A stretch of 64,000 bases of DNA from Rhizobium sp. BT04. GTDB lineage: Bacteria > Pseudomonadota > Alphaproteobacteria > Rhizobiales > Rhizobiaceae. How positions within the stretch are numbered: position 1 is the stretch's first letter; the number at the start of each line of letters is the position of its first letter. The translations under genes and the position numbers were made by a program. Location of the stretch: assembly GCF_030053135.1 (NCBI RefSeq), contig NZ_CP125652.1:868001-932000 (forward strand). Reading direction: 5' to 3'. The notes below the pieces were generated by a model. That model made no database searches. It saw nothing but the letters and a program-made list of their open reading frames with translations, and was not told where the DNA came from. Below, in pieces: positions 1-64,000 of the stretch.

Positions 1-205
1 GCCGCTCAAGCAATGTCGAGTTTGTACCCTATTTGTTCCATTCTCGCAATAGGCGATCAAACAATTGAAAGAAAAAGGTAAAATGGCCCGTGTTCTGTAT
101 TTGTTTTATCGATGAAAAGCAACGACTTAGGTCTGAAGCACCGACACGCGCGCGCCAAAACCCATCGCATCGATTCGCGCTTCGAGCCTCAGGAGAGCGG
201 CTGAA
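1..205. other. Upstream intergenic region of psuK-like gene
   Basis: This is AT-richer than its surroundings and holds no convincing gene; open frames on the minus strand here are shadows of the kinase gene. It ends in a good ribosome binding site (AGGAGAG) about 8 bases before the ATG at 206. I cannot place a promoter with confidence. Confidence 0.4.
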
Positions 206-1150
206 ATGAACAGAAAGATTCTCGTTCTCGGTGGTGCCCATATCGATCGGCGCGGCCGCATCTCCGGCGAGACGGCGCCTGGCGCCAGCAATCCCGGCAC
301 ATGGTTCGAGGAGCCGGGCGGGGGTGGTTTCAATGCGGCGCGCAACCTTGCAAGGCTCGGTTTCCAGGTAACGATGATTTCGCCGCGCGGCGGCGATCCC
401 ATCGGCGAGATGGTCGGCGAAGCCGCCGATGTCGCCGGTATCGACGACCGCCCCTTCGTCTTCCTCGACCGCAAGACGCCGAGCTACACGGCGATCATCG
501 AAAGGGACGGCAATCTGGTGATCGCCCTTGCCGACATGGATCTTTACCGCTTCTTCGTGCCGCGGCGTCTCTCGATCCGCTGGGTGCGAGAGGCCTTCGC
601 CGCCCATGATTTGATTCTTTTCGATGCCAACCTGCCGGAAGAGACGATCGCGGAAATCGTCGCCAAGGCGCGTTCCCTTGCGAAGCCCGCTGCGGCAATC
701 GCCATCTCGCCGGCCAAGGTCGTCAGGCTGAAACCCTGCATCGGGGATATAGACTACCTCTTCCTGAACGAGGCAGAAGCGGGGGCTCTGACCGGGCAGC
801 AGCCGGAGAATGCCGCCGGCTGGCCGCCGCTTCTGAACGAGATCGGCATCAAGAACGCCGTCGTCACCCGCGGCCGCCGTGAACTGGTCGCACTATGCGA
901 CGGCCGCGCTGTGACGCTGCAGCCGCCGATCGCCGAGACCGTCGCCGATGTCACGGGTGCCGGCGATTCTCTTGCCGCCGGCACGATTGCCGCCTTGATG
1001 CTCGGCCTGCCGCTCGAAGAAGCCGTGCGCCACGGCACCGCGGCCGCGACGCTGACGGTGCAGTCGCGGCACGCCGTCAACGAAAATCTGACGCCAGATC
1101 TCTTGAATGAGGCGCTTGCCCTTGTTCCCGAGGTCAGAATTCTGCATTGA
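206..1150 (+). CDS. psuK: PfkB-family carbohydrate kinase, probable pseudouridine kinase
   Basis: This 314-residue protein belongs to the ribokinase/PfkB superfamily. The N-terminus has a sugar-binding GG motif (GGGGFNAARNLARLG, about residues 37-51), and the C-terminal PfkB signature DVTGAGDS (about residues 249-256) carries the catalytic Asp and the anion hole. The next gene, on the same strand 88 bases on, is psuG. From that pairing I infer that it phosphorylates pseudouridine to pseudouridine 5'-phosphate, the first step of pseudouridine breakdown in the cytoplasm. The start at 206 follows a strong AGGAGAG site. The family assignment is secure; the substrate rests on context, and adenosine or another nucleoside is the main alternative. 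Confidence 0.85.
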   Translation: MNRKILVLGGAHIDRRGRISGETAPGASNPGTWFEEPGGGGFNAARNLARLGFQVTMISPRGGDPIGEMVGEAADVAGIDDRPFVFLDRKTPSYTAIIERDGNLVIALADMDLYRFFVPRRLSIRWVREAFAAHDLILFDANLPEETIAEIVAKARSLAKPAAAIAISPAKVVRLKPCIGDIDYLFLNEAEAGALTGQQPENAAGWPPLLNEIGIKNAVVTRGRRELVALCDGRAVTLQPPIAETVADVTGAGDSLAAGTIAALMLGLPLEEAVRHGTAAATLTVQSRHAVNENLTPDLLNEALALVPEVRILH

Positions 1151-1169
1151 AACGGCGAATTGAAGAATT

Positions 1170-1217
1170 GAGCATGATGTCGTCCGAAAACCGCTCGCAC
1201 TTTTCGGCATCATGCTC
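1170..1217. repeat. 48-bp palindromic intergenic repeat
   Basis: The ends are the perfect inverted repeat GAGCATGATG (1170-1179) and CATCATGCTC (1208-1217). Inside is a second dyad, CCGAAAA against TTTTCGG, around a CCGCTCGCAC core. It lies between the kinase and psuG and overlaps the region just before the psuG ribosome binding site. Its layout matches two other elements in this window, at 15525 and 51439, which have different outer arms. This is a typical short dispersed palindrome of rhizobial chromosomes. Confidence 0.7.
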
Positions 1218-1238
1218 TGTCGATCACAGGACAAGACC

Positions 1239-2165
1239 ATGACCAAACCCATCTCTCCTCTTCTGCCGATCGCCTATTCGAAGGAGGTATCGAGCGCCAA
1301 GCAGCGCGGCGCGCCGCTGGTGGCGCTGGAATCGACGATCATCACCCACGGCATGCCCTATCCCGGCAATATCGAGATGGCCCGTAGCGTCGAGACGATC
1401 ATTCGCGAACAGGGTGCGGTGCCGGCAACGATCGCCGTCATCCACGGCACGCTGCATATCGGCCTTGAAGCCGGCGAACTGGAGCAGCTCGCCAAGGCGA
1501 CCGAAGTGATGAAGGTGTCGCGCGCTGATCTTGCCTTCGCGATCGCCGAGCGCCGCACCGGCGCCACCACCGTCGCGGCGACGATGATTGCGGCCGCCCG
1601 CGCCGGTATCCGCGTCTTTGCCACGGGCGGCATTGGCGGCGTGCATCGCGGCGCCGAGGAAAGCTTCGATATCTCGGCCGATCTCGAGGAGCTCGCCCGC
1701 ACCGGCGTCATCGTCGTCTGCGCCGGCGCCAAGGCGATCCTCGATATTCCGAAGACGCTTGAGGTGCTGGAAACCCGCGGCGTTCCCGTCGTCACCTATG
1801 AAAGCGAAGAATTCCCCGCTTTCTGGTCGCGCTCCTCGGGCATCCGTAGCCCGCTGGCGCTGAACAGCCCGGCGGCAATCGCCAATTTCCAGACGGTACG
1901 CGAACAGCTCGGCATCGACGGCGGCATGCTGGTTGCCAATCCGGTGCCGGAGGCCGACGAGATCGCGCGCGAGGAGATGGAAATCTATATCGAGCGGGCT
2001 CTTGATAGCGCCGAACGCGACGAGATCACCGGCAAGGCGGTAACGCCGTATTTGCTCTCGACCATCTTCGACCTGACGGACGGCCAGAGCCTCAAGACGA
2101 ATATTGCGCTGGTTGAGAATAACGCGCGGCTTGCGGCTGAGATTGCGGTGGCGCTGGGTGAGTGA
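1239..2165 (+). CDS. psuG: Pseudouridine-5'-phosphate glycosidase
   Basis: This 308-residue protein matches the PsuG (IndA) family over its full length. The N-terminal segment (VALESTIITHGMPYP) and the glycine-rich stretch near residue 130 (FATGGIGGVHRGAEESFDIS) are hallmarks of the manganese-dependent fold; the family uses a lysine to cleave the C-glycosidic bond, giving uracil and ribose 5-phosphate. I chose the ATG at 1239 over the in-frame ATG at 1212 because AGGACAAG precedes it and the earlier start would lie inside the palindromic repeat. It works with the kinase upstream as a two-gene pseudouridine salvage unit, probably cotranscribed. Confidence 0.95.
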   Translation: MTKPISPLLPIAYSKEVSSAKQRGAPLVALESTIITHGMPYPGNIEMARSVETIIREQGAVPATIAVIHGTLHIGLEAGELEQLAKATEVMKVSRADLAFAIAERRTGATTVAATMIAAARAGIRVFATGGIGGVHRGAEESFDISADLEELARTGVIVVCAGAKAILDIPKTLEVLETRGVPVVTYESEEFPAFWSRSSGIRSPLALNSPAAIANFQTVREQLGIDGGMLVANPVPEADEIAREEMEIYIERALDSAERDEITGKAVTPYLLSTIFDLTDGQSLKTNIALVENNARLAAEIAVALGE

Positions 2166-2216
2166 GGGTTGACGGGGCCGAACGGAATCGCCTTACCAGA
2201 TAGGTGGTGCCGTTCC

Positions 2217-2390
2217 AGCCCCCCTCTGCCCTGCCGGGCATCTCCCCCACGGGTGGGGAGATTGGCTGGGTGCGCTGGCTTCCCCAACAATATCCGTTGC
2301 AGCTCGGCGAAACGTTGATTTGATGCGAAGGTGTCGCCGCTTGTGATCTCCCCACCTGTGGGGGAGATGCCCGACAGGGCAGAGGGGGCT
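2217..2390. repeat. RIME-like inverted repeat pair
   Basis: Two arms of about 33 bases form an imperfect inverted repeat: 2217-2250 (CCCCTCTGCCCTGCCGGGCA and on) and 2358-2390 (its reverse complement with a few changes). Each arm ends in its own small palindrome, CTCCCCCAC/GGGTGGGGAG and CTCCCCACC/TGTGGGGGAG. The pair lies between the convergent ends of psuG and cckA. It resembles the rhizobial intergenic mosaic elements (RIME) known from Rhizobium and Sinorhizobium. It could also act as a transcription barrier for both genes. Confidence 0.7.
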
Positions 2391-2432
2391 TACACGGCAC
2401 AACACCCACGCTCACCCTCGGACAAGCGTCAC

Positions 2433-5036
2433 TCACCCTTCCAACGTCTCCTTCACCACCACCGCCAGCTGCTTCAGCGAAAACGGTTTCGGCAAGAACC
2501 CGAATTTCGACTCCGGCGGCAGGTTGCGGGCAAAGGCGTCTTCGGCATAGCCGGAAACGAAGATGAATTTCATGTCGGGATAGGTCTTGCGCAGCTCGCG
2601 AAGCAGCGTCGGCCCGTCCATTTCGGGCATCACCACGTCGGAAACGACGATATCGACCTTGCCTTCCAATTCTTCCATGATGGCGAGCGCCTCGACGCCG
2701 GAGCCCGCCTCATGCACGGTATAGCCGCGCGTTTCCAGCATGCGCTTGCCGCCGCGGCGCACCGCTTCCTCGTCCTCGACGAGAAGGATGACTGCCGATC
2801 CCGTCAGGTCCTCCGGCTGCTGCGGCTGTTGGGCTGCGGGCTGCGGGCTGGCCCCGGCGATGGCACCGTCGATCGAACCCGCTTCTGCGGTCACCGCCGG
2901 CTCCGGGATGTGGCGCGGCAGGAAAACACGGAACGTCGTGCCTTTGCCGACTTCTGATTCCGGCTGGATGTAGCCGCCCGATTGCTTGACGATGCCGTAG
3001 ACCATGGCGAGGCCGAGGCCGGTGCCCTTGCCGACATCCTTGGTGGTGAAGAAGGGCTCGAAGATCTTGTCCATGATCTCCGGCGCGATACCCGTGCCGT
3101 TATCGGCAACTTCGACCAGCACCATGTCTTCGGCCGGCATGTAGGAATAGTTGAAGGCGGAGACTTCGGCGGCGGTCAGGTTTTTGGTACGCAACGTCAG
3201 CGTGCCGCCCTCCGGCATCGCGTCGCGCGCATTGACGCACAGATTGATCAGCACCTGCTCGAATTGCGAGAGGTCTGTTTTGACAGGCCAGAGGTCGCGG
3301 CCATATTGCACGTCGAGCTTGACGTTGGTGCCGGAGAGCAGCCGGTCGACCAGCATGCGCAGGTCGCCGACGACATCGGTGAGGTTCAGCACCGAGGGCC
3401 GCATCGTCTGCTTGCGCGAGAAGGCGAGAAGCTGGCGCACCAGCACGGCAGCGCGGTTGGCATTGCGCTTGATCTCCATCAGGTCGGCGAAACTGGCATC
3501 GGCGGGCCGTGCCTGTAGCAGCAGATGATCGGAGGAAAGCAGGATCGCCGTCAGCACGTTGTTGAAATCATGCGCGATGCCGCCGGCAAGCGTGCCGACT
3601 GCATTCATCTTCTGTGTCTGCGCCATCTGTGCTTCCAGCGCTTTCTGCTCGGTCACCTCGACGGCATAGACGATTGCCGCTTCCTCGGGCGCCTCGTCGC
3701 TCTGATCGATGACCGCATTGACATAGAAGCGGAAATAGCGCGCCTCGTCGGTCGGCGTACGGGTGTCGAGGGGCGCGATGTCGCCCTGCCGGTCCTTGGC
3801 CGCCGCCAGCGCCTCGGCCAGTTGCGGCCGGTCGCTCTCCTGGACGATGGTTTCGAGATGCGGCGCCTTTTCGAGGTCGTCACGCGAGACGACGCCGGAG
3901 AACAGCTTCAGGAACGGCGCATTGGTCCGCAGGATACGCCCGTCACCGTCGACCGAGGCGATCGCCATCGGCGTGTTGTTGAAGAAGCGGGTAAAGCGCA
4001 TGGCAGCGGCCGAAGCGGACTGGCCGCCGGCATCGCTCTTTTCACGCGCCAGCACGATCGTCCGGCTTTCGCCGGGTGCGCCGTCGCGCATCGAGGTGAC
4101 GCTGTGGATGATCTGCACCGGCAGGCTCTGGCCGTTGGTCTTGCGCAGATCGAGATCGAGCGTCACCGTCTTTTTCAGCCCCGGTTCGGCCTGCACCGAC
4201 TGAATCAGCGCCAGCCCCTCGCCCGCCACGACGTCGCCGATCGTCATCGAGCCCGGCACGAACTTGGTGAGGTCGAGACCCAGCCACTCGGCAAGCGTCG
4301 CATTGAGATAGAAAATCTCGCCCTTCCGGCCGGCGGAAAAGAACCCGGCCGGCGCATGGTCGAGATAGTCGATCGCGTTCTGCAACTCCTTGAAGAACCG
4401 CTCCTGGTCATCGCGCTCGGTGGTGATATCGGTGATCTGCCAGATCTGCAGCGGCTTGCCGCCGTTTTCCTCCGGCTGCAACAGCCGCGCCTTCAGCCGG
4501 TACCAATGGGCGCCGGAACTGTTGCTGCCGGGCCCGACGGCGCGCAGCAGGCGGAACTCTTCCCGGCCTTCCTTGCCCTCGCGCAGGCCGTTGACCAGCC
4601 GGTAGAGCGCCTCGTTCGATTCGCGGTGGCGCGACAGCAGCGTTTCCAGCGTCTGCACCTCGGTCGCCTTGCGCGCCCCGGTCAGGGCGCCGTAGGCGGC
4701 ATTGGCATAGATGATCCGACCCTTTTCGTCGGTGATCAAAGTCCCGTCGGGATGGCTGTTGAGGAAGGCGCGCGCCAGGCTGTCGGACTGGCGCTGCGGC
4801 ATCACCTCGATGAAGCCGATGACTGAGGATACCAGAAAGAAGATGCCGACCATGGCAAGCACACCAAGGCCGCCGAGCACGATCTCGTTGTCGAGTGATT
4901 TTTTGAAGAAGACGAAGCCGCCGGCGGCTGCGATCAACACGAGCGCCAGCAAAAGGATGCGCAAAACCGTGCCAGAACGCCCCCCACGATCCACAAGCGG
5001 TGCGTTATAGTCGTCGGCCTGACGCGGTTTCGTCAT
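2433..5036 (-). CDS. cckA: Hybrid sensor histidine kinase CckA
   Basis: This is an 867-residue inner-membrane kinase. Two transmembrane segments (about residues 24-43 and 52-75) are followed by PAS-type sensing regions, a HisKA domain whose H-box ([13 protein letters not shown]) puts the phosphorylated His near residue 489, an ATPase domain with N- and G-boxes ([29 protein letters not shown]), and a C-terminal receiver (LLVEDEE; phospho-acceptor Asp in [12 protein letters not shown] near residue 800). This is the CckA layout. In alphaproteobacteria CckA passes phosphate through ChpT to CtrA and CpdR and controls the cell cycle. I chose the ATG at 5036, preceded by GAGGAA, over longer in-frame starts that add a low-complexity arginine-rich leader. 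Confidence 0.95.
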
Positions 5037-5341
5037 GTATTCCTCGCATAAGCCCCTCCCACTTCCTAGCACGAACACGAAGCGGGAATCAGGCACTCTT
5101 TCCTTCTTAGCAATTTGCCGCGTCGGCAAAAACACCGGTGGCCGGCAAGACTGCTTGAATTCACAGGCAACAGCGCCATCTGCCCCTGAAGCCCGACGCG
5201 GCGCCCGTGAGCAAGATCGCCGCGCGCCAGGCAGCGGAACACGAAATCGGGTTCTCCCGTCACTGGACAGCGCCGGCGGCCCTTGCCTAAGGAACGGAAA
5301 AGTCGTCAATATGTGCCGAATGCGAAATGGAGTGAGTGACT

Positions 5342-6421
5342 ATGTTGGATGATGTTGTCGGAGCTTATGGCAGCCGTTTCCTGCTTGCCGCCGGTGGCGT
5401 CGGTCTGGCGCTTCTCCTCCTCATCCTCGTGCTCTGGGTCATCCGCCGCCGGGCGCCCTCGCCCTTCGTGCGCGGCGGCCGCAACCGCCAGCCCCGCCTG
5501 CAGGTGTTGGATGCCGCAGCTGTCGATGCCCGTCGCCGGCTGGTGCTGGTCCGCCGCGATGACGTCGAACACCTGATCATGATCGGCGGCCCGAGCGATA
5601 TCGTCATCGAAAGCCGCATCCTGCCCGAAGCGGCTGACCAGCCGGAAAGCGTCAATCGCCCGCAACCGGTCGAGCAGCGTCCGATATCCCCAGCGCGGCC
5701 GGAAACGCCACCGGTTTCTCCGCCCCGCGCCCCAGTCGCAGCCCCTGTTGCCGCTCCAGTTGCAGCCCTTGGTGCAGCCCGAATCGAGCCGGCCGCCGAG
5801 CCTTCCTTCTCCGCGCCGGCTTCGCCAGAGCCGCGCCCGCGCCCAGAACCGTTAGCCCAACCGCCTGCCCCGCCGGCCGCGGCACCGCCGGTGGCCACGA
5901 GCCCCCTTCCGGCAACCCCTGCGACAGCGCCGCTGTCGGCCGAACGCGACATTCCTCTGCCTGCCGCCCCGCGCCCGCCGGAGCGCCCCGTCGTTCCCCC
6001 AGCCGCGCAGCCCGCACCGTTTCACGATACCGTAAGTGCGGCCGAGATACTCGATGCCGCCCGCCAGCGTGTGCTTCCGCAGCAGCGCATCGAACCCGAG
6101 GTCTCCACCCCGCCTGTTCAGCACATGCCTGCGGCCGCGCGCGCCGCACCTGGTACGGCCGAAGACGATGTGGCTACGCAGTCGGCAGCGGGGATCCGCC
6201 ATGATTTCCAGCGGGTGCTGGAACAGGAGATGTCGAACAATCTGACAGCCGAGCGCATCGTGCCGCCGCCGGCGAACCAGGCGCCCCGCCAAGCCGTATC
6301 GCAGCCGGGCAACCTGCCGCGCCGCGATCCCGAGCTTGCTCCCATCACCGGCGCCGATACGGAACTGCAGAAGGAAGTCGCCCGGATTTTCGGCGAAATG
6401 AGCGTCAATCGCGATAAATGA
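5342..6421 (+). CDS. FliO-like single-pass membrane protein with Pro/Ala-rich tail
   Basis: This 359-residue protein starts with one transmembrane helix (about residues 11-34), followed by a short basic stretch and a compact domain (LQVLDAAAVDARRRLVLVRRDDVEHLIMIGG, roughly residues 55-90) that resembles the FliO/MopB cytoplasmic domain. Residues 110 to 240 or so are a proline- and alanine-rich linker, and the end (FQRVLEQEM, LQKEVARIFGEM) looks helical. FliO helps assemble the flagellar export gate, but this gene is not in a flagellar cluster: it is divergent from cckA. A GTG six bases upstream is an alternative start. The FliO link is by family resemblance; the role is open. Confidence 0.7.
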   Translation: MLDDVVGAYGSRFLLAAGGVGLALLLLILVLWVIRRRAPSPFVRGGRNRQPRLQVLDAAAVDARRRLVLVRRDDVEHLIMIGGPSDIVIESRILPEAADQPESVNRPQPVEQRPISPARPETPPVSPPRAPVAAPVAAPVAALGAARIEPAAEPSFSAPASPEPRPRPEPLAQPPAPPAAAPPVATSPLPATPATAPLSAERDIPLPAAPRPPERPVVPPAAQPAPFHDTVSAAEILDAARQRVLPQQRIEPEVSTPPVQHMPAAARAAPGTAEDDVATQSAAGIRHDFQRVLEQEMSNNLTAERIVPPPANQAPRQAVSQPGNLPRRDPELAPITGADTELQKEVARIFGEMSVNRDK

Positions 6422-6476
6422 GGAAAACCGCGCTCGTCGGGTTGCCGCGCCGTCGCATTCATCATAAAGTTGCATA

Positions 6477-6499
6477 AAAGCCGCAATGCCGCGGCTTTT
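6477..6499 (+). terminator. Rho-independent terminator after FliO-like gene
   Basis: The nine-base arms AAAAGCCGC (6477-6485) and GCGGCTTTT (6491-6499) are exact reverse complements around a 5-base loop, and the second arm ends in a T run. It sits 56 bases after the stop of the FliO-like gene. Confidence 0.75.
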
Positions 6500-6825
6500 C
6501 AGATCGAGGATGCCCTGGGCCTCCCCATCATGCCGATCATCTGGTATCGGTCAGGGTGAAGAGCGTTGGCGCATTCGAGGTTACACTTTGCCTAAGTAAA
6601 TACCGGTCTCAGTCCAGTTTCACCCCTGCCGCATAGCGACACGCTGGCGGCATGCGAACATGTTCATCGGGTGGTGGCGAGAGACCGGTTTGGCATTGTT
6701 ACAATGTGCCATGTGCAGCTCCGCTGTCTCAGCTCTTCAGCCGCCCACAACATCGCCACACCGCGCCCGCAGGGGTTTTCTCACGCACCATCTTGGTGGA
6801 CTTCCGAACGGAAGACCAAGACGAT
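6500..6825. other. Intergenic region before DUF1062 gene
   Basis: No gene is supported in these 326 bases. In-frame sequence upstream of the ATG at 6826 is open back to 6652, but the residues it would add are cysteine- and serine-rich and unlike the family N-terminus. The region must hold the promoter of the DUF1062 gene; I see no clear boxes. Confidence 0.4.
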
Positions 6826-7461
6826 ATGTGCGATACGCTTCGGGTCCGATGGACCATTATTCCCAAAACAGCTCCCCAGCCTTGGATTGCATGCGGTGGA
6901 TGCGGAGGCATGAGAGCCTTCCAGTCCAGCGGCAAGATCCGGCTCAACGCCAACGGCCGCAAGCTGGACGCTTGGCTTATCTACAAATGCCTGACCTGCG
7001 AAAGGACATGGAACCGGCCGATCCTCGAGCGCCGGAATGTCCGCGACATCGATCCTGCAATCCTCGAGGCGCTGCAATCCAACGATCCGGACTGGATCCG
7101 GGCAGAGACCTTCAACCTCGATGCTCTCCGACACAAATCGCTGCGTGTGGATGAGTTTGCCGAATTTGAAATCGCAAAGGAGATGCAACACGAAGCTGCA
7201 GATTGGACGAGACTAACAATCGAACTGGCGGTCCCGTTCCCAACAAGCACACGCCTCGACCGTCTGCTGGCGTCCGAGCTGACGGTTTCACGTTCGAGAC
7301 TGCAGGCCCTGCACGCGGAAGGCATGGTCCGGACGGATCCTGAGCGAGTAGACATCATGCGGCGACGGATCAGGAATGGCACCCTTGTGGTGATCGACCT
7401 CTCCATGGAGGCCGAGCGAGAGCAATCGTGGAAACCTCTGGCGACAGGAGATCCGCTGTAA
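6826..7461 (+). CDS. DUF1062 domain protein
   Basis: This 211-residue protein matches the DUF1062 family. The N-terminal half has four cysteines in two CxxC pairs (ACGGCGG near residue 23 and KCLTCERTW near residue 56), which suggests a zinc ribbon. The second half (TRLDRLLASELTVSRSRLQALHAEGMV) reads like an S4-type RNA-binding helix pair. From this I infer a nucleic-acid-linked role, but the family has no proven function that I know of. The ATG at 6826 gives the usual short N-terminus (MCDTLRVRWTI). It converges on dksA with a shared terminator between. Confidence 0.75.
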   Translation: MCDTLRVRWTIIPKTAPQPWIACGGCGGMRAFQSSGKIRLNANGRKLDAWLIYKCLTCERTWNRPILERRNVRDIDPAILEALQSNDPDWIRAETFNLDALRHKSLRVDEFAEFEIAKEMQHEAADWTRLTIELAVPFPTSTRLDRLLASELTVSRSRLQALHAEGMVRTDPERVDIMRRRIRNGTLVVIDLSMEAEREQSWKPLATGDPL

Positions 7462-7507
7462 TCGCGGAAGCCACCTTCCTCTCCGGTACACCGGATGATG
7501 GCTCAAC

Positions 7508-7537
7508 GAAAAAGCGCCGCGATCAGATCGCGGCGCT
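7508..7537 (-). terminator. Bidirectional terminator between DUF1062 gene and dksA
   Basis: The 11-base arms GCGCCGCGATC (7514-7524) and GATCGCGGCGC (7526-7536) form a perfect dyad. On the minus strand a run of T follows directly, so it serves dksA best; on the plus strand the tail is TTGTTCT, weaker. Confidence 0.8.
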
Positions 7538-7565
7538 TGTTCTGCTCATGTCTGCATGAAAACCA

Positions 7566-7985
7566 TTATTCGTCGCGATAGACTTTTTCGCGGCGTTCGT
7601 GGCGCTCCTGCGCCTCGATCGACAGCGTCGCGATCGGGCGGGCGTCGAGACGCTTGAGGCCGATCGGTTCGCCGGTTTCCTCGCAATAGCCGTAGGTGCC
7701 GTCTTCGATGCGCTGCAGTGCTGCGTCGATCTTGGAAATCAGCTTTCTCTGCCGATCACGGGCGCGAAGTTCGATCGCCCGGTCGGTTTCCGACGACGCC
7801 CGGTCGGCGAGGTCGGGATGGTTTGCGCTTTCCTCGGCCAGATGGTCGAGCGTTTCGCGCGCTTCTCTAAGGATATCATTTCTCCATGCAACCAGCTTGG
7901 TCCTGAAGTAGGCACGCTGGTTTACGTTCATGAACTCTTCCTCTTCCGAGGGAACGTAATTGCTAAGATCGATCTTCTCACTCAA
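7566..7985 (-). CDS. dksA: RNA polymerase-binding transcription factor DksA
   Basis: This 139-residue protein has the DksA layout: an N-terminal segment, a long coiled-coil hairpin (residues about 30-100) and a C-terminal zinc-finger region. DksA enters the secondary channel of RNA polymerase and, with ppGpp, adjusts transcription in starvation. The finger here is degenerate: where Escherichia coli has four cysteines (CxxC...CxxC), this protein reads CEET and LSIEA, keeping one. The same loss is known in other alphaproteobacterial DksA proteins. I chose the TTG at 7985 because AGGAGA lies 7 bases upstream and the next residues, SEKIDLSNYVPSEEEEF, match orthologues. Confidence 0.92.
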   Translation of the reverse strand: MSEKIDLSNYVPSEEEEFMNVNQRAYFRTKLVAWRNDILREARETLDHLAEESANHPDLADRASSETDRAIELRARDRQRKLISKIDAALQRIEDGTYGYCEETGEPIGLKRLDARPIATLSIEAQERHERREKVYRDE

Positions 7986-8066
7986 CGCGATTCTCCTGAA
8001 GAACATCTCATCTGGCGGGTGTATATCCCAAGCGCTAGTCGCGATTCAAGCCAAATACGACAGGTA

Positions 8067-8086
8067 AACAGATTTTTAAATCTGTT
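8067..8086. promoter_or_regulatory. 20-bp perfect dyad upstream of dksA
   Basis: AACAGATTT, TT and AAATCTGTT form a 9-2-9 palindrome in the AT-rich stretch between the divergent dksA and sixA genes. It lies about 80 bases before the dksA start and 175 before the sixA start. It looks like an operator for a dimeric regulator, but I cannot name the factor. Confidence 0.4.
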
Positions 8087-8261
8087 ACAATTTTCGGCTA
8101 ACGATCTATTTTGTCATGGTTATTCCGGCCACCGTTTTTCTCTTCGCCTTCAAAACGCCGTGTTATCGGCCAGGTTTTAGGCAGCTATGGCACGGCTGGC
8201 GATTGACGGCAGCCGATCGCAACCGCTACTGAAAAGACCCGCCCGATCCTGGATTTTGCCC

Positions 8262-8756
8262 ATGACCGTACCGCTGCCTCCGCCCAACCGCATCTATCTC
8301 CTGCGCCATGCCGAGGCCGCCTGGGCCGAACCCGGACAGCGCGATTTCGACCGGCCGCTCAACGAAAAAGGCTTTGGCGATGCCGAGATCATCGCCGACA
8401 AGGCTGCCGACAAGGGCTATCGCCCCGATCTTCTGATCAGCTCAACGGCATTGCGCTGCCGCGATACGGCCGATGCGGTGTATAGGGCGATCGGCCTCTC
8501 GCTCGAGGTTCGTTATGTCGACGCGCTCTACAACGCCACTGTTGATAACTATATCGAGATCGTCGATTCGCAGGAGGTGGCCGCCGTCATGCTGGTCGGC
8601 CACAATCCGACCATGGAACAGGCGCTGGAGGTGCTGATCGGCCATGAGGCTATGGTCCGCGCCCTTCCCGGCGGCTTCCCGACGGCGGGCCTTGCCGTCG
8701 TCGATTACGACGCTTCCGCCACCGCCTGGCGCCTCACGGATTTCGTGGTCGTCTGA
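8262..8756 (+). CDS. sixA: SixA-type histidine phosphatase
   Basis: This 164-residue protein is a small member of the histidine phosphatase superfamily. The catalytic RHA motif (YLLRHAEAAW) is near residue 14 and the second conserved His is in MLVGHNPTMEQ. SixA proteins remove phosphate from phospho-His on Hpt domains or PTS proteins. Two Hpt-related proteins (CckA relay and the gene at 15590) are nearby, but a direct link is only a guess. I prefer the ATG at 8262 because the RHA motif then sits at the usual distance; an ATG at 8187 is also open. Confidence 0.85.
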   Translation: MTVPLPPPNRIYLLRHAEAAWAEPGQRDFDRPLNEKGFGDAEIIADKAADKGYRPDLLISSTALRCRDTADAVYRAIGLSLEVRYVDALYNATVDNYIEIVDSQEVAAVMLVGHNPTMEQALEVLIGHEAMVRALPGGFPTAGLAVVDYDASATAWRLTDFVVV

Positions 8757-8833
8757 AGTCTTTCGCGCCGCTCTTCTTTTGCGGGCGGCGGACCCTTCCT
8801 ATATTGCCGGCAGTCACCAACCGGAATCGTGCC

Positions 8834-10309
8834 TTGCCGCCACGCCTGACATCCTTTGCCGATGACGCCCGCATCGCCTTCGACAATCTCGCCGACCGGG
8901 CGAGCGGCCTTGTCAATCCGACCGTGCGGCTTGGCGTCACCGGCCTCTCCCGCTCCGGCAAGACGGTCTTCATTTCCTCGCTGGTCCACAATCTGCTGCA
9001 TGGCGGCCGCCTGCCGCTGTTCGAGCCGGTGCAGTCGGGCCGCGTCTCGGCGGTACGGCTGGAGCCGCAGCCCGATGATGCCGTGCCGCGTTTCCAGTAC
9101 GAGGATCATATCCGCGCGCTGGTGAAGGACCGTATCTGGCCGGATTCGACCCGCGCCATATCGGAACTGCGAATCACGCTTGATTATCAGAGCGCCAGCG
9201 GCTGGAACCGTCTGTTTTCGCCCGGCCGCCTGTCGATCGACATCGTCGATTATCCCGGCGAATGGCTGCTCGACCTGCCGCTGCTCGGCAAGGACTACCG
9301 CACCTTCAGCGAGGAAACGATCGCGCTTGCCGAATCCGGCGTCCGTTCCGAACTGTCGCGGGGGTGGCTGGCGCTGACGCGTGCTGCCGATATCCAGGCC
9401 GGCGCCGACGAGATGGTCGCCCGCGACCTCGCCGTGGCCTTTGCCGATTATCTCAAGGCCTGCAAGGCCGACGAACGCTCGCTCTCCACCTTGCCGCCCG
9501 GCCGTTTGCTTCTGCCCGGCGATCTCGACGGATCGCCGGCGCTGACCTTCGCGCCGTTGGCGCTGCCACCGGACGGGCGTCCCGGCCGCGGCTCGCTGTG
9601 GACAATGATGGAGCGGCGCTACGAGGCCTATAAATCGGTCGTGGTGAAACCCTTCTTCCGCGAGCATTTCGCCCGCCTCGACCGCCAGATCGTGCTGGTC
9701 GATGCGCTGCAGGCGATGAACCGCGGCCCCGAAGCCGTGCAGGATCTGGAGCGGGCGCTGACCGATGTGCTCGCCTGTTTCCGCCCCGGCACCAATTCGC
9801 TGCTCTCCTCGCTGCTCGGGCGGCGCATCGACCGCGTGCTGGTCGCCGCCACCAAAGCCGATCATCTCCACCATGAAAGCCACGACCGGCTCGACGCGCT
9901 GACCCGCCGCCTCGTCGATCGCGCCATCGAGCGAATCGGCATGGCCGGCGCCGGCATCGACGTCATGGCGCTCGCCTCGGTGCGCGCCACCCGCGAGGCA
10001 TCCGTCAAGCGCGACGGTCATGACCTGCCTGTTATCGTCGGCACGCCAATGGAGGGCGAAACCATCGGGGCCGAGCGCTTCGACGGCCTGAGAAAGACCG
10101 CGATCTTCCCCGGCGACCTGCCGGAGGATCCGGAGAGCCTGTTCGACCGCATCGCCTCGGGTGCAACAGGCCTGCAGCTGCCGGATGTCAATGTCGTCAG
10201 ATTCCGCCCGCCGCAGCTTGAGGAAACCGGCGGCGGCATCAAACTGTCGGTGCCGCATATCCGCCTCGATCGCGCCATGCAGTTCCTGTTCGGAGACCGT
10301 CTCGCATGA
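8834..10309 (+). CDS. ycjX: YcjX-family P-loop GTPase-like protein
   Basis: This 491-residue protein matches the YcjX family of predicted ATP/GTP-binding proteins. A Walker A loop is near residue 38 (GLSRSGKTVF), and DIVDYPGEWLLDLPLL carries the conserved Asp and PGEW of the family; AATKADHL resembles the nucleotide-specificity motif NKxD. The family is linked to stress and phage-shock responses in gammaproteobacteria, though its exact job is unknown. The TTG at 8834 follows GGAA at 7 bases; the TTG at 8804 lacks a site. Its stop overlaps the next gene's start (ATGA), so the two are translationally coupled. Confidence 0.88.
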   Translation: MPPRLTSFADDARIAFDNLADRASGLVNPTVRLGVTGLSRSGKTVFISSLVHNLLHGGRLPLFEPVQSGRVSAVRLEPQPDDAVPRFQYEDHIRALVKDRIWPDSTRAISELRITLDYQSASGWNRLFSPGRLSIDIVDYPGEWLLDLPLLGKDYRTFSEETIALAESGVRSELSRGWLALTRAADIQAGADEMVARDLAVAFADYLKACKADERSLSTLPPGRLLLPGDLDGSPALTFAPLALPPDGRPGRGSLWTMMERRYEAYKSVVVKPFFREHFARLDRQIVLVDALQAMNRGPEAVQDLERALTDVLACFRPGTNSLLSSLLGRRIDRVLVAATKADHLHHESHDRLDALTRRLVDRAIERIGMAGAGIDVMALASVRATREASVKRDGHDLPVIVGTPMEGETIGAERFDGLRKTAIFPGDLPEDPESLFDRIASGATGLQLPDVNVVRFRPPQLEETGGGIKLSVPHIRLDRAMQFLFGDRLA

Positions 10310-11385
10310 GCAAGCCCCCGTCCGATCCGCCGCGCCGGCCACCTGCCGCCTTCACCTATGAGGATCAGGCCACCGAGCGGCGCGACAGCAGCCGCCACGG
10401 AGGTGAGCGGCGCAAGCCGGAAAGCTTCGCTGAACATATCGTCGTCACGGCAGATGAGGACGATCCCTTCCTCAATCCCGACAAGGATCTGAGCGCAGTT
10501 CCCGTTGCCGCGCCGCGCAAGCGCCGGACCTCCTTCGGCAAGATCGCCGCCGGCGCCTTCGGCATCCTGCTGTCTCTCGCCATCGGCCTCTGGACCGACA
10601 GCCTGATCCGCGATCTCTTCACCCGCGCCGACTGGCTAGGTTACGCCGCCCTTGCCATGCTCGCGGTCGGCATCCTCGCCGTGCTCGCCCTCGTCATCCG
10701 CGAGACAGCAGGCATGATGCGCCTTGCCGCCGTCCAGGCAATCAAGGCCGAAGCGGAAGCTGCGATTGCCGAAACCCGGCCGGCCAAGGCCCGCGCCGTC
10801 GTCGTGCGGCTCTCCACTCTGCTTTCCGCCAATCCCGAGACATCGAAGGGCCGTGCGACACTGAAGGCAACCGAGGGCGAGGTCATCGATCCCCCGCATC
10901 TGATCGCCTTGGCCGAGCGTGAATTGCTCGCTCCCCTCGACCGCAAGGCTCGCGCCCTGATCGTCAACGCCTCGAAGCGCGTCTCCATCGTCACCGCCGT
11001 CAGCCCGCGCGCCGTCGTCGACCTGCTCTACGTGCTTTATGAGGCCGTGCGCCTGATCCGCGCCATGGCCGAGCTATACGGCGGCCGCCCCGGTACGCTC
11101 GGCATGTTTCGTCTACTGCGTGATGTGCTCGCGCATCTCGCCGTCACCGGCTCGATCGCCGTCGGCGACAGCCTGGTCCAGCAGGTGCTCGGCCATGGGC
11201 TGGCCTCCAGGCTCTCGGCCCGGCTGGGCGAAGGCGTCATCAACGGTCTGATGACCGCCCGCATTGGAATCGCGGCGATGGATCTCTGCCGCCCGCTCGC
11301 CTTCCACGCCCTAAAGCGGCCGGGAATCGGTGATTTCATCGGCGATCTCACGCCCTCCATGTCACCGCGCAACAACAATCCTTGA
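10306..11385 (+). CDS. ycjF: YcjF-family (UPF0283/DUF697) membrane protein
   Basis: This 359-residue protein has a hydrophilic N-terminus of about 75 residues, two transmembrane helices (about 80-100 and 107-130; FGILLSLAIGLW and YAALAMLAVGILAVLALVI), and a conserved C-terminal DUF697 region. It overlaps ycjX by 4 bases. YcjX and YcjF are paired across proteobacteria and probably form one membrane complex. The ATG at 10306 is fixed by the ATGA overlap. Confidence 0.88.
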   Translation: MSKPPSDPPRRPPAAFTYEDQATERRDSSRHGGERRKPESFAEHIVVTADEDDPFLNPDKDLSAVPVAAPRKRRTSFGKIAAGAFGILLSLAIGLWTDSLIRDLFTRADWLGYAALAMLAVGILAVLALVIRETAGMMRLAAVQAIKAEAEAAIAETRPAKARAVVVRLSTLLSANPETSKGRATLKATEGEVIDPPHLIALAERELLAPLDRKARALIVNASKRVSIVTAVSPRAVVDLLYVLYEAVRLIRAMAELYGGRPGTLGMFRLLRDVLAHLAVTGSIAVGDSLVQQVLGHGLASRLSARLGEGVINGLMTARIGIAAMDLCRPLAFHALKRPGIGDFIGDLTPSMSPRNNNP

Positions 11386-11595
11386 CCGACCACGCGATTC
11401 CGCAGCTTTCACCTTCCCCCGCGTAATGCCGAAATACTTACAGCAAATTCAAGGATATAGCGATGACAGTTTGAAATTGTCGCCGCGCGAAAACCCTGTA
11501 TCGCCGAGCATTTCGGCACAATCGAAAGGAAGGATTAACCATTATTCGGCAAAACTTGCAGCCAGTTCGTGACTGGTGTTTGCCAAGGAAAATCC

Positions 11596-12147
11596 ATGTA
11601 TTCGCGCAAGTTTCTCATTATATGCGGTCTGGCCGCCGCGGCATTGTCTCCCGTCGCAGATGTCGCTCCGGCAGCCACTGCCGCAACCCGTGACAAGGCG
11701 TTCTTCGATTCCGTCGCCGGTTCATGGAAGGGCCCGGGCGAAATCGTCGCCGGCAAATACAAGGGCACAAAGTTCACCTGTAACCTGATCGGCGAGCCGA
11801 CAGGCGACAGCAGCGCCGGCATCAAGCTCGACGGCACCTGCCGCGTCGGTGTCTTCAAGCAGCCGATGACCGCGGTCATCTCGCAGTCGGGCTCGACCTA
11901 CAAGGGCAAGTTCCTCGACGGCGCGGCCGGCAAGGGTCTTGACGTCGTCTCCGGCGCCGTCAGCGAAGATACCGTCGTCGTCGGCATCAACCGCGCCAAG
12001 CTGAACGGCGCGATGATCGCCCGCGTGCGCGACGACAAGACGATGAACGTCACCGTTTCGGTCAAGGTCGAAAGCCAGATGATCCCGGTCATCGGCCTGA
12101 CGCTGACCCGTCAGGTCGACGAGATGGCCGTCGGCTCCATCCAGTAG
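11596..12147 (+). CDS. Secreted protein of unknown function
   Basis: This 183-residue protein starts with a signal peptide (KFLIICGLAAAALSPVADVAPAATA, cut probably near residue 28). The mature part is rich in glycine, valine and threonine in alternating pattern (GSWKGPGEI, SAGIKLDGTCRVG, SGSTYKGKFLDG), which suggests a beta-barrel or lipocalin-like fold. Two cysteines (CNLIG, CRVG) could form a disulfide in the periplasm. AAGGAA lies 7 bases before the ATG at 11596. TTAACCAT at 11535-11542, a CtrA-type half-site, lies 54 bases upstream; by itself that is weak. I do not recognise the family. Confidence 0.75.
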   Translation: MYSRKFLIICGLAAAALSPVADVAPAATAATRDKAFFDSVAGSWKGPGEIVAGKYKGTKFTCNLIGEPTGDSSAGIKLDGTCRVGVFKQPMTAVISQSGSTYKGKFLDGAAGKGLDVVSGAVSEDTVVVGINRAKLNGAMIARVRDDKTMNVTVSVKVESQMIPVIGLTLTRQVDEMAVGSIQ

Positions 12148-12175
12148 ATAAATCGCACAGCGGATTTTCCTGAAG

Positions 12176-12197
12176 CGGCGGGTTTCCCGCCGTTTTC
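12176..12197 (+). terminator. Rho-independent terminator
   Basis: CGGCGGG (12176-12182), TTT and CCCGCCG (12186-12192) form a 7-bp hairpin followed by TTTT. It ends the secreted-protein gene, and the converging folK stops 20 bases beyond. Confidence 0.75.
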
Positions 12198-12215
12198 CGT
12201 TTCAGCTTCTCTGCT

Positions 12216-12743
12216 TCAGGCGTTCCGCCACCAGTCGCGGCTGTCGTCGGCGACCTCGATGCCGGTGACCTCGGCATCATTAAGCCAGTCATTGACCGCC
12301 CTGCCCCTGACGAGCAGGCCCGGCGCGATATCGGCGAGCGGCATCAGCACGAAACCGCGATCGGTCATGCGCGGATGCGGCAGCTCCAGCCGCGGCGCCT
12401 CCTGGACGACGTCGCCATAAGTCAGCACATCGATATCGAGCGTGCGCGGTCCCCAGCGCTCGATACGCTCACGCTTCATCTCGCGCTCTATGGACAGGCA
12501 GACATCGAGCAACGCTTCCGGATCGAGCTTGGTTTCGACGGCAGCGCAGGCGTTGAAGAAGAAGGATTGGTCCGTCTTGCCCCAGGGCGGCGTGCGATAG
12601 AGCCGCGAGACCGCCGTCACCCTGCAGTCATCCCGTTCGTCCAGCCGCTGCAGTGCGGCCGCCATCGCCTTGACGGGATCGCCGATATTACCGCCGAGGC
12701 CGAGTGTGGCCGATTGCGATGTAGCCTCAGGCAAAGTGTTCAA
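12216..12743 (-). CDS. folK: 6-hydroxymethyl-7,8-dihydropterin pyrophosphokinase
   Basis: This 175-residue HPPK transfers pyrophosphate from ATP to 6-hydroxymethyl-dihydropterin, giving the substrate of FolP. The signature GPRTLDIDVLTYGD (about residues 97-110) holds the metal-binding aspartates, and the N-terminal GLGGNIGDP is typical. It appears to start with TTG at 12743: no ATG lies before the essential GLGGN segment. This start lies inside folB, giving a 17-base overlap, so translation is probably coupled. It is the last gene of the folP-folB-folK unit. Confidence 0.95.
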   Translation of the reverse strand: MNTLPEATSQSATLGLGGNIGDPVKAMAAALQRLDERDDCRVTAVSRLYRTPPWGKTDQSFFFNACAAVETKLDPEALLDVCLSIEREMKRERIERWGPRTLDIDVLTYGDVVQEAPRLELPHPRMTDRGFVLMPLADIAPGLLVRGRAVNDWLNDAEVTGIEVADDSRDWWRNA

Positions 12744-13092
12744 TGCTCACCTGCACGAAATCGAGCACGCCGGGCACTGGCGCGTTCGGCTTGCGCACCG
12801 TGATCTTCGCCCGCCGGACCTGCGGGAATGTCTCGCAAAGCCCCTTGGCGATATCAAGCGCCAGGGCCTCGATCAGGTAGCGCCGCTTGCCCGTGACGAT
12901 CTGCTCGATCACGGCAAAGGCGATGCCGTAATTGACGGTATCGTTGATCGAATCGCTTTCCAGCGCCTCGCCGGCAACGACGTCGAGCTCGGCATCGACG
13001 AAGAAGCGCTGACCGAGGAATTCCTCCTCGTCATGCACGCCGTGGCGCGCAAAGAAGGCGCAGTTCTGCAGCGTGATCGTGTAGGTGGTCAT
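12727..13092 (-). CDS. folB: Dihydroneopterin aldolase
   Basis: This 121-residue protein converts dihydroneopterin to 6-hydroxymethyl-dihydropterin and glycolaldehyde. The conserved start (YTITLQNCAFFARHGVHDEE) contains the catalytic Glu, and the C-terminal VRKPNAPVPG.LDFVQVSI pattern with its Lys is family-typical. Its start overlaps the end of folP by 4 bases and its end overlaps folK by 17. It acts between the GTP cyclohydrolase branch and folK in folate synthesis. Confidence 0.95.
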   Translation of the reverse strand: MTTYTITLQNCAFFARHGVHDEEEFLGQRFFVDAELDVVAGEALESDSINDTVNYGIAFAVIEQIVTGKRRYLIEALALDIAKGLCETFPQVRRAKITVRKPNAPVPGVLDFVQVSIEHFA

Positions 13093-13958
13093 GTCGGCCG
13101 CTTCCTCTCGAATTCCTGGCGCGCATTCAGCATAGCATCGGCGATGTCGAGCGCATCCCTGTTGATTGCGACATTGTGCACCCGGAAAACCGCAGCCCCC
13201 TGAAGCCTGAGCAGAGCGCTTGATGCAGCCGTCGCTGAATCCCTGTCCTGCGCTTCACGTCCCGTCACCGCGCCGAGGAAGCGCTTGCGTGAGGTGCCGG
13301 CGAGCAGCGGCAGGCCGAAGCGGGAAAGTTCGGAAAACCGCGCCATCAGTTCCAAGTTCTCCTCCGCCGTCTCCTTGGCGAAGCCGAAGCCCGGATCGAG
13401 CACGATACGGTCGCTGTTGACGCCTGATGCCGCAGCGATCGCCAGCGACCGTTTGAGAAAATGCACCTGGTCGGCAATGACATCGGGAAGCTTCGCCCTG
13501 TCGCGGCCGGTATGCATGATGCAGAGCCCGGCCCCGGTGGCCGCGGCGATGTCGGCGATATCGGGCTCCTTCTGCAGCCCGAACACATCGTTGACGATAT
13601 GGGCGCCGGCGCCAACCGCAAGCCGTGCCGTCTCGGCACGATAGGTATCGATCGAGATCAGCGCCCGGGTGCGCCCGCGCAGCGCCTCGATGACGGGCAG
13701 CACGCGGGCCTGCTCCTCGGAAGGGCTGACTGTTGCAGCGTTCGGCCGGGTCGATTCGCCGCCGATGTCGATAATCCCCGCGCCCTCGTCCACCGCCAGG
13801 AGCGCCTGTTCGACCGCCGCATCGACGGTTTCAAAACGTCCGCCGTCGGAAAAGGAGTCCGGCGTCACGTTGATGATCGCCATGATCACCGAACGGCGGC
13901 CGAGTTCGATCTCCCGGCCATGGCCGACACGCCATAAACTGCCTTCGCGCCCTGTCAC
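13089..13958 (-). CDS. folP: Dihydropteroate synthase
   Basis: This 289-residue TIM-barrel enzyme joins p-aminobenzoate to the pterin pyrophosphate made by FolK; it is the sulfonamide target. Both family signatures are visible: MAIINVTPDSFSDGG (about residues 25-39) and DIGGESTRP (about 63-71), plus DPGFGFAK. The most likely start is GTG at 13958, because AGGA lies 8 bases upstream; starting further back at 14045 would add 29 residues unlike the family. First gene of the folP-folB-folK unit, divergent from the DUF922 gene. Confidence 0.94.
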   Translation of the reverse strand: MTGREGSLWRVGHGREIELGRRSVIMAIINVTPDSFSDGGRFETVDAAVEQALLAVDEGAGIIDIGGESTRPNAATVSPSEEQARVLPVIEALRGRTRALISIDTYRAETARLAVGAGAHIVNDVFGLQKEPDIADIAAATGAGLCIMHTGRDRAKLPDVIADQVHFLKRSLAIAAASGVNSDRIVLDPGFGFAKETAEENLELMARFSELSRFGLPLLAGTSRKRFLGAVTGREAQDRDSATAASSALLRLQGAAVFRVHNVAINRDALDIADAMLNARQEFERKRPT

Positions 13959-14059
13959 CAGACTTATCCTATTGATCGCGAAAAAAGCGCCATCCGATAT
14001 TGCGCTTGTGGTGGCTATGCCCCAAGCTCCTGTCGATTTCAACACGGGTTGCGTTCAGA

Positions 14060-14686
14060 ATGCCGCTTGCAGTGCGTTATATGGTCCTTCTTATTGCCTT
14101 TTCCATTGCTCTTTCCGTCTGCAGCCCGGTGGCGGCAGAAGTGATCGCATCGAAAAGCTATTCCTATTTCAGCATCAGCGGCAAAACCGCCGATGAGCTC
14201 GACCGTGAACTCAGCCGGCGCGGCCCGACGTCGAGCGGCTCCTCGGCACGCCATCCCGGCGCAACGAAGATCCGCTTTGGCGGTGAAGCCACCTATATCC
14301 AGGATAACGGGCGTTGCCGCGTTGGCAACGTCAAGGTCACGGTCCACACCCAGATCATCCTGCCGCGATGGAGCAGCCGCAAGGGCGCCAGCAAGGAGCT
14401 GTCGATGATCTGGGATGCCCTGTCGAGCGATATCAAGCGCCACGAGGAGCGTCATGCCGAAATCGCCCGCGATCAGGCCCGCGCCATGGAACGCGCCATT
14501 CGCGCGCTGCCGCAACAGCGCAGTTGCGAAGCCATGCAGGAACTCGTCTCCGACGAATCAGCTCGCGGTATAGAAGAGCACGATCGGCAGCAGGCCCGAT
14601 TCGACCGGGTCGAGGCGGTCAATTTCCAGAAGCGCATGCTGAGATTGCTGAACAATCGAATCAACGGCCGAGCCGGCGAAAAATAA
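14060..14686 (+). CDS. Secreted DUF922 protein with HEXXH motif
   Basis: This 208-residue protein has a signal peptide (YMVLLIAFSIALSVCSPVAAE, cleavage near residue 28) and a DUF922 domain. The motif HEERHAEIA (near residue 133) is a classical HEXXH zinc-metalloprotease motif, so it may be a periplasmic peptidase; this is inference, since the family is uncharacterised. Two cysteines (GRCRVGN, RSCEAM) may pair. The first ATG that leaves a normal signal peptide is at 14060, with a second in frame at 14081. Confidence 0.75.
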   Translation: MPLAVRYMVLLIAFSIALSVCSPVAAEVIASKSYSYFSISGKTADELDRELSRRGPTSSGSSARHPGATKIRFGGEATYIQDNGRCRVGNVKVTVHTQIILPRWSSRKGASKELSMIWDALSSDIKRHEERHAEIARDQARAMERAIRALPQQRSCEAMQELVSDESARGIEEHDRQQARFDRVEAVNFQKRMLRLLNNRINGRAGEK

Positions 14687-14820
14687 GGTTTTTTCAGTCG
14701 GGACGCGAGCGAAAACCTTAGCTGCCCAACGAAACTTGTGCGAAACCTGCCCCCTCCCCAGCGATTGAATGGTCATTTTTCATCCTGGCAGACTCAACCG
14801 GAACGCGTTAATATGAACAC

Positions 14821-14958
14821 ATTCGAAAGTGCAGCTACGGCAACTGGACTTTCATCGCTGGGTTCTCCTGGCGCGTTCCGAAGCCGCGGATGTTCCTCCC
14901 TCATCCGTAGGTAATGCGCCCGCCTCGCCTCGCTCGCTCTAGCGCGCGAGGCGTCTTT
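14821..14958 (+). ncRNA. Probable trans-acting small RNA with anti-Shine-Dalgarno loop
   Basis: A gene-free 320-base region carries three hairpins in a row on the plus strand. The first has arms 14825-14834 and 14844-14853 (one mismatch). The second has arms CGGATG (14887-14892) and CATCCG (14902-14907) around the loop TTCCTCCCT. The third is a terminator at 14931-14953 followed by TCTTTTTT. A TAATAT box at 14809-14814 would set the 5' end near 14821, giving about 138 nt. Exposed CCUCC loops are typical of alphaproteobacterial sRNA families (the alpha-r7/r14 type) that pair with ribosome binding sites. The exact family and 5' end are uncertain. Confidence 0.65.
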
Positions 14959-14960
14959 TT
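14931..14960 (+). terminator. Terminator of the probable sRNA
   Basis: CGCCTCGC (14931-14938) and GCGAGGCG (14946-14953) form a perfect 8-bp stem with a 7-base loop, followed by TCTTTTTT. No protein gene ends close upstream on this strand, which supports a separate transcript. Confidence 0.8.
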
Positions 14961-15007
14961 TGTGAGATCCACATCTGCAGATTTTCTGTCAGCAAAGCGC
15001 AGCGCGC

Positions 15008-15328
15008 TTAGGCTTGACGTTCCGGCACGTGCACCACGAGCCCGTCATAGGCGGCCTTCATGCGGATCTGGCAGGACAGCCGCGAGGTGGGGCGCACATC
15101 GAAGGCGAAGTCGAGCATATCCTCTTCCATCGCTTCCGGCTGACCGACCTGTTCGGTCCATGCCTCGTCGACATAGACATGACAGGTCGCGCAGGCGCAT
15201 GCGCCGCCGCATTCGGCCTCAATGCCGGGCACCGAATTGCGCACGGCATTCTCCATTACGGTGGAGCCTTGGTCGACGTCGAGGTCGAAGCGCGTGCCGT
15301 CGAAAGCAACGATGGTAAGTTTTGGCAT
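15008..15328 (-). CDS. 2Fe-2S ferredoxin, adrenodoxin type
   Basis: This 106-residue protein carries the vertebrate/ISC-type ferredoxin cluster motif: [15 protein letters not shown] (about residues 39-53) gives three of the ligand cysteines, and SCQIRM near residue 84 gives the fourth. Such ferredoxins donate electrons to iron-sulfur cluster assembly, cytochrome P450 or Rieske oxygenases. No partner gene is adjacent, so the acceptor is unknown. The ATG at 15328 is the family start ([10 protein letters not shown]). Confidence 0.92.
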
Positions 15329-15524
15329 CAGGACTATTTCCGGTCTTCAAATGATGGGCGGATCTTCTTCCGACAATTCGACGCATCAGTCAACATTGCG
15401 GAAATTCGTCATAGCGTCGCAGATCGGGCTTTCGCCCGCCGTCTTCAAAGCGTCATGGAGCAGGTCGCAAAAAGACCCGAGGTTCCGCAATGGAACAACG
15501 GGCCTCGTTCGAACGGCATCTTAG

Positions 15525-15569
15525 GCATGTCGCCCAAAACTGCGCATCGGTTTTGGGACAACGACATGC
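15525..15569. repeat. 45-bp palindromic intergenic repeat
   Basis: The outer arms are GCATGTCG (15525-15532) and CGACATGC (15562-15569), and the core contains CCCAAAA against TTTTGGG. A near-identical copy is at 51439-51483, and a related copy with other arms is at 1170-1217. It lies between the ferredoxin and Hpt genes. Confidence 0.7.
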
Positions 15570-15589
15570 ATAGACGAAAGACTTGGAGA

Positions 15590-15973
15590 TCAGCCGCGGC
15601 AGAGCTTCAGGATAAAATTCTCGGCGTCGATGACGGCGGCACCCAGCGCTGCCGTCGCGCCGGCATCGCCGCCGGTTTCCTCGACGACCTCGGCCGTCTG
15701 CGACACGCGGAACGCGCCGACCGAGCTTGCCGCGCCCTTCAGGCGGTGCGCGGCCGCGCCGACGCGGATGGTTTCACCGCTCGCAATATCCTGCAGACAT
15801 GCGCGCGCCTGACGCGCAAACATCTGAAGGACTTCGATTTCCAGCGTCTTGTCGCCCATGGTCTGCTTTGCGAGATGGACCAGATCGATCGGCCGGACCT
15901 TTGAGGGACAGGGTCCCTTTGCATTATCCGGCGCCTCGAATACGATGTTCAATGCTGCCATCTGAGCTGCCAT
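15590..15973 (-). CDS. Single-domain Hpt phosphotransfer protein
   Basis: This 127-residue protein is essentially one Hpt four-helix domain. The phosphorylated His lies in AAHRLKGAASSVGA (near residue 76), with the usual following Lys-Gly. Such proteins carry phosphate between a hybrid kinase receiver and a response regulator. No kinase gene is adjacent; cckA is 10 kb away, but CckA uses ChpT, a different fold. The ATG at 15973 follows GGGAG at a good distance. The gene is divergent from the giant GPR-like gene, sharing a 461-base upstream region with a CtrA box. Confidence 0.85.
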   Translation of the reverse strand: MAAQMAALNIVFEAPDNAKGPCPSKVRPIDLVHLAKQTMGDKTLEIEVLQMFARQARACLQDIASGETIRVGAAAHRLKGAASSVGAFRVSQTAEVVEETGGDAGATAALGAAVIDAENFILKLCRG

Positions 15974-16434
15974 TGCCAATTCTCCCGTCTCTATCGTCCG
16001 CAGTTGCAACAGTTCTGCGTCAGGAGGGTGGCCATCCCGTTAAATTCCGGCACATTCGGAGCGGAAATCTCGCCATATGGTTAACGTCCGTTAAATATCC
16101 CTAAATTATTGGTTTTTAACCGGTGTCGCAGATTCAAAGGTGTTAACAACAGGTTAACGAGCCGTGAATCTCAAGCCTTCATTAATTGTGTGAAGAGCCC
16201 AGATGTGTCACTACGATACTGGTGGAGCGGGTTTATGGTACGCGCCTTTGCCGAGCGAGTGGATAATGGTAGTGTTTTGATACCTTCCGTTTGAAAAAGC
16301 GGCTATCTACTCTGAAATGACATGCTTATCCGTCCGTCATTGGGATGGAAGGCTGGAACGGCAAAGTTGTCCCCCGGTGAGGCGGAAGCCCGGGATGTGC
16401 TACCGGACCGGCCGGATGTAACGAGGCATACCGA
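15974..16434. other. Intergenic region between hpt and gpr genes
   Basis: These 461 bases separate two divergent genes and contain no supported ORF. They are rich in TTAA words: 16081-16084, 16091-16094, 16116-16119, 16143-16146 and 16154-16157. The best pair is annotated separately as a CtrA box. Promoters for both neighbours must lie here. Confidence 0.5.
16143..16158 (+). promoter_or_regulatory. Consensus CtrA box upstream of gpr
   Basis: TTAA, seven bases, TTAAC is an exact match to the full CtrA binding consensus of alphaproteobacteria. It lies 277 bases before the gpr start and 170 before the hpt start. A second TTAA pair at 16081-16094 has a 6-base spacer and is a weaker candidate. 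Binding is predicted, not shown. Confidence 0.55.
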
Positions 16435-19400
16435 ATGGCGAACAACAAATATAACGAGTCGATTGAGGACAAAGCGTTCAAGGCATTGGACGAAGCGCTC
16501 CAAATCGACTTCGGCAAAGATAACGTGCCGTCTCGCCGCGGCGACGCGCCAGGGGCTCCGGAGGCTAATGTGTCTGATCCAGTAAATGCGCGCAACCAGC
16601 AGGCCCAGGAAGAAGCGCAACGCCGCAGCCGCCGCGGTGCCGCCGGCGAGCAGGCGTCCAGGGGGCCGACCTTTGCGCCCGCCAACGATGCCAGCCGCAA
16701 TACGCCCGCCTCGATCCTGAAATCCTTCGACGGCGCCTCCAGCCGCTCGGCGGTGCGCACCGCCACGCTCTTCTCCGTGCTTTGGGTCATGGCCGGTCTC
16801 GGCCTGATGTCGCTGCTTTATGCTCCCGAGATCTGGCAGATCCGTTCAGTCGCCGATCTCGTCGCCCTGCCCGGCGTCATCGCCGGCCTCGTCGGCATCA
16901 TCATTCCCGTGATGATGTTCTATGCTTTCGCCATCATGATCTCGCGCGCCCAGGACATGCGCAACGCTGCCCGTTCCATGGCAGAGGTGGCCTTGCGCCT
17001 GGCAGAGCCGGAAACCATCGCTTCCGAGCGCATCATGACCGTCGGCCAGGCCGTGCGCCGTGAGGTCTCGGCCATGAATGAAGGCATCGAGCGCACCATC
17101 GCACGTGCCTCCGAGCTGGAAACGCTCGTCCATTCCGAAGTCAATGCACTTGAACGTTCCTATGCCGACAACGAGTTGCGCGTCCGCGGTCTCGTCCACG
17201 AACTCGGTTCCGAGCGTGAGGCGATCGTCAACCATGCCGACCGCATCCGCACCTCGATCGGCAGCGTCCACGATCAGTTGAAGGAAGAGCTGTCGCTTGC
17301 GACCGAAGAGATCGCGGTGCGGCTTGCCACATCGGGCGAAGCCTTCGCCTCGCTGATCGATACGCGCGCCGCGACGATCCTGGAGAAATCGGACAGCGCC
17401 CTGCAGTCGATGGGCAGCCTGCTCGCCGCCAAGACCGACAGCCTGCTGCAGACGCTGAACGCTTCCGGTTTCGCGCTCGCCACCGAATTCGACAACCGCC
17501 TCGAAGCCCTCTCCGTCAATCTCAACGACCATGGCGAAAGACTGCTCAGCCAGTTCGAGACGCGTGCCTCGACTATGGACAGCAGCACCGAAAAGCTGAA
17601 CGCGGCGCTGAACGAGCGCACCCATCAGCTCAATGAGATCCTGATCGCCCGCACCCGCGAGATCAATGAGAGCCTGACGTCAGGCGGACGCACCATCGGC
17701 GGGACGCTCGACGATGTGCTGTCGAAGCTGAACAGCGCGCTCGACGAAAAGGGCGCGAGCTTCCGCCAGAGCCTGCAGACCAGCGCCGACGACGCCGTCA
17801 TGGATCTCGACGTGCGCTCCGGTTTCTTCGAAGAACGGCTGCAGACGACTGTCGCCCAGCTGTCGACCGCCTTCGACGAACGCGTCGCCGAATTCACCAG
17901 CGCTTTCGACAAACGCACCGGCTCGCTCGACACCAAGCTGATGGAGAGCCTCGCCCGCATCAACGAGACGCTGACCGGCGGTTCGGATTCGATCGACGGC
18001 ATCCTGAGTTCCGGCATCGACCGGCTCGGGTCGTCGATAACAGACCAGTCGCTGGCGCTCGCCACGGCACTCGCCACCGGCCATGAAATGCTGGAAAGCA
18101 CGGTCGGTGCCCGGGCGGAAGAAATCACCACCGCGCTCACCAGCCGCACCGGTGAACTGACCTCGGCGTTGCAGAGCGCTACCTCCGAAATCGCGCTGGC
18201 GCTTGCATCCGGCACCTCCGATCTACAGAACAATCTGCAGACACGCTCGGCCGAATTCCGCGACACGCTGCGCGCCACCACCACTGAGTTGACGACCGCC
18301 GTTGCCGAAGGCACCGAGCAGGTGACCGCTGCCTTCGGCGGTCGCGCCGAGGAGCTGAGCGGCGCGCTTGCAGCGCGTGCAGCTGAGATCACCGAGGCGC
18401 TCGGCACGGCCCACGGCCGCATCGACAGCGTCATGGCCGAGCGCGGCGGCGCACTGATCGAGGCGCTCACCAGCCATCACGGCCGCTTCGAGGAAGCGCT
18501 GACGTCCCGTTCCGACGCCATCATCAACGCCGTTTCCGGCACCCAGGACCGCCTTGCCGAGACGCTCGACGAAAAGGCGATGGCGCTCGCTATCTCCCTG
18601 AACGAGAGCCAGGCCCGCATCGAGGATACGCTCGAGAGCCGTTCCGCAGCGCTACTGAATGCGGTCTCCGGCACCCATGACCGCCTCTCCGAGACGCTCG
18701 ATGAAAAGGCGATGGCGCTCGCCATTTCGCTCAATGAAAACCAGGCCCGCATCGAGGATACGCTCGAGACCCGCTCCGCGGCCCTGCTGAATGCCGTCTC
18801 CGGCACCCATGACCGCCTGTCCCAAACACTGGACAGCAAGGCGGCGGCCCTGACGACCTCACTCGACGAGCGCCATGCCCGCATCGAGGATGCGCTTGGA
18901 ACACGTGCCGAGGCGCTGCTGAACACTGTTTCCGGCACGCGCGACCGTCTTGCCGAGACCCTCGACGAAAAGACGACGGCGCTTGCCACGTCCTTGAACG
19001 AGAGCCAGGCTCGCATCGAAGATACGCTCAAAACCCGTTCCGCGGCCCTGCTGAACTCGGTCTCCGGCACCCATGACCGCCTGTCCGAGACACTGGACGG
19101 CAAGGCGGCAGCTTTTGCCACCTCGCTCAGTGAAGGCCATGCCCGCATCGAGGAGACGCTCGAAACCCGCTCCGCAGCCCTGTTGAATGCCGTCTCCGGC
19201 ACCCATGAGCGCTTGTCCGAAACGCTGGACGAGAAGGCGATGACGCTCGCCATCTCGCTCAATGAGAGCCAGTCGCGAATCGAAGACACGCTGGAAGCAC
19301 GCTCCGAAGCCTTCCTCAAATCCGTGTCCGGCACGCATGACCGCCTTTCGCAGACGCTCGACGAAAAGTCGGCGGCGCTTGCCGCCTCCCTGAACGAGGG

Positions 19401-22400
19401 TCAGAGCCGCCTGCAGGACACGCTGGAGAGCCGTTCGGAATCCTTCCTCAACGCGGTGGCCGCCACTCACGACCGCCTGTCCGAGACACTCGACGACCGG
19501 GCCATGGCGCTTGCCATTTCGCTGAACGAGAGCCAGAGCCGTCTCGAGGAGACGCTGACGACGGGCGCCGATGCGATCACCAATGCGGTCTCCGGCACGC
19601 ATGAAGGCCTGAACGGTGTGCTCGACCAGAAGGCCGCCGCCCTTGCCACCTCGCTGAGCCAAGGCCAGGCCCGCCTCGAGGAAGCCTTGGGGCACCGCAC
19701 GGCTGCGATCATCGGCGCCGTAACGGCAAGTCACGACCGGCTCACCGATGCGCTCGACGAAAAGACCATGGCGCTCGCAATTTCGCTCGACGATAACCAG
19801 AGCCGCTTCGACAGCGCACTTGAAGCCCGCAGCAACTCCATGATGGAAGCCGTTGCCAATGCCGAGACGCGCGTCGCCGGCGCCTTCGCCGACAAGACTG
19901 ATGCGATCCGTACCGCCTATACCGATAATCAGCAGCGGCTGGAGAATGCACTCTCCCAGCATAGCGCTGCCCTCTCCGGCGTTCTTGATGCCGGCGGCTC
20001 GCGCTTCGAAGATATCGTCGGCGGCTTGACCAGCCGCATCGAAGGCCGGTTGAGCGATGCCCATGCGCGACTCGGCGGCCTCGCCGACGAGGCCGCCGCA
20101 CGCATCGAGCGCGGGCTCGACTCCGCCCATGAACGCATTCGCACGACGCTCGAGGACCGCGCCAACGCCATCGACCTGTCGCTGAACCAGGCCCACGCGC
20201 TGATCAGCGATACGCTGACCGAGCAGGCGACCAGCATCGGCACCTCGGTGGCGACCAGCGTCAGCATGCTCGAGATGTCGCTGGAGGAGCGCGAAGCGGC
20301 GATCCGCCAGGCCATCGATGCCGGCGCCCAGACATTGGAAGATCGCATGCATGCCGGCGCCGGCCAGATCGCCGGTCGCTTCCAGGAGGCGGCAAACGCG
20401 ATTTCAAGCTCCACCCAGAACTTCTCCACTCATCTCGATCGGTCGGTCGAAAGCCTGACCGGCCGTTTTGAAGAAACCGGATCGCGGGTGGAAGCCGGCC
20501 TTGCGGCGATCGAGACCCGCATCCGCGACGGCGTCGGCGGCGTTGCCGACAAGGTCGAAACGGCCAGCAGCCAGCTCTCCGGCGTGCTCGCCGACGGCAT
20601 TTCCCGCCTCGGCGCGCTCAGCAACGACGCCACGCAGCGCATCTCGGCGACGCTCGAAGGCAGCGCCGCAAACCTCACCGAGGCGATCGATAGCCGCACC
20701 GCCAATCTGGCCGAGACGCTGGACAGCCGGGCCACGAGCCTGACCGGCGCCATCGAAGGCCGCACGGCGCGCCTCGGCGAAACCCTCGACCGCGGCAATG
20801 AACGCATCGAGGAACGCCTTTCCACCATGGACCGCGCGTTGACCGTCGGCCTCGAAGCCGTCAACCGCACCATCGAAGGCAAGGCCGCCGGCCTCGCCTC
20901 GACGTTGCGCAGCGCCGTAGCCGAAGCAGCCCAGGGAATGGAAGGCGAAGCGACGAGAACCACCGAACTGCTCGGCAAGACCGGCCAGCAATTCGCTGAG
21001 GATCTCAATACGAAAAGCGACGAATTCACGCGCACCATGGATGAGCGCTCGTCGCAGATCGTCACCCGCGTCGCCGAAGCCCAGAACCGGCTGGCGAGCC
21101 AGGCCGCTGCCGTCGCCCAGACCTTCTCGGAAGCCGGCAACGCCATCGTCAACAAGGTCGCCGAAGCCGAGACCATCGTCGGTACCCAGGTCAACGCCAT
21201 CTCCAAGGCGTTGTCGGATGCCGGCCAGTCGCTGGAAGCACGCGGCGATGCCATCCGCTCGACGCTGTCGGGAGCCGGCAGCGAGATTTCCGCCACCATG
21301 GCGGATGTCGACCGGGCGCTCGAAGCCCGCAGCAGCGCCATTCGCTCCAATCTCGAGGAGCGTGCCCGCGAGATCGACACGACCTTCTCCGAGATCGACC
21401 GGGCGCTCGAAGCGCGCGGCAATTCGATCCGCTCGACGCTCGAAGAACGCACCCGCGATCTCAATTCGATGCTATCAGGACGCTCGGTCGAACTGACGCG
21501 CATCCTCGACGAAACGGCTCGCCCGATCATCGATCGCTACACCGATGCCGGCGAGCAGGCAGCCGCCCGCATCACCGCCGCGGCCAACCTCAGCGCCGAC
21601 CGTCTGCGGGCCGAAAACGAAGCGCTCGCCAGCGCCGTTGCCGCCCGCACCGAAAACGTCGCCAATGCCGTAAGCGCCATCGAAAACAGCCTGGTCGGCA
21701 ACGTCAACGGCCTCGTCCAGCGCATGTCGGAAAGCAGCGCGGCAATGGCGATGATGATGAACCGCGCCGCCGAGCAGCTGGCCAGCGTCGACGGCCGTCT
21801 CGGCGACACGACCACGCGCTTTGCCGACTCCGCCACCAAGGCCGCTGAAATGGTCTCCGCCTCGACCAGGCTGCTCGAAGGCAAGGTCGACCGCCTCTCC
21901 GACATTTCGGGCCAGACGCTGTCGCAGGTCGGCGGCATCATCGGCCGCTTCGACGAACACTCCAAGGTCCTGACCCAGGCCTCGCAGCTTCTCGGTGCTG
22001 CCCAGTCCAACCTCGCCTCGACGCTCGAGGAGCGCGAGAGCGCTCTGCAGACGCTCTCCGTCGGCCTCGTCCAGCGTTCCGCCGAGATCGAAAAGACCAT
22101 GCAAGGCCTCGGCGGCATGATCGAGACTGTGTTCGAGCAGGCAGAGCAACGCTCCAACCAGGTCTCCGGCAATCTGCGCCAGGGCGTGCAGTCCTCCCTA
22201 GCGGATATCGGCCGCATTCTCACCGAAACCGAGAAGCGCGCCCAGGAAGCGGCGGAGACGATGCGCGAGGCGATCACGCGGGCCGGCGACGAGGCCAATA
22301 CGACGATCGACGGCACCTTCGCCAATGTCGAGCGTCGCTCCGGCGATCTCTCCAACCGCATTCGCGGTGGTCTGACGGCCTCGCTGTCGGAAGTCGAGCG

Positions 22401-23427
22401 CATGCTCGGCGAAGCCGGCCGCGCTTCCGATGGTGCCGCCCAGAACATGCGGGAAGCGTTGCGCGAAGCGATCGATGAAGCCGTCGGCCGCTTCTCCGGC
22501 GCCACCGATGATATTCGCCGCTCCGCCGCCGATATCCGCAACGAGCTCGACGCCACCCGCGCCGAATTGAAGCGCGGCGCCTTCGATCTTCCCGAGGAAG
22601 CCAAGGAAAGCGCTTCGGCCATGCGCCGGGCCGTCGCCGAGCAGATCAAGGCGCTGCAGGATATCTCCCAGCTTGTCGGGCGCTCCAGCCAGCAGCTTGA
22701 GATCTCCCAGCCCGTCGCCCGCACCCTCGCCCAGGCGCAGCCGGCCCCGCGTCCCGCGCAACCGGCTGTCACCCAGCAAGTCGCAACTCAGCCGCAGCAG
22801 CCGGTAGTGCCCCCTTCGATCGAAGCGACGGGCCTGCGCGGAACGATCGCGCCGGCAGCACCCGCTGCCGCCCCTCAGCGCGCCGCCCCGCAGCCTGCCC
22901 CCGCTCGCCAGGAAGCAGTCCGCCAAGAGCCTGCTCGCCCGGAAAGCGGCGGCTGGATCAGCGATCTGCTGCGCGGCGCATCGCGTGAGGAGGCCGCCGA
23001 CGAGGCGTCTGCTCGTGCCCCGGCCCGGCCGGTGGAAACCGCCGCACCGGCCGCGCGCAGCAACGACAGCCGCAATCCGCGCCACGTCGTCGAATCGCTG
23101 AATTCCCTCTCGGTCGATATCGCCCGCGCCATCGATCATGACGCCTCGGTCGATCTGTGGCGCCGTTACCAGCGCGGCGAGCGCGACGTCTTCACCCGTC
23201 GCCTCTACACGCTGAAGGGCCAGCAGACTTTCGATGAGATCAAGCGTAAATACGACCGCGAACCGGAATTCCGCACCGCCGTCGACCGCTACATCGGTGA
23301 TTTCGAAAAGCTGCTCGCCGACGTCGCCCGCACCGATCCGAACCAGACGGTGACGCAATCCTACCTCACCTCGGATACGGGCAAGGTCTACACCATGCTC
23401 GCCCATGCAGCAGGCAGGCTCGGCTGA
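16435..23427 (+). CDS. gpr: Giant growth-pole-ring-like membrane-anchored coiled-coil protein
   Basis: This 2330-residue protein is among the largest in a rhizobial genome. A hydrophilic N-terminus is followed by two transmembrane helices (about residues 108-130 and 143-166), a very long helical region of apolipoprotein A1/A4/E-like 11/22-residue repeats (about 200-2080), a Pro/Ala/Gln-rich linker (about 2095-2210) and a conserved C-terminal domain (about 2215-2330; SVDIARAIDHDASVDLWRRY). This layout matches GPR of Agrobacterium and RgsE of Sinorhizobium, which form or join a ring at the growing pole and are needed for unipolar growth and rod shape. Residues 692-1131 contain ten exact-length 44-residue repeats. 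The name is by architecture and family recall. ATG at 16435 has GAGG upstream. Confidence 0.85.
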   Translation: MANNKYNESIEDKAFKALDEALQIDFGKDNVPSRRGDAPGAPEANVSDPVNARNQQAQEEAQRRSRRGAAGEQASRGPTFAPANDASRNTPASILKSFDGASSRSAVRTATLFSVLWVMAGLGLMSLLYAPEIWQIRSVADLVALPGVIAGLVGIIIPVMMFYAFAIMISRAQDMRNAARSMAEVALRLAEPETIASERIMTVGQAVRREVSAMNEGIERTIARASELETLVHSEVNALERSYADNELRVRGLVHELGSEREAIVNHADRIRTSIGSVHDQLKEELSLATEEIAVRLATSGEAFASLIDTRAATILEKSDSALQSMGSLLAAKTDSLLQTLNASGFALATEFDNRLEALSVNLNDHGERLLSQFETRASTMDSSTEKLNAALNERTHQLNEILIARTREINESLTSGGRTIGGTLDDVLSKLNSALDEKGASFRQSLQTSADDAVMDLDVRSGFFEERLQTTVAQLSTAFDERVAEFTSAFDKRTGSLDTKLMESLARINETLTGGSDSIDGILSSGIDRLGSSITDQSLALATALATGHEMLESTVGARAEEITTALTSRTGELTSALQSATSEIALALASGTSDLQNNLQTRSAEFRDTLRATTTELTTAVAEGTEQVTAAFGGRAEELSGALAARAAEITEALGTAHGRIDSVMAERGGALIEALTSHHGRFEEALTSRSDAIINAVSGTQDRLAETLDEKAMALAISLNESQARIEDTLESRSAALLNAVSGTHDRLSETLDEKAMALAISLNENQARIEDTLETRSAALLNAVSGTHDRLSQTLDSKAAALTTSLDERHARIEDALGTRAEALLNTVSGTRDRLAETLDEKTTALATSLNESQARIEDTLKTRSAALLNSVSGTHDRLSETLDGKAAAFATSLSEGHARIEETLETRSAALLNAVSGTHERLSETLDEKAMTLAISLNESQSRIEDTLEARSEAFLKSVSGTHDRLSQTLDEKSAALAASLNEGQSRLQDTLESRSESFLNAVAATHDRLSETLDDRAMALAISLNESQSRLEETLTTGADAITNAVSGTHEGLNGVLDQKAAALATSLSQGQARLEEALGHRTAAIIGAVTASHDRLTDALDEKTMALAISLDDNQSRFDSALEARSNSMMEAVANAETRVAGAFADKTDAIRTAYTDNQQRLENALSQHSAALSGVLDAGGSRFEDIVGGLTSRIEGRLSDAHARLGGLADEAAARIERGLDSAHERIRTTLEDRANAIDLSLNQAHALISDTLTEQATSIGTSVATSVSMLEMSLEEREAAIRQAIDAGAQTLEDRMHAGAGQIAGRFQEAANAISSSTQNFSTHLDRSVESLTGRFEETGSRVEAGLAAIETRIRDGVGGVADKVETASSQLSGVLADGISRLGALSNDATQRISATLEGSAANLTEAIDSRTANLAETLDSRATSLTGAIEGRTARLGETLDRGNERIEERLSTMDRALTVGLEAVNRTIEGKAAGLASTLRSAVAEAAQGMEGEATRTTELLGKTGQQFAEDLNTKSDEFTRTMDERSSQIVTRVAEAQNRLASQAAAVAQTFSEAGNAIVNKVAEAETIVGTQVNAISKALSDAGQSLEARGDAIRSTLSGAGSEISATMADVDRALEARSSAIRSNLEERAREIDTTFSEIDRALEARGNSIRSTLEERTRDLNSMLSGRSVELTRILDETARPIIDRYTDAGEQAAARITAAANLSADRLRAENEALASAVAARTENVANAVSAIENSLVGNVNGLVQRMSESSAAMAMMMNRAAEQLASVDGRLGDTTTRFADSATKAAEMVSASTRLLEGKVDRLSDISGQTLSQVGGIIGRFDEHSKVLTQASQLLGAAQSNLASTLEERESALQTLSVGLVQRSAEIEKTMQGLGGMIETVFEQAEQRSNQVSGNLRQGVQSSLADIGRILTETEKRAQEAAETMREAITRAGDEANTTIDGTFANVERRSGDLSNRIRGGLTASLSEVERMLGEAGRASDGAAQNMREALREAIDEAVGRFSGATDDIRRSAADIRNELDATRAELKRGAFDLPEEAKESASAMRRAVAEQIKALQDISQLVGRSSQQLEISQPVARTLAQAQPAPRPAQPAVTQQVATQPQQPVVPPSIEATGLRGTIAPAAPAAAPQRAAPQPAPARQEAVRQEPARPESGGWISDLLRGASREEAADEASARAPARPVETAAPAARSNDSRNPRHVVESLNSLSVDIARAIDHDASVDLWRRYQRGERDVFTRRLYTLKGQQTFDEIKRKYDREPEFRTAVDRYIGDFEKLLADVARTDPNQTVTQSYLTSDTGKVYTMLAHAAGRLG
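18508..19827 (+). repeat. Ten tandem 132-bp coding repeats inside gpr
   Basis: Ten units of exactly 132 bp (44 codons) follow without a gap, each built of two 22-residue halves. A typical unit begins RSAALLNAVSGTHDRLSETL and continues with DEKAMALAISLNENQARIED. The first unit begins at 18508; an eleventh, diverged unit starts at 19828. Units 2, 5 and 6 are nearly identical, and DNA similarity between units is high enough for unequal recombination or replication slippage to change the copy number in frame. Confidence 0.9.
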
Positions 23428-23435
23428 GCCTGCTT
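23414..23435 (+). terminator. Possible terminator at the end of gpr
   Basis: GCAGGCT (23414-23420) and AGCCTGC (23427-23433) form a 7-bp hairpin that includes the gpr stop codon. Only TTGTAA follows, so the T tract is poor and the call is weak. Confidence 0.35.
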
Positions 23436-23550
23436 GTAACCATCGATCGCACTTGACCGAATTGGACGGGAAGCCACCGCCACACATGTCGAGCGGCTTT
23501 CGTTTGTCGGAAGGGCGCGACCGAGAAACCCTCATCGTGCGGCGTTCGAA

Positions 23551-24111
23551 ATGACCAAGGCCTTGCTGATCATCGATGTGCAGAATGCAATTTTCTCCGG
23601 CAAAGCCACGCCGGAGCGCCAGCCGCATGTCGATGCCGCAATTGACGAGACCGTCGCTCGGCTCGCAACGCTCCAGGAAAAGGCGAGGCGGACAGGCGCG
23701 CCGGTCGTGCTGGTGCAACATGACGGCGACAGGGGCCATCGATTGGCCGTCGGCACGGAAGGATGGGCGCTGCGCGACGAGATCGCACCGAAACAGGGCG
23801 AGGTCGTCATCCGCAAGAAAAGCGCCGACTCCTTCTTCGAGACAGATCTCACCGAACGTCTGAACGAACAGTCGGTCACCCACCTCGTCATCGGCGGCTG
23901 CATGTCTCAATTCTGCGTCGACACGACGGTCAGACGCGCCGTTTCCCTCGGATATGACGTGACGCTGATTGCCGATGGTCACACCACCGGCGATACTGCG
24001 ACCCTGACCTTCTCAGAGATTATCGCCCACCACAATGAAACGCTCGACGGTTTTGACGCGGGCAAGGCGATGGTAGAAATCCGCCCCACCGCCGAGATCG
24101 TCTTTTCATAG
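23551..24111 (+). CDS. Isochorismatase-family cysteine hydrolase
   Basis: This 186-residue protein has the catalytic triad of the isochorismatase/nicotinamidase superfamily: Asp in LLIIDVQNAIF (residue 9), Lys in VVIRKKSADSFF (near residue 90) and Cys in GGCMSQFCVDTT (near residue 118). The usual TExCV is SQFCV here. Members hydrolyse amides such as nicotinamide, carbamoylsarcosine or isochorismate; the substrate cannot be told from sequence, and no pathway gene is adjacent. Probably a cytoplasmic, single-gene unit. Confidence 0.85.
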   Translation: MTKALLIIDVQNAIFSGKATPERQPHVDAAIDETVARLATLQEKARRTGAPVVLVQHDGDRGHRLAVGTEGWALRDEIAPKQGEVVIRKKSADSFFETDLTERLNEQSVTHLVIGGCMSQFCVDTTVRRAVSLGYDVTLIADGHTTGDTATLTFSEIIAHHNETLDGFDAGKAMVEIRPTAEIVFS

Positions 24112-24298
24112 AGCTCCAGCAGCAACAGCCGACATCGAATCGGAAGCAGGCCGTCTCGCGAGCGCGCGGGCAACAGTCGTTTTTCCGAAGACAATCACAT
24201 AGCTTCTCCCCCCTTGTTCAATGAATGCACGTCAGGCAAGGAGATACGACTGTCTTTGCCTCAGAGGCCGGCGCAGGTCATTTTACTGCTGATATCTT

Positions 24299-24967
24299 CT
24301 ATTGTGCATTGCCGGCAGCAGTCCCGGCAAGATCATCCGACGCCCAAGCCTGGATGGCCTGATTGAACACACGTTCACCGTCGGCGCCCTTTTCAAGCGT
24401 CAGCAGTGCTCGTTTGCCGTCCTGATAGGAAATCGGCAAATCGATCCATTGGCGTTCAAGCAGTTCAAGGTTCTTGGCACGAGCCTCAGGCAGATCATTG
24501 AGCGCCAGCATGTAAAGATTGTCCGTGACCTTGGCGGGGACGGCTATCAATGTGTCACCGCGATCGCCTTCCGTCGCCTTCATTGACATGGACCGGAGAC
24601 TGTAAATTCCGCCTCCCTTAAATCCCGGCGCGATCCGAAACGACAATTCAACGAGGTGGCTTGCGGAAACGGAGGGATCTGCATTCCGTTCCAGTGTCAG
24701 CACTGCAGTGAGGTGACGCTTCGGCACCGCGATGTGCGCTTGGATAACAGGATCGGAATGTCCGCTGGCGTCGGTGCGCATATCGATTGACCAGGTGACA
24801 GAACCGGGAACCGTCGTCGGCTGTGCCTTCTCCGGTTTCTCCTCATACAGAAACATCTGAGGAACTAGCGAACGCGGAACGGAGCGTCCGGATGACGCAA
24901 AGGCGGAAAAGGGTGAGAAAACGAGCACACATATGCCGACGACCAAAACCATTGCCGAGCGCATCAT
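24299..24967 (-). CDS. Secreted protein of unknown function
   Basis: This 222-residue protein starts with a clear signal peptide (SAMVLVVGICVLVFSPFSAFA, cleavage after about residue 24). The mature protein has alternating hydrophobic residues (TAVLTLERNAD, HLVELSFRIAPGFKGGGIYSL) that suggest a beta-rich periplasmic fold. I do not recognise a domain. Two adjacent ATGs (24967 and 24964) can serve as start. It is bordered by 187 bases without a gene on its downstream side. Confidence 0.65.
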   Translation of the reverse strand: MMRSAMVLVVGICVLVFSPFSAFASSGRSVPRSLVPQMFLYEEKPEKAQPTTVPGSVTWSIDMRTDASGHSDPVIQAHIAVPKRHLTAVLTLERNADPSVSASHLVELSFRIAPGFKGGGIYSLRSMSMKATEGDRGDTLIAVPAKVTDNLYMLALNDLPEARAKNLELLERQWIDLPISYQDGKRALLTLEKGADGERVFNQAIQAWASDDLAGTAAGNAQ

Positions 24968-25113
24968 AGAAATCCCACCCCTCGCAGCGTAACGCTGTCT
25001 CCTATCGTATAATTTCTTAAATCGGAATTATGCAGCAATTCAAAGTGCTGCGGAAATTCGTGAACAACTGTAGCGGCGAAAACCGGGACCGCAATGCGGC
25101 CCCGGCTTCCCAT

Positions 25114-25863
25114 CTACCGATCGGCCGCTATGCCCCAGTTGTAAACGCAGCGATCGAGGCCGATGGCGATTTCGAGGACGAGAACGTCATGGTCGACGGC
25201 CGCTCCCTTCTTCGGCTGCGACCGGTAGCGCTGCGGAAAGTCCGTGCGCCGCGAGATCGAGCAGACCTCCATCCATTTGTAGCCATTGTCGACCTCGATA
25301 TCCATCGTCACCTCGGAATAGGCCGGCAGCCGGTCGGAGGGCACGATGCGCGTCGGCAGATGGATCAGCGAGGCGATCATCCGGCGCACCGGTTCGAGGC
25401 AGACGGCATGATAGTCGTTGCCGCTGTCGGCCGTGAAGGCGCATTGGAATTCGAGCTGCCAGAACTCCTTCAGCCGCACATGTTTCGTCGGCTGCTCCTG
25501 TTCACGCCGGTAGGACCGGCCCGCCTGCCAGACGCAGAGCGGCAGCTGCGTCTTCGAGTGATTGCCGAGAATATGCTGCATATAGGCATAGGTCGACGGC
25601 GTGGTCTCCGGTCTCAGCACCAGCGCGGTATCGCCGGCGGAAAGCTGTTCCTGCACCCAGATATCGGCATTCGAATAGGCGTTTGAGACCAGCGACCGCG
25701 GTATCAGCGCCGGCGCCTCGACCCTTCGCACATCCCAGGCGGGATTGACCGATCTCAGAAAACCGCGGACCTCTTGCGAGAAGAAGCCGATCATATGGTC
25801 GCGCAGATGGATCTCGCGCTCCTCCCAATGGACGAGCGAATTGACATGATAAAGATTGAGCAC
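25114..25863 (-). CDS. Stand-alone class II aminoacyl-tRNA synthetase-like catalytic domain
   Basis: This 249-residue protein looks like the catalytic core of a class II aminoacyl-tRNA synthetase, closest by eye to the glycyl/prolyl/threonyl group. Visible are LRPETTPSTYAY (compare LRPETAQ of GlyRS), a motif 2-like block QAGRSYRREQ...RLKEFWQLEFQ (about residues 112-140), KWMEVCSISRRTDFPQRY, and motif 3 EIAIGLDRCVYN (about 232-243). It ends right after motif 3, so the anticodon-binding domain is absent. It cannot be a normal tRNA synthetase; it may aminoacylate a carrier protein, edit, or make a small molecule. GTG start at 25863 follows AAGGAG. Confidence 0.7.
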   Translation of the reverse strand: MLNLYHVNSLVHWEEREIHLRDHMIGFFSQEVRGFLRSVNPAWDVRRVEAPALIPRSLVSNAYSNADIWVQEQLSAGDTALVLRPETTPSTYAYMQHILGNHSKTQLPLCVWQAGRSYRREQEQPTKHVRLKEFWQLEFQCAFTADSGNDYHAVCLEPVRRMIASLIHLPTRIVPSDRLPAYSEVTMDIEVDNGYKWMEVCSISRRTDFPQRYRSQPKKGAAVDHDVLVLEIAIGLDRCVYNWGIAADR

Positions 25864-26227
25864 GGTGCCTGTCTCCTTGGGCAGCCTTGATTGACCTGGT
25901 GAGGGGGCTTTACGTCCAGCAGCGCGCCGGACGCCGATAGCGCCCTGACGTCACGGCTGGACGTGGAGACCTCGTCCGCCAAAAGCGCGCGCAATCGCAA
26001 CCTGCACGCAGGTGCGGATATAACGAAAGAAAGGCGCGCTTTTCGTGCTCATGGGAATTTTCTAAGTGCGATGCGTCCCATTGTCAAAACCGACGACGGT
26101 GAGACAAAAGCAATCAGTTGTGGATAGGCCTCTTTTTATTGCCCCTTGTCCTTCATTCCGTCACAAACTTTCTAGATCGGCTTGCGTTTAGGCCAACAAC
26201 ACCGTCCAACGACAGAGAGCGCAATTG
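25864..26227. other. Intergenic region between synthetase-like gene and dacA-like gene
   Basis: These 364 bases lie between divergent genes. On the minus strand the leader of the synthetase-like gene contains the 9-base inverted repeat ACGTCCAGC (25912-25920) and GCTGGACGT (25956-25964), and a short stem around its ribosome binding site. It does not match a riboswitch class I know. The right half is AT-rich and must hold the carboxypeptidase promoter. Confidence 0.45.
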
Positions 26228-27103
26228 ATGATCAAGACGACCTCCCGGCTCCTTGCCACCGCGCTCTCTTCCGCCTTGCTGATGGGCGCTTTCACGTTGG
26301 CTCAAGCCGGCCAGGCAAGTTTCGTCGTCGATGCGCAATCCGGTCAGGTTCTCGAAGCCTCCAATCAGGATGAGCTGAACTATCCGGCATCGCTGACCAA
26401 GATGATGACGCTCTATCTCGCCTTCGAAGCCCTGCACGAGGGACGCCTCACCTGGGACCAGAAGCTGACTATGTCGGAAAACGCCGAGAGCAAGGAGCCC
26501 TTCAAACTCGCCGTCGGCGCCGGCCGCCAGGTGACGTTGCGCGAAGCGGTCGAAAGCATCGTCGTTCTGTCTGCCAACGACTCTGCCGTGGCGATCGCCG
26601 AACAGCTCGGTGGCTCCGAACAGGCTTTTGCCAAGGCGATGACCGACAAGGCAGGCCAGCTCGGCATGACGAATACCGTCTTCAAGAATCCTTCGGGCCT
26701 CCCCGATCCGGAGCAGGTCACCTCGGCGCGTGATATGGCGACCCTCGGCATTTCGCTGATGCGGGACTTCCCCGAGGAGTTCAAGCTGTTCTCGATGCGC
26801 GGCTTCCAGTTCCGCGGCATGAAGCTGCGCGGCCACAACAACCTGATGTATCGCTATGACGGCGTCGACGGCATCAAGACCGGCTATACCGATGCATCCG
26901 GCTACAATGTCGTGACCTCGGCGCTGAAGGACGGCCGCCGCGTTGTCGGCGTCGTCATGGGCGAAAAGACCGCGAGCCTGCGCGACGACAAGATGGCAAG
27001 CCTGCTGGACAGCGCGCTGCCGTCGTCCTCGACCGCCACAGCATCCACCACGCCAGTCAAACAGCCCGGAGCGACGATGACGGACACGCAGCCGACGAAG
27101 TAG
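26228..27103 (+). CDS. D-alanyl-D-alanine carboxypeptidase, DacA/PBP5 type
   Basis: This 291-residue serine peptidase has a signal peptide (TALSSALLMGAFTLAQA, cut near residue 28) and the three penicillin-binding motifs: SLTK (near residue 56), SAN (near 115) and KTG (GIKTGYT, near 218). It removes the terminal D-Ala from peptidoglycan pentapeptides in the periplasm. Compared with DacA it is short: after the catalytic domain there is only a Ser/Thr-rich tail and no C-terminal beta domain or amphipathic anchor, so it is probably soluble. The ATG at 26228 is preferred over the TTG just before it. Confidence 0.9.
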   Translation: MIKTTSRLLATALSSALLMGAFTLAQAGQASFVVDAQSGQVLEASNQDELNYPASLTKMMTLYLAFEALHEGRLTWDQKLTMSENAESKEPFKLAVGAGRQVTLREAVESIVVLSANDSAVAIAEQLGGSEQAFAKAMTDKAGQLGMTNTVFKNPSGLPDPEQVTSARDMATLGISLMRDFPEEFKLFSMRGFQFRGMKLRGHNNLMYRYDGVDGIKTGYTDASGYNVVTSALKDGRRVVGVVMGEKTASLRDDKMASLLDSALPSSSTATASTTPVKQPGATMTDTQPTK

Positions 27104-27112
27104 GGCTGCTTT

Positions 27113-28366
27113 CTATCTAAAGGCTACTTCCAGGTGCTGCCGGTCTTGGGCGATTACCCTGCAATTCGTTTCGAACCCTTCTCCTTTGATGGCAAGGATG
27201 AATTCCGAAGGAATACCTGCCGTATTGGAGACCGAAATGCCCGCACTCTCCGAGCCGATGGATTTGACAGTGCAGTCGATGGTCGAGCGGCGATCGTTGA
27301 ACAATATCGAACCCGCCTTCAGGACACGCCGCCGAGCGCCGATGGCGTGATCGGCATGAATGGAACTCCATGATACGCAGCGATTCCGGCCAGCATGTTT
27401 GGCCTGATACATCGCGGCATCCGCCTGAGCCAGCAGGGTCTCGATCTCCTTGCTGACGATCGAGAGCGCCGAGCTTCCCAAGCTAGCCGTCACGTGGAGA
27501 ACGCCATGATCACCGCGGATCGGCTGTGAGGCGATAGCGGTTCTGAGTTTTTCGGCGACAGCGACAGCCCCCTCCCGATCGACATGCGGCAGGACGACGG
27601 CGAATTCCTCGCCTCCGATCCGCCCGAACAGATCGCCGGCGCGAAGGGTCGTCTTGCAGATTGATGCAACCGCCTTGAGAACCTCGTCCCCCGCAGCGTG
27701 TCCATGCGTATCGTTCACCCGCTTGAAATGGTCGATATCGAAGACGATGCATGACAGGTCATGCTGGTGCCGCAGAGCAAGCGAAATCAGCTGATCGGCT
27801 TCCTGCTTGAAGGCGCGCCGCGTCATCGCCTCGGTCAGGCTGTCGGTGGCGGCCGACTGCATGAGCTCGATGCGGTCCATCGCCGCTCCCGCCAGCTCCT
27901 CGAGAATGCTGAGGTCTCTGGTGCCGAACGATCTTGGCCGGCGGTCGATCGCACAGACCGTTCCGATCATGTGCCCGGCTTTCGTCCTCAACGGCACGCC
28001 GGCATAGAAGCGGATATGATCCTCGCCCGTCACCGCGGAATGTTTTGAAAAGCGTGTATCCTTGGTGGCATCCTGGACGATAACAGGCTCGTCACAATCC
28101 ACCACGCAGCGGCAGAACGTGTCTTCGAGCGACACCTCGTCGGCCGACAGGCCGGAGCAGGCCTTGTACCATTGCCGGTGCCCATCGATCAGCGATACGA
28201 TGCCGATGTCGATGGAAAATATCTGCTTTATCAGCCGGACGATCCGCTCGAAGCCTTCGTCCCTCGGCGTGTCGAGAAGGTCGAGTTGCTGCAGCGCGGC
28301 CAGGCGAGCATTTTCGCGCTGGAGCGCTTCCGATGACGACTTTCCGAATACTCGTGCGACCACCAT
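27113..28366 (-). CDS. Diguanylate cyclase with GAF, GGDEF and PilZ-like domains
   Basis: This 417-residue soluble protein has an N-terminal GAF domain (about residues 30-175), a GGDEF domain (about 185-345; active site GGEEF) and a C-terminal segment of about 75 residues (RRRVLKAGSILFND onwards) that resembles PilZ with a degenerate motif. RAGD five residues before GGEEF is an intact inhibitory I-site, so feedback by cyclic di-GMP is expected. It probably makes cyclic di-GMP in response to a small ligand. AGGAGG lies 8 bases before the ATG at 28366, which fixes the start. It converges on the carboxypeptidase gene with a gap of 9 bases. Confidence 0.88.
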   Translation of the reverse strand: MVVARVFGKSSSEALQRENARLAALQQLDLLDTPRDEGFERIVRLIKQIFSIDIGIVSLIDGHRQWYKACSGLSADEVSLEDTFCRCVVDCDEPVIVQDATKDTRFSKHSAVTGEDHIRFYAGVPLRTKAGHMIGTVCAIDRRPRSFGTRDLSILEELAGAAMDRIELMQSAATDSLTEAMTRRAFKQEADQLISLALRHQHDLSCIVFDIDHFKRVNDTHGHAAGDEVLKAVASICKTTLRAGDLFGRIGGEEFAVVLPHVDREGAVAVAEKLRTAIASQPIRGDHGVLHVTASLGSSALSIVSKEIETLLAQADAAMYQAKHAGRNRCVSWSSIHADHAIGARRRVLKAGSILFNDRRSTIDCTVKSIGSESAGISVSNTAGIPSEFILAIKGEGFETNCRVIAQDRQHLEVAFR

Positions 28367-28513
28367 GCAGCATGCCTCCTGACAGCGATAACATGATGCG
28401 TTCCACAAATTCGTGAAAAAATTGAATACGATGGCAGCCCCATTCTGACGGGACCAAATATTTTTCGAAATCAGCAACCCTTGATGTCGACGCAGCGGTC
28501 GCGAAACGCCATC

Positions 28514-29125
28514 TCAGATTGAGCGCAGTGTCCAGCTGACGATCTCGGAAACCACCGTGGAAAAGGCGCGATCGAGACCCTTGACGAAGCCAACATTGTC
28601 GCCGCCGGCCGGCGCCGTGGCGCGGAATAGCTTCTGGGCACGCACCGAACCGTTGCGGTCGTTGAGGATCTTGGCGGAGATTTCGACCACCGCCTGATTG
28701 CCATTGGAAGCGTCGATCTCGAATGAGCGGATATCGGTGACGACCTGGTAATCGATCGCCAGCCCCTGCCCCGGCATGCCGACCCCGCCGAGCTTGCCGG
28801 AATTCTCGAAGGCCTCGACCAGCTTCGACTGCACGATGCGCGGCAGCTTGTCGCCCCACTGCGCCCGCGACAGATACTGGATTTCCGAGGACGAGACGCG
28901 GATGACGATCTGCTCGCTGTCGAGCGCCTTCAGCGCCGTCGGGCTGGCGATCAGGACCTGGCGGGATTTGGCCGCGGGTCCGTCGCCGTCGACGGCAGCG
29001 GACAGGTCATAGGTATCGTTCTTGGCCGCGGTGCCGCACCCGGAAAGGATCAGCGCCGTCAGCGGCAGCGCGATCACCGTTCCTCTGATCCATGAACGGC
29101 GCGACAACAGATGCGATGCGACCAT
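28514..29125 (-). CDS. ABC-transport auxiliary lipoprotein of the Mla system
   Basis: This 203-residue lipoprotein has a signal peptide ending in the lipobox LSGC (Cys near residue 30) and matches the ABC_trans_aux/PqiC-like family (YDLSAAVDG, IVIRVSSSEIQYLSRAQWGDKLPRIVQ). It is the last gene of the mlaEFD unit, 24 bases after mlaD. Such lipoproteins are outer-membrane partners of MCE transporters and may link the MlaD ring to the outer membrane across the periplasm. Confidence 0.88.
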   Translation of the reverse strand: MVASHLLSRRSWIRGTVIALPLTALILSGCGTAAKNDTYDLSAAVDGDGPAAKSRQVLIASPTALKALDSEQIVIRVSSSEIQYLSRAQWGDKLPRIVQSKLVEAFENSGKLGGVGMPGQGLAIDYQVVTDIRSFEIDASNGNQAVVEISAKILNDRNGSVRAQKLFRATAPAGGDNVGFVKGLDRAFSTVVSEIVSWTLRSI

Positions 29126-29149
29126 ATTAGGCTACCCCTGACTTCCCAG

Positions 29150-30520
29150 TTAACGCCGCGTCCGGCCGTCATATTGCTTGACCGTGTCCCCGCCGAAGAT
29201 CAGGCGTTGCGGATTGCGGTCGAAATTGGTGATCGTATCGTTCAGATTATTCACGGTTCCGCGCATGTCGTTGACGAGCGTCTGCACGTCGCGCAAGCCG
29301 CCGCTCGAGAATTTCTGCAGATTGTCGGCGATCGGCCCGATGCGCGCATTCAGGTTGTCGGCGACTTTCTTGAAGGATTCCAGCGTATCGCGCGCCTCGG
29401 CGAACAGCGATTGTGTGTTATCGGTTCCGAGCAGCGCATCGACTTTGATAAGAATGCCGTCGATGCGGGTCGAGGCCGAATTCAGCTTGTTGGTAAGCTG
29501 CGAGACGTCCTGGATCGTCTGGTCGATATCTTTCTTGCGGGCCGAAACCGTATCGGCGACATCGCGGATCGAGGCGACGGCGGTGCGCGCATCCTTGGTC
29601 GCCTGCGCGATGTCATCGACGGAACCCTTCACCTTGGCGGGGTCGATCTGGGCGACGAGCGTGTCGACGCGGTCGAGCGTCGCCTGTGCCTGCTTGCCGA
29701 AATCGTTGAAGGTGGTGGCCGTCTGGTCGAACTTCTGGATCGCCCCCTTGAGGTCGCCCGAGGCATCGGCGACGTTGGCGGTGATCTTCTCGGCGTTGGA
29801 AACGATATTGTTGATCTTCTGAGCGTCAACAGCCTTGACCAGCGATTCCACAGCTTGAAGCGTCGAATCGACACGGCCGGAGACTGCTTTCACCGTATTG
29901 GAGAGCTCACCGACGCTTTGCAGGAAGGCATCGATATTGCCGGAATTCTTGGCCAGCGCATCCGAAAACGTCTCGGCATTCTTGAACGTCTCGGTCAGCG
30001 GAGCGCGTGAATCCTGGATGAAGCCCTGGAGTTCGCCGACCGCGTCATTGGCCCGATCGAGAATCTTGTCGGCGGTCGCCAGCAGGTTGGTGACGCTCGA
30101 CTGGTCGGCGACGATGACGGCGCGTTTGCCGTTGTCGATCGCATGTTGAAGGATGCTTTCCTCGCCCTTGCGGCCACCCGACAGTTCGATATAGGCAGCT
30201 CCGGTCAGGCCCTGGATTTCTAGGGCGGCCTTGGTGGAGGGGTAGATCGGCGCATCGGTGCGCACCTGGGTGAAGGCCAGCGAATATTGCGGATCGTCGG
30301 CATCGATCGACAATGTCTGCACCGAGCCGATCTGGATGCCGTTGAAGCGCACCGGTGAGCCGACGCTGAGGCCGTTGGCGGAACCCGGAATACGCACGAT
30401 CAGTTCCGTCATCGGGCCGCCGCGGCCATATTCGGCCATCCAGTAGACGAAGCCGAAGGCCGCCGCGATCACCAGCACCGTGAAAAAACCGACAATTGTG
30501 TAATTGGCTTTGGTTTCCAT
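29150..30520 (-). CDS. mlaD: MlaD-family MCE substrate-binding protein
   Basis: This 456-residue protein has one N-terminal transmembrane helix (YTIVGFFTVLVIAAAFGFVYW, residues 7-27), then an MCE domain (about 38-115; VRIPGSANGLSVGSPVRFNGIQIGSV) and a long helical region of heptad-like repeats (about 150-440). MCE proteins form hexameric rings that carry lipids between the inner and outer membranes. It is longer than E. coli MlaD (183 residues), the extra being the coiled-coil part. The start is 8 bases after the mlaF stop. Confidence 0.92.
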   Translation of the reverse strand: METKANYTIVGFFTVLVIAAAFGFVYWMAEYGRGGPMTELIVRIPGSANGLSVGSPVRFNGIQIGSVQTLSIDADDPQYSLAFTQVRTDAPIYPSTKAALEIQGLTGAAYIELSGGRKGEESILQHAIDNGKRAVIVADQSSVTNLLATADKILDRANDAVGELQGFIQDSRAPLTETFKNAETFSDALAKNSGNIDAFLQSVGELSNTVKAVSGRVDSTLQAVESLVKAVDAQKINNIVSNAEKITANVADASGDLKGAIQKFDQTATTFNDFGKQAQATLDRVDTLVAQIDPAKVKGSVDDIAQATKDARTAVASIRDVADTVSARKKDIDQTIQDVSQLTNKLNSASTRIDGILIKVDALLGTDNTQSLFAEARDTLESFKKVADNLNARIGPIADNLQKFSSGGLRDVQTLVNDMRGTVNNLNDTITNFDRNPQRLIFGGDTVKQYDGRTRR

Positions 30521-30528
30521 TTATCCGG

Positions 30529-31374
30529 TCACTTCCCGCTCACGCCGTGGCGCGCGCCATCGTCCTGCGGCACGATCGAGCGCGCCCGCTTACCCTTGAA
30601 ATAGGCTTGCACCCACGGATCGTCATAGGCCAGCATGTCGTCGATCGTGCCTTCCACCATTACCCGTTTCTTTCCGAGCACGGCAATACGGTCGCAGACC
30701 GAAAACAGGCTGTCGAGGTCATGTGTGACCATATACACGGTCAGTCCCAGACTATCGCGCAGGTTGGCGATCAGTTCATCGAATTCGGCCGCACCAATCG
30801 GATCGAGACCCGAGGTCGGCTCGTCGAGGAAGACGAGTTCGGGATCGAGCGCCAACGCCCGGGCAAGGGCGGCGCGCTTGATCATGCCGCCTGACAGTTC
30901 GGACGGGTATTTGTCGGCGGCATCGGCCGCCAGACCCACCATGCGGATTTTCAGATGCGCCAGTTCGTCCATCAGCGAGCGCGGCAGGTCGAGATATTCG
31001 CGCATCGGCACCTGGATGTTTTCCTTGACCGTCAGCGACGAAAACAGCGCCCCCTGCTGGAACAGCACTCCGAGCCGCATGTCCAGCGCGTTGCGCTGCG
31101 GTTCGTCGAGCTCGTCGAAATCTTGGCCGAGGATCTTGATCGTGCCGGAGCGGCGCGGCAAGAGCCGGAGCACCGTGCGCATCAGCACCGATTTGCCGGT
31201 GCCCGACGCACCGACAAAACCGAGGATCTCGCCGCGGTAGATATTCAGATTGAGATTGTCGAGCACGACCTTGGAGCCGAAGGCGACGGTGACGTCGCGC
31301 GCCGAAAGCACGATGTCCCTGCCCTCGCCGTCTTTCTCGATTTCGTTCGATTGCTCGTCCACGCGGTCCGCCAT
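30529..31374 (-). CDS. mlaF: MlaF-type ABC transporter ATP-binding protein
   Basis: This 281-residue ATPase has Walker A (GASGTGKSVL), the Q-loop (LFQQGALFSSLTV), signature LSGGMIKRAALARAL, Walker B (LVFLDEPTSGLDP) and the switch His (VTHD), all as in the MlaF/Ttg2A group. It drives lipid transport together with the MlaE permease and MlaD. The ATG at 31374 lies 1 base after the mlaE stop, which shows tight coupling; longer in-frame starts would run into mlaE. Confidence 0.93.
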   Translation of the reverse strand: MADRVDEQSNEIEKDGEGRDIVLSARDVTVAFGSKVVLDNLNLNIYRGEILGFVGASGTGKSVLMRTVLRLLPRRSGTIKILGQDFDELDEPQRNALDMRLGVLFQQGALFSSLTVKENIQVPMREYLDLPRSLMDELAHLKIRMVGLAADAADKYPSELSGGMIKRAALARALALDPELVFLDEPTSGLDPIGAAEFDELIANLRDSLGLTVYMVTHDLDSLFSVCDRIAVLGKKRVMVEGTIDDMLAYDDPWVQAYFKGKRARSIVPQDDGARHGVSGK

Positions 31375-31375
31375 G

Positions 31376-32560
31376 CTAGAAATCGATCGCTGCATAGAAC
31401 ATCGCAAAAAGCCCGTCCATCAGGATGACGACGAAAATCGCCTTCACCACCGCGGCCGTTACGTGCTGGCCGAGCGATTCGGCGCTGCCGCCGACCTTCA
31501 GCCCTTCGACGGCGGCAACGATGCCGATGACAAGCGCCATGAACGGCGCCTTGATCATGCCTGAGAGCACCGTCGACAGCGTCACCGCCTCGTGCAGGCG
31601 CGACAGGAAGTTGGCAAAGGTGATGCCGGAATAACCCCAGGCGACGGCGGCCGCGCCAGCAAGCGAGGCGAAATTTGCGAGCACCGTCAGAAGCGGCAGC
31701 GCGATGGTCAGCGCTACCAGCCGCGGGAAGATCAGCACACCGATCGGGTTCAGCCCCATCACCTTCAGCGCGTCGATCTCCTCGCGCATCTTCATCGAGC
31801 CGATTTCGGCGGTGATCGCGCTGCCCGAACGGCCGGCGATCATGATCGAGGTCAACAGCACCCCGATTTCGCGCAATTGCAGGATGCCGACAAGATCGAC
31901 GACGAAGACCTCCGCACCGAAGTAGCGCAACTGGAAGGCGCCCTGCTGGGCAATGATCGCTCCGATCAGAAACGACATCAAAAGAATGATCGGAACGGCG
32001 CGAACGCCCATATGGTCGATCTGGTTGACGATCGAGGCGGGCGAAACGCCGCTGCCGCGACCGAACTTCATCTGCGCCCCGCGCACCGCCGAGCCGAGGA
32101 TATACATGGAGGCGGCGAAATTGTCCCAGAGGTCGTAGGTCATCCTGCCCACAGGCGCGAAGATGCGCGCGACAAGCGAGACCTTCTCCTGCTGCTCCGG
32201 TTCGGGTTTGGCCGGCTCCTCGGAAAACATCGCAAGCATTTCGTCGATATGCGGATTGGTGCCTTCGAAGCGAACCGTCCGTCCAGCCGCCTCCGCTTCC
32301 TTCTTCAGCCGACACAGTAGCCAGATTCCGGCGGTGTCGATATCCGAAATATCAGAGAGGTCGACCGTCAGGTCGCCGGTCTTCTGATGGAGGAGCTTTT
32401 CGAAGTCGCGCAGCACGAGATGGATATAGGCGCTGCGCCAATTGCCGCTGAGATGCACATGCTGCCCCGAACCATCGGCCTGGTCGTCCACGTCAAGCGA
32501 GGCAGCGTTGCGATTCTCTGCGTTCAAGATACTTATGTCTTTCAAGGCTTGCGGCGACAT
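31376..32560 (-). CDS. mlaE: MlaE-type permease with N-terminal STAS domain
   Basis: This 394-residue protein has an N-terminal STAS domain (about residues 35-110; LTVDLSDISDIDTAGIWLLCRLKKEAEA) fused to an MlaE/DUF140 permease with about five membrane helices (VPIILLMSFLIGAIIAQQ, the EIG/REI loop GSAITAEIGSMKMREEIDALKVMG). In E. coli the STAS part is the separate protein MlaB, so this is a natural MlaB-MlaE fusion. It is the first gene of the operon mlaE-mlaF-mlaD-lipoprotein, which keeps phospholipid asymmetry of the outer membrane. The ATG at 32560 is the likely start; the ribosome binding site is weak, and 85 bases separate it from the divergent epimerase gene. Confidence 0.92.
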   Translation of the reverse strand: MSPQALKDISILNAENRNAASLDVDDQADGSGQHVHLSGNWRSAYIHLVLRDFEKLLHQKTGDLTVDLSDISDIDTAGIWLLCRLKKEAEAAGRTVRFEGTNPHIDEMLAMFSEEPAKPEPEQQEKVSLVARIFAPVGRMTYDLWDNFAASMYILGSAVRGAQMKFGRGSGVSPASIVNQIDHMGVRAVPIILLMSFLIGAIIAQQGAFQLRYFGAEVFVVDLVGILQLREIGVLLTSIMIAGRSGSAITAEIGSMKMREEIDALKVMGLNPIGVLIFPRLVALTIALPLLTVLANFASLAGAAAVAWGYSGITFANFLSRLHEAVTLSTVLSGMIKAPFMALVIGIVAAVEGLKVGGSAESLGQHVTAAVVKAIFVVILMDGLFAMFYAAIDF

Positions 32561-32645
32561 TGCCGAATCGCGAACGGATCGTTCGACGCCGACGCGCCAA
32601 TATACAGAAGCAAACTGCAATTTCCATGCTCGCAGGACAGCAATA

Positions 32646-33629
32646 ATGCCGCGCACCCTTGATATCCAGATGAATTCCTTTCCGATTGCCGGGACCTTCA
32701 CCATCTCGCGCGGCGCAAAGACCGAGGCCGAAGTAATCACCTGTATGCTCATCGAAAACGGTGCGCGGGGGCTCGGAGAATGCGTGCCCTACCGCCGTTA
32801 TGGCGAGACCATGGAGAGCGTTTTCGCCCAGATCGAGGCGACGCGTCCGCTTGTTGAAGCCGGCATCTCGCGCCACGACCTGCTCTCGGCAATGCCGCCG
32901 GGCGCTGCCCGCAACGCCGTCGACTGCGCCCTCTGGGACCTGGAAGCGAAACGAACGGGTGAAAGCGTCGCGGCTCGTCTCGGCTTTGCCAAATTGAGGC
33001 CGCTCACCACCGCCTACACCATCTCGCTCGGCGAACCGGAGGTAATGGCCGCCCAGGCGCGCGAACATGCCGGCCGCGCGCTGCTCAAGGTCAAGGTCGG
33101 AACCGGCGACGATGAAAGCCGTATCCGCGCCGTCCGAGCCGCGGCGCCCGATGCCGCCATCATCCTCGATGCCAATGAAGGCTGGCCGGAAGCGGTGCTG
33201 GAACGCCATCTCCACATCGCCGCGCAAGCCGGTGTAACCCTCGTCGAGCAGCCGCTGCCGGCCGGCCGCGATGGAATGCTCGCCGAAATCCGCCGGCCGC
33301 TGCTGGTCTGCGCCGACGAAAGCGTCCACCATACCGGCGATCTCGCAAGCCTTGCCGACCGGTACGACGCGATCAACATCAAGCTCGACAAGACGGGTGG
33401 GCTGACGGAGGCGCTGGTGATGAAGGCCGAGGCCGAACGGCTCGGGTTCAGCATTATGATCGGCTGCATGGTCGGCACCTCGCTCGCCATGGCGCCCGCC
33501 GTGCTGCTCGCCCAGAATGCCGATTTCGTCGATCTCGATGGCCCGCTGCTGCTGGCCCGCGACCGAGAGCTCGGCCTGCGCTACGCCGCTTCCCTGGTCT
33601 TTCCGCCCGAAAGCGCGCTCTGGGGTTGA
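32646..33629 (+). CDS. Enolase-superfamily dipeptide/N-acyl amino acid epimerase
   Basis: This 327-residue protein belongs to the muconate-lactonizing/L-Ala-D/L-Glu epimerase branch of the enolase superfamily. The catalytic lysines are in LKVKVGTGD (KxK) and INIKLDKTGG, and the metal ligands are Asp in LDANEGW, Glu in VEQPL and Asp in CADES. Likely substrates are Ala-Glu type dipeptides from murein or N-acetyl-D-amino acids. The neighbours, a permease and murein enzymes elsewhere, do not settle this. Its 3' end overlaps the convergent MFS gene by 49 bases. Confidence 0.85.
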   Translation: MPRTLDIQMNSFPIAGTFTISRGAKTEAEVITCMLIENGARGLGECVPYRRYGETMESVFAQIEATRPLVEAGISRHDLLSAMPPGAARNAVDCALWDLEAKRTGESVAARLGFAKLRPLTTAYTISLGEPEVMAAQAREHAGRALLKVKVGTGDDESRIRAVRAAAPDAAIILDANEGWPEAVLERHLHIAAQAGVTLVEQPLPAGRDGMLAEIRRPLLVCADESVHHTGDLASLADRYDAINIKLDKTGGLTEALVMKAEAERLGFSIMIGCMVGTSLAMAPAVLLAQNADFVDLDGPLLLARDRELGLRYAASLVFPPESALWG

Positions 33630-34801
33630 AGGTAGTAGGCCGAGATGACAAGACCGAGGCCGGAGAACGCCACCAGCGCCATGACGTAATAGCTGACGAC
33701 GCCGAGCCAGGCATAGAGATAACCCGATGCCAGCGTCATCAGCGCCATCGCCATGCCGACATAGAAGAAATAGGCGCCTTGCGCCGAGGATTCCTGTGTC
33801 TCCTGCACCGTCGCCACGATCCGCCGCTGCACCCCGGTATGCACGAAGGCGTAGGTGAAGCCGTGGAAACATTGCAGCAGGAAGAAACCGGCAAAGCCGG
33901 TATTCATCGGAAACAGTATCCAGCGGCAGACGCTGACGGCGCAGCCGAAGCGGATCAGCGTCCAGGCGCTGAAGCGCCGGTTGAGGCGCTTCGACAGGAA
34001 GAATACCGTCACCTCCGAAGCGACGCCGGCGCTCCAGAGCAGGCCGACCTCAGTGCCGGAAAAGCCGAGATGGTGCCAGTAGATCGACGAAAACGCGTTG
34101 AGCACCGCATGGCTCGACTGCTGAATGGCGACGCCGATCAGCAGCAGCAACAGGTGCGGTTCCCGCAACCCGCTGCCGGTGGCGGCTGGAATATTGACCG
34201 GCTGGCCGCGGCGCCGCGTCGGCCCGATGCGCGGACAGAAGATCGCCATGACCACGGTCATGGCAAAGCCGAACAGCATGATATCAAGCACCATCTCGCC
34301 GCCCCACCGGCTGATCAGCTGGCCGCCGACCAGCGTCGAGACGATGAAGGCGATCGAGCCCCACACGCGCATCGACCCGTAATCGAGCCCCCAGCGGCGC
34401 ACGCCCGAGATGACGATGGATTCGACGACCGGCAGATAGGGCGCGAAAGTGGCGCCCTGCAGCGCATAGACGATCGTCACCGGCCAGAAACTCGTCGTCC
34501 AGAAGAGCGCGATCGCCGTCAGCAGCGACAGGCCGCCCGACCAGAGCAGCACGTCGGCGCGCTCCTTCAAACGGTCGGCGATCATGGCGACGACAGGCGC
34601 CACCAGCACGCGAACCACCATCGGTATGGCAAGGATGATGCCGATCTCATGGTCGCTGAAGCTGTGGGTTGCGAGCCAGACGGGAAAGAACGGCAGAACG
34701 ATGCCGTTGACGAGCAGCGGCGCGCAATAGGAAAGCGCGCTGAGCAGCCGGAAGCGCGGCGGCGCTCCCTCACCTGTCGGAGAATGTTGAACGGGAATCA
34801 T
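33581..34801 (-). CDS. MFS permease, HcaT-like
   Basis: This 406-residue protein has about 12 transmembrane helices and the sequence pattern of the MFS_1-like/3-phenylpropionate permease group (ALSYCAPLLVNGIVLPFFPVWLA at the N-terminus, YGSMRVWGSIAFIVSTLVGG in the middle). Substrates in this group include aromatic acids, nucleosides and sugars; nothing here picks one. It is convergent with the epimerase gene and its end overlaps that gene by 49 bases. The ATG at 34801 is chosen because upstream residues are charged and not family-like. Confidence 0.85.
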   Translation of the reverse strand: MIPVQHSPTGEGAPPRFRLLSALSYCAPLLVNGIVLPFFPVWLATHSFSDHEIGIILAIPMVVRVLVAPVVAMIADRLKERADVLLWSGGLSLLTAIALFWTTSFWPVTIVYALQGATFAPYLPVVESIVISGVRRWGLDYGSMRVWGSIAFIVSTLVGGQLISRWGGEMVLDIMLFGFAMTVVMAIFCPRIGPTRRRGQPVNIPAATGSGLREPHLLLLLIGVAIQQSSHAVLNAFSSIYWHHLGFSGTEVGLLWSAGVASEVTVFFLSKRLNRRFSAWTLIRFGCAVSVCRWILFPMNTGFAGFFLLQCFHGFTYAFVHTGVQRRIVATVQETQESSAQGAYFFYVGMAMALMTLASGYLYAWLGVVSYYVMALVAFSGLGLVISAYYLQPQSALSGGKTREAA

Positions 34802-34957
34802 GGGGGACCTGAAGGAAACTCGACGTTGTCCTAACACACCACCCTGGAGGCGACTATTGCGAGAAATAGCCGTCCTGTAACGTTTTAGAAAATAAATTGG
34901 GCGGTCGCCCCGACGGTAACGGCTAAATTCGCGAGAGCGCGGGCGATGCGCTGACGG

Positions 34958-34999
34958 CAAAATCAGGCGGTCAAAATCAAGCAGCCAAAATCAAGCAGC
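34958..34999. repeat. Short tandem repeat at the 3' end of the phosphoesterase gene
   Basis: Three imperfect 14-15-base units (AAAATCAGGCGGTC, AAAATCAAGCAGCC, AAAATCAAGCAGCT) lie head to tail. On the minus strand each contains TGATTTTG after a CTGCT word, so the last codons and stop context of the phosphoesterase gene have been duplicated downstream. Confidence 0.6.
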
Positions 35000-35812
35000 T
35001 TGGGGGGCCAGTTCGCCTTCGTTATGCATTTCCATGGCGGCAACCGCCGGCACGCCGCTGGCGAGCGCCCGCCAGGTGATCAGCTCGAAGGTGCCATCCT
35101 CATGCTCGGCGACTGCCGTGCAGCTTTCCACCCAATCGCCCGTATTGATGTAGCGGATGCCGTCCATGTCCTGGATTATGGCATGATGGATGTGTCCGCA
35201 GATCACGCCGTCGGCGCCGCTTTTGCGGGCCTCCTCCGCCACGACGCGCTCGAACTCGCCAATGAAGTTGACGGCATGCTTGACCTGGAGCTTCGCCCAG
35301 GCCGAGAACGACCAGTAGGGCATGCCGAGCCGGCGGCGCACGGCCGCCAGCAGGATGTTGATGCGGATCGCGGTATCGTAGGCCCAGTCGCCGAGATAGG
35401 CGAGCAGGCGGGCATTGCGGACGACGACGTCGAACTCGTCGCCGTGCAGGATCAGGTATTTCTTGCCGTCGGCGCCATCATGCATCATGCGTTCGACGAC
35501 CTCGATGCCGCCGAAATGCATCCCCGGGAAGTCGCGCAGGAATTCGTCGTGATTGCCGGGAATATAGACCACACGCGTGCCCTTGCGCGCCTTGCGCAGC
35601 AGCTTCTGGACGACGTCGTTGCAGACCTGCGGCCAGTACCAGCTGCGCTTCAGCCGCCAACCGTCGACGATGTCGCCGACGAGCACGATCGTATCGGCCT
35701 CGTGGTGGCGCAGGAAATCCAAGAGGAAATCGGCCTTCGCGGCCTTCGAGCCGAGATGGACATCGGAAATGAAGAGCGTGCGGAAATGTCTGGGTTCCAT
35801 CATGTCTATCAT
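34991..35812 (-). CDS. LpxH-like calcineurin-type phosphoesterase
   Basis: This 273-residue metallophosphoesterase has the five family blocks: FISDVHLG (residue 14), VLVGDIVDGW, PGNHDEFL, LHGDEFD and ICGHIHHA. It belongs to the UDP-2,3-diacylglucosamine hydrolase (LpxH)-related group. Many alphaproteobacteria use LpxI for that step, so this paralogue may act on another envelope nucleotide-lipid. ATGs at 35812, 35803 and 35800 are all possible starts and none has a strong binding site. Confidence 0.85.
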   Translation of the reverse strand: MIDMMEPRHFRTLFISDVHLGSKAAKADFLLDFLRHHEADTIVLVGDIVDGWRLKRSWYWPQVCNDVVQKLLRKARKGTRVVYIPGNHDEFLRDFPGMHFGGIEVVERMMHDGADGKKYLILHGDEFDVVVRNARLLAYLGDWAYDTAIRINILLAAVRRRLGMPYWSFSAWAKLQVKHAVNFIGEFERVVAEEARKSGADGVICGHIHHAIIQDMDGIRYINTGDWVESCTAVAEHEDGTFELITWRALASGVPAVAAMEMHNEGELAPQAA

Positions 35813-35922
35813 GAGCTACGGCTCATGCCCCATCTTTCATCTAGCCTTCCAAAACCAGACTCGTGTTTCAGGAAGATGACAAGCCGGGGAAAAGCCCCGC
35901 AAACTGTTCATCCCACGCGGAC

Positions 35923-36005
35923 AGAATGCCCGTCGTCGCGCGGGCAGCATGCCCGTCGTCGCGCAGGCAGAATGCCTGTCGCCACGTGGGCAGAATACGT
36001 GTCGC
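35923..36005. repeat. 23-bp tandem repeats, about 3.6 copies
   Basis: Units 35923-35945, 35946-35968 and 35969-35991 follow head to tail, with a partial fourth to 36005. The unit is AGAATGCCCGTCGTCGCGCG plus GGC; it contains an imperfect palindrome (GCCCG...CGGGC). It lies in the 278-base gap between the divergent phosphoesterase and histidine phosphatase genes. Confidence 0.75.
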
Positions 36006-36090
36006 CGTCCGGTGCGACGGCGATGTTGCCCTCCGCATCGAGCGCGTTCATGATGACGGCGATTCCATATCCGACCATGCGGGATGGCTG

Positions 36091-36840
36091 ATGCGTCTCT
36101 TTCTCGTTCGCCACGGCGAATCCCTCGGCAACATCAACGAACAGGCCTATCGCCAATTCGGCGATCACAACGTGCCGCTGACGCAATGGGGCCATCGCCA
36201 GGCTGTAGAAGCCGGCGGCGCAATCGCCTCCTATTTGAAGGCGTTGCCGAGCGCGGATTTCGGCAGGCTGCAGATCTGGTACTCGCCGTTCCTCAGGACG
36301 CGGCAGAGCAAGGATGCCTTGCTCTCGGCCCTGCCGGAAAGCGTTGTCGGCGATGTCAGGGAGGATTATCTGCTGCGCGAGCAGGATTTCGGTCTCTTCA
36401 CCGAAATCTATGACCACGCCGAACAGAAACAGAAATTTCCCGAGGAATTCGAAAAATGGGCGAGGCTGCGCAGCAACAGCGGCAAATTTTACGCACGTCC
36501 GCCGGATGGCGAGAGCCGGGCGGATGTGGCCCAGCGGGTGCGCCTGTTCCTGCAGACCGTCATGCACGACGCCGAAAATAGCGACCACAACGTCGTCATC
36601 GTCGGTCATGGCGTCACCAACCGGGCGGTCGAAATGAATTTTCTGCACCGCCCGGTCGAGTGGTTCGAGCGCTCCGACAACCCTGGGAATGCGGATATCA
36701 CCCTGATCGAGGGGACGCGCTCGCAAGGATACGAGTCGATCCTGCTGCACCAGGCCGCCGACCGGCTGCCGGGACAGGAAGGTGAACTGCGCGATGCCTA
36801 TGGCGCCGACGTGACGATCACGCCGAAGACTGGTGGATAG
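36091..36840 (+). CDS. Histidine phosphatase superfamily protein
   Basis: This 249-residue protein has the catalytic RHG motif at the N-terminus (LFLVRHGESLGNINEQAY, residue 7) and the second His in VVIVGHGVTNR (near residue 175). It is longer than SixA and resembles phosphoglycerate-mutase-like phosphatases. Substrate unknown. The ATG at 36091 puts RHG at the normal position; the upstream open frame is the tandem-repeat region. Confidence 0.85.
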   Translation: MRLFLVRHGESLGNINEQAYRQFGDHNVPLTQWGHRQAVEAGGAIASYLKALPSADFGRLQIWYSPFLRTRQSKDALLSALPESVVGDVREDYLLREQDFGLFTEIYDHAEQKQKFPEEFEKWARLRSNSGKFYARPPDGESRADVAQRVRLFLQTVMHDAENSDHNVVIVGHGVTNRAVEMNFLHRPVEWFERSDNPGNADITLIEGTRSQGYESILLHQAADRLPGQEGELRDAYGADVTITPKTGG

Positions 36841-36966
36841 GTCTTCGGCGGGTTACGTCGATTGGTTCAAGCGCTGCGACAATCCCGGAAATGCCGACCA
36901 CAAAACCTGTCGACCATGTCACCGGTCCATACTGTCCAATATGTAGCCGGTTCGGACCCGGATAGG

Positions 36967-36992
36967 CCCTCCCCACAAGGGGGAGGGATTTT
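36967..36992 (+). terminator. Hairpin between phosphatase and FAD-oxidase genes
   Basis: CCCTCCCC (36967-36974), a short loop and GGGGAGGG (36980-36987) are followed by ATTTTG. It lies between two convergent genes and may end transcription of one or both; this type of hairpin is also common as a dispersed rhizobial element. Confidence 0.45.
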
Positions 36993-37022
36993 GATGACCG
37001 CCGGGGTTCCCTATCGATCCCC

Positions 37023-38462
37023 TCAGGCGGCCCGCACGGCCGCCGTGGGTTTGACGTTCTGGTTCATCCGAAACAGATTGTTCGGATCGTAACGCCGTTT
37101 GATTTCGGCAAGGCGGCTGTAATTGGCGCCGTAAGCGCTTTCGACCCGATCGGTCTCGTCCTCCGGCATGAAGTTGATATAGGCAGTGCCGACGGAATGC
37201 GGTTTGGTTGCCTCGAACAGCTCCCGCGCCCAGTCGATGCAGCTTCCGTCCATCCCGGTCTCCCGCCAGCGCGCATGCACATTCATGACGAAATGCGAAC
37301 TGCGCTGCGGAAACGCGGTAGCCTCGGTGGGCACGCGCCCGGCCGCACCACCGACATGGCCGATAAAGATCTCGCATTCCGGCCCCGGCAATTTGCGCAC
37401 GGCGTTGAGCAGCACGTCGATTGCCGCATCCGAGAGGGAAGCGAAATCCTGGCTTTTCCAGTAATTGCGCGCACCTGGCGTCAGCAGCGGATCAAATGCC
37501 TGCTGCCAGCCGGTAAACGGCACCGGGCCGACGACGTCGGCAATCGGATTTCCGATCGCACGCAATCTGGCCGCAGCCTTCTCTCCCGCGGCAATGTCTC
37601 CGCAATAGCACATGGCAAGCACCAGGATCTCCTTGCCGTGCCATTCGGCCGGCAGGAAAGGCAGCGGCGGCGCCTGGCGCATCACCACCCAGCAGGTCAG
37701 TTCATCGGGTGCCGCTTCCAGCGCCTGCCGATATTCCCGGAGCACCTTTTCCGCATCGGCAAAGGGATGCACGACCAGCCCGGCCAGAACCTCTGGGTTG
37801 AGCGGGTTGAGCTTGAACTCGAAGGAGGTGACGACGCCGAAATTGCCGCCGCCGCCGCGCAACGCCCAGAAGAGGTCCGGCCTTTCCGTCTCGCTCGCCT
37901 TCACCAACTCGCCATCGGCCGTCACCACATCGACCGAAAGCAGATTGTCGAGCGTCAGCCCGAATTTGCGGGTCAGCCAGCCGAAACCGCCGCCGAGCGT
38001 CAGGCCGGCAATGCCGGTGGTGGAATTGATGCCGGTCGGCAACACCAGCCCGAAAGCCAGCGTTTCCTTGTCGACATCGGCAAGCGTTGCGCCCGGCTCG
38101 ATCCTGGCGCGCTTGGTCTGCGGATCGACCCGCACCGATTTCATCGCCGACAGGTCGATGACGATACCGCCCTCGCAGACGGCGTTGCCGGCAATGCCGT
38201 GCCCGCCGCCGCGTACCGAAACGAGCAGATTGTTGTCGCGCGCAAACCGCACCGCCCGCACGACATCGGCAGCACCGGCGCAACGCGCGATAAGCCCGGG
38301 TCGGCGGTCGATCATCGCATTCCAGATCGCCCGCGCCTCGTTGTAATCCATATCTTTGCTGGTCAGGAGACTGCCGCGAAATCCGGCGGCAAAGGCATCG
38401 ATGGCCACGTCATTGACCATCGTCTGACCCCTTTGCAGGGTCGTCAGGTTCAAATTGTCCAT
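37023..38462 (-). CDS. FAD-linked oxidase with BBE domain
   Basis: This 479-residue flavoprotein is of the vanillyl-alcohol-oxidase/berberine-bridge type. The FAD-binding PCMH domain spans about residues 40-215 (VSVRGGGHGIAGNAV holds the His that can bind FAD covalently; GLTLGGGFGWLTRKFG), and the C-terminal BBE segment is YGANYSRLAEIKRRYDPNNLFRMNQN. Members oxidise sugars, alkaloids or 6-hydroxynicotine-like compounds; the substrate is unknown. No bicovalent Cys is evident. GGAGG lies 6 bases before the ATG at 38462. Confidence 0.88.
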   Translation of the reverse strand: MDNLNLTTLQRGQTMVNDVAIDAFAAGFRGSLLTSKDMDYNEARAIWNAMIDRRPGLIARCAGAADVVRAVRFARDNNLLVSVRGGGHGIAGNAVCEGGIVIDLSAMKSVRVDPQTKRARIEPGATLADVDKETLAFGLVLPTGINSTTGIAGLTLGGGFGWLTRKFGLTLDNLLSVDVVTADGELVKASETERPDLFWALRGGGGNFGVVTSFEFKLNPLNPEVLAGLVVHPFADAEKVLREYRQALEAAPDELTCWVVMRQAPPLPFLPAEWHGKEILVLAMCYCGDIAAGEKAAARLRAIGNPIADVVGPVPFTGWQQAFDPLLTPGARNYWKSQDFASLSDAAIDVLLNAVRKLPGPECEIFIGHVGGAAGRVPTEATAFPQRSSHFVMNVHARWRETGMDGSCIDWARELFEATKPHSVGTAYINFMPEDETDRVESAYGANYSRLAEIKRRYDPNNLFRMNQNVKPTAAVRAA

Positions 38463-38714
38463 GATTTCCTCCATGCGACCGGCGCCCCGCACCGTCGCGG
38501 CGGCATCCTGCGCCCGTTGAGGTCGTCAAACAAGTTTCCCCAAAAGGATTAGCTCACTGCGGCTGCTGCTTGGCATGAAAGCCGAATGGCCATGGCGTGG
38601 ATACCCCCTCTGCCCACCTCATGAAAACTTCGCCCTTCCCCCATTTCCATACTGTCCCCCGTACCCGATTGATGTATGGAGGAAACTCCAAAAAAGACGT
38701 GCACGGAGGCGGCG

Positions 38715-41027
38715 ATGGATCACCCGGAAAAATCCAAGACGGAAAAGAATCTGACGAGCGGCGATCTCGACGAACAGGCGCTCTTCTTCCACCGCTATCC
38801 CCGCCCCGGCAAGCTGGAGATCCAGGCGACCAAGCCGCTCGGCAACCAGCGCGACCTGGCGCTCGCCTATTCGCCCGGCGTTGCCGCCCCCTGCCTCGCT
38901 ATCCGCGACAATCCCGAGATGGCGGCAGAATATACCTCGCGCGCCAATCTCGTCGCCGTCATCTCCAACGGCACCGCCGTGCTCGGCCTCGGCAATATCG
39001 GCCCGCTGGCCTCCAAGCCTGTTATGGAGGGCAAGGCCGTGCTCTTCAAGAAATTCGCCGGCATCGACGTCTTCGATATCGAGATCGATGCGGCAAGCGT
39101 CGACCAGATGGTTTCGACCGTCGCCTCGCTGGAGCCGACCTTCGGCGGCATCAACCTCGAAGACATCAAGGCGCCGGAATGTTTCGAGGTCGAGCGCCGC
39201 CTGCGCGAAAAGATGAAGATCCCCGTCTTCCACGACGATCAGCACGGCACGGCGATCATCGTCGCCGCGGCGATCCTGAACGGGCTGGAACTTGCCGGCA
39301 AGAACATCGCCGACGTCAAGATCGTCGCCTCCGGCGCGGGTGCTGCCGCCCTCGCTTGCCTCAACCTGCTGGTGATTCTCGGGGCAAAACGCGAAAACAT
39401 CTGGGTCCACGATCTCGAAGGCCTCGTCTATGAGGGTCGCACCGAACTGATGGACGAATGGAAATCCGTCTATGCCCAGAAGAGCGACACCCGCACGCTG
39501 GCTGAAAATATAGGCGGCGCCGACGTTTTCCTCGGCCTGTCGGCCGCCGGCGTGCTGAAACCGGAATTGCTGGCGCAGATGGCCGACAAGCCGCTGATCA
39601 TGGCGCTCGCCAATCCGACGCCGGAGATCATGCCGGATCTCGCCCGTGCTGCCCGCCCTGACGCGATGATCTGCACCGGCCGTTCGGATTTCGCCAACCA
39701 GGTCAACAACGTCCTCTGCTTTCCCTATATCTTCCGCGGCGCGCTCGATTGCGGCGCCGAGACGATCAACGAGGAAATGAAGATGGCGGCCGTGCGCGCC
39801 ATCGCCGCGCTTGCCCGCGAAGAACCCTCCGACGTCGCCGCCCGGGCCTATTCCGGCGAGACCCCGGTCTTCGGCCCTGACTATCTGATCCCTTCGCCCT
39901 TCGATCCTCGCCTTATCCTGCGCATCGCGCCCGCCGTCGCCAAGGCCGCCGAGCAGAGCGGCGTCGCGCGCCGCCCAATCCAGGATTTCGACGCCTATCT
40001 CGACCAGCTGAACCGCTTCGTCTTCCGCTCAGGCTTCGTCATGAAGCCGATCTTCACGGCAGCCAAGGCCGCCGAACGCAAGCGCGTCATCTTCTCGGAA
40101 GGAGAAGACGAACGCGTGCTGCGCGCCGCCCAGGTGCTGCTCGAAGAAGGTCTCGCCGACCCGATCCTCATCGGCCGTCCGCAGGTCATCGAAACGCGCC
40201 TCAAGCGCTACGGCCTGCGCATCCGCCCGCTGCAGGATTTCGAGGTGATCAACCCGGAAGACGATCCGCGCTTCCGCGAATATGTCGATCTCTATTTCTC
40301 CCTCGTCGGCCGTCGCGGCGTCATTCCGGAAGCGGCCCGCACCATCGTGCGCACCAACACCACCGTCATCGGCGCGCTGGCGTTGCGGCGCGGCGAGGCC
40401 GATGCGCTGATCTGCGGCCTGGAAGGCCGCTATGAAAAACATCTGCGCGATGTCCGCCAGATCATCGGCAAGCGCAAGGATGTCCGTGATTTCTCCGCAC
40501 TCAGCCTGATGATCTCGCAGCGCGGCGCCACCTTCTTCACCGACACCTACGTCACCTTCAATCCGAGCGCCGAGGAAGTCGCCGAGTCGACGGTACTGGC
40601 GGCCGAGGAAATCCGCCGTTTCGGCATCACCCCGCGTGCTGCCCTCGTCTCGCATTCCAACTTCGGCTCGCGCGAATCCGAAAGCGCCACGAAGATGCGC
40701 AATGCCTTGCAGCTCGTGCGCGACGCCGCGCCCGATCTTGAGGTCGACGGCGAGATGCATGGCGAAAGCGCCATCACCGAGGCGCTGCGCAAACGCGTCA
40801 TGCCGCACACGACGCTGCACGACGAGGCGAACCTGTTGGTCTTCCCGAACCTCGACGCCGCCAACATCACGCTCGGCGTCGTCAAGTCGATGACCGACGG
40901 CCTGCATGTCGGCCCGATCCTGCTCGGCGCCGCCCTGCCCGCCCACATCCTCGCCCCCTCGGTCACCTCCCGCGGCGTCGTCAACATGGCAGCCCTCGCT
41001 GTCGTCGAAGCATCGCAGCCGGCATAA
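38715..41027 (+). CDS. dme: Malic enzyme with C-terminal phosphotransacetylase-like domain
   Basis: This 770-residue protein has an N-terminal malic enzyme domain (about residues 15-430; [38 protein letters not shown] nucleotide loop) and a C-terminal phosphotransacetylase-like domain (about 440-765), as in rhizobial DME and TME. It decarboxylates malate to pyruvate. The NAD-linked DME is needed by rhizobia to fix nitrogen in nodules on C4-dicarboxylates. The length, and the nearby gor-rpiA-fumC cluster, make me favour DME over the NADP-linked TME. GGAGG precedes the ATG at 38715. Cofactor choice is inference. Confidence 0.9.
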
Positions 41028-41046
41028 GCAGGTTCCTCATCTTGTC

Positions 41047-41069
41047 ATGCTCGGGCTTGTCCCGAGCAT
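41047..41069. repeat. Hairpin element after dme
   Basis: ATGCTCGGG (41047-41055) and CCCGAGCAT (41061-41069) form a perfect 9-bp stem around CTTGT. This hairpin is common in rhizobial intergenic DNA. It lies between the convergent dme and RNase H-like genes and may also help end transcription. Confidence 0.6.
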
Positions 41070-41093
41070 CTGCAACCGGTTGATATGCAACAG

Positions 41094-41630
41094 TTATCGG
41101 GCGCCCTGCATCGACAGGCGCCCTTTATCCGCAAGCGTATCCGCGCGTTCGTTGCCGGCAACGCCGGAATGACCCTTGCACCAGGCAACGGTCACCAGGG
41201 CGTTCCGGGATAGCTGACGATCGACTGACTTCCACAGTTCCGCATTGGCGATCGTTCGGCTCCGGGCATTCCCATTCGGGCTGCTTTTCTTCCAGCCGTT
41301 GTTCTTCCAGATATGTCGCCTGACATTGCAGCCTTTGACGGCATAGATGGAATCCGACCAGATGATGACGGCTTCGCCCGTTGCTTCACTATTGATCCAC
41401 AGGACTGCCTTAAGCACGGCGATCAATTCCATTGAATTATTGGCGGAATCTTCGACGCCACCAAATCCGCACGCGATTTCCACGGCATCGCGATAAGCGA
41501 CAAAAGCCCAGCCCCCCTGCCCGGAACCGGGTTCGTAGCAACCGTCAACGAAGAGGTGGAGGCCGCGTTGGGCTTCCGATATTCCGACTGTTGTCGCGGG
41601 GACGTGAAGCTCGTTGGAAATGCTCGTCAT
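41094..41630 (-). CDS. RNase H type 1-like protein
   Basis: This 178-residue protein has an RNase H fold with all four active-site acids in order: Asp in LFVDGCYEPGSGQGG, Glu in NNSMELIAV, Asp in WSDSIYAVKG and Asp in GNERADTLADKG. It therefore probably cuts RNA in RNA-DNA hybrids. It is unlike the canonical housekeeping RnhA in its N-terminal extension (about 25 residues), so it may be a second RNase H. The ATG at 41630 has GGAG upstream. Confidence 0.85.
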   Translation of the reverse strand: MTSISNELHVPATTVGISEAQRGLHLFVDGCYEPGSGQGGWAFVAYRDAVEIACGFGGVEDSANNSMELIAVLKAVLWINSEATGEAVIIWSDSIYAVKGCNVRRHIWKNNGWKKSSPNGNARSRTIANAELWKSVDRQLSRNALVTVAWCKGHSGVAGNERADTLADKGRLSMQGAR

Positions 41631-41792
41631 GTTCTCCGCTCTTTTCGCCTTCGCTGCGCCAGCGCGATTTGCGACTGCCTGCCCGCCCCGAAGCGGACAT
41701 TCGAATTGTACCTCATCCGTTGTGTCAACCATTGACGATGGTGGCGGCAACAGTGCCTATTGCCGACAGGGAACTGTGGGGCAACGTGGATC

Positions 41793-42383
41793 ATGGACAA
41801 TCCGTCAAGCAGTGCCGGTAAGCGCGCAGTAACCGTTCGTCGTATTCTCAAGGTCAATCATGCCGGCGAGTTCGGCGCAATTCGTATCTACAGGGCACAG
41901 ATCTGGATGGCCCGCCGGCTGTTTCCTGACATCGTGCCGGCGCTTTGTGACATGCGGAACGACGAAATCGAGCATTGCCGCCTGTTTCGCGACGCAATGC
42001 CTTCAAGGCATGCCAAGCCATGCCGCGTCATGGCATTCTGGAGCCTCGGAGGGTATCTGCTCGGTTTCCTGACAGCCCTCGGTGGGCGCAACATGGTCTG
42101 GATCTGTACCGAGGCGGTTGAAAGCACGGTTCACCGTCATCTGGAAGATCAATTGGCATCCCTGGACACCCGCGATCCACAGTTGCATGGCCTTATTGCC
42201 TCGATTCAGGAAGAGGAATTGGCTCACCTTAGCGAAGCCGAGAAAAATCAGACACGGCACGGCGTCAGCTATGCGCTGCTTCTGCCCATCGTCGCCGCGC
42301 TCACCGATCTGATGATCTGGCTCTCTACATGGGGAGACTCAAGCTGGATGCGCGCCGAAATGGCGCGCTCCAGGCAGATCTAG
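41793..42383 (+). CDS. coq7: Coq7-family di-iron hydroxylase
   Basis: This 196-residue protein matches demethoxyubiquinone hydroxylase Coq7. The di-iron ligands are visible: Glu in NHAGEFGAIR, ExxH in RNDEIEHCRL, Glu in TEAVESTVHRHL and ExxH in QEEELAHLSEAE. Coq7 adds the last ring hydroxyl in ubiquinone synthesis. A membrane-associated hydrophobic patch (FWSLGGYLLGFLTALGG) is typical. It starts at 41793, divergent from the RNase H-like gene. Confidence 0.9.
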   Translation: MDNPSSSAGKRAVTVRRILKVNHAGEFGAIRIYRAQIWMARRLFPDIVPALCDMRNDEIEHCRLFRDAMPSRHAKPCRVMAFWSLGGYLLGFLTALGGRNMVWICTEAVESTVHRHLEDQLASLDTRDPQLHGLIASIQEEELAHLSEAEKNQTRHGVSYALLLPIVAALTDLMIWLSTWGDSSWMRAEMARSRQI

Positions 42384-42556
42384 CGGGAAGCTGTCCCGAC
42401 CTCCCCTTACGGAAGATTGCCCGCGTCTGCTGGATAAGATCACGAAAATGCGCTAGGATTTTCTCCAAGCTTATTAAGAGAAACACGTTAAGAGACAACG
42501 TGCGGCGATCGAGGCCGCATTCGATCATCTACCGTTTGTTCATTCCGGGACGAGCC

Positions 42557-43648
42557 GTGAAACGCCGAAACCTGTCTCTTGCCCTCCTCCTTGCCTTCGC
42601 GACGCCTGCCGCCGCGCAGACGAGTGCTGTCTGCGAGGACCTGCGCGGCCGCCTCGCCGACCTGCCGCGAACGATCGGCAATAGCAACGGCCGGGAAGCG
42701 CGCCAATATGCCAGCGCCATGGCCGAGCAGAACCTCGAGCTGCGCAAGGTCCGCTCCGAGCTGCGCAGCAATGGTTGCACCTCGGGCAGCATGGTCGTGA
42801 TCGGCGGCGAGAATGACGATTATTGCGCCGAGCTGTCGCAGGCCGAAGCCCGCATGATCGACAATATCGGTTATCTCCAGGACCGCCGCAACGAGCTGGC
42901 CGGCCAGAACGGCGATGATGGCGAGCGCCGCGAACTGATTGCCGCTCTCGACAGCAATGGCTGCAACAGCGAAAACTTCTATCCCCCGGCCGACCGCAGC
43001 GCCGCCGACCCCGCCCCGAGTGTCGAGGAGCAGGCGATGCGCACCGATACCTTCATTCCGCTCGGCGGCGGTGAAGAGGTCGATCCGCGTTACGGCCTGC
43101 CGCGAGCCGAGATGCTCTCGCCGGTCAGCACCATGTGCGTGCGCAGCTGCGACGGCGGCTTCTTCCCGATCAGCTCGAACGCCACTTCGGTCGATTTCGG
43201 CCGCGACGCTGAGACTTGCGCCAAGATGTGCCCGGGGATCGAGACGGAACTGTTTTATCGTGACGTGACGAGCACCGAAGCCTCGAACATGATCTCGGTC
43301 GCAACCGGCACGCCCTACAGCGCCATGAAGAACGCCTTTGCCTACAAGAACCGCACGCCCGGCGAAAAGTCCTCCTGCGCCTGCAATCTCACCGCCTATT
43401 ACGACGAGATGCGCGGCAAGCAAGCCTTGAGCGAACCGCCGCAACAGGGCTCGATCACATCAATCCGTACCAATCCGCCGGCGAAGGATGCTGCCGCTGC
43501 CGCGCCGCAGCCATCCGTTCCCGATCGTCCCTATGACCCCACGCAGAACAAGGTCCGCCAGGTCGGCCCGCAATTCCTCGCCGGAGATCAGGGCTCGATC
43601 GACCTCGCCAATCCGGCATCGCCGGGCCCGCAGCCGCAACAGCAGTGA
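42557..43648 (+). CDS. Secreted DUF2865 protein
   Basis: This 363-residue protein has a signal peptide (LSLALLLAFATPAAAQ, cut near residue 21) and the DUF2865 region (MCVRSCDGGFFPISSNAT ... AETCAKMCPG ... ELFYRD, about residues 190-300), rich in cysteines that may form disulfides. A Pro/Ala-rich tail follows. The family is frequent in Rhizobiales and uncharacterised; it looks like a periplasmic or wall-associated protein. GTG at 42557 is the best start because it gives a normal signal peptide. Confidence 0.8.
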   Translation: MKRRNLSLALLLAFATPAAAQTSAVCEDLRGRLADLPRTIGNSNGREARQYASAMAEQNLELRKVRSELRSNGCTSGSMVVIGGENDDYCAELSQAEARMIDNIGYLQDRRNELAGQNGDDGERRELIAALDSNGCNSENFYPPADRSAADPAPSVEEQAMRTDTFIPLGGGEEVDPRYGLPRAEMLSPVSTMCVRSCDGGFFPISSNATSVDFGRDAETCAKMCPGIETELFYRDVTSTEASNMISVATGTPYSAMKNAFAYKNRTPGEKSSCACNLTAYYDEMRGKQALSEPPQQGSITSIRTNPPAKDAAAAAPQPSVPDRPYDPTQNKVRQVGPQFLAGDQGSIDLANPASPGPQPQQQ

Positions 43649-43678
43649 TTGGCGGAGCCGGGTTTGAGGCGACGCTGT

Positions 43679-44416
<738 letters not shown>

Positions 44417-44421
44417 CTATC

Positions 44422-44578
44422 TTGCCAGGCCGGTCTTCTGACTTGGCGTCATCCGTCTGCCGCAGCCTTCCCGGCAAAAGCCAGTGGCGTAGTGATGCGG
44501 CAAGCGTCGGCCTTACAGCGTTGGGCACGTTCCGGTCTTGCACCGGATTCCCGATTCTCCCGCCTCATCGGCGGGCAC
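44422..44578 (-). promoter_or_regulatory. Cobalamin riboswitch of bluB
   Basis: On the minus strand the order of conserved parts is that of the cobalamin aptamer: GGGAATCCGGTGCAAGACCGG, a GCTGTAA word, GCCACTGG, CCGGGAAGGC and, near the 3' end, the B12 box AAGTCAGAAGACCGGCC (around 44429-44445 on the plus strand). It ends about 55 bases before the bluB start. Adenosylcobalamin binding should shut off bluB; I see no strong terminator, so control of translation is more likely. Confidence 0.92.
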
Positions 44579-44677
44579 CTGACAGCGCATGTATTTCAGG
44601 AAAGTGCGGTGGCGGCAAGCCGCGAGCAGGCGGCGCCGGCACGCGGTCGAGAGGACGGCGCGGCATCCGCCGCGATT

Positions 44678-44822
44678 CCTCATCCTGAGGTGCCCCGTAG
44701 GGGCCTCGAAGGACACGCCGCAGCGCCGCTTCTTTCGTCGTTCACTATTTCGCGTCCACGCCGGTGCACCCGCCTCGCCCTTCGAGGCTCCGGCCTTTGG
44801 CCTGCGCACCTCAGGATGAGGC
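44678..44822. repeat. REP-like inverted repeat
   Basis: Arm one begins CCTCATCCTGAGGTGC (44678) and runs into GGGGCCTCGAAGG; arm two (44779-44822) is CCTTCGAGGCTCCGGCC and on to GCACCTCAGGATGAGG. The arms are reverse complements over most of their length. This is a well-known dispersed element of rhizobia and relatives. It lies between the bluB riboswitch and the MFS gene. Confidence 0.75.
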
Positions 44823-44991
44823 TCTCTTGGGCGTTGGTGCACCCGGCTAAGATGACCGTGCGGCTGCCTGGTTTTGTTGCTTGCCCTTGAAGCGTCTGTC
44901 TCCAACGCACCGCCCGCCCCGCGTCGGTTTGAAGCGGCTCGGCAAACCCCTTCATCGATAGTTTCTATGGCCCTATCGCCACCGAAGGCGT

Positions 44992-46449
44992 ATGGACGAT
45001 ATAGTCCCTCGCAGCATCCCGGTTGCCGTGCCCCGCCTGACGCCCATGATCCTCGCGGTCGCCCTGTTCATGGAACAGATGGATTCGACCGTGATCGCCA
45101 CCAGCCTGCCGGCGATCGCAGCCGATATCGGCACCTCGCCGATCGCGCTGAAGCTGGCCGTCACTAGCTATCTCGTGGCGCTGGCGATCTTCATTCCGAT
45201 CAGCGGCTGGATGTCCGATCGTTTCGGCGCACGCAATGTCTTCCGCCTGGCGATCTTCGTCTTCATGATCGGCTCGATTGCCTGCGCCTTTTCCCATTCG
45301 ATCGCGGCCTTCGTCGTCTCACGGCTGATCCAGGGCGCCGACGGCTCGATGATGACGCCGGTCAGCCGCCTGCTTTTGGTCCGGGGAACGCCGCGCCACG
45401 AACTCGTCGATGCCATGGCCTGGCTCACCATTCCGGCACTGATCGGCCCGATCATGGGGCCGCCGATCGGCGGCTTCCTCACCACCTATCTCACCTGGCA
45501 CTGGATCTTCTGGATCAACGTCCCGATCGGCGTGCTCGGCATCATCCTCGTCACGCGCTTCCTGCCGGCGGTCGAGCCGCGCAGTCCGCGGCCGATGGAT
45601 TTTCCCGGCTTCTTCCTCTGCGGCTTCGGCTTTTCCGGCTTCGTCTTCGGCCTGTCGGTCATCAGCCTGCCGGCCGTGCCCGTCGTCTACGGCTACATCA
45701 CTGTGGCGATCGGCGTCCTTGCCGGCCTCCTCTATCTCCTGCATGCCGGCCGCGCGCCCTATCCGCTTCTCGATCCGAAAATGTTCCGCTATCCCCTGTT
45801 CCGGGCGGCGATCCTTGGCGCTTCGAACTTCCGTATGGGGCTCGGCGCCCTGCCCTTCCTAATGCCGCTGATGCTGCAGCTCGGCTTCGGCCTGACGCCA
45901 CTGCAATCGGGCTCGGTCACCTTCGTCAGCGCGCTCGGCTCGATGGGATCGAAATTCGCGGCTTCACGCACCTTCAATGCCTTCGGCTTCCGCACCGTGA
46001 TCTCGATCACCACCTTGCTGGCGGCGATCTTCCTCGGCATCAACGGCCTGTTCACCGCCGAAACGCCGCTGTTCCTGATCATGGCCTGCCTGCTGATCGG
46101 CGGCCTGTTCCGCTCCATGGCTTTCTCGGGCGTCAACGCCATGGCCTTCGGCGATATCGACAATGCCGACAGCAGCCAGGCGACCGCGATCAATGCCGTT
46201 GCCCAGCGCATCTCCATGGCGATGGGTGTGGCGATTGCCGGCGGCATCCTCGAAATTTCCAGCAGCTTCCATGGCGGCAGGCTGCTGGTTTTGGATTTCC
46301 ACATCGCCTTCTTCAGCGTCTCGGCAATTTCGGCGCTGGCCTGCATCACCTTCCTGCGCCTGCCGCGCGATGCCGGCGCAGAACTGACGACGCGCCGCCG
46401 CAAACACCGGCAGGCCGAGCCCGAAGAGGCGATCGCGGAAAACAGCTGA
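44992..46449 (+). CDS. DHA2-type MFS multidrug transporter
   Basis: This 485-residue membrane protein has about 13-14 predicted helices. Typical EmrB/QacA-family motifs are visible: MEQMDSTVIATSLPAIAADIG near residue 27 (motif D1 of DHA2), GWMSDRFGARNVF (motif A) and PALIGPIMGPPIGGFLT (motif C), all pointing to proton-driven drug or metabolite export. No membrane-fusion partner is adjacent. A hydrophilic tail (RRRKHRQAEPEE) lies in the cytoplasm. Confidence 0.88.
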   Translation: MDDIVPRSIPVAVPRLTPMILAVALFMEQMDSTVIATSLPAIAADIGTSPIALKLAVTSYLVALAIFIPISGWMSDRFGARNVFRLAIFVFMIGSIACAFSHSIAAFVVSRLIQGADGSMMTPVSRLLLVRGTPRHELVDAMAWLTIPALIGPIMGPPIGGFLTTYLTWHWIFWINVPIGVLGIILVTRFLPAVEPRSPRPMDFPGFFLCGFGFSGFVFGLSVISLPAVPVVYGYITVAIGVLAGLLYLLHAGRAPYPLLDPKMFRYPLFRAAILGASNFRMGLGALPFLMPLMLQLGFGLTPLQSGSVTFVSALGSMGSKFAASRTFNAFGFRTVISITTLLAAIFLGINGLFTAETPLFLIMACLLIGGLFRSMAFSGVNAMAFGDIDNADSSQATAINAVAQRISMAMGVAIAGGILEISSSFHGGRLLVLDFHIAFFSVSAISALACITFLRLPRDAGAELTTRRRKHRQAEPEEAIAENS

Positions 46450-46521
46450 TCGAGGCAGATCTCCAGTGGGCGTGATAGCGAAATAACACGCGTGTGCTCC
46501 GGCATCCCTTCTACTTTATGA

Positions 46522-46872
46522 TTTCAGCGCCTTGCAGAAAGGCGACTAGGCCTTTCCCGGGCCGCTGCCGAGCAGAGCGCCTCGTTCGACGCCGAACGGG
46601 CTCGCAACGCACTGTTGACGGAGGAGGCGAGCAAGTTCCCAAGATCCTTCGGCGCCGGCAAGGACATGGTCTTCGTCGATGAGATCGAAAAGGACGAATC
46701 GACCTAGACGCTGCAGTCGCAGGCAAGCGTCGCAATAGCGGATGACAAGGGAAGGCCGATCGGCGCCATCACCGTCGGCCTGAACGTCGAGGCTCTCGAT
46801 CTCAGCTTCTGCGTTCATATCGCCCAGAAGCTGCGCGCTTTTGGGCGATATGCTTTTTGCCTCCTGCGGTAA
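46522..46872 (+). pseudogene. Decayed cache/PDC-type sensor protein gene
   Basis: A reading frame without a proper start runs from about 46522 and is broken by TAG at 46705. Across that stop the translation keeps a clear family pattern: GAGKDMVFVDEIEKDEST before it and TLQSQASVAIADDKGRPIGAITVGLNVEAL after it. This is the end of a PDC/cache-fold periplasmic protein common in rhizobia. The N-terminal two thirds and the start are gone. The old gene's terminator (46816-46858) is still in place. Confidence 0.55.
46816..46858 (+). terminator. Strong terminator after the decayed gene
   Basis: CATATCGCCCA (46816-46826) and TGGGCGATATG (46842-46852) form a perfect 11-bp stem, followed by CTTTTTGC. 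It insulates the aroG leader promoter from upstream transcription. Confidence 0.75.
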
Positions 46873-46919
46873 CGATTGGTCGTCCCGCAGGAGCCGGATT
46901 TTCAGGCCGCAAATTCTGC

Positions 46920-46948
46920 GTGACATCATGCGGTTGCGACGCTACATA
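46920..46948 (+). promoter_or_regulatory. Predicted promoter of the aroG leader
   Basis: GTGACA (46920-46925) and TACATA (46943-46948) match the -35 and -10 boxes with a 17-base spacer. The first base of the leader ATG (46955) is 7 bases after the -10 box, so transcription may begin at or next to the start codon, giving a leaderless mRNA. Confidence 0.5.
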
Positions 46949-46954
46949 CGCCTG

Positions 46955-47029
46955 ATGTCGACCACTTCGATCTACGCCTCGCGATTTTATTGGTACCGCT
47001 GCTTCCAGCGGATGCGGGTCTATGCGTAA
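46955..47029 (+). CDS. Predicted aromatic leader peptide of aroG
   Basis: This 24-codon ORF contains the run SRFYWYRCF: Phe, Tyr, Trp, Tyr and Phe codons at 46985-47005, plus Tyr codons at 46973 and 47021. All three aromatic end products of the pathway started by AroG are sensed. No ribosome binding site is visible, but the predicted transcript starts at its ATG, as in the leaderless trp leader of Sinorhizobium. An in-frame ATG at 46928 is an alternative. The peptide lies before a three-way set of hairpins, as in classical attenuators. Confidence 0.55.
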   Translation: MSTTSIYASRFYWYRCFQRMRVYA

Positions 47030-47085
47030 CTGAAGTCGACGCGACGACAACCCGAACAGCCGCTAGTCTACCTGGCGGCTTTTTT
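46996..47085 (+). promoter_or_regulatory. Transcription attenuator of aroG
   Basis: Segment 1 (CCGCTG, 46996-47001) pairs with segment 2 (CAGCGG, 47006-47011). Segment 2 can instead pair through AGCGG (47007-47011) with segment 3 (CCGCT, 47060-47064). Segment 3 also forms the 5' arm of a 9-bp terminator hairpin (47058-47066 with 47072-47080; one G-U pair) followed by six T. A ribosome stalled on the aromatic codons just before segment 1 would favour the 2:3 form and allow readthrough into aroG. Confidence 0.6.
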
Positions 47086-47119
47086 GTTCCGCCCGGTATG
47101 ACCAAACAGGAGCCATACC

Positions 47120-48181
47120 GTGTCCGATACCATTGATGATCTGCGAATTCTCGAGATCACGCCCCTCACCAAACCCGCCGATATCCTCGCGGAAATCCAC
47201 CGCGACGCTGTTGTCACCGAAACCGTGACCAGCAATCGCGATGCGATCCATAAAATTCTCCAGGGCGAAGGCGATCGCCTGGTCGTCGTCATCGGCCCCT
47301 GCTCCATCCACGACCCCGTTGCCGCCCGGGAATATGCCGCGCGGCTCCAGGAGCAACGACATCGCTTTTCCGACGACCTCGAAATCGTCATGCGCGTCTA
47401 CTTCGAAAAGCCTCGCACCACCGTCGGCTGGAAGGGCCTGATAAACGACCCGCATCTCGACGGCAGCTATCGCATCGAGGAAGGCTTGAGGATTGCCAGG
47501 CGCCTGCTGCTCGACATCAATGCCATGAGCCTTCCGGCCGGCGTGGAATTCCTCGACACGATCACGCCGCAATACATTGCCGACCTCGTCAGCTGGGGCG
47601 CGATCGGCGCTCGCACGACCGAAAGCCAGATCCATCGGCAGCTCGCCTCCGGCCTCTCCTGCCCGATCGGCTTCAAGAACGGCACCGACGGGAGCGCCCG
47701 CGTCGCACTCGATGCGATCCTGGCCGCATCGCAGCCGCATCACTTCCCCGCCGTCACCAAGGACGGACAGGCGGCGATCGCCTCGACGAAGGGCAATGAG
47801 GACTGCCACATCATCCTGCGCGGCGGCAAACAGCCGAACTATGAGGCGGCCGATGTCGAAGCGGTGACCACCGAAGCCGTCAAGCTCGGCGTTGCCCCGC
47901 GCATTCTCGTCGATGCCAGCCATGCCAACAGCGGCAAGGACCCGATGAACCAGCCGCGCGTCGTCAAATCCGTCGCCGCGCAGATCGCCGCCGGAAACCG
48001 CGACATCAAGGGCATGATGATCGAAAGCAACCTTGTTGCCGGCCGCCAGGATCTCCTTCCCGGCAAGCCGTTGGTCTACGGCCAGTCGATCACCGATGGC
48101 TGCATCGACTGGGATATGTCGGTCGCGGTGCTGGAAGACCTGGCACAATCCGCCCGCGAGCGGCGCCGGATTCGCGTTTAG
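47120..48181 (+). CDS. aroG: DAHP synthase, class I (AroFGH type)
   Basis: This 353-residue enzyme joins phosphoenolpyruvate and erythrose 4-phosphate, the first step of the shikimate pathway. The family motifs GPCSIHDP (near residue 60), GVEFLDTITPQY and SWGAIGARTTESQIHR are all present; it resembles the enterobacterial feedback-regulated AroG/F/H isozymes. A GTG start at 47120 follows AGGAG at 8 bases. It appears to be controlled by the attenuator just upstream. A second, unrelated DAHP synthase (class II) is encoded at 54126. Confidence 0.93.
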   Translation: MSDTIDDLRILEITPLTKPADILAEIHRDAVVTETVTSNRDAIHKILQGEGDRLVVVIGPCSIHDPVAAREYAARLQEQRHRFSDDLEIVMRVYFEKPRTTVGWKGLINDPHLDGSYRIEEGLRIARRLLLDINAMSLPAGVEFLDTITPQYIADLVSWGAIGARTTESQIHRQLASGLSCPIGFKNGTDGSARVALDAILAASQPHHFPAVTKDGQAAIASTKGNEDCHIILRGGKQPNYEAADVEAVTTEAVKLGVAPRILVDASHANSGKDPMNQPRVVKSVAAQIAAGNRDIKGMMIESNLVAGRQDLLPGKPLVYGQSITDGCIDWDMSVAVLEDLAQSARERRRIRV

Positions 48182-49005
48182 GCGGTGGGGAAATAGCGCA
48201 CATAGGCGAATTCTTCGCCATCAGGAGACCAGCAGGGCACGTTGATGGTGCCCTGCCCGCCGAACAGCTCGAACAGCGTCTTCAGATTGCCGCCGTCCAT
48301 GTCCATCAGCCGCAGCCGCACGTCGAGATCGCGGGGATGATCGAAGACCGAGGGGTCGTAGGACAGGATCAGCACCTTGTCGTTTTTGGGCGACGGATGG
48401 GCGAACCAGTTGCCCTGATTGTCCGAGGTGACCTGCTCCAGCCCGGTGCCGTCGGGGTGAATGCGCCAGATCTGCATCAAACCGGTGCGGCTGGAATTGA
48501 AATAGATCCATTGCCCGTCGGCGGAATAATCCGGTCCGTCATTACGGCCCTCGCCATGCGTCAGCCGCGTCTCGGCGCCGCCGTCGACAGAGATCGTAAA
48601 GATGTCGAAAAGGTCGTCGCGGATGCCACAATAGGCAAGCTGGCGGCCATCCGGCGACCAGCCATGCCAGTAGGATGGCAGGTTTTGCGTGACGAGCCGC
48701 GGCGTACCGCCTTCGATCGGCTGGACGTAGATCGCCGACTTGCCGAATTCGGTCTTGTCCGAGATAACAATCTGAGTGCCATCGGGCGAAATGCCGTGAT
48801 CATTGTTGCAGTTGACGGCAAAGCCGGTATCGACCTTGGTGACCTCGCCGCCATCGAGCGGCAGCCGGTAGAGCAGCCCGTCGCCGTTCAGCAGCAGATA
48901 GGAACCATCAGGCGAAAAGTTCGGCGCTTCAACCAGCCTGTCCGTCTGCCAGACTTCGCGCGCCCTGCCCGTCCTGACATTATAGATCTCGACCGAGCTG
49001 CGCAT
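48178..49005 (-). CDS. TolB-like beta-propeller protein
   Basis: This 275-residue protein consists of WD40-like PD40 repeats: FSPDGSYLLLNG, ISPDGTQIVISDK, WSPDGRQLAYCG, YSADGQWIYFNSS, WSPDGEEFAYVRY. It has no signal peptide, so it is probably a cytoplasmic propeller, unlike periplasmic TolB. Function unknown; relatives bind peptides or oligogalacturonides. GGGAGGAAAC directly before the ATG at 49005 fixes the start. Its stop overlaps the aroG stop tail to tail by 4 bases. Confidence 0.85.
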   Translation of the reverse strand: MRSSVEIYNVRTGRAREVWQTDRLVEAPNFSPDGSYLLLNGDGLLYRLPLDGGEVTKVDTGFAVNCNNDHGISPDGTQIVISDKTEFGKSAIYVQPIEGGTPRLVTQNLPSYWHGWSPDGRQLAYCGIRDDLFDIFTISVDGGAETRLTHGEGRNDGPDYSADGQWIYFNSSRTGLMQIWRIHPDGTGLEQVTSDNQGNWFAHPSPKNDKVLILSYDPSVFDHPRDLDVRLRLMDMDGGNLKTLFELFGGQGTINVPCWSPDGEEFAYVRYFPTA

Positions 49006-49049
49006 GTTTCCTCCCAAAAATCTCCACGCCGTCAGCGATCCCGATTGCG

Positions 49050-50729
49050 CTAGCGATCCCGGAACCGGTTGGTGATCGGATAGCGCCGGTCGCGCCCGAA
49101 ATTCTTCTTGGTGATCTTCACGCCCGGCGCCGATTGCCGGCGCTTGTATTCGGCGAGATAGAGCAGGTGCTCGACGCGGTGGACGGTCGCCACGTCATGG
49201 CCGCGCGCGACGATCTCTTCGACCGCCATCTCCTTTTCCACCAGGCATTCGAGGATATCGTCGAGAACGGGATAGGGCGGCAGCGAATCCTGATCCTTCT
49301 GGTCGGGACGCAGTTCGGCCGACGGCGCCTTGTCGATGATGTTCCGCGGGATCACCTCGCCGGAGGGACCGAGCGCACCCGGCGGCACATTCTCATTGCG
49401 CCAGCGCGACAGCGCATAGACCTGCATCTTGTAGAGGTCCTTGATCGGATTGAAGCCACCGTTCATGTCGCCATAGAGTGTGGCGTAGCCGACCGACATC
49501 TCCGACTTGTTGCCCGTCGTCACCACCATCGAGCCGAACTTGTTGGAGATCGCCATCAGGATGACGCCGCGGGCACGGCTCTGCAGGTTCTCCTCGGTGA
49601 TGCCGCTGTCCGTGCCCTCGAAAAGGCTGGCGAGCGCACCGCTGAATCCCGTCACCGGCTCTTCGATCGGCACGATGTCGTACCGGCAGCCGAGCGCTTT
49701 GGCGCAATCGGCCGCGTCCTTCAGCGAATTCTCGGACGTATAGCGGTAGGGCAGCATGACGGTGCGCACCCGCTCCTCGCCTAGCGCGTCGACGGCGATG
49801 GCCGCGCAGATCGCCGAGTCGATGCCGCCGGAAAGGCCGAGCACGACTGTTTTGAAGCCGTTCTTGTTGACGTAGTCGCGAAAGCCGAGCAGGCAGGCGC
49901 GGTAATCGGCCTCCTCGCCTTCAGGGATATGCGCCATCGGCCCTTCGGCGCAATGCCAGCCGGCCTCGCCGCGCTTCCAGGTGGTCACCGCAAGCGCGGT
50001 CTCGAACTGGCTCATCTGGAAGGCCAAAGACTTATCGGCGTTGAAGGCGAAGCTCGCCCCGTCGAAGACCAGTTCGTCCTGGCCGCCGAGCTGTGCGGCG
50101 TAGACCAGTGGCAGGCCCGTCTCGATCACCTGCTTCAGCACCACCTGATGGCGGATATCGACCTTGCCGCGATAATAAGGCGAACCGTTCGGCGACAGCA
50201 GGATCTCGGCCCCGCTTTCGGCCAGCGTCTCGCACACGCCGAGATCGCCCCAGATATCCTCGCAGATCGGAATGCCGATCCGCACGCCGCGGAAATTCAC
50301 CGGCCCCGGCATGGCGCCTTGGTTGAAGACCCGCTTCTCGTCGAATTCGCCGTAATTCGGCAGGTCGATCTTGTCGCGCACAGCAATCACCTTGCCGCCG
50401 TCGAGCACGGCGACGGAATTGTAGCGCCCGGTCTCATCCTGCCGGGGAAAGCCGATGAGGACGCCGGGCCCGTCATCGGCGGTATCGGCGGCCAGGCTCT
50501 CGACCGCTTTCCAGCAGGCCCGGATGAAGGCCGGCTTCAGCACCAGATCCTCCGGCGGGTAGCCGGAGATGAAAAGCTCGGTCAGGACGAGCAGATGTGC
50601 GCCCTCCCGGGCAGCGTCAGCGCGCGCCTCACGCGCTTTGGCGAGATTGGCTGCGACGTCGCCGACCGTTGGATTGAGCTGGCCGATGGCGATGCGGAAG
50701 ATATCAGAGAGAGCGTTTTCCTGTGTCAT
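49050..50729 (-). CDS. nadE: Glutamine-dependent NAD+ synthetase
   Basis: This 559-residue two-domain enzyme makes NAD+ from nicotinic acid adenine dinucleotide, ATP and glutamine. The N-terminal nitrilase-type glutaminase domain (about residues 10-265) has the triad Glu (LTELFISGYPPED), Lys (RDKIDLPNYGEFDE) and Cys (GIPICEDIWGD); the C-terminal synthetase domain has the P-loop VVLGLSGGIDSAI and YRYTSE. The start at 50729 matches the family N-terminus (IAIGQLNPTVGD). Confidence 0.95.
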   Translation of the reverse strand: MTQENALSDIFRIAIGQLNPTVGDVAANLAKAREARADAAREGAHLLVLTELFISGYPPEDLVLKPAFIRACWKAVESLAADTADDGPGVLIGFPRQDETGRYNSVAVLDGGKVIAVRDKIDLPNYGEFDEKRVFNQGAMPGPVNFRGVRIGIPICEDIWGDLGVCETLAESGAEILLSPNGSPYYRGKVDIRHQVVLKQVIETGLPLVYAAQLGGQDELVFDGASFAFNADKSLAFQMSQFETALAVTTWKRGEAGWHCAEGPMAHIPEGEEADYRACLLGFRDYVNKNGFKTVVLGLSGGIDSAICAAIAVDALGEERVRTVMLPYRYTSENSLKDAADCAKALGCRYDIVPIEEPVTGFSGALASLFEGTDSGITEENLQSRARGVILMAISNKFGSMVVTTGNKSEMSVGYATLYGDMNGGFNPIKDLYKMQVYALSRWRNENVPPGALGPSGEVIPRNIIDKAPSAELRPDQKDQDSLPPYPVLDDILECLVEKEMAVEEIVARGHDVATVHRVEHLLYLAEYKRRQSAPGVKITKKNFGRDRRYPITNRFRDR

Positions 50730-50906
50730 GTCATTTATTTAGCCTGCAGCTTCCGCAACGGCAACATGTTCGCTGCGAAAGCACCACCCGGCAGTGACGA
50801 AATTTTTATGAAGGGTGCGCCAGAGCGCCGCGGGACTCGATACACATTGCAATTTACAGACGGAGCGGAATACTGCGCCGGAAGCGACAGCATCGGAAAC
50901 ACAGCC

Positions 50907-51437
50907 ATGAATAACTTTTCGAACTTCGTGCACCATCATTTCGACAAGCCAGCCGAAGAGCTCGGCACGATCGAGAAGCGCGTGCTGGCAAAAGCGCACG
51001 CGCGCAAGATCATCTCGACCGACGTCAATGCCGCCTTCTCCGCCGAAGCCTCATTCGGCGAGCGTGTCGCCGACGGCATCGCCCGCGTCGGTGGCTCCTG
51101 GTCCTTCATCATCGCCTTCCTCGCCTTTCTCGTCGTCTGGACTGTGATCAACACCATCATCCTGGCGACCGGCGCCTTCGACCCCTATCCCTTCGTCTTC
51201 CTGAACCTGATCCTGTCGATGATCGCCGCCATCCAGGCGCCGATCATCATGATGTCGCAGAACCGCCAGGCCGAACGCGACCGCTTCGAGGCCGCCAAGG
51301 ATTACGAAGTCAATCTCAAGGCCGAACTCGAAGTGCTCTCCCTGCACCAGAAGATCGACATGAGCGTGCTGACCGAACTCACGGCGCTACGCGAGGACGT
51401 GGCTCGCCTTAGTGCTGCGCTTGCCGCCAAAGGCTAA
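50907..51437 (+). CDS. DUF1003 membrane protein
   Basis: This 176-residue protein has two transmembrane helices (about residues 68-90 and 103-125; FIIAFLAFLVVWTVINTIIL and FVFLNLILSMIAAIQAPIIMMSQNRQ), the DUF1003 signature, then a cytoplasmic helix. Function unknown; some relatives are linked with small-molecule or metal transport. The ATG at 50907 gives the family start (NNFSNFVHHHF); the frame is open further upstream, without a good site. Confidence 0.8.
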   Translation: MNNFSNFVHHHFDKPAEELGTIEKRVLAKAHARKIISTDVNAAFSAEASFGERVADGIARVGGSWSFIIAFLAFLVVWTVINTIILATGAFDPYPFVFLNLILSMIAAIQAPIIMMSQNRQAERDRFEAAKDYEVNLKAELEVLSLHQKIDMSVLTELTALREDVARLSAALAAKG

Positions 51438-51438
51438 T

Positions 51439-51483
51439 GCATGTCGCCCAAAAGTGTGCAGCGGTTTTGGGGCCACGACATGC
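51439..51483. repeat. 45-bp palindromic intergenic repeat, second copy
   Basis: GCATGTCG (51439-51446) and CGACATGC (51476-51483) frame a core with CCCAAAA against TTTTGGG. It matches 15525-15569 in length, arms and core apart from a few core bases. It begins just after the DUF1003 stop and may double as its transcript end. Confidence 0.75.
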
Positions 51484-51531
51484 ATCAGATAAAAACTTAA
51501 AGCGCATAGCATCAATCCGATACGACGCGCC

Positions 51532-51930
51532 TTAAGTCGAATTCACCGCATATTGCGGCAGGCCATCCGTTATCTCGTAGAAATCGCCCTTGTCGGCGCA
51601 GTAGATGTGGTGGCCGAAGGCCAGCCCGCTCGGTTCGTCGAAAGCGCCCGCCATGATCGAAATCTCCGCCGATCGGTCGCCCTGCCAAAACAGCGCGGAG
51701 CCGCAATTCCCGCAGAAGCCGCGCTGCGCCTCTTCACTCGAGCGGTACCAGCGGATCGCTTCAGCGCCTTCGATCGAAAGAGCGGGACGCGGCACGTTGA
51801 CCGCGGCGTAATACAGCCCCGTCTGCCGGCGGCACTGCGAGCAATGGCAGCCGACCACAGGTCCTGGCCTCGCCGTAGTCAAAAATCGCACGGCGCCGCA
51901 AAGACAGCCGCCTGTATGCCGTTCGGTCAT
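51532..51930 (-). CDS. GFA-family zinc protein
   Basis: This 132-residue protein has the three zinc-binding clusters of the GFA (glutathione-dependent formaldehyde-activating) family: GCLCGAVRF (residues 7-15), GCHCSQCRRQTG (near residue 27) and FCGNCGSALFWQ (near residue 73). Most members are not proven to act on formaldehyde, so I call it by family only. GGGAGAG precedes the ATG at 51930. Confidence 0.9.
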   Translation of the reverse strand: MTERHTGGCLCGAVRFLTTARPGPVVGCHCSQCRRQTGLYYAAVNVPRPALSIEGAEAIRWYRSSEEAQRGFCGNCGSALFWQGDRSAEISIMAGAFDEPSGLAFGHHIYCADKGDFYEITDGLPQYAVNST

Positions 51931-52214
51931 GATCGCTCTCCCGTTTACGACTGAACGTTGCCGCCGATCACCGCTGGCGTCAAATCCAAACCGCTCAACA
52001 AAATCATCAGAAATCTTGAAGGTCGCTGGTGATTTTGGCTTGAGCCACCCTGTTGCCTGCCGACAACACTCGGCAACCTCCTCCCATCGCCGGTTGAATC
52101 GATCGCCGTTGTCGGCGATAATCCGCATCTATTCATACAACCTCCGGGAGGCTGACATGAGAGCGACCCTGTCCAAACAGAAAGGAAAAATCCCCCACAA
52201 GGACATTCAGCTTC

Positions 52215-54050
<1,836 letters not shown>

Positions 54051-54074
54051 GCGGTTGGACACCTCCGCAGCAAT

Positions 54075-54102
54075 AAAAAACCCGGCATCGCGCCGGGTTT
54101 TT
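54075..54102. terminator. Bidirectional terminator between ABC exporter and class II DAHP synthase genes
   Basis: CCCGGC (54081-54086) and GCCGGG (54092-54097) form a stem that has an A run on its left and a T run on its right, so it works in both directions between two converging genes. Confidence 0.85.
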
Positions 54103-54125
54103 CGTCATTCCTTCAGCGGCTGGTT

Positions 54126-55499
54126 TCAGCCGTTGGCAACCAGGCGTTTCTCGTCGCGGCCGCCCTTCATGCGCTCGGCCAGCAGGAAGGCAAGCTCGAG
54201 CGCCTGGTCGGAGTTAAGGCGCGGGTCGCAATGGGTATGGTAGCGATCCTGCAGGTCGTCGGCGGTAACGGCGCGGGCGCCGCCGGTGCACTCGGTCACG
54301 TCCTTGCCGGTCATCTCGATATGGATGCCGCCGGGATGCGAGCCTTCGGCGCGGTGGATCTGGAAGAAGCTTTCGACTTCCGACAGGATCCGCTCGAAGG
54401 GACGGGTCTTGTAGTTGTTGAGCGTGATCGTGTTGCCATGCATCGGGTCGCAGGACCAGACGACCTTGCGGCCCTCGCGCTCGACGGCGCGAATGAGCTT
54501 CGGCAGGCTCTCGGCAACCTTTTCGTGGCCGAAACGGCAGATCAGCGTCAGGCGGCCGGCTTCGTTCGCCGGGTTCAGAATGTCGATCAGCTGCAGCAGA
54601 TCGTCGGCCTGCAACGACGGGCCGCATTTCAGGCCGATCGGGTTCTTGATGCCGCGGCAATATTCGACATGCGCATGGTCGGCCTGGCGCGTGCGGTCGC
54701 CGATCCAGATCATGTGGCCGGAGGTCGCGTACCAGTCGCCCGAAGTGGAATCGACGCGGGTCAGCGCCTCCTCGTAGCCGAGCAGCAGCGCCTCATGGCT
54801 AGTGAAGAAATCGGTCTCGCGCAAGCTCGGATGATTTTCCGAGGTGATGCCGATCGCCTTCATGAAATCCATGGTTTCGCTGATGCGGTCGGCAAGCTTG
54901 CGGTAGCGCTCGCCCTGCGGGCTGTCCTTGACGAAGCCGAGCATCCACTGATGCACGTTTTCGAGATTGGCGTAACCGCCCATCGCGAAGGCGCGCAGAA
55001 GGTTCAGCGTCGCTGCCGACTGGCGGTAGGCCATGGCCTGGCGTTCCGGGTTCGGAATGCGCGACTCCTCGGTGAATTCGATGCCGTTGATGATGTCGCC
55101 GCGATAGGCCGGCAGCGTGACATCGCCCTGTTTCTCGACATTCGACGAACGCGGCTTGGCGAACTGGCCGGCGATGCGGCCGACCTTGACGACCGGCAGC
55201 TGCGCGCCGAAGGTCAGCACGACGGCCATCTGCAAGAAGGCGCGGAAGAAGTCGCGAATATTGTCTGCGCCGTGTTCGGCAAAGCTCTCGGCGCAGTCGC
55301 CGCCCTGCAGCAGGAAGCCGTTGCCTTCGGCGACATTGGCAAGATGCTTTTTCAGGCGGCGCGCTTCACCGGCAAAGACGAGCGGCGGATAGCTGGCGAG
55401 CGTGGCTTCCGTTGCCGCCAAAGCGGCTGCGTCGGGATATTCCGGAACCTGCAGGATCGGCTTTTGCCGCCAGCTGCTCGGGGTCCAATTCTCTGCCAT
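54126..55499 (-). CDS. aroF: DAHP synthase, class II (plant-like)
   Basis: This 457-residue enzyme catalyses the same reaction as the class I enzyme at 47120 but belongs to the plant-type class II family. Typical parts are QQ-/GDCAESF ([10 protein letters not shown], near residue 85), [14 protein letters not shown] (near 123), CDPMHGNT and [15 protein letters not shown]. It is longer and unrelated in sequence to class I. Class II enzymes are typically the main DAHP synthase in rhizobia. I chose the ATG at 55499 after GAGGTGA; a GTG at 55508 is an alternative. Confidence 0.93.
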
Positions 55500-55756
55500 T
55501 TCACTCACCTCACTCGCACCCGTCCCCGGGATGCCCCTATCCTTAATTGCGGCGGCTTATAGACCTTTAGATCGGCCTTGCAAAGGCCAATCACCCAGAG
55601 CGCGATCGCCCGCGCTGTCGCCGCCGGCGAAAGCTCGCATATAGGTAGCAAAAGCCGTCAACTCTACCATTAAACCAACATATACTATGTCGATTTCCCT
55701 ATATTTTAGACTTTGCATGTAAAACCGCAGAAGGGTTTCAACATTGGGGACATGTC

Positions 55757-57046
55757 ATGGCGATCCTTCTGCCCGGTTTCATAGCGGACCGCTCGGGCAA
55801 TTTCGGTATCATGACTGCATTGCTGATGGTGCCGCTCCTCGGTACGGCAGGCATGGCGGTGGATTTCGCCCACGCGCTGAGCCTGAGGACGCAGCTTTAC
55901 GCCGCCGCCGATGCCGCCGCCGTCGGCTCGATCGCCGAAAAATCCGGCGCGGTCGCCGCCGCCATGACGATGAGCGGCAACGGCACGATCTCGCTTGGCA
56001 AGACCGACGCCCGCAACATCTTCATGTCGCAGATGTCAGGCGAGCTGGCCGATGTTAAGGTCGATCTCGGCATTGACGTCACCAAGGCCGCCAACAGGCT
56101 GAGCTCCCAGGTTTCCTTCACGGCGACCGTGCCCACCACCTTCATGCGCGTTCTCGGCAGGGATTCGATTACGATCTCGGGCACGGCAACGGCCGAATAC
56201 CAGACCGCCTCCTTCATGGATTTCTACATCCTGCTCGACAACACCCCCTCGATGGGTGTCGGCGCCACCGCGACCGACGTCGCGACGATGGAAAAGAACA
56301 CCAGCGATAGCTGCGCCTTCGCCTGCCACGAAACGGAAAACAAAAACAACTACTACAATCTTGCCAAGAAGCTCGGCGTCAGCATGCGCATCGACGTCGT
56401 GCGCCAGGCGACCAAGGAGTTGACGCTGACCGCGAAGTCCACGCGGGTTTCCAACAACCAGTTCCGCATGGGCGTTTATACCTTCGGCACTAAGGCCGAA
56501 GATGCAAGGCTGACCACCATATCCGATCCGACGGACGATCTCGACCAGGTGCGCAGCTATACCGACGCCGTTGACCTGATGACCATCCCGAAGCAGGGTT
56601 ATAACAACGACCAGCAGACGAGCTTCGACAACGCGCTGACGCAGATGAAAACCATCATCACGACGCCCGGCGACGGCAGCACGTCCGCGACCCCGCAGAA
56701 AATCCTGTTCTTCGTTTCGGACGGCGTCGGCGACAGCGAAAAGCCGAAGGGCTGTACCAAGAAGCTCACCGGCAACCGCTGCCAGGAGCCGATCGACACG
56801 TCTTTCTGCCAGCCGCTAAAGGACAAGGGTGTCAGGATCGCGGTGCTCTACACCACCTACCTGCCTCTGCCAAAAAACAGCTGGTACAATACGTGGATCA
56901 GCCCCTTCCAAAGCCAGATCCCGACGAAGATGCAGGAATGCGCCTCGCCCGGCCTCTATTTCGAGGTGACGCCGACCCAAGGTATCACCGACGCGATGAA
57001 GGCGCTTTTCCTTAAGGTTATCCGTGCGCCGCGCATCACCAGCTGA
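55757..57046 (+). CDS. TadG-like secreted protein with VWA-type domain
   Basis: This 429-residue protein has an N-terminal hydrophobic segment (NFGIMTALLMVPLLGTAGMAVDFAHAL, about residues 15-41) as in the TadE/TadG family, and a following von Willebrand A-like domain (residues about 155-420; DFYILLDNTPSMG is a degenerate MIDAS DxSxS motif, with SDGVGD further on). TadG proteins are minor parts of tight-adherence pili. No other tad genes are present here, so it may work alone or with a cluster elsewhere. Confidence 0.82.
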   Translation: MAILLPGFIADRSGNFGIMTALLMVPLLGTAGMAVDFAHALSLRTQLYAAADAAAVGSIAEKSGAVAAAMTMSGNGTISLGKTDARNIFMSQMSGELADVKVDLGIDVTKAANRLSSQVSFTATVPTTFMRVLGRDSITISGTATAEYQTASFMDFYILLDNTPSMGVGATATDVATMEKNTSDSCAFACHETENKNNYYNLAKKLGVSMRIDVVRQATKELTLTAKSTRVSNNQFRMGVYTFGTKAEDARLTTISDPTDDLDQVRSYTDAVDLMTIPKQGYNNDQQTSFDNALTQMKTIITTPGDGSTSATPQKILFFVSDGVGDSEKPKGCTKKLTGNRCQEPIDTSFCQPLKDKGVRIAVLYTTYLPLPKNSWYNTWISPFQSQIPTKMQECASPGLYFEVTPTQGITDAMKALFLKVIRAPRITS

Positions 57047-57061
57047 GCGCGCCGAGAGGGC

Positions 57062-58447
57062 TCAGACGCGCCGCCCGTCACGAATGCGATAGCTCGGCGC
57101 ATACATGGTGACGAGCTCTTCAGCCGCCGTCGGATGCAGCGCCATCGTCCGGTCGAAATCGTCCTTGGTGCAGCCGGCCTTCAGCGTGATGCCGAGCAGC
57201 TGCGCCATCTCGCCGGCATCATGGCCGAGGATATGGGCGCCCACCACCTTGCGGCTCGCCGCATCGACGAGCAGCTTCATGATCATCCGCTCGGGCCGGC
57301 CGGAAAGTGTCGCCTTCAGCGGCCGGAACTGGGCGCGGTAGACTTCGAGCTCGCCGTAACGCTTGCCCGCCTCCTCTTCCGAAAGGCCGACGGTACCGAT
57401 CTCCGGCTGCGAGAAGACGGCGGTCGGGATCAGCTCGTGGTCGGGCCGGGTCGGATTGTTCTTGTACTCGGTCTCGATGAAGCACATCGCCTCGTGGATC
57501 GCCACCGGCGTCAACTGTACCCGGTTGGTGACATCGCCAAGCGCATAGATGTTTTCGACATTGGTGCGGGAATATTCGTCGACGATGATCGCGCCGCGCT
57601 CGTCGACGGCGACGCCGGCCGCCTCGAGGCCGAGACCCTCGGTGTTCGGATCGCGGCCGAGCGCCAGCATGACCACATCGGCCTGTAGCGTGCCGCTGTT
57701 CAGCGTCTCCAGAATGAGCCCGTCCTCCTCCTTCGAAACCTTCTGCAGCGTGTCGTGGCAGAGGATGCGGATGCCCTTGGCGACCATTGCCTCGTGCAGC
57801 CCGCGCCTGAGATCTTCGTCGAAGCGCGACAGGATCTCGGCACCGCGATAGATCAGTGTCGTCTCGACGCCGAGGCCATGGAAGATATTGGCGAACTCGA
57901 CGGCGATATAACCGCCGCCTGCGATGACGATCGATTTCGGCAGTTCTTCGAGATCAAAGGCTTCGTTGGAGGAGATGCAGAACTCGTGGCCGGGAAGGGC
58001 TGCGTGCGGGTTCGGTCGTCCGCCGGTGGCGATCACGATCGTCTTTGCCGTCACCGTCTGACCTGTTTTCACGAGCCGCACCGTATGAGCATCGACGAGT
58101 TCGGCGCGCGTTTCGAGGATCTCGGCCTTGGCGCCGGCGAGCCCCTTCTTGTAGAGGCCTTCCAGCCGGGCGATCTCGGCATCTTTTGCCGCCACCAGCT
58201 TTTTCCAATCGAAGCTGCTTTCGCCGACCGTCCAGCCGAAGCCGGCGGCATCCTCGAAATGTTCATGGAACTGCGAGGCATAGACGAAAAGCTTCTTCGG
58301 CACGCAGCCGCGGATAACGCATGTTCCGCCATAGCGATACTCCTCGGCGATCGCCACCTTTTTGCCGAGCGAGGCGGCGACACGTGCGCCGCGCACACCT
58401 CCGGAACCGCCACCGATGACGAAGAGGTCGTAGTCGTAGGAAGACAT
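57062..58447 (-). CDS. gor: Glutathione reductase
   Basis: This 461-residue FAD enzyme reduces oxidised glutathione with NADPH. The redox cysteines are in GGTCVIRGCVPKK (near residues 42 and 47), FAD is bound by VIGGGSGGVRGAR and NAD(P) by IAGGGYIAVEFA, and the catalytic HPTAAEE is near the C-terminus. The ATG at 58447 follows GGAG. It guards the cytoplasm against oxidation. Confidence 0.94.
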   Translation of the reverse strand: MSSYDYDLFVIGGGSGGVRGARVAASLGKKVAIAEEYRYGGTCVIRGCVPKKLFVYASQFHEHFEDAAGFGWTVGESSFDWKKLVAAKDAEIARLEGLYKKGLAGAKAEILETRAELVDAHTVRLVKTGQTVTAKTIVIATGGRPNPHAALPGHEFCISSNEAFDLEELPKSIVIAGGGYIAVEFANIFHGLGVETTLIYRGAEILSRFDEDLRRGLHEAMVAKGIRILCHDTLQKVSKEEDGLILETLNSGTLQADVVMLALGRDPNTEGLGLEAAGVAVDERGAIIVDEYSRTNVENIYALGDVTNRVQLTPVAIHEAMCFIETEYKNNPTRPDHELIPTAVFSQPEIGTVGLSEEEAGKRYGELEVYRAQFRPLKATLSGRPERMIMKLLVDAASRKVVGAHILGHDAGEMAQLLGITLKAGCTKDDFDRTMALHPTAAEELVTMYAPSYRIRDGRRV

Positions 58448-58628
58448 GAGGAGCTCCGGAAGGGAATCGCAGGAAGGATGCTCCTGATATAGGGGCGATC
58501 GCCCTGAAAACAAAAGCCCACTCCTGCGTCATCCCGTTCCCCTCGCCGAATCTTCCCGGCAAACGGTTGACCCGATCGCCTGAGGCTGGCAGGCAATCCA
58601 CTGAGTAGAACAGAAGCCGGAGCAAAAG

Positions 58629-58847
58629 ATGGATCAAACTCTCTTCGCCAACCTGTGCAAGGCTGGCAAATTCAAGGAAGCGCTCGGCCTCGCCATCCAA
58701 GGCCACGAGGACGAAAAATTCACGCCGAGCCGCTTCGCGATGGACAAGAAAACAGGACTGCCGATCTTCTACCGCGGCAACAAGCGCGTCGAGCCGGATG
58801 AAACGGGCGTATGGCAATTGGCCAAGAGCTCGAAGGATTGGGGCTGA
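58629..58847 (+). CDS. Small conserved hypothetical protein
   Basis: This 72-residue protein is well formed, starts at a normal ATG and has no signal peptide or membrane segment. It contains EALGLAIQGHEDEKFTPSRF and ends in SSKDWG. I do not recognise a family. It is convergent with the acylphosphatase gene, 45 bases away. Confidence 0.65.
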   Translation: MDQTLFANLCKAGKFKEALGLAIQGHEDEKFTPSRFAMDKKTGLPIFYRGNKRVEPDETGVWQLAKSSKDWG

Positions 58848-58892
58848 GCGTCCGCCGCATCCGAGATGCGCATCCTTGGCGGATTGCCGCTT

Positions 58893-59177
58893 TCAACCGG
58901 TGATGCTGAAATCCGTCAGGTTCTTCTCAGACTCGGCTGCCTCAGTCTCGACGCCCGCGACCCAGGATCCCGCAGGCCCGTGGTTGAAACGTTCGATCAT
59001 CGTCGAGATCGCGGTATCGGATCCGGCGATCAAAGCGACGACGGCCCCGTCCTCTTCGTTGCGAACCCAGCCCGTCAAACCGAGCCGTACCGCCTCGTTG
59101 CGCGCCCACATGCGAAATCCGACACCCTGGACCTTGCCTGATATCCGCACTCGGACAGCCTTGTAACGATCGGGCAT
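58893..59177 (-). CDS. acyP: Acylphosphatase
   Basis: This 94-residue enzyme hydrolyses acyl phosphates. The signature [16 protein letters not shown] (near residue 16; catalytic Arg) and [11 protein letters not shown] (catalytic Asn near residue 42) are both present. The ATG at 59177 follows AGGTGA. Starting further upstream at 59222 adds 15 residues unlike the family. Confidence 0.93.
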
Positions 59178-59223
59178 ATCTGCAGTCACCTGAAGCCTCA
59201 CCGACAGTATTTGCCACATCATA

Positions 59224-59250
59224 ACAAAAAAGCCCGGACGATGCCGGGCT
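59224..59250 (-). terminator. Terminator of the DUF2059 gene
   Basis: On the minus strand AGCCCGG, a 6-base loop and CCGGGCT (59231-59237 with 59244-59250) are followed by TTTTTTG. It lies 24 bases after the stop of the DUF2059 gene. Confidence 0.85.
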
Positions 59251-59273
59251 TTCGCAATTTGATGGGGTAGGCC

Positions 59274-59837
59274 TTACTGCTGGGCAGCCGGTGCGGGAGC
59301 CGGAGCGGCCGGGCTGTCGGGTGCCGGCGGCGGCGCCTTGATGACTTTGGAAAGCTCGGCGTTGCTCTGCTTTTCCAGGTCGCGGGAGATGCCCTGCGCC
59401 CAGATGTCGGCAGCCTTCGCCGTCTCGCGCGAGGCGACCGGGCCGTCGCGCAGCAGCTTCTTGCCGACGTCGGAATTATAGAAGTCGGCGATCGCCTTCA
59501 GCTCGTCGGCGGTGAAGGTCTTGGCATAGGTGAGTGCCGCCTCCTTCTCCAGATCGCCGCGGCGCGGCGCCAGCTTCAGCGCCTGTGCGTCGACCGTCGA
59601 GGAAATGATGTCCTGATAGTTCGGCGAATCCTGGATCAGGCCGGCTTTCAGGCGCTCGGCGAGACCGGGCAGGATGTTGTCGAACTGGGCCGTGGCGCCG
59701 ATGGCGTCGATCGCCGCGCGAGACGCCTTCAGTTGCTCCTCGGAGACCTCCTGCGCCTTGACGGCGGAGCCGAAGGCAAGCCCGGAAAGAACGACGGTCG
59801 CAGCGGCAAAACGGCCAAGACCTGCAATGTTCATCAT
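59274..59837 (-). CDS. Secreted DUF2059 protein
   Basis: This 187-residue protein has a signal peptide (FAAATVVLSGLAFGSAVKA, cut near residue 28) and a DUF2059 helical domain (about residues 85-150; AALTYAKTFTADELKAIADFYNSDVGKKLL), then a Pro/Ala-rich tail. The family is common in Gram-negative bacteria and its function is not known. Probably periplasmic. It lies between rpiA and acyP, all on the minus strand. Confidence 0.88.
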   Translation of the reverse strand: MMNIAGLGRFAAATVVLSGLAFGSAVKAQEVSEEQLKASRAAIDAIGATAQFDNILPGLAERLKAGLIQDSPNYQDIISSTVDAQALKLAPRRGDLEKEAALTYAKTFTADELKAIADFYNSDVGKKLLRDGPVASRETAKAADIWAQGISRDLEKQSNAELSKVIKAPPPAPDSPAAPAPAPAAQQ

Positions 59838-59852
59838 GAGTGTATGCTCCTG

Positions 59853-60551
59853 TTATCTGTTTGCCTGCAGCGTGCGCGCACCCGCAGGACCGGCAATGAT
59901 CGCAAGTGCCGCCATATTGATAAAGAGCCCGTGTTCGACGACGCCGGGTATGGAATTCAGCTCGCTCGAAAGCGCCTCTGCATCAGGAATGCGGCCAAAA
60001 GATGCATCGATGATGTGATGGCCGCCATCCGTGGTAAACTCTCCGTCACCGGACTGGCGCAGGGTGAGTTCACCGGAAAGACCGAGCCGGGCCGCGACCT
60101 TCTCGATCGCCATCCGCGTCGAGACAAGTCCGAACGGATTGACCTCGATGGGCAGCGCGTAGGCGCCGAGCGTGTCGACCAGCTTGCTCTCGTCGGCGAT
60201 GACGATCATCCGCTCGGAAGCGGCCGCGACGATCTTTTCGCGCAGCAGCGCGCCGCCGCCACCCTTGATCAATCTAAGCGCCTGATCGACCTCGTCGGCG
60301 CCGTCGATCGTCAGATCGAGTGCCGGCAGTTCGTCGAGCGACTTCAGCGGCACACCGAGTTCGACGCAGAGCCGCGCCGTTCTTTCAGACGTCGGGACGC
60401 CCTCGACCTTGAAGCCGCCCGCAACCTTCTCCGCCAGCAGACGAACGAATTCTTCCGCCGTGCTGCCCGTACCGATGCCGAGACGCATCCCGCTTTCGAC
60501 ATGGGCGAGTGCGGCCTCGGCGGCCTTGATCTTCATTTCGCGGGCATCCAT
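59853..60551 (-). CDS. rpiA: Ribose-5-phosphate isomerase A
   Basis: This 232-residue enzyme interconverts ribose 5-phosphate and ribulose 5-phosphate in the pentose phosphate pathway. Motifs include [11 protein letters not shown] (near residue 25), IDGADEVD (near 83), and [14 protein letters not shown] (near 94) with the catalytic Glu and Lys. It is 15 bases upstream of the DUF2059 gene and divergent from gph. Confidence 0.95.
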
Positions 60552-60798
60552 GCGCCGCCAGCTCCGAATTGTTGCGTTGGATGTGCTGTTTACACGGCTC
60601 GCCTGGCAAACGAAAGTCAAAATCATCACGGAAAATGAAAAGCCGAAACAGAGGCCTGCGGCCTCCCCGGCCGTCACAGGTCGTTGCTTTCCGGCCCGCG
60701 ATCGCTTACCTCAGAAACGATCATTCCAAGGACGACACGTCGTCCTCCTCCTGGGGCGATCCATCCCCAGGACGCCCCATCGCTCAAAGAGGCAAGCC

Positions 60799-61509
60799 TT
60801 GACCCCTGCTCCCGTTCGCCCGGCGCTCATCGTCTTCGATCTCGACGGTACCCTTCTCGACACCCACGCGGACCTGGTCGAGAGCCTGAACCACACGATC
60901 GCAGCCCTCAGCCTCGCACCGGTCAGCTATGACGACCTCACCCATCTCGTCGGCCAGGGCGCGCGCGTGATGATCGAGCGCGCCTGCCGGCTGCGCGGCC
61001 ACCCGCTCGAAGGTGACGCCCTGCCGATGCTGGTCGAGCGTTTCGTCGCCCATTATGCCGGCAACATGCCCGGCCGTACCGAGCCCTATCCCGGCCTGGT
61101 CGCCGCGATGGACCGGCTTAAATCTGCCGGCTACCGCCTCGCCGTCTGCACCAACAAGATGGAGAGCCTGGCGCTCGGTCTGCTCGACAAGCTGGATCTC
61201 ACGGGCTATTTCGCCGCCATATCAGGTGGCGACACCTTCCCGGTGCGCAAACCCGACGCCCGCCACTTGACCGGCACCATCGACCGCGCCGGCGCCGACA
61301 TCGCCCGCACCGTGATGATAGGCGACAGCATCAACGACATCGCCGTCGCCAGGAATGCTGGAGTCCCGTCGATTGCCGTGCCCTTTGGTTATTCGGATGT
61401 GCCGGTCTCAAGCCTCGATCCGGATAAGATCATTATGCATTACGATGAGCTGACGCCGGAACTGGTGGAGAGACTGTTGCGGGAATTTGCGGCGAAGGTC
61501 GCGGTCTGA
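60799..61509 (+). CDS. gph: Phosphoglycolate phosphatase, HAD family
   Basis: This 236-residue HAD hydrolase has the nucleophile motif FDLDGTLLDT (near residue 13), motif II CTNKM, and motif IV MIGDSINDI. It removes phosphate from 2-phosphoglycolate. A TTG start at 60799 follows GAGG; no ATG lies before the first motif at a reasonable distance. The longer open frame upstream overlaps rpiA on the opposite strand and is a shadow. Confidence 0.88.
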   Translation: MTPAPVRPALIVFDLDGTLLDTHADLVESLNHTIAALSLAPVSYDDLTHLVGQGARVMIERACRLRGHPLEGDALPMLVERFVAHYAGNMPGRTEPYPGLVAAMDRLKSAGYRLAVCTNKMESLALGLLDKLDLTGYFAAISGGDTFPVRKPDARHLTGTIDRAGADIARTVMIGDSINDIAVARNAGVPSIAVPFGYSDVPVSSLDPDKIIMHYDELTPELVERLLREFAAKVAV

Positions 61510-61575
61510 GACGACCAGGCCGATGCCTTTGCGATTGTGGTCCTCTCCTCTTATTTCTTGCACGCAGACACCGCC

Positions 61576-61605
61576 AAACAAAACGGGCGGCCCGAAGACC
61601 GCCCG
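61576..61605 (-). terminator. Terminator of the L,D-transpeptidase gene
   Basis: CGGGCGG (61584-61590) and CCGCCCG (61599-61605) form the stem; on the minus strand the tail is TTTTGTTTGG. It lies just after the stop at 61630. Confidence 0.75.
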
Positions 61606-61629
61606 CTCCATAAGCGGATAAACCTTGCG

Positions 61630-63540
61630 TCAGATCTGCGCGCCGCGCGCCTTGCTCGTCGCGTCGAAAGCTTTGTCGACATAGGCGTCGCGACCATAGA
61701 CGTCGTCGAAATATTCCACCACGCCGTCCTTGTTCGGCCAGGCGGTGAAGTAGGAGACGTAAACTGGGATCTTCTGCGGCACCTTCACCGCATGGTTCTG
61801 CCCCGTGGCGATCTGCTTGGCGACGTCGTCGACCGTCGTGCCGAGTACCGCGGCTGCCATCGCGCGCGGATTGGACAGGCGCACGCAACCGTGGCTCAGA
61901 GCCCGCATGTCACGCTTGAAGAAGCTCTTCGACGGCGTGTCGTGCATATAGATCGCGTGGCTGTTCGGGAACAGGATCTTCAGTTCGCCGAGCGCATTGT
62001 CGCTGCTCGGCGGCTGGCGCACCGAAACATTGTCGGTCGAACCGTACCAGTCGACGCTAGATGAGGCGACGGCATGGCCATTCACCTCGACTTCATAGCC
62101 GAGCTGGTCGAGATAGTTCGGATCCGAGCGCAGCTTCGGCAGCATCTCGTTGATGATGATCGACTGCGGCACGCCCCAGAACGGATTGAACTCGACCGTC
62201 TCGATTTCGTCGTCGAAGAAATAGGTCTGGTTGTTCTTGCCGCCGACCACGACGCGCATGGACAGCTGTTCCTTGCCGTCATTGTGGTAGTAGGCCATGA
62301 AGGCCGGCTGATTGATCATCACGTAGCGGGAACCGAGATCCTCCGGCAGCCAGCGCGCCTGCTCCATGGCGACGACGAGCTTGTCGATTTTCGAGGCATT
62401 GGTATCGCCGCCTGTCATGGCGCGCACCGTCGCCTGGCCGATGACGCCATCGGCCTTCAGTCCACGCTCCTTCTGGAAATCCTCGACCAGCGAGACGATA
62501 TCGGGCGAATAGTCGATGCTGCCTGCATAAGCAGCAAGCGTTGCCGCGTGATCCGTCTTCAGCGTTTCGGAACCGTGCTTGCCGATCGCCTTGACGATAT
62601 TAGCGATCTCCGGCGAGCTTTCACCGGGCTTCAGCAGCTTGTCGAGCGAAACAACGATTCGCTCCTCATTGCCGCCGTCGGCGGCGCGAAGCTTGGCAAG
62701 CTCCGCCTTCAGCGTCTGGAATTGCGGGCTATCGGGCGATCGGTTGGCGATGTAGGCGCCGACATCGGGGCTCATGCGGGCAAGCTTCAGCACCGGCGCC
62801 AGATTGACCGCCTTGCGCTGGAAGTCGTGGTAGCCGGAGATCTTGTTCGGATCGATGCGGCCGCGCTCAGTGTCCTGCACGAAAGCCAGAACCTTGGCGG
62901 AGAGTTCGAGCTCGAACTGCGTCAGCGCCCGGTCGCGGAAGGCGGGATCGGGATTGGCCGGATCGATATCAGGCGTCTGGACGGCGTAATCCGCCGGGTC
63001 GAGACCGACGGAGGCTGCACCGGCAAGGGCCGCCATCGCGGCCTTTGCGCGTTCGTTGATCTGGTTGCCCTCGATCCAGACGAGCGGATTGCGGCTGTCG
63101 CTGTAATAGGCTTCGAGTGCCTTTGCGACGTCCGCATTGGCACGCACCTTGGCCTGCGCCAGGAAACGGCGCTGCACCGCGGGTTCGGCGTTGGCATCGC
63201 CGCTCGCCGAAACGTCGGCGACCGCGCCGGTGACGACGGGATCGGCGAACTTGCCGGTATCGACGAACTGCAGCGTTTCGGTTTTATAGGTGTAGTAACG
63301 CGGGCCGCTCACCTTCGGCAGCGGCGCTTCCGGATCGAGCCCGCCGAGCGAGCCGCCGACGGCGCCGCGCGGCACCGGACGGCCGGGCGCCTGATCCATA
63401 AAGATGGTGCTCTGGCTCCGCTGCCTGTCGCCGCGCAGCATATCCATCAGCGTATAAGCATGCGCGGGTACGGCACTCATCACTGCTAATCCGCAGGAAA
63501 TTGCCAATGCGGATGCCGCGCTTTTCAAAACGAACGTCAT
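61630..63540 (-). CDS. L,D-transpeptidase, YcbB type
   Basis: This 636-residue protein has a signal peptide (ALAISCGLAVMSAVPAHA, cut near residue 28), a middle region with a peptidoglycan-binding-like segment (SIDYSPDIVSLVEDFQKERGLKADGVIGQATVRAM, about 340-375) and a C-terminal YkuD domain with the catalytic HGCVRLSNP (Cys near residue 565). It forms 3-3 cross-links in peptidoglycan or anchors proteins to it. Rhizobiales are rich in 3-3 cross-links and rely on L,D-transpeptidases for polar growth, which suits the gpr gene in the same window. ATG at 63540 has GGAAG upstream. Confidence 0.92.
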   Translation of the reverse strand: MTFVLKSAASALAISCGLAVMSAVPAHAYTLMDMLRGDRQRSQSTIFMDQAPGRPVPRGAVGGSLGGLDPEAPLPKVSGPRYYTYKTETLQFVDTGKFADPVVTGAVADVSASGDANAEPAVQRRFLAQAKVRANADVAKALEAYYSDSRNPLVWIEGNQINERAKAAMAALAGAASVGLDPADYAVQTPDIDPANPDPAFRDRALTQFELELSAKVLAFVQDTERGRIDPNKISGYHDFQRKAVNLAPVLKLARMSPDVGAYIANRSPDSPQFQTLKAELAKLRAADGGNEERIVVSLDKLLKPGESSPEIANIVKAIGKHGSETLKTDHAATLAAYAGSIDYSPDIVSLVEDFQKERGLKADGVIGQATVRAMTGGDTNASKIDKLVVAMEQARWLPEDLGSRYVMINQPAFMAYYHNDGKEQLSMRVVVGGKNNQTYFFDDEIETVEFNPFWGVPQSIIINEMLPKLRSDPNYLDQLGYEVEVNGHAVASSSVDWYGSTDNVSVRQPPSSDNALGELKILFPNSHAIYMHDTPSKSFFKRDMRALSHGCVRLSNPRAMAAAVLGTTVDDVAKQIATGQNHAVKVPQKIPVYVSYFTAWPNKDGVVEYFDDVYGRDAYVDKAFDATSKARGAQI

Positions 63541-63941
63541 ATATCTTCCAGTCCCGGTCATGCTGTTCTCAGATCAAATCCCGCGAAACTCAAGCAGCGT
63601 AGGGCCTCATTGATCAGAAACCGGGCTGCGCCGCCAGCGCCGGCGGACTCAATTTTGTGTGACGGAGATCCTGCGCGGCGCCGCACAGCAGTTCACACAA
63701 AATTATGAAATTATTAGTTAATTTTTTACCGAATTTTCGCCGCCAGACCAGTGAGGCGAAAACGCCCGGACGCATAAAATTTTGAAAGTGGCCTAAAAGG
63801 CACGCCGCTGGACCGGCAAAAACATGACATAATCCCTCAATATTTAACGCGACATACGGTTTTCTTGTAGGTGTTTCCGACCTATAAGACCTCACCTGTC
63901 GAAGATGCCAGAAAATAGCATGTAAAGGGAAGGCAAAGCTC
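63541..63941. other. Intergenic region between ldt and fumC with long dyad
   Basis: These 401 bases lie between divergent genes and hold no supported ORF. AATTTTGTGTGA (63651-63662) and TCACACAAAATT (63693-63704) are a perfect 12-base inverted repeat 30 bases apart, around a GC-rich core. The right part (63700-63900) is AT-rich and likely holds the fumC promoter. Confidence 0.5.
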
Positions 63942-64000
63942 ATGACCGCAACCCGCACCGAAACAGATACTTTTGGCCCCATCGACGTCGCCGCCGACCG
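63942..64000 (+). CDS. fumC: Fumarate hydratase class II, first codons only
   Basis: The 19 visible codons read MTATRTETDTFGPIDVAAD, which matches the N-terminus of rhizobial class II fumarase. The window ends there. GGGAAGG lies about 10 bases before the ATG. FumC hydrates fumarate to malate in the TCA cycle. Confidence 0.8.
   Translation, partial: MTATRTETDTFGPIDVAAD

Follow-up and report, generated by a model that had tools for sequence, protein, structure and literature searches.

Results

Organization of the region upstream of aroG

The window, that is the whole stretch of 64,000 nucleotides of Rhizobium sp. BT04 DNA that was analysed, contains the gene aroG, whose product matches the TIGR00034 model (aroFGH) with 517.6 bits for a cut-off of 173.2. 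Between a promoter-like sequence and aroG lie a short open reading frame (ORF), two alternative sets of RNA pairings, an intrinsic terminator and a hairpin around the ribosome binding site (Table 1). On re-reading the sequence, all the parts that an earlier note on this DNA had named were found where it had placed them, in the order of a classical attenuator. The leader ORF encodes the peptide MSTTSIYASRFYWYRCFQRMRVYA, followed by TAA, and 6 nt separate its ATG from the -10 box. The terminator is made of 9 pairs, including one U.G pair, with a loop of 5.

aroG is present in 47 of 60 genomes of the genus, this one included, and a class II DAHP synthase in 60 of the 61 relatives searched. No aromatic leader was seen upstream of the class II gene of the window or upstream of pheA in the same genome; trpE(G) of this genome is preceded by a Trp leader of the known rhizobial type (trpL, MIKSLNIAVWWWAR). 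At gathering thresholds, no Rfam family matched the window over the aroG leader, the only matches being Cobalamin and Atu_C7 elsewhere, and a search of 10 leader loci at E values up to 1 found none over the leader either. A T-box or riboswitch at this position was rejected for lack of an Rfam match. Ten leader peptides gave no NCBIfam match and one chance Pfam match (E 0.089).

Table 1. Features of the aroG leader locus and of its neighbourhood in the window
Feature	Position	Strand	Remarks
Predicted promoter: -35 GTGACA (46920-46925), 17-nt spacer, -10 TACATA (46943-46948)	46920-46948	+	Read in sequence
Leader ORF, 24 codons and TAA	46955-47029	+	ATG at 46955; no Shine-Dalgarno word upstream
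Putative control codons 11-14: Phe TTT, Tyr TAT, Trp TGG, Tyr TAC	46985-46996	+	
Hairpin 1:2, CCGCUG (46996-47001) with CAGCGG (47006-47011)	46996-47011	+	
Predicted antiterminator 2:3, AGCGG (47007-47011) with CCGCU (47060-47064)	47007-47064	+	
Predicted inner helix of antiterminator, CGGGU with ACCCG	47015-47019 with 47050-47054	+	Added in this analysis
Intrinsic terminator 3:4	47058-47085	+	47058-47066 with 47072-47080; six T at 47080-47085
Hairpin CGGUAUG/CAUACCG	47094-47120	+	aroG Shine-Dalgarno AGGAG (47108-47112) in loop
aroG, class I DAHP synthase, 353 aa	47120-48181	+	GTG start at 47120; TIGR00034 match
Class II DAHP synthase	54177-55487	-	6 kb from aroG; both enzyme classes in window
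Cobalamin riboswitch, 120.3 bits	44411-44597	-	Strand of ORF 43679-44374
Match to Rhizobiales sRNA Atu_C7, 53.6 bits	14818-14957	+	

Promoter and predicted start of the leader

Across the 44 loci of the genus that carry the leader, the best -35 hexamer is GTGACA (27 loci) or TCGACA (17 loci), and the spacer between the -35 and -10 boxes is 17 nt long in 43 of them (range 16-17 nt). The distance from the -10 box to the leader ATG is 6 nt in 42 loci and 7 nt in the other 2. A Shine-Dalgarno-like word occurs within 20 nt of the leader start in 6 of the 44. Transcription is predicted from this layout to start at or next to A46955, and the leader peptide is apparently leaderless. Other alphaproteobacterial leaders mostly have the same promoter layout. 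In Burkholderiales leaders, a TATAAA-like box seems, by eye, to lie about 40 nt upstream of the ATG.

The leader is conserved in the genus and is not a chance occurrence

Of the 47 aroG loci of the genus, 44 have the leader element upstream of the gene. The leader is 24 codons long, with no indel, in 44/44 loci, the mean column identity in the alignment of the leader regions is 85%, and the spacer between the leader stop codon and the terminator ranges from 26 to 33 nt. Over codons 2-9, cells with the minor allele number 67, 62 and 117 at the first, second and third codon positions, a bias of the kind expected in a translated ORF. Three loci (L121-L123) have no leader; their AroG proteins show about 69-70% identity, which could reflect either loss of the leader or a separate acquisition of aroG. 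The Rhizobium tropici locus (L001; 77% AroG identity) has a leader of the type found in part of the genus.

A covariance model built from the 44 loci, used with strict filters, gave one match in each of the 44 training genomes, as expected by construction; the remaining 56 of the 100 genomes searched gave no match, and no copy without aroG and no second copy was found. We also screened for ATG ORFs of 10-40 codons that have at least 4 F/Y/W within 7 residues and a strict terminator within 80 nt. On both strands of the window, this leader (as two nested ATGs) was the sole such ORF, and 20 dinucleotide shuffles of the plus strand yielded 0 combinations of leader and terminator. Unique in the window, absent from the shuffles and kept in nearly all aroG loci of the genus, the element reported in the earlier note thus stands above chance.

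Conserved aromatic codons

Conservation of the aromatic run in close relatives, which had been proposed as a check, was borne out: Phe11 and Tyr12 are each found in 44/44 genus leaders, and position 14 is aromatic in 44/44 (Tyr in 41, Phe in 3). Codon 13 is variable, with Ser in 23 leaders, Trp in 17 and Tyr in 4, and so are the aromatic residues found elsewhere (codon 7 in 34/44, codon 17 in 3, codon 23 in 11). The locus therefore has what is found at known attenuators, a short leader ORF with codons for an end product of the pathway presumably controlled. Judged from the codons, the constant signals of the genus leader are Phe and Tyr. Joint sensing of Phe, Tyr and Trp, as initially suggested, can hold for this strain and for 16 of the 43 other genus leaders, but not for the rest, in which codon 13 specifies Ser or Tyr. 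An aroG tree with 31 labelled loci, to which L112, a Trp-bearing locus of the other subgroup, did not belong, requires at least 3 changes between Ser and Trp at codon 13.

For Phe, the leaders mostly use TTT, a disfavoured codon, where aroG uses TTC. TTT makes up 45 of 66 Phe codons in genus leaders versus 7 of 141 in aroG, and 160 of 205 versus 68 of 396 in other taxa, the loci in these counts not being independent of each other. CGA stands directly before the aromatic run in genus leaders; it accounts for 2 of 118 CGN codons in four genes of the window. The identity of the sensor codons (TTT, CGA) appears to be selected.

RNA structures

In hairpin 1:2, pairing is kept in 98.8% of cells over 43 distinct rows, with two pairs in which both sides have changed, and its covariation score was reached by 0 of 500 shuffles. 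The locus thus has the protector hairpin of a trp/phe-type attenuator, and this hairpin covaries. The terminator 3:4 is paired in 99.7% of cells and includes one covarying pair; its fold has an energy of -15.2 kcal/mol (z -4.88), and none of 200 shuffles was equally good. As in attenuators of the trp/phe type, this stem followed by six T is a strong intrinsic terminator. Its U.G pair is invariant in 43/43 distinct rows, plausibly as a compromise, since the same U has a G as its partner in the terminator and the A of AGCGG in the antiterminator.

The antiterminator 2:3 is paired in 93.0% of cells in the genus, with no covariation above shuffles within the genus. The search for covarying stems suggested in the earlier note thus succeeded for hairpin 1:2 and for one terminator pair, but not for the antiterminator. 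Taken alone, the 5-bp antiterminator word of the window does no better than in a shuffled leader tail (p 0.59), and the fold of 47006-47068 is unexceptional (z -1.0). The same single-sequence shuffle test gave p <= 0.05 in 39 of 107 loci, none of which belongs to the genus. In this set of 107 loci from many taxa, which are not independent and were collected with a pattern requiring a GGCGG terminator 3' arm, strand 3 reads CCGCC in 62 loci and CCGCU in 45. GGCGG is found in the leader tail of 57 of the 62 CCGCC loci and of 17 of the 45 CCGCU loci; AGCGG is found in 44 of the 45 CCGCU loci and in 5 of the 62 CCGCC loci. From one lineage to another, the words of strands 2 and 3 thus change in step. 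Two loci are absent from these sets, one because of a single base in its T-run (L092) and one because too little upstream DNA was available (L133). The alternative pairing originally described (AGCGG with CCGCU) is right but incomplete: in the model, the switch seems to be aided by the inner helix CGGGU/ACCCG.

Directly upstream of aroG, the hairpin core GGUAU/AUACC is found in 43/44 genus loci, the pattern having missed the remaining one (L090); each pair of the core is broken or a wobble in 1 to 3 cells. In the window this hairpin ends on the G of the aroG GTG start. It may possibly constitute a second, translational layer of control.

A folding model of ribosome stalling

When the full-length leader of the window was folded at equilibrium, the terminator won at every ribosome position tried, so that the switch would have to be kinetic. 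The decision is likewise kinetic in textbook trp attenuation. Full-length equilibrium folding was dropped as non-discriminating and replaced by a scan of the nascent RNA, in which the transcript ends before the terminator 3' arm and the ribosome hides positions P-12 to P+15. In this model, placing the A-site at codon 11, 12, 13 or 14 gives the window leader an antiterminator pairing of 0.89, 0.99, 0.98 and 0.98, respectively; the values do not exceed 0.08 at codons 2-10 or 0.03 at codons 15-25. The medians over the 44 genus loci follow a profile of the same shape, with 0.92, 0.99, 0.98 and 0.96 at codons 11-14. With strand 2 fixed at 53-57, pairing is above 0.5 at these four codons in 37, 37, 38 and 32 of the 44 loci; 6 to 12 loci, depending on the codon, stay at or under this value.

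The assumed footprint, of which nine versions were tried, shifts the edges of the permissive window by one codon. At P+13, codon 11 falls to 0.01 and codon 15 climbs to 0.80; at P+17, codons 10 and 14 reach 0.51 and 0.54. Codons 12 and 13 are the only ones above 0.9 under all nine footprints. In a control where the words of strands 1-3 were kept and the rest was shuffled 100 times, a stall at codon 13 gave a median of 0.09, with 17% of shuffles above 0.9, so that the short strand words do not make the switch by themselves. When strand 3 is free to pair anywhere in the leader tail, the best stall exceeds the stop codon position by more than 0.2 in 44/44 genus loci and in 38 of 63 loci outside the genus. 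Outside the genus, the permissive window mostly extends from codon 2 to about where the aromatic run stops. In the 63 non-genus leaders, aromatic codons make up 342 of 715 codons inside the permissive window versus 68 of 783 outside. Three of these loci (L036, L037 and L062) have no permissive aromatic codon in the scan.

Related leaders in other Proteobacteria

We then considered the relatives of AroG outside the genus, using the best 80 of at least 591 matches, a set biased toward high similarity. Among these 80, 50 loci have a leader and a terminator by a strict rule: 13 of 14 in Hyphomicrobiales, 29 of 31 in Burkholderiales, 7 of 7 in Lysobacterales and one unclassified; none was found in Enterobacterales (0/4), Nitrosomonadales (0/4) or Rhodocyclales (0/5). 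In Burkholderiales and Lysobacterales too, aroG follows aromatic leaders that share this terminator core, and the leader can no longer be regarded as a rhizobial speciality. A quick tree of 88 AroG rows, with presence or absence assigned by hand and 4 loci left unlabelled, requires at least 5 changes in leader presence. In the class as a whole, aroG itself is patchy, being found in 8 of 289 genomes drawn. A tally of ATG leaders overlooked two loci, one with a GTG leader containing RFY at the same promoter spacing by eye (L002), the other with just two adjacent aromatic residues in its leader (ARFYPR, L131).

Two loci stand out. One is in a Pseudogemmobacter record (Rhodobacterales, L028) with a long AroG branch, whose leader ends with FRSCQRMRAAV and whose strand 3 is CCGCU, as in the genus; gene and switch were perhaps transferred together. 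In the other, from Candidatus Burkholderia (L035), the terminator is kept but the frame of the leader is interrupted downstream of the aromatic run, a configuration that suggests decay of the sensor in an endosymbiont.

Discussion

The data presented here indicate, with a probability that we put at roughly 90%, that the 46920-47120 region is a ribosome-mediated transcription attenuator of aroG with an apparently leaderless leader peptide. In agreement with the earlier proposal, promoter spacing, hairpins, the TIGR00034 match, the covariance model and the folding scan all point to such an element ahead of a gene for a class I DAHP synthase. From the conserved parts, their co-occurrence with aroG and the geometry of the folding model, we infer the transcription start, translation of the leader, stalling and the effect on aroG. 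Transcription would begin at the leader AUG or right beside it, and ribosomes would read the 24 codons without a Shine-Dalgarno site. A shortage of charged tRNA-Phe or tRNA-Tyr, and in this strain also of tRNA-Trp, would stall them at codons 11-14. The stalled ribosome would hide strand 1 and leave strand 2 (AGCGG) exposed, allowing it to pair with strand 3 (CCGCU), aided by CGGGU/ACCCG, before the terminator 3' arm exists; with the antiterminator formed, aroG would be transcribed. When charging is adequate, the ribosome would reach the stop codon, covering the inner helix, and strand 2 would be taken by strand 1; with strand 2 lost, the terminator would form ahead of aroG. In this model, aroG is very probably switched on only when the aromatic amino acids encoded in the leader run short.

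Three other explanations can be considered. The leader might have its own 5' untranslated region, or begin further upstream at ATG 46928 or TTG 46841, and would then be an attenuator that is not leaderless. The reading frame is indeed open upstream of the leader ATG in the window, and the box of Burkholderiales leaders seemingly lies at a distance that would suit a 5' untranslated region. However, upstream extensions of the leader are found in a minority of genus loci only, and the spacing between promoter and ATG is 6 or 7 nt in 44/44, so that we regard such a start as unlikely. It is less probable still that the ORF is the gene of a small functional protein with its own terminator, standing by chance before aroG and devoid of any regulatory role. 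The fixed length of the peptide in all 44 loci and the strong conservation of residues 9-19 would suit such a gene, and the S. meliloti leader peptide peTrpL is described in PMC7298713 as having a function of its own. Nevertheless, the peptide is conserved where the RNA strands and the stall codons lie, its N-terminal third being variable; the codons found permissive in the folding scans are those of the aromatic run; and none of the 100 genomes searched has the element without aroG. Moreover, outside the genus the peptide differs, but the aromatic run and the terminator core stay.

Control could also be exerted on the translation of aroG, the 47094-47120 hairpin presenting or hiding the Shine-Dalgarno sequence and the terminator-like stem acting as a partial stop. 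The conserved hairpin directly upstream of the aroG GTG, its loop holding AGGAG, is what one would expect in this case. Yet the 3:4 stem and its six T form a strong intrinsic terminator, and strand 4 and the ribosome binding site do not overlap. Both levels of control could coexist; we see very little likelihood that translational control is the whole explanation.

If transcription attenuation is indeed at work, the entry step of aromatic synthesis would be under direct control of the aminoacyl-tRNA supply and not of a repressor. Four adjacent codons would decide, one of which is naturally found to encode Trp, Ser or Tyr. Such control would also explain how an optional class I enzyme (47/60 genus genomes) is kept silent beside the class II enzyme (60/61 relatives). 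In the non-genus leaders, one and the same switch would have been rebuilt in a different sequence, the codon window tracking the aromatic run. More tentatively, and at less than even odds, a single homologous and so far undescribed cassette may accompany AroG-type DAHP synthases across alpha-, beta- and gammaproteobacteria. This cassette would have become leaderless and band-pass in the Rhizobium-like lineage, only four codons triggering it, with Trp toggled by a single-base change at codon 13 (TGG/TCG) that retunes which end products are heard; its terminated leaderless mini-mRNA of about 131 nt may, like rnTrpL, also work in trans.

The mechanism is classical, but a conserved aroG example with relatives in several proteobacterial groups seems, provisionally, to be undescribed so far. 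The literature searched, to which the 2004 survey of proteobacterial attenuators by Vitreschak et al. does not belong, yielded no attenuator for a proteobacterial aroG. The statement in the earlier note that no case was known for a DAHP synthase in rhizobia holds to that extent, but there is a precedent in Corynebacterium glutamicum, whose DAHP synthase gene aroF is attenuated via the aromatic leader aroR (Neshat et al. 2014, as described in PMC11802643 and PMC4046766). As described there, aroR also encodes a leader peptide upstream of a DAHP synthase gene, with a Phe-Tyr-Phe run, and stalling raises transcription. That system belongs to another phylum and, in the account given in PMC11802643, only Phe and not Tyr is effective, whereas the leader described here has the run Phe-Tyr-(Trp/Ser/Tyr)-Tyr and relatives in several Proteobacteria; the two are set apart by description, not by sequence. 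A predicted element, uORFC-13-1 upstream of aroF in Acholeplasma, likewise combines a Phe-codon upstream ORF and a terminator before a DAHP synthase gene, but it has a Shine-Dalgarno sequence and its 24 representatives come from Acholeplasma and environmental sequences, as reported in PMC8632094. In E. coli, pheL-pheA and pheST share a Phe-rich leader ORF and control by termination, according to PMC11802643, but their targets are a branch enzyme or a tRNA synthetase.

In its predicted mode of initiation, the leader resembles trpL of S. meliloti (rnTrpL/peTrpL), in which the mRNA begins at the AUG and the ORF is translated (PMC7298713, PMC10117765). These reports bear out the premise of the earlier note that trp attenuation in Sinorhizobium uses a leaderless leader peptide. 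As in trpL-trpE(G), an apparently leaderless leader peptide and an intrinsic terminator precede the first gene. By contrast, as described, trpL has 14 codons, responds to Trp only and governs anthranilate synthase, whereas the leader of aroG has 24 codons, would respond mainly to Phe and Tyr and would govern DAHP synthase; action in trans has been shown for S. meliloti trpL (PMC7298713, PMC10117765).
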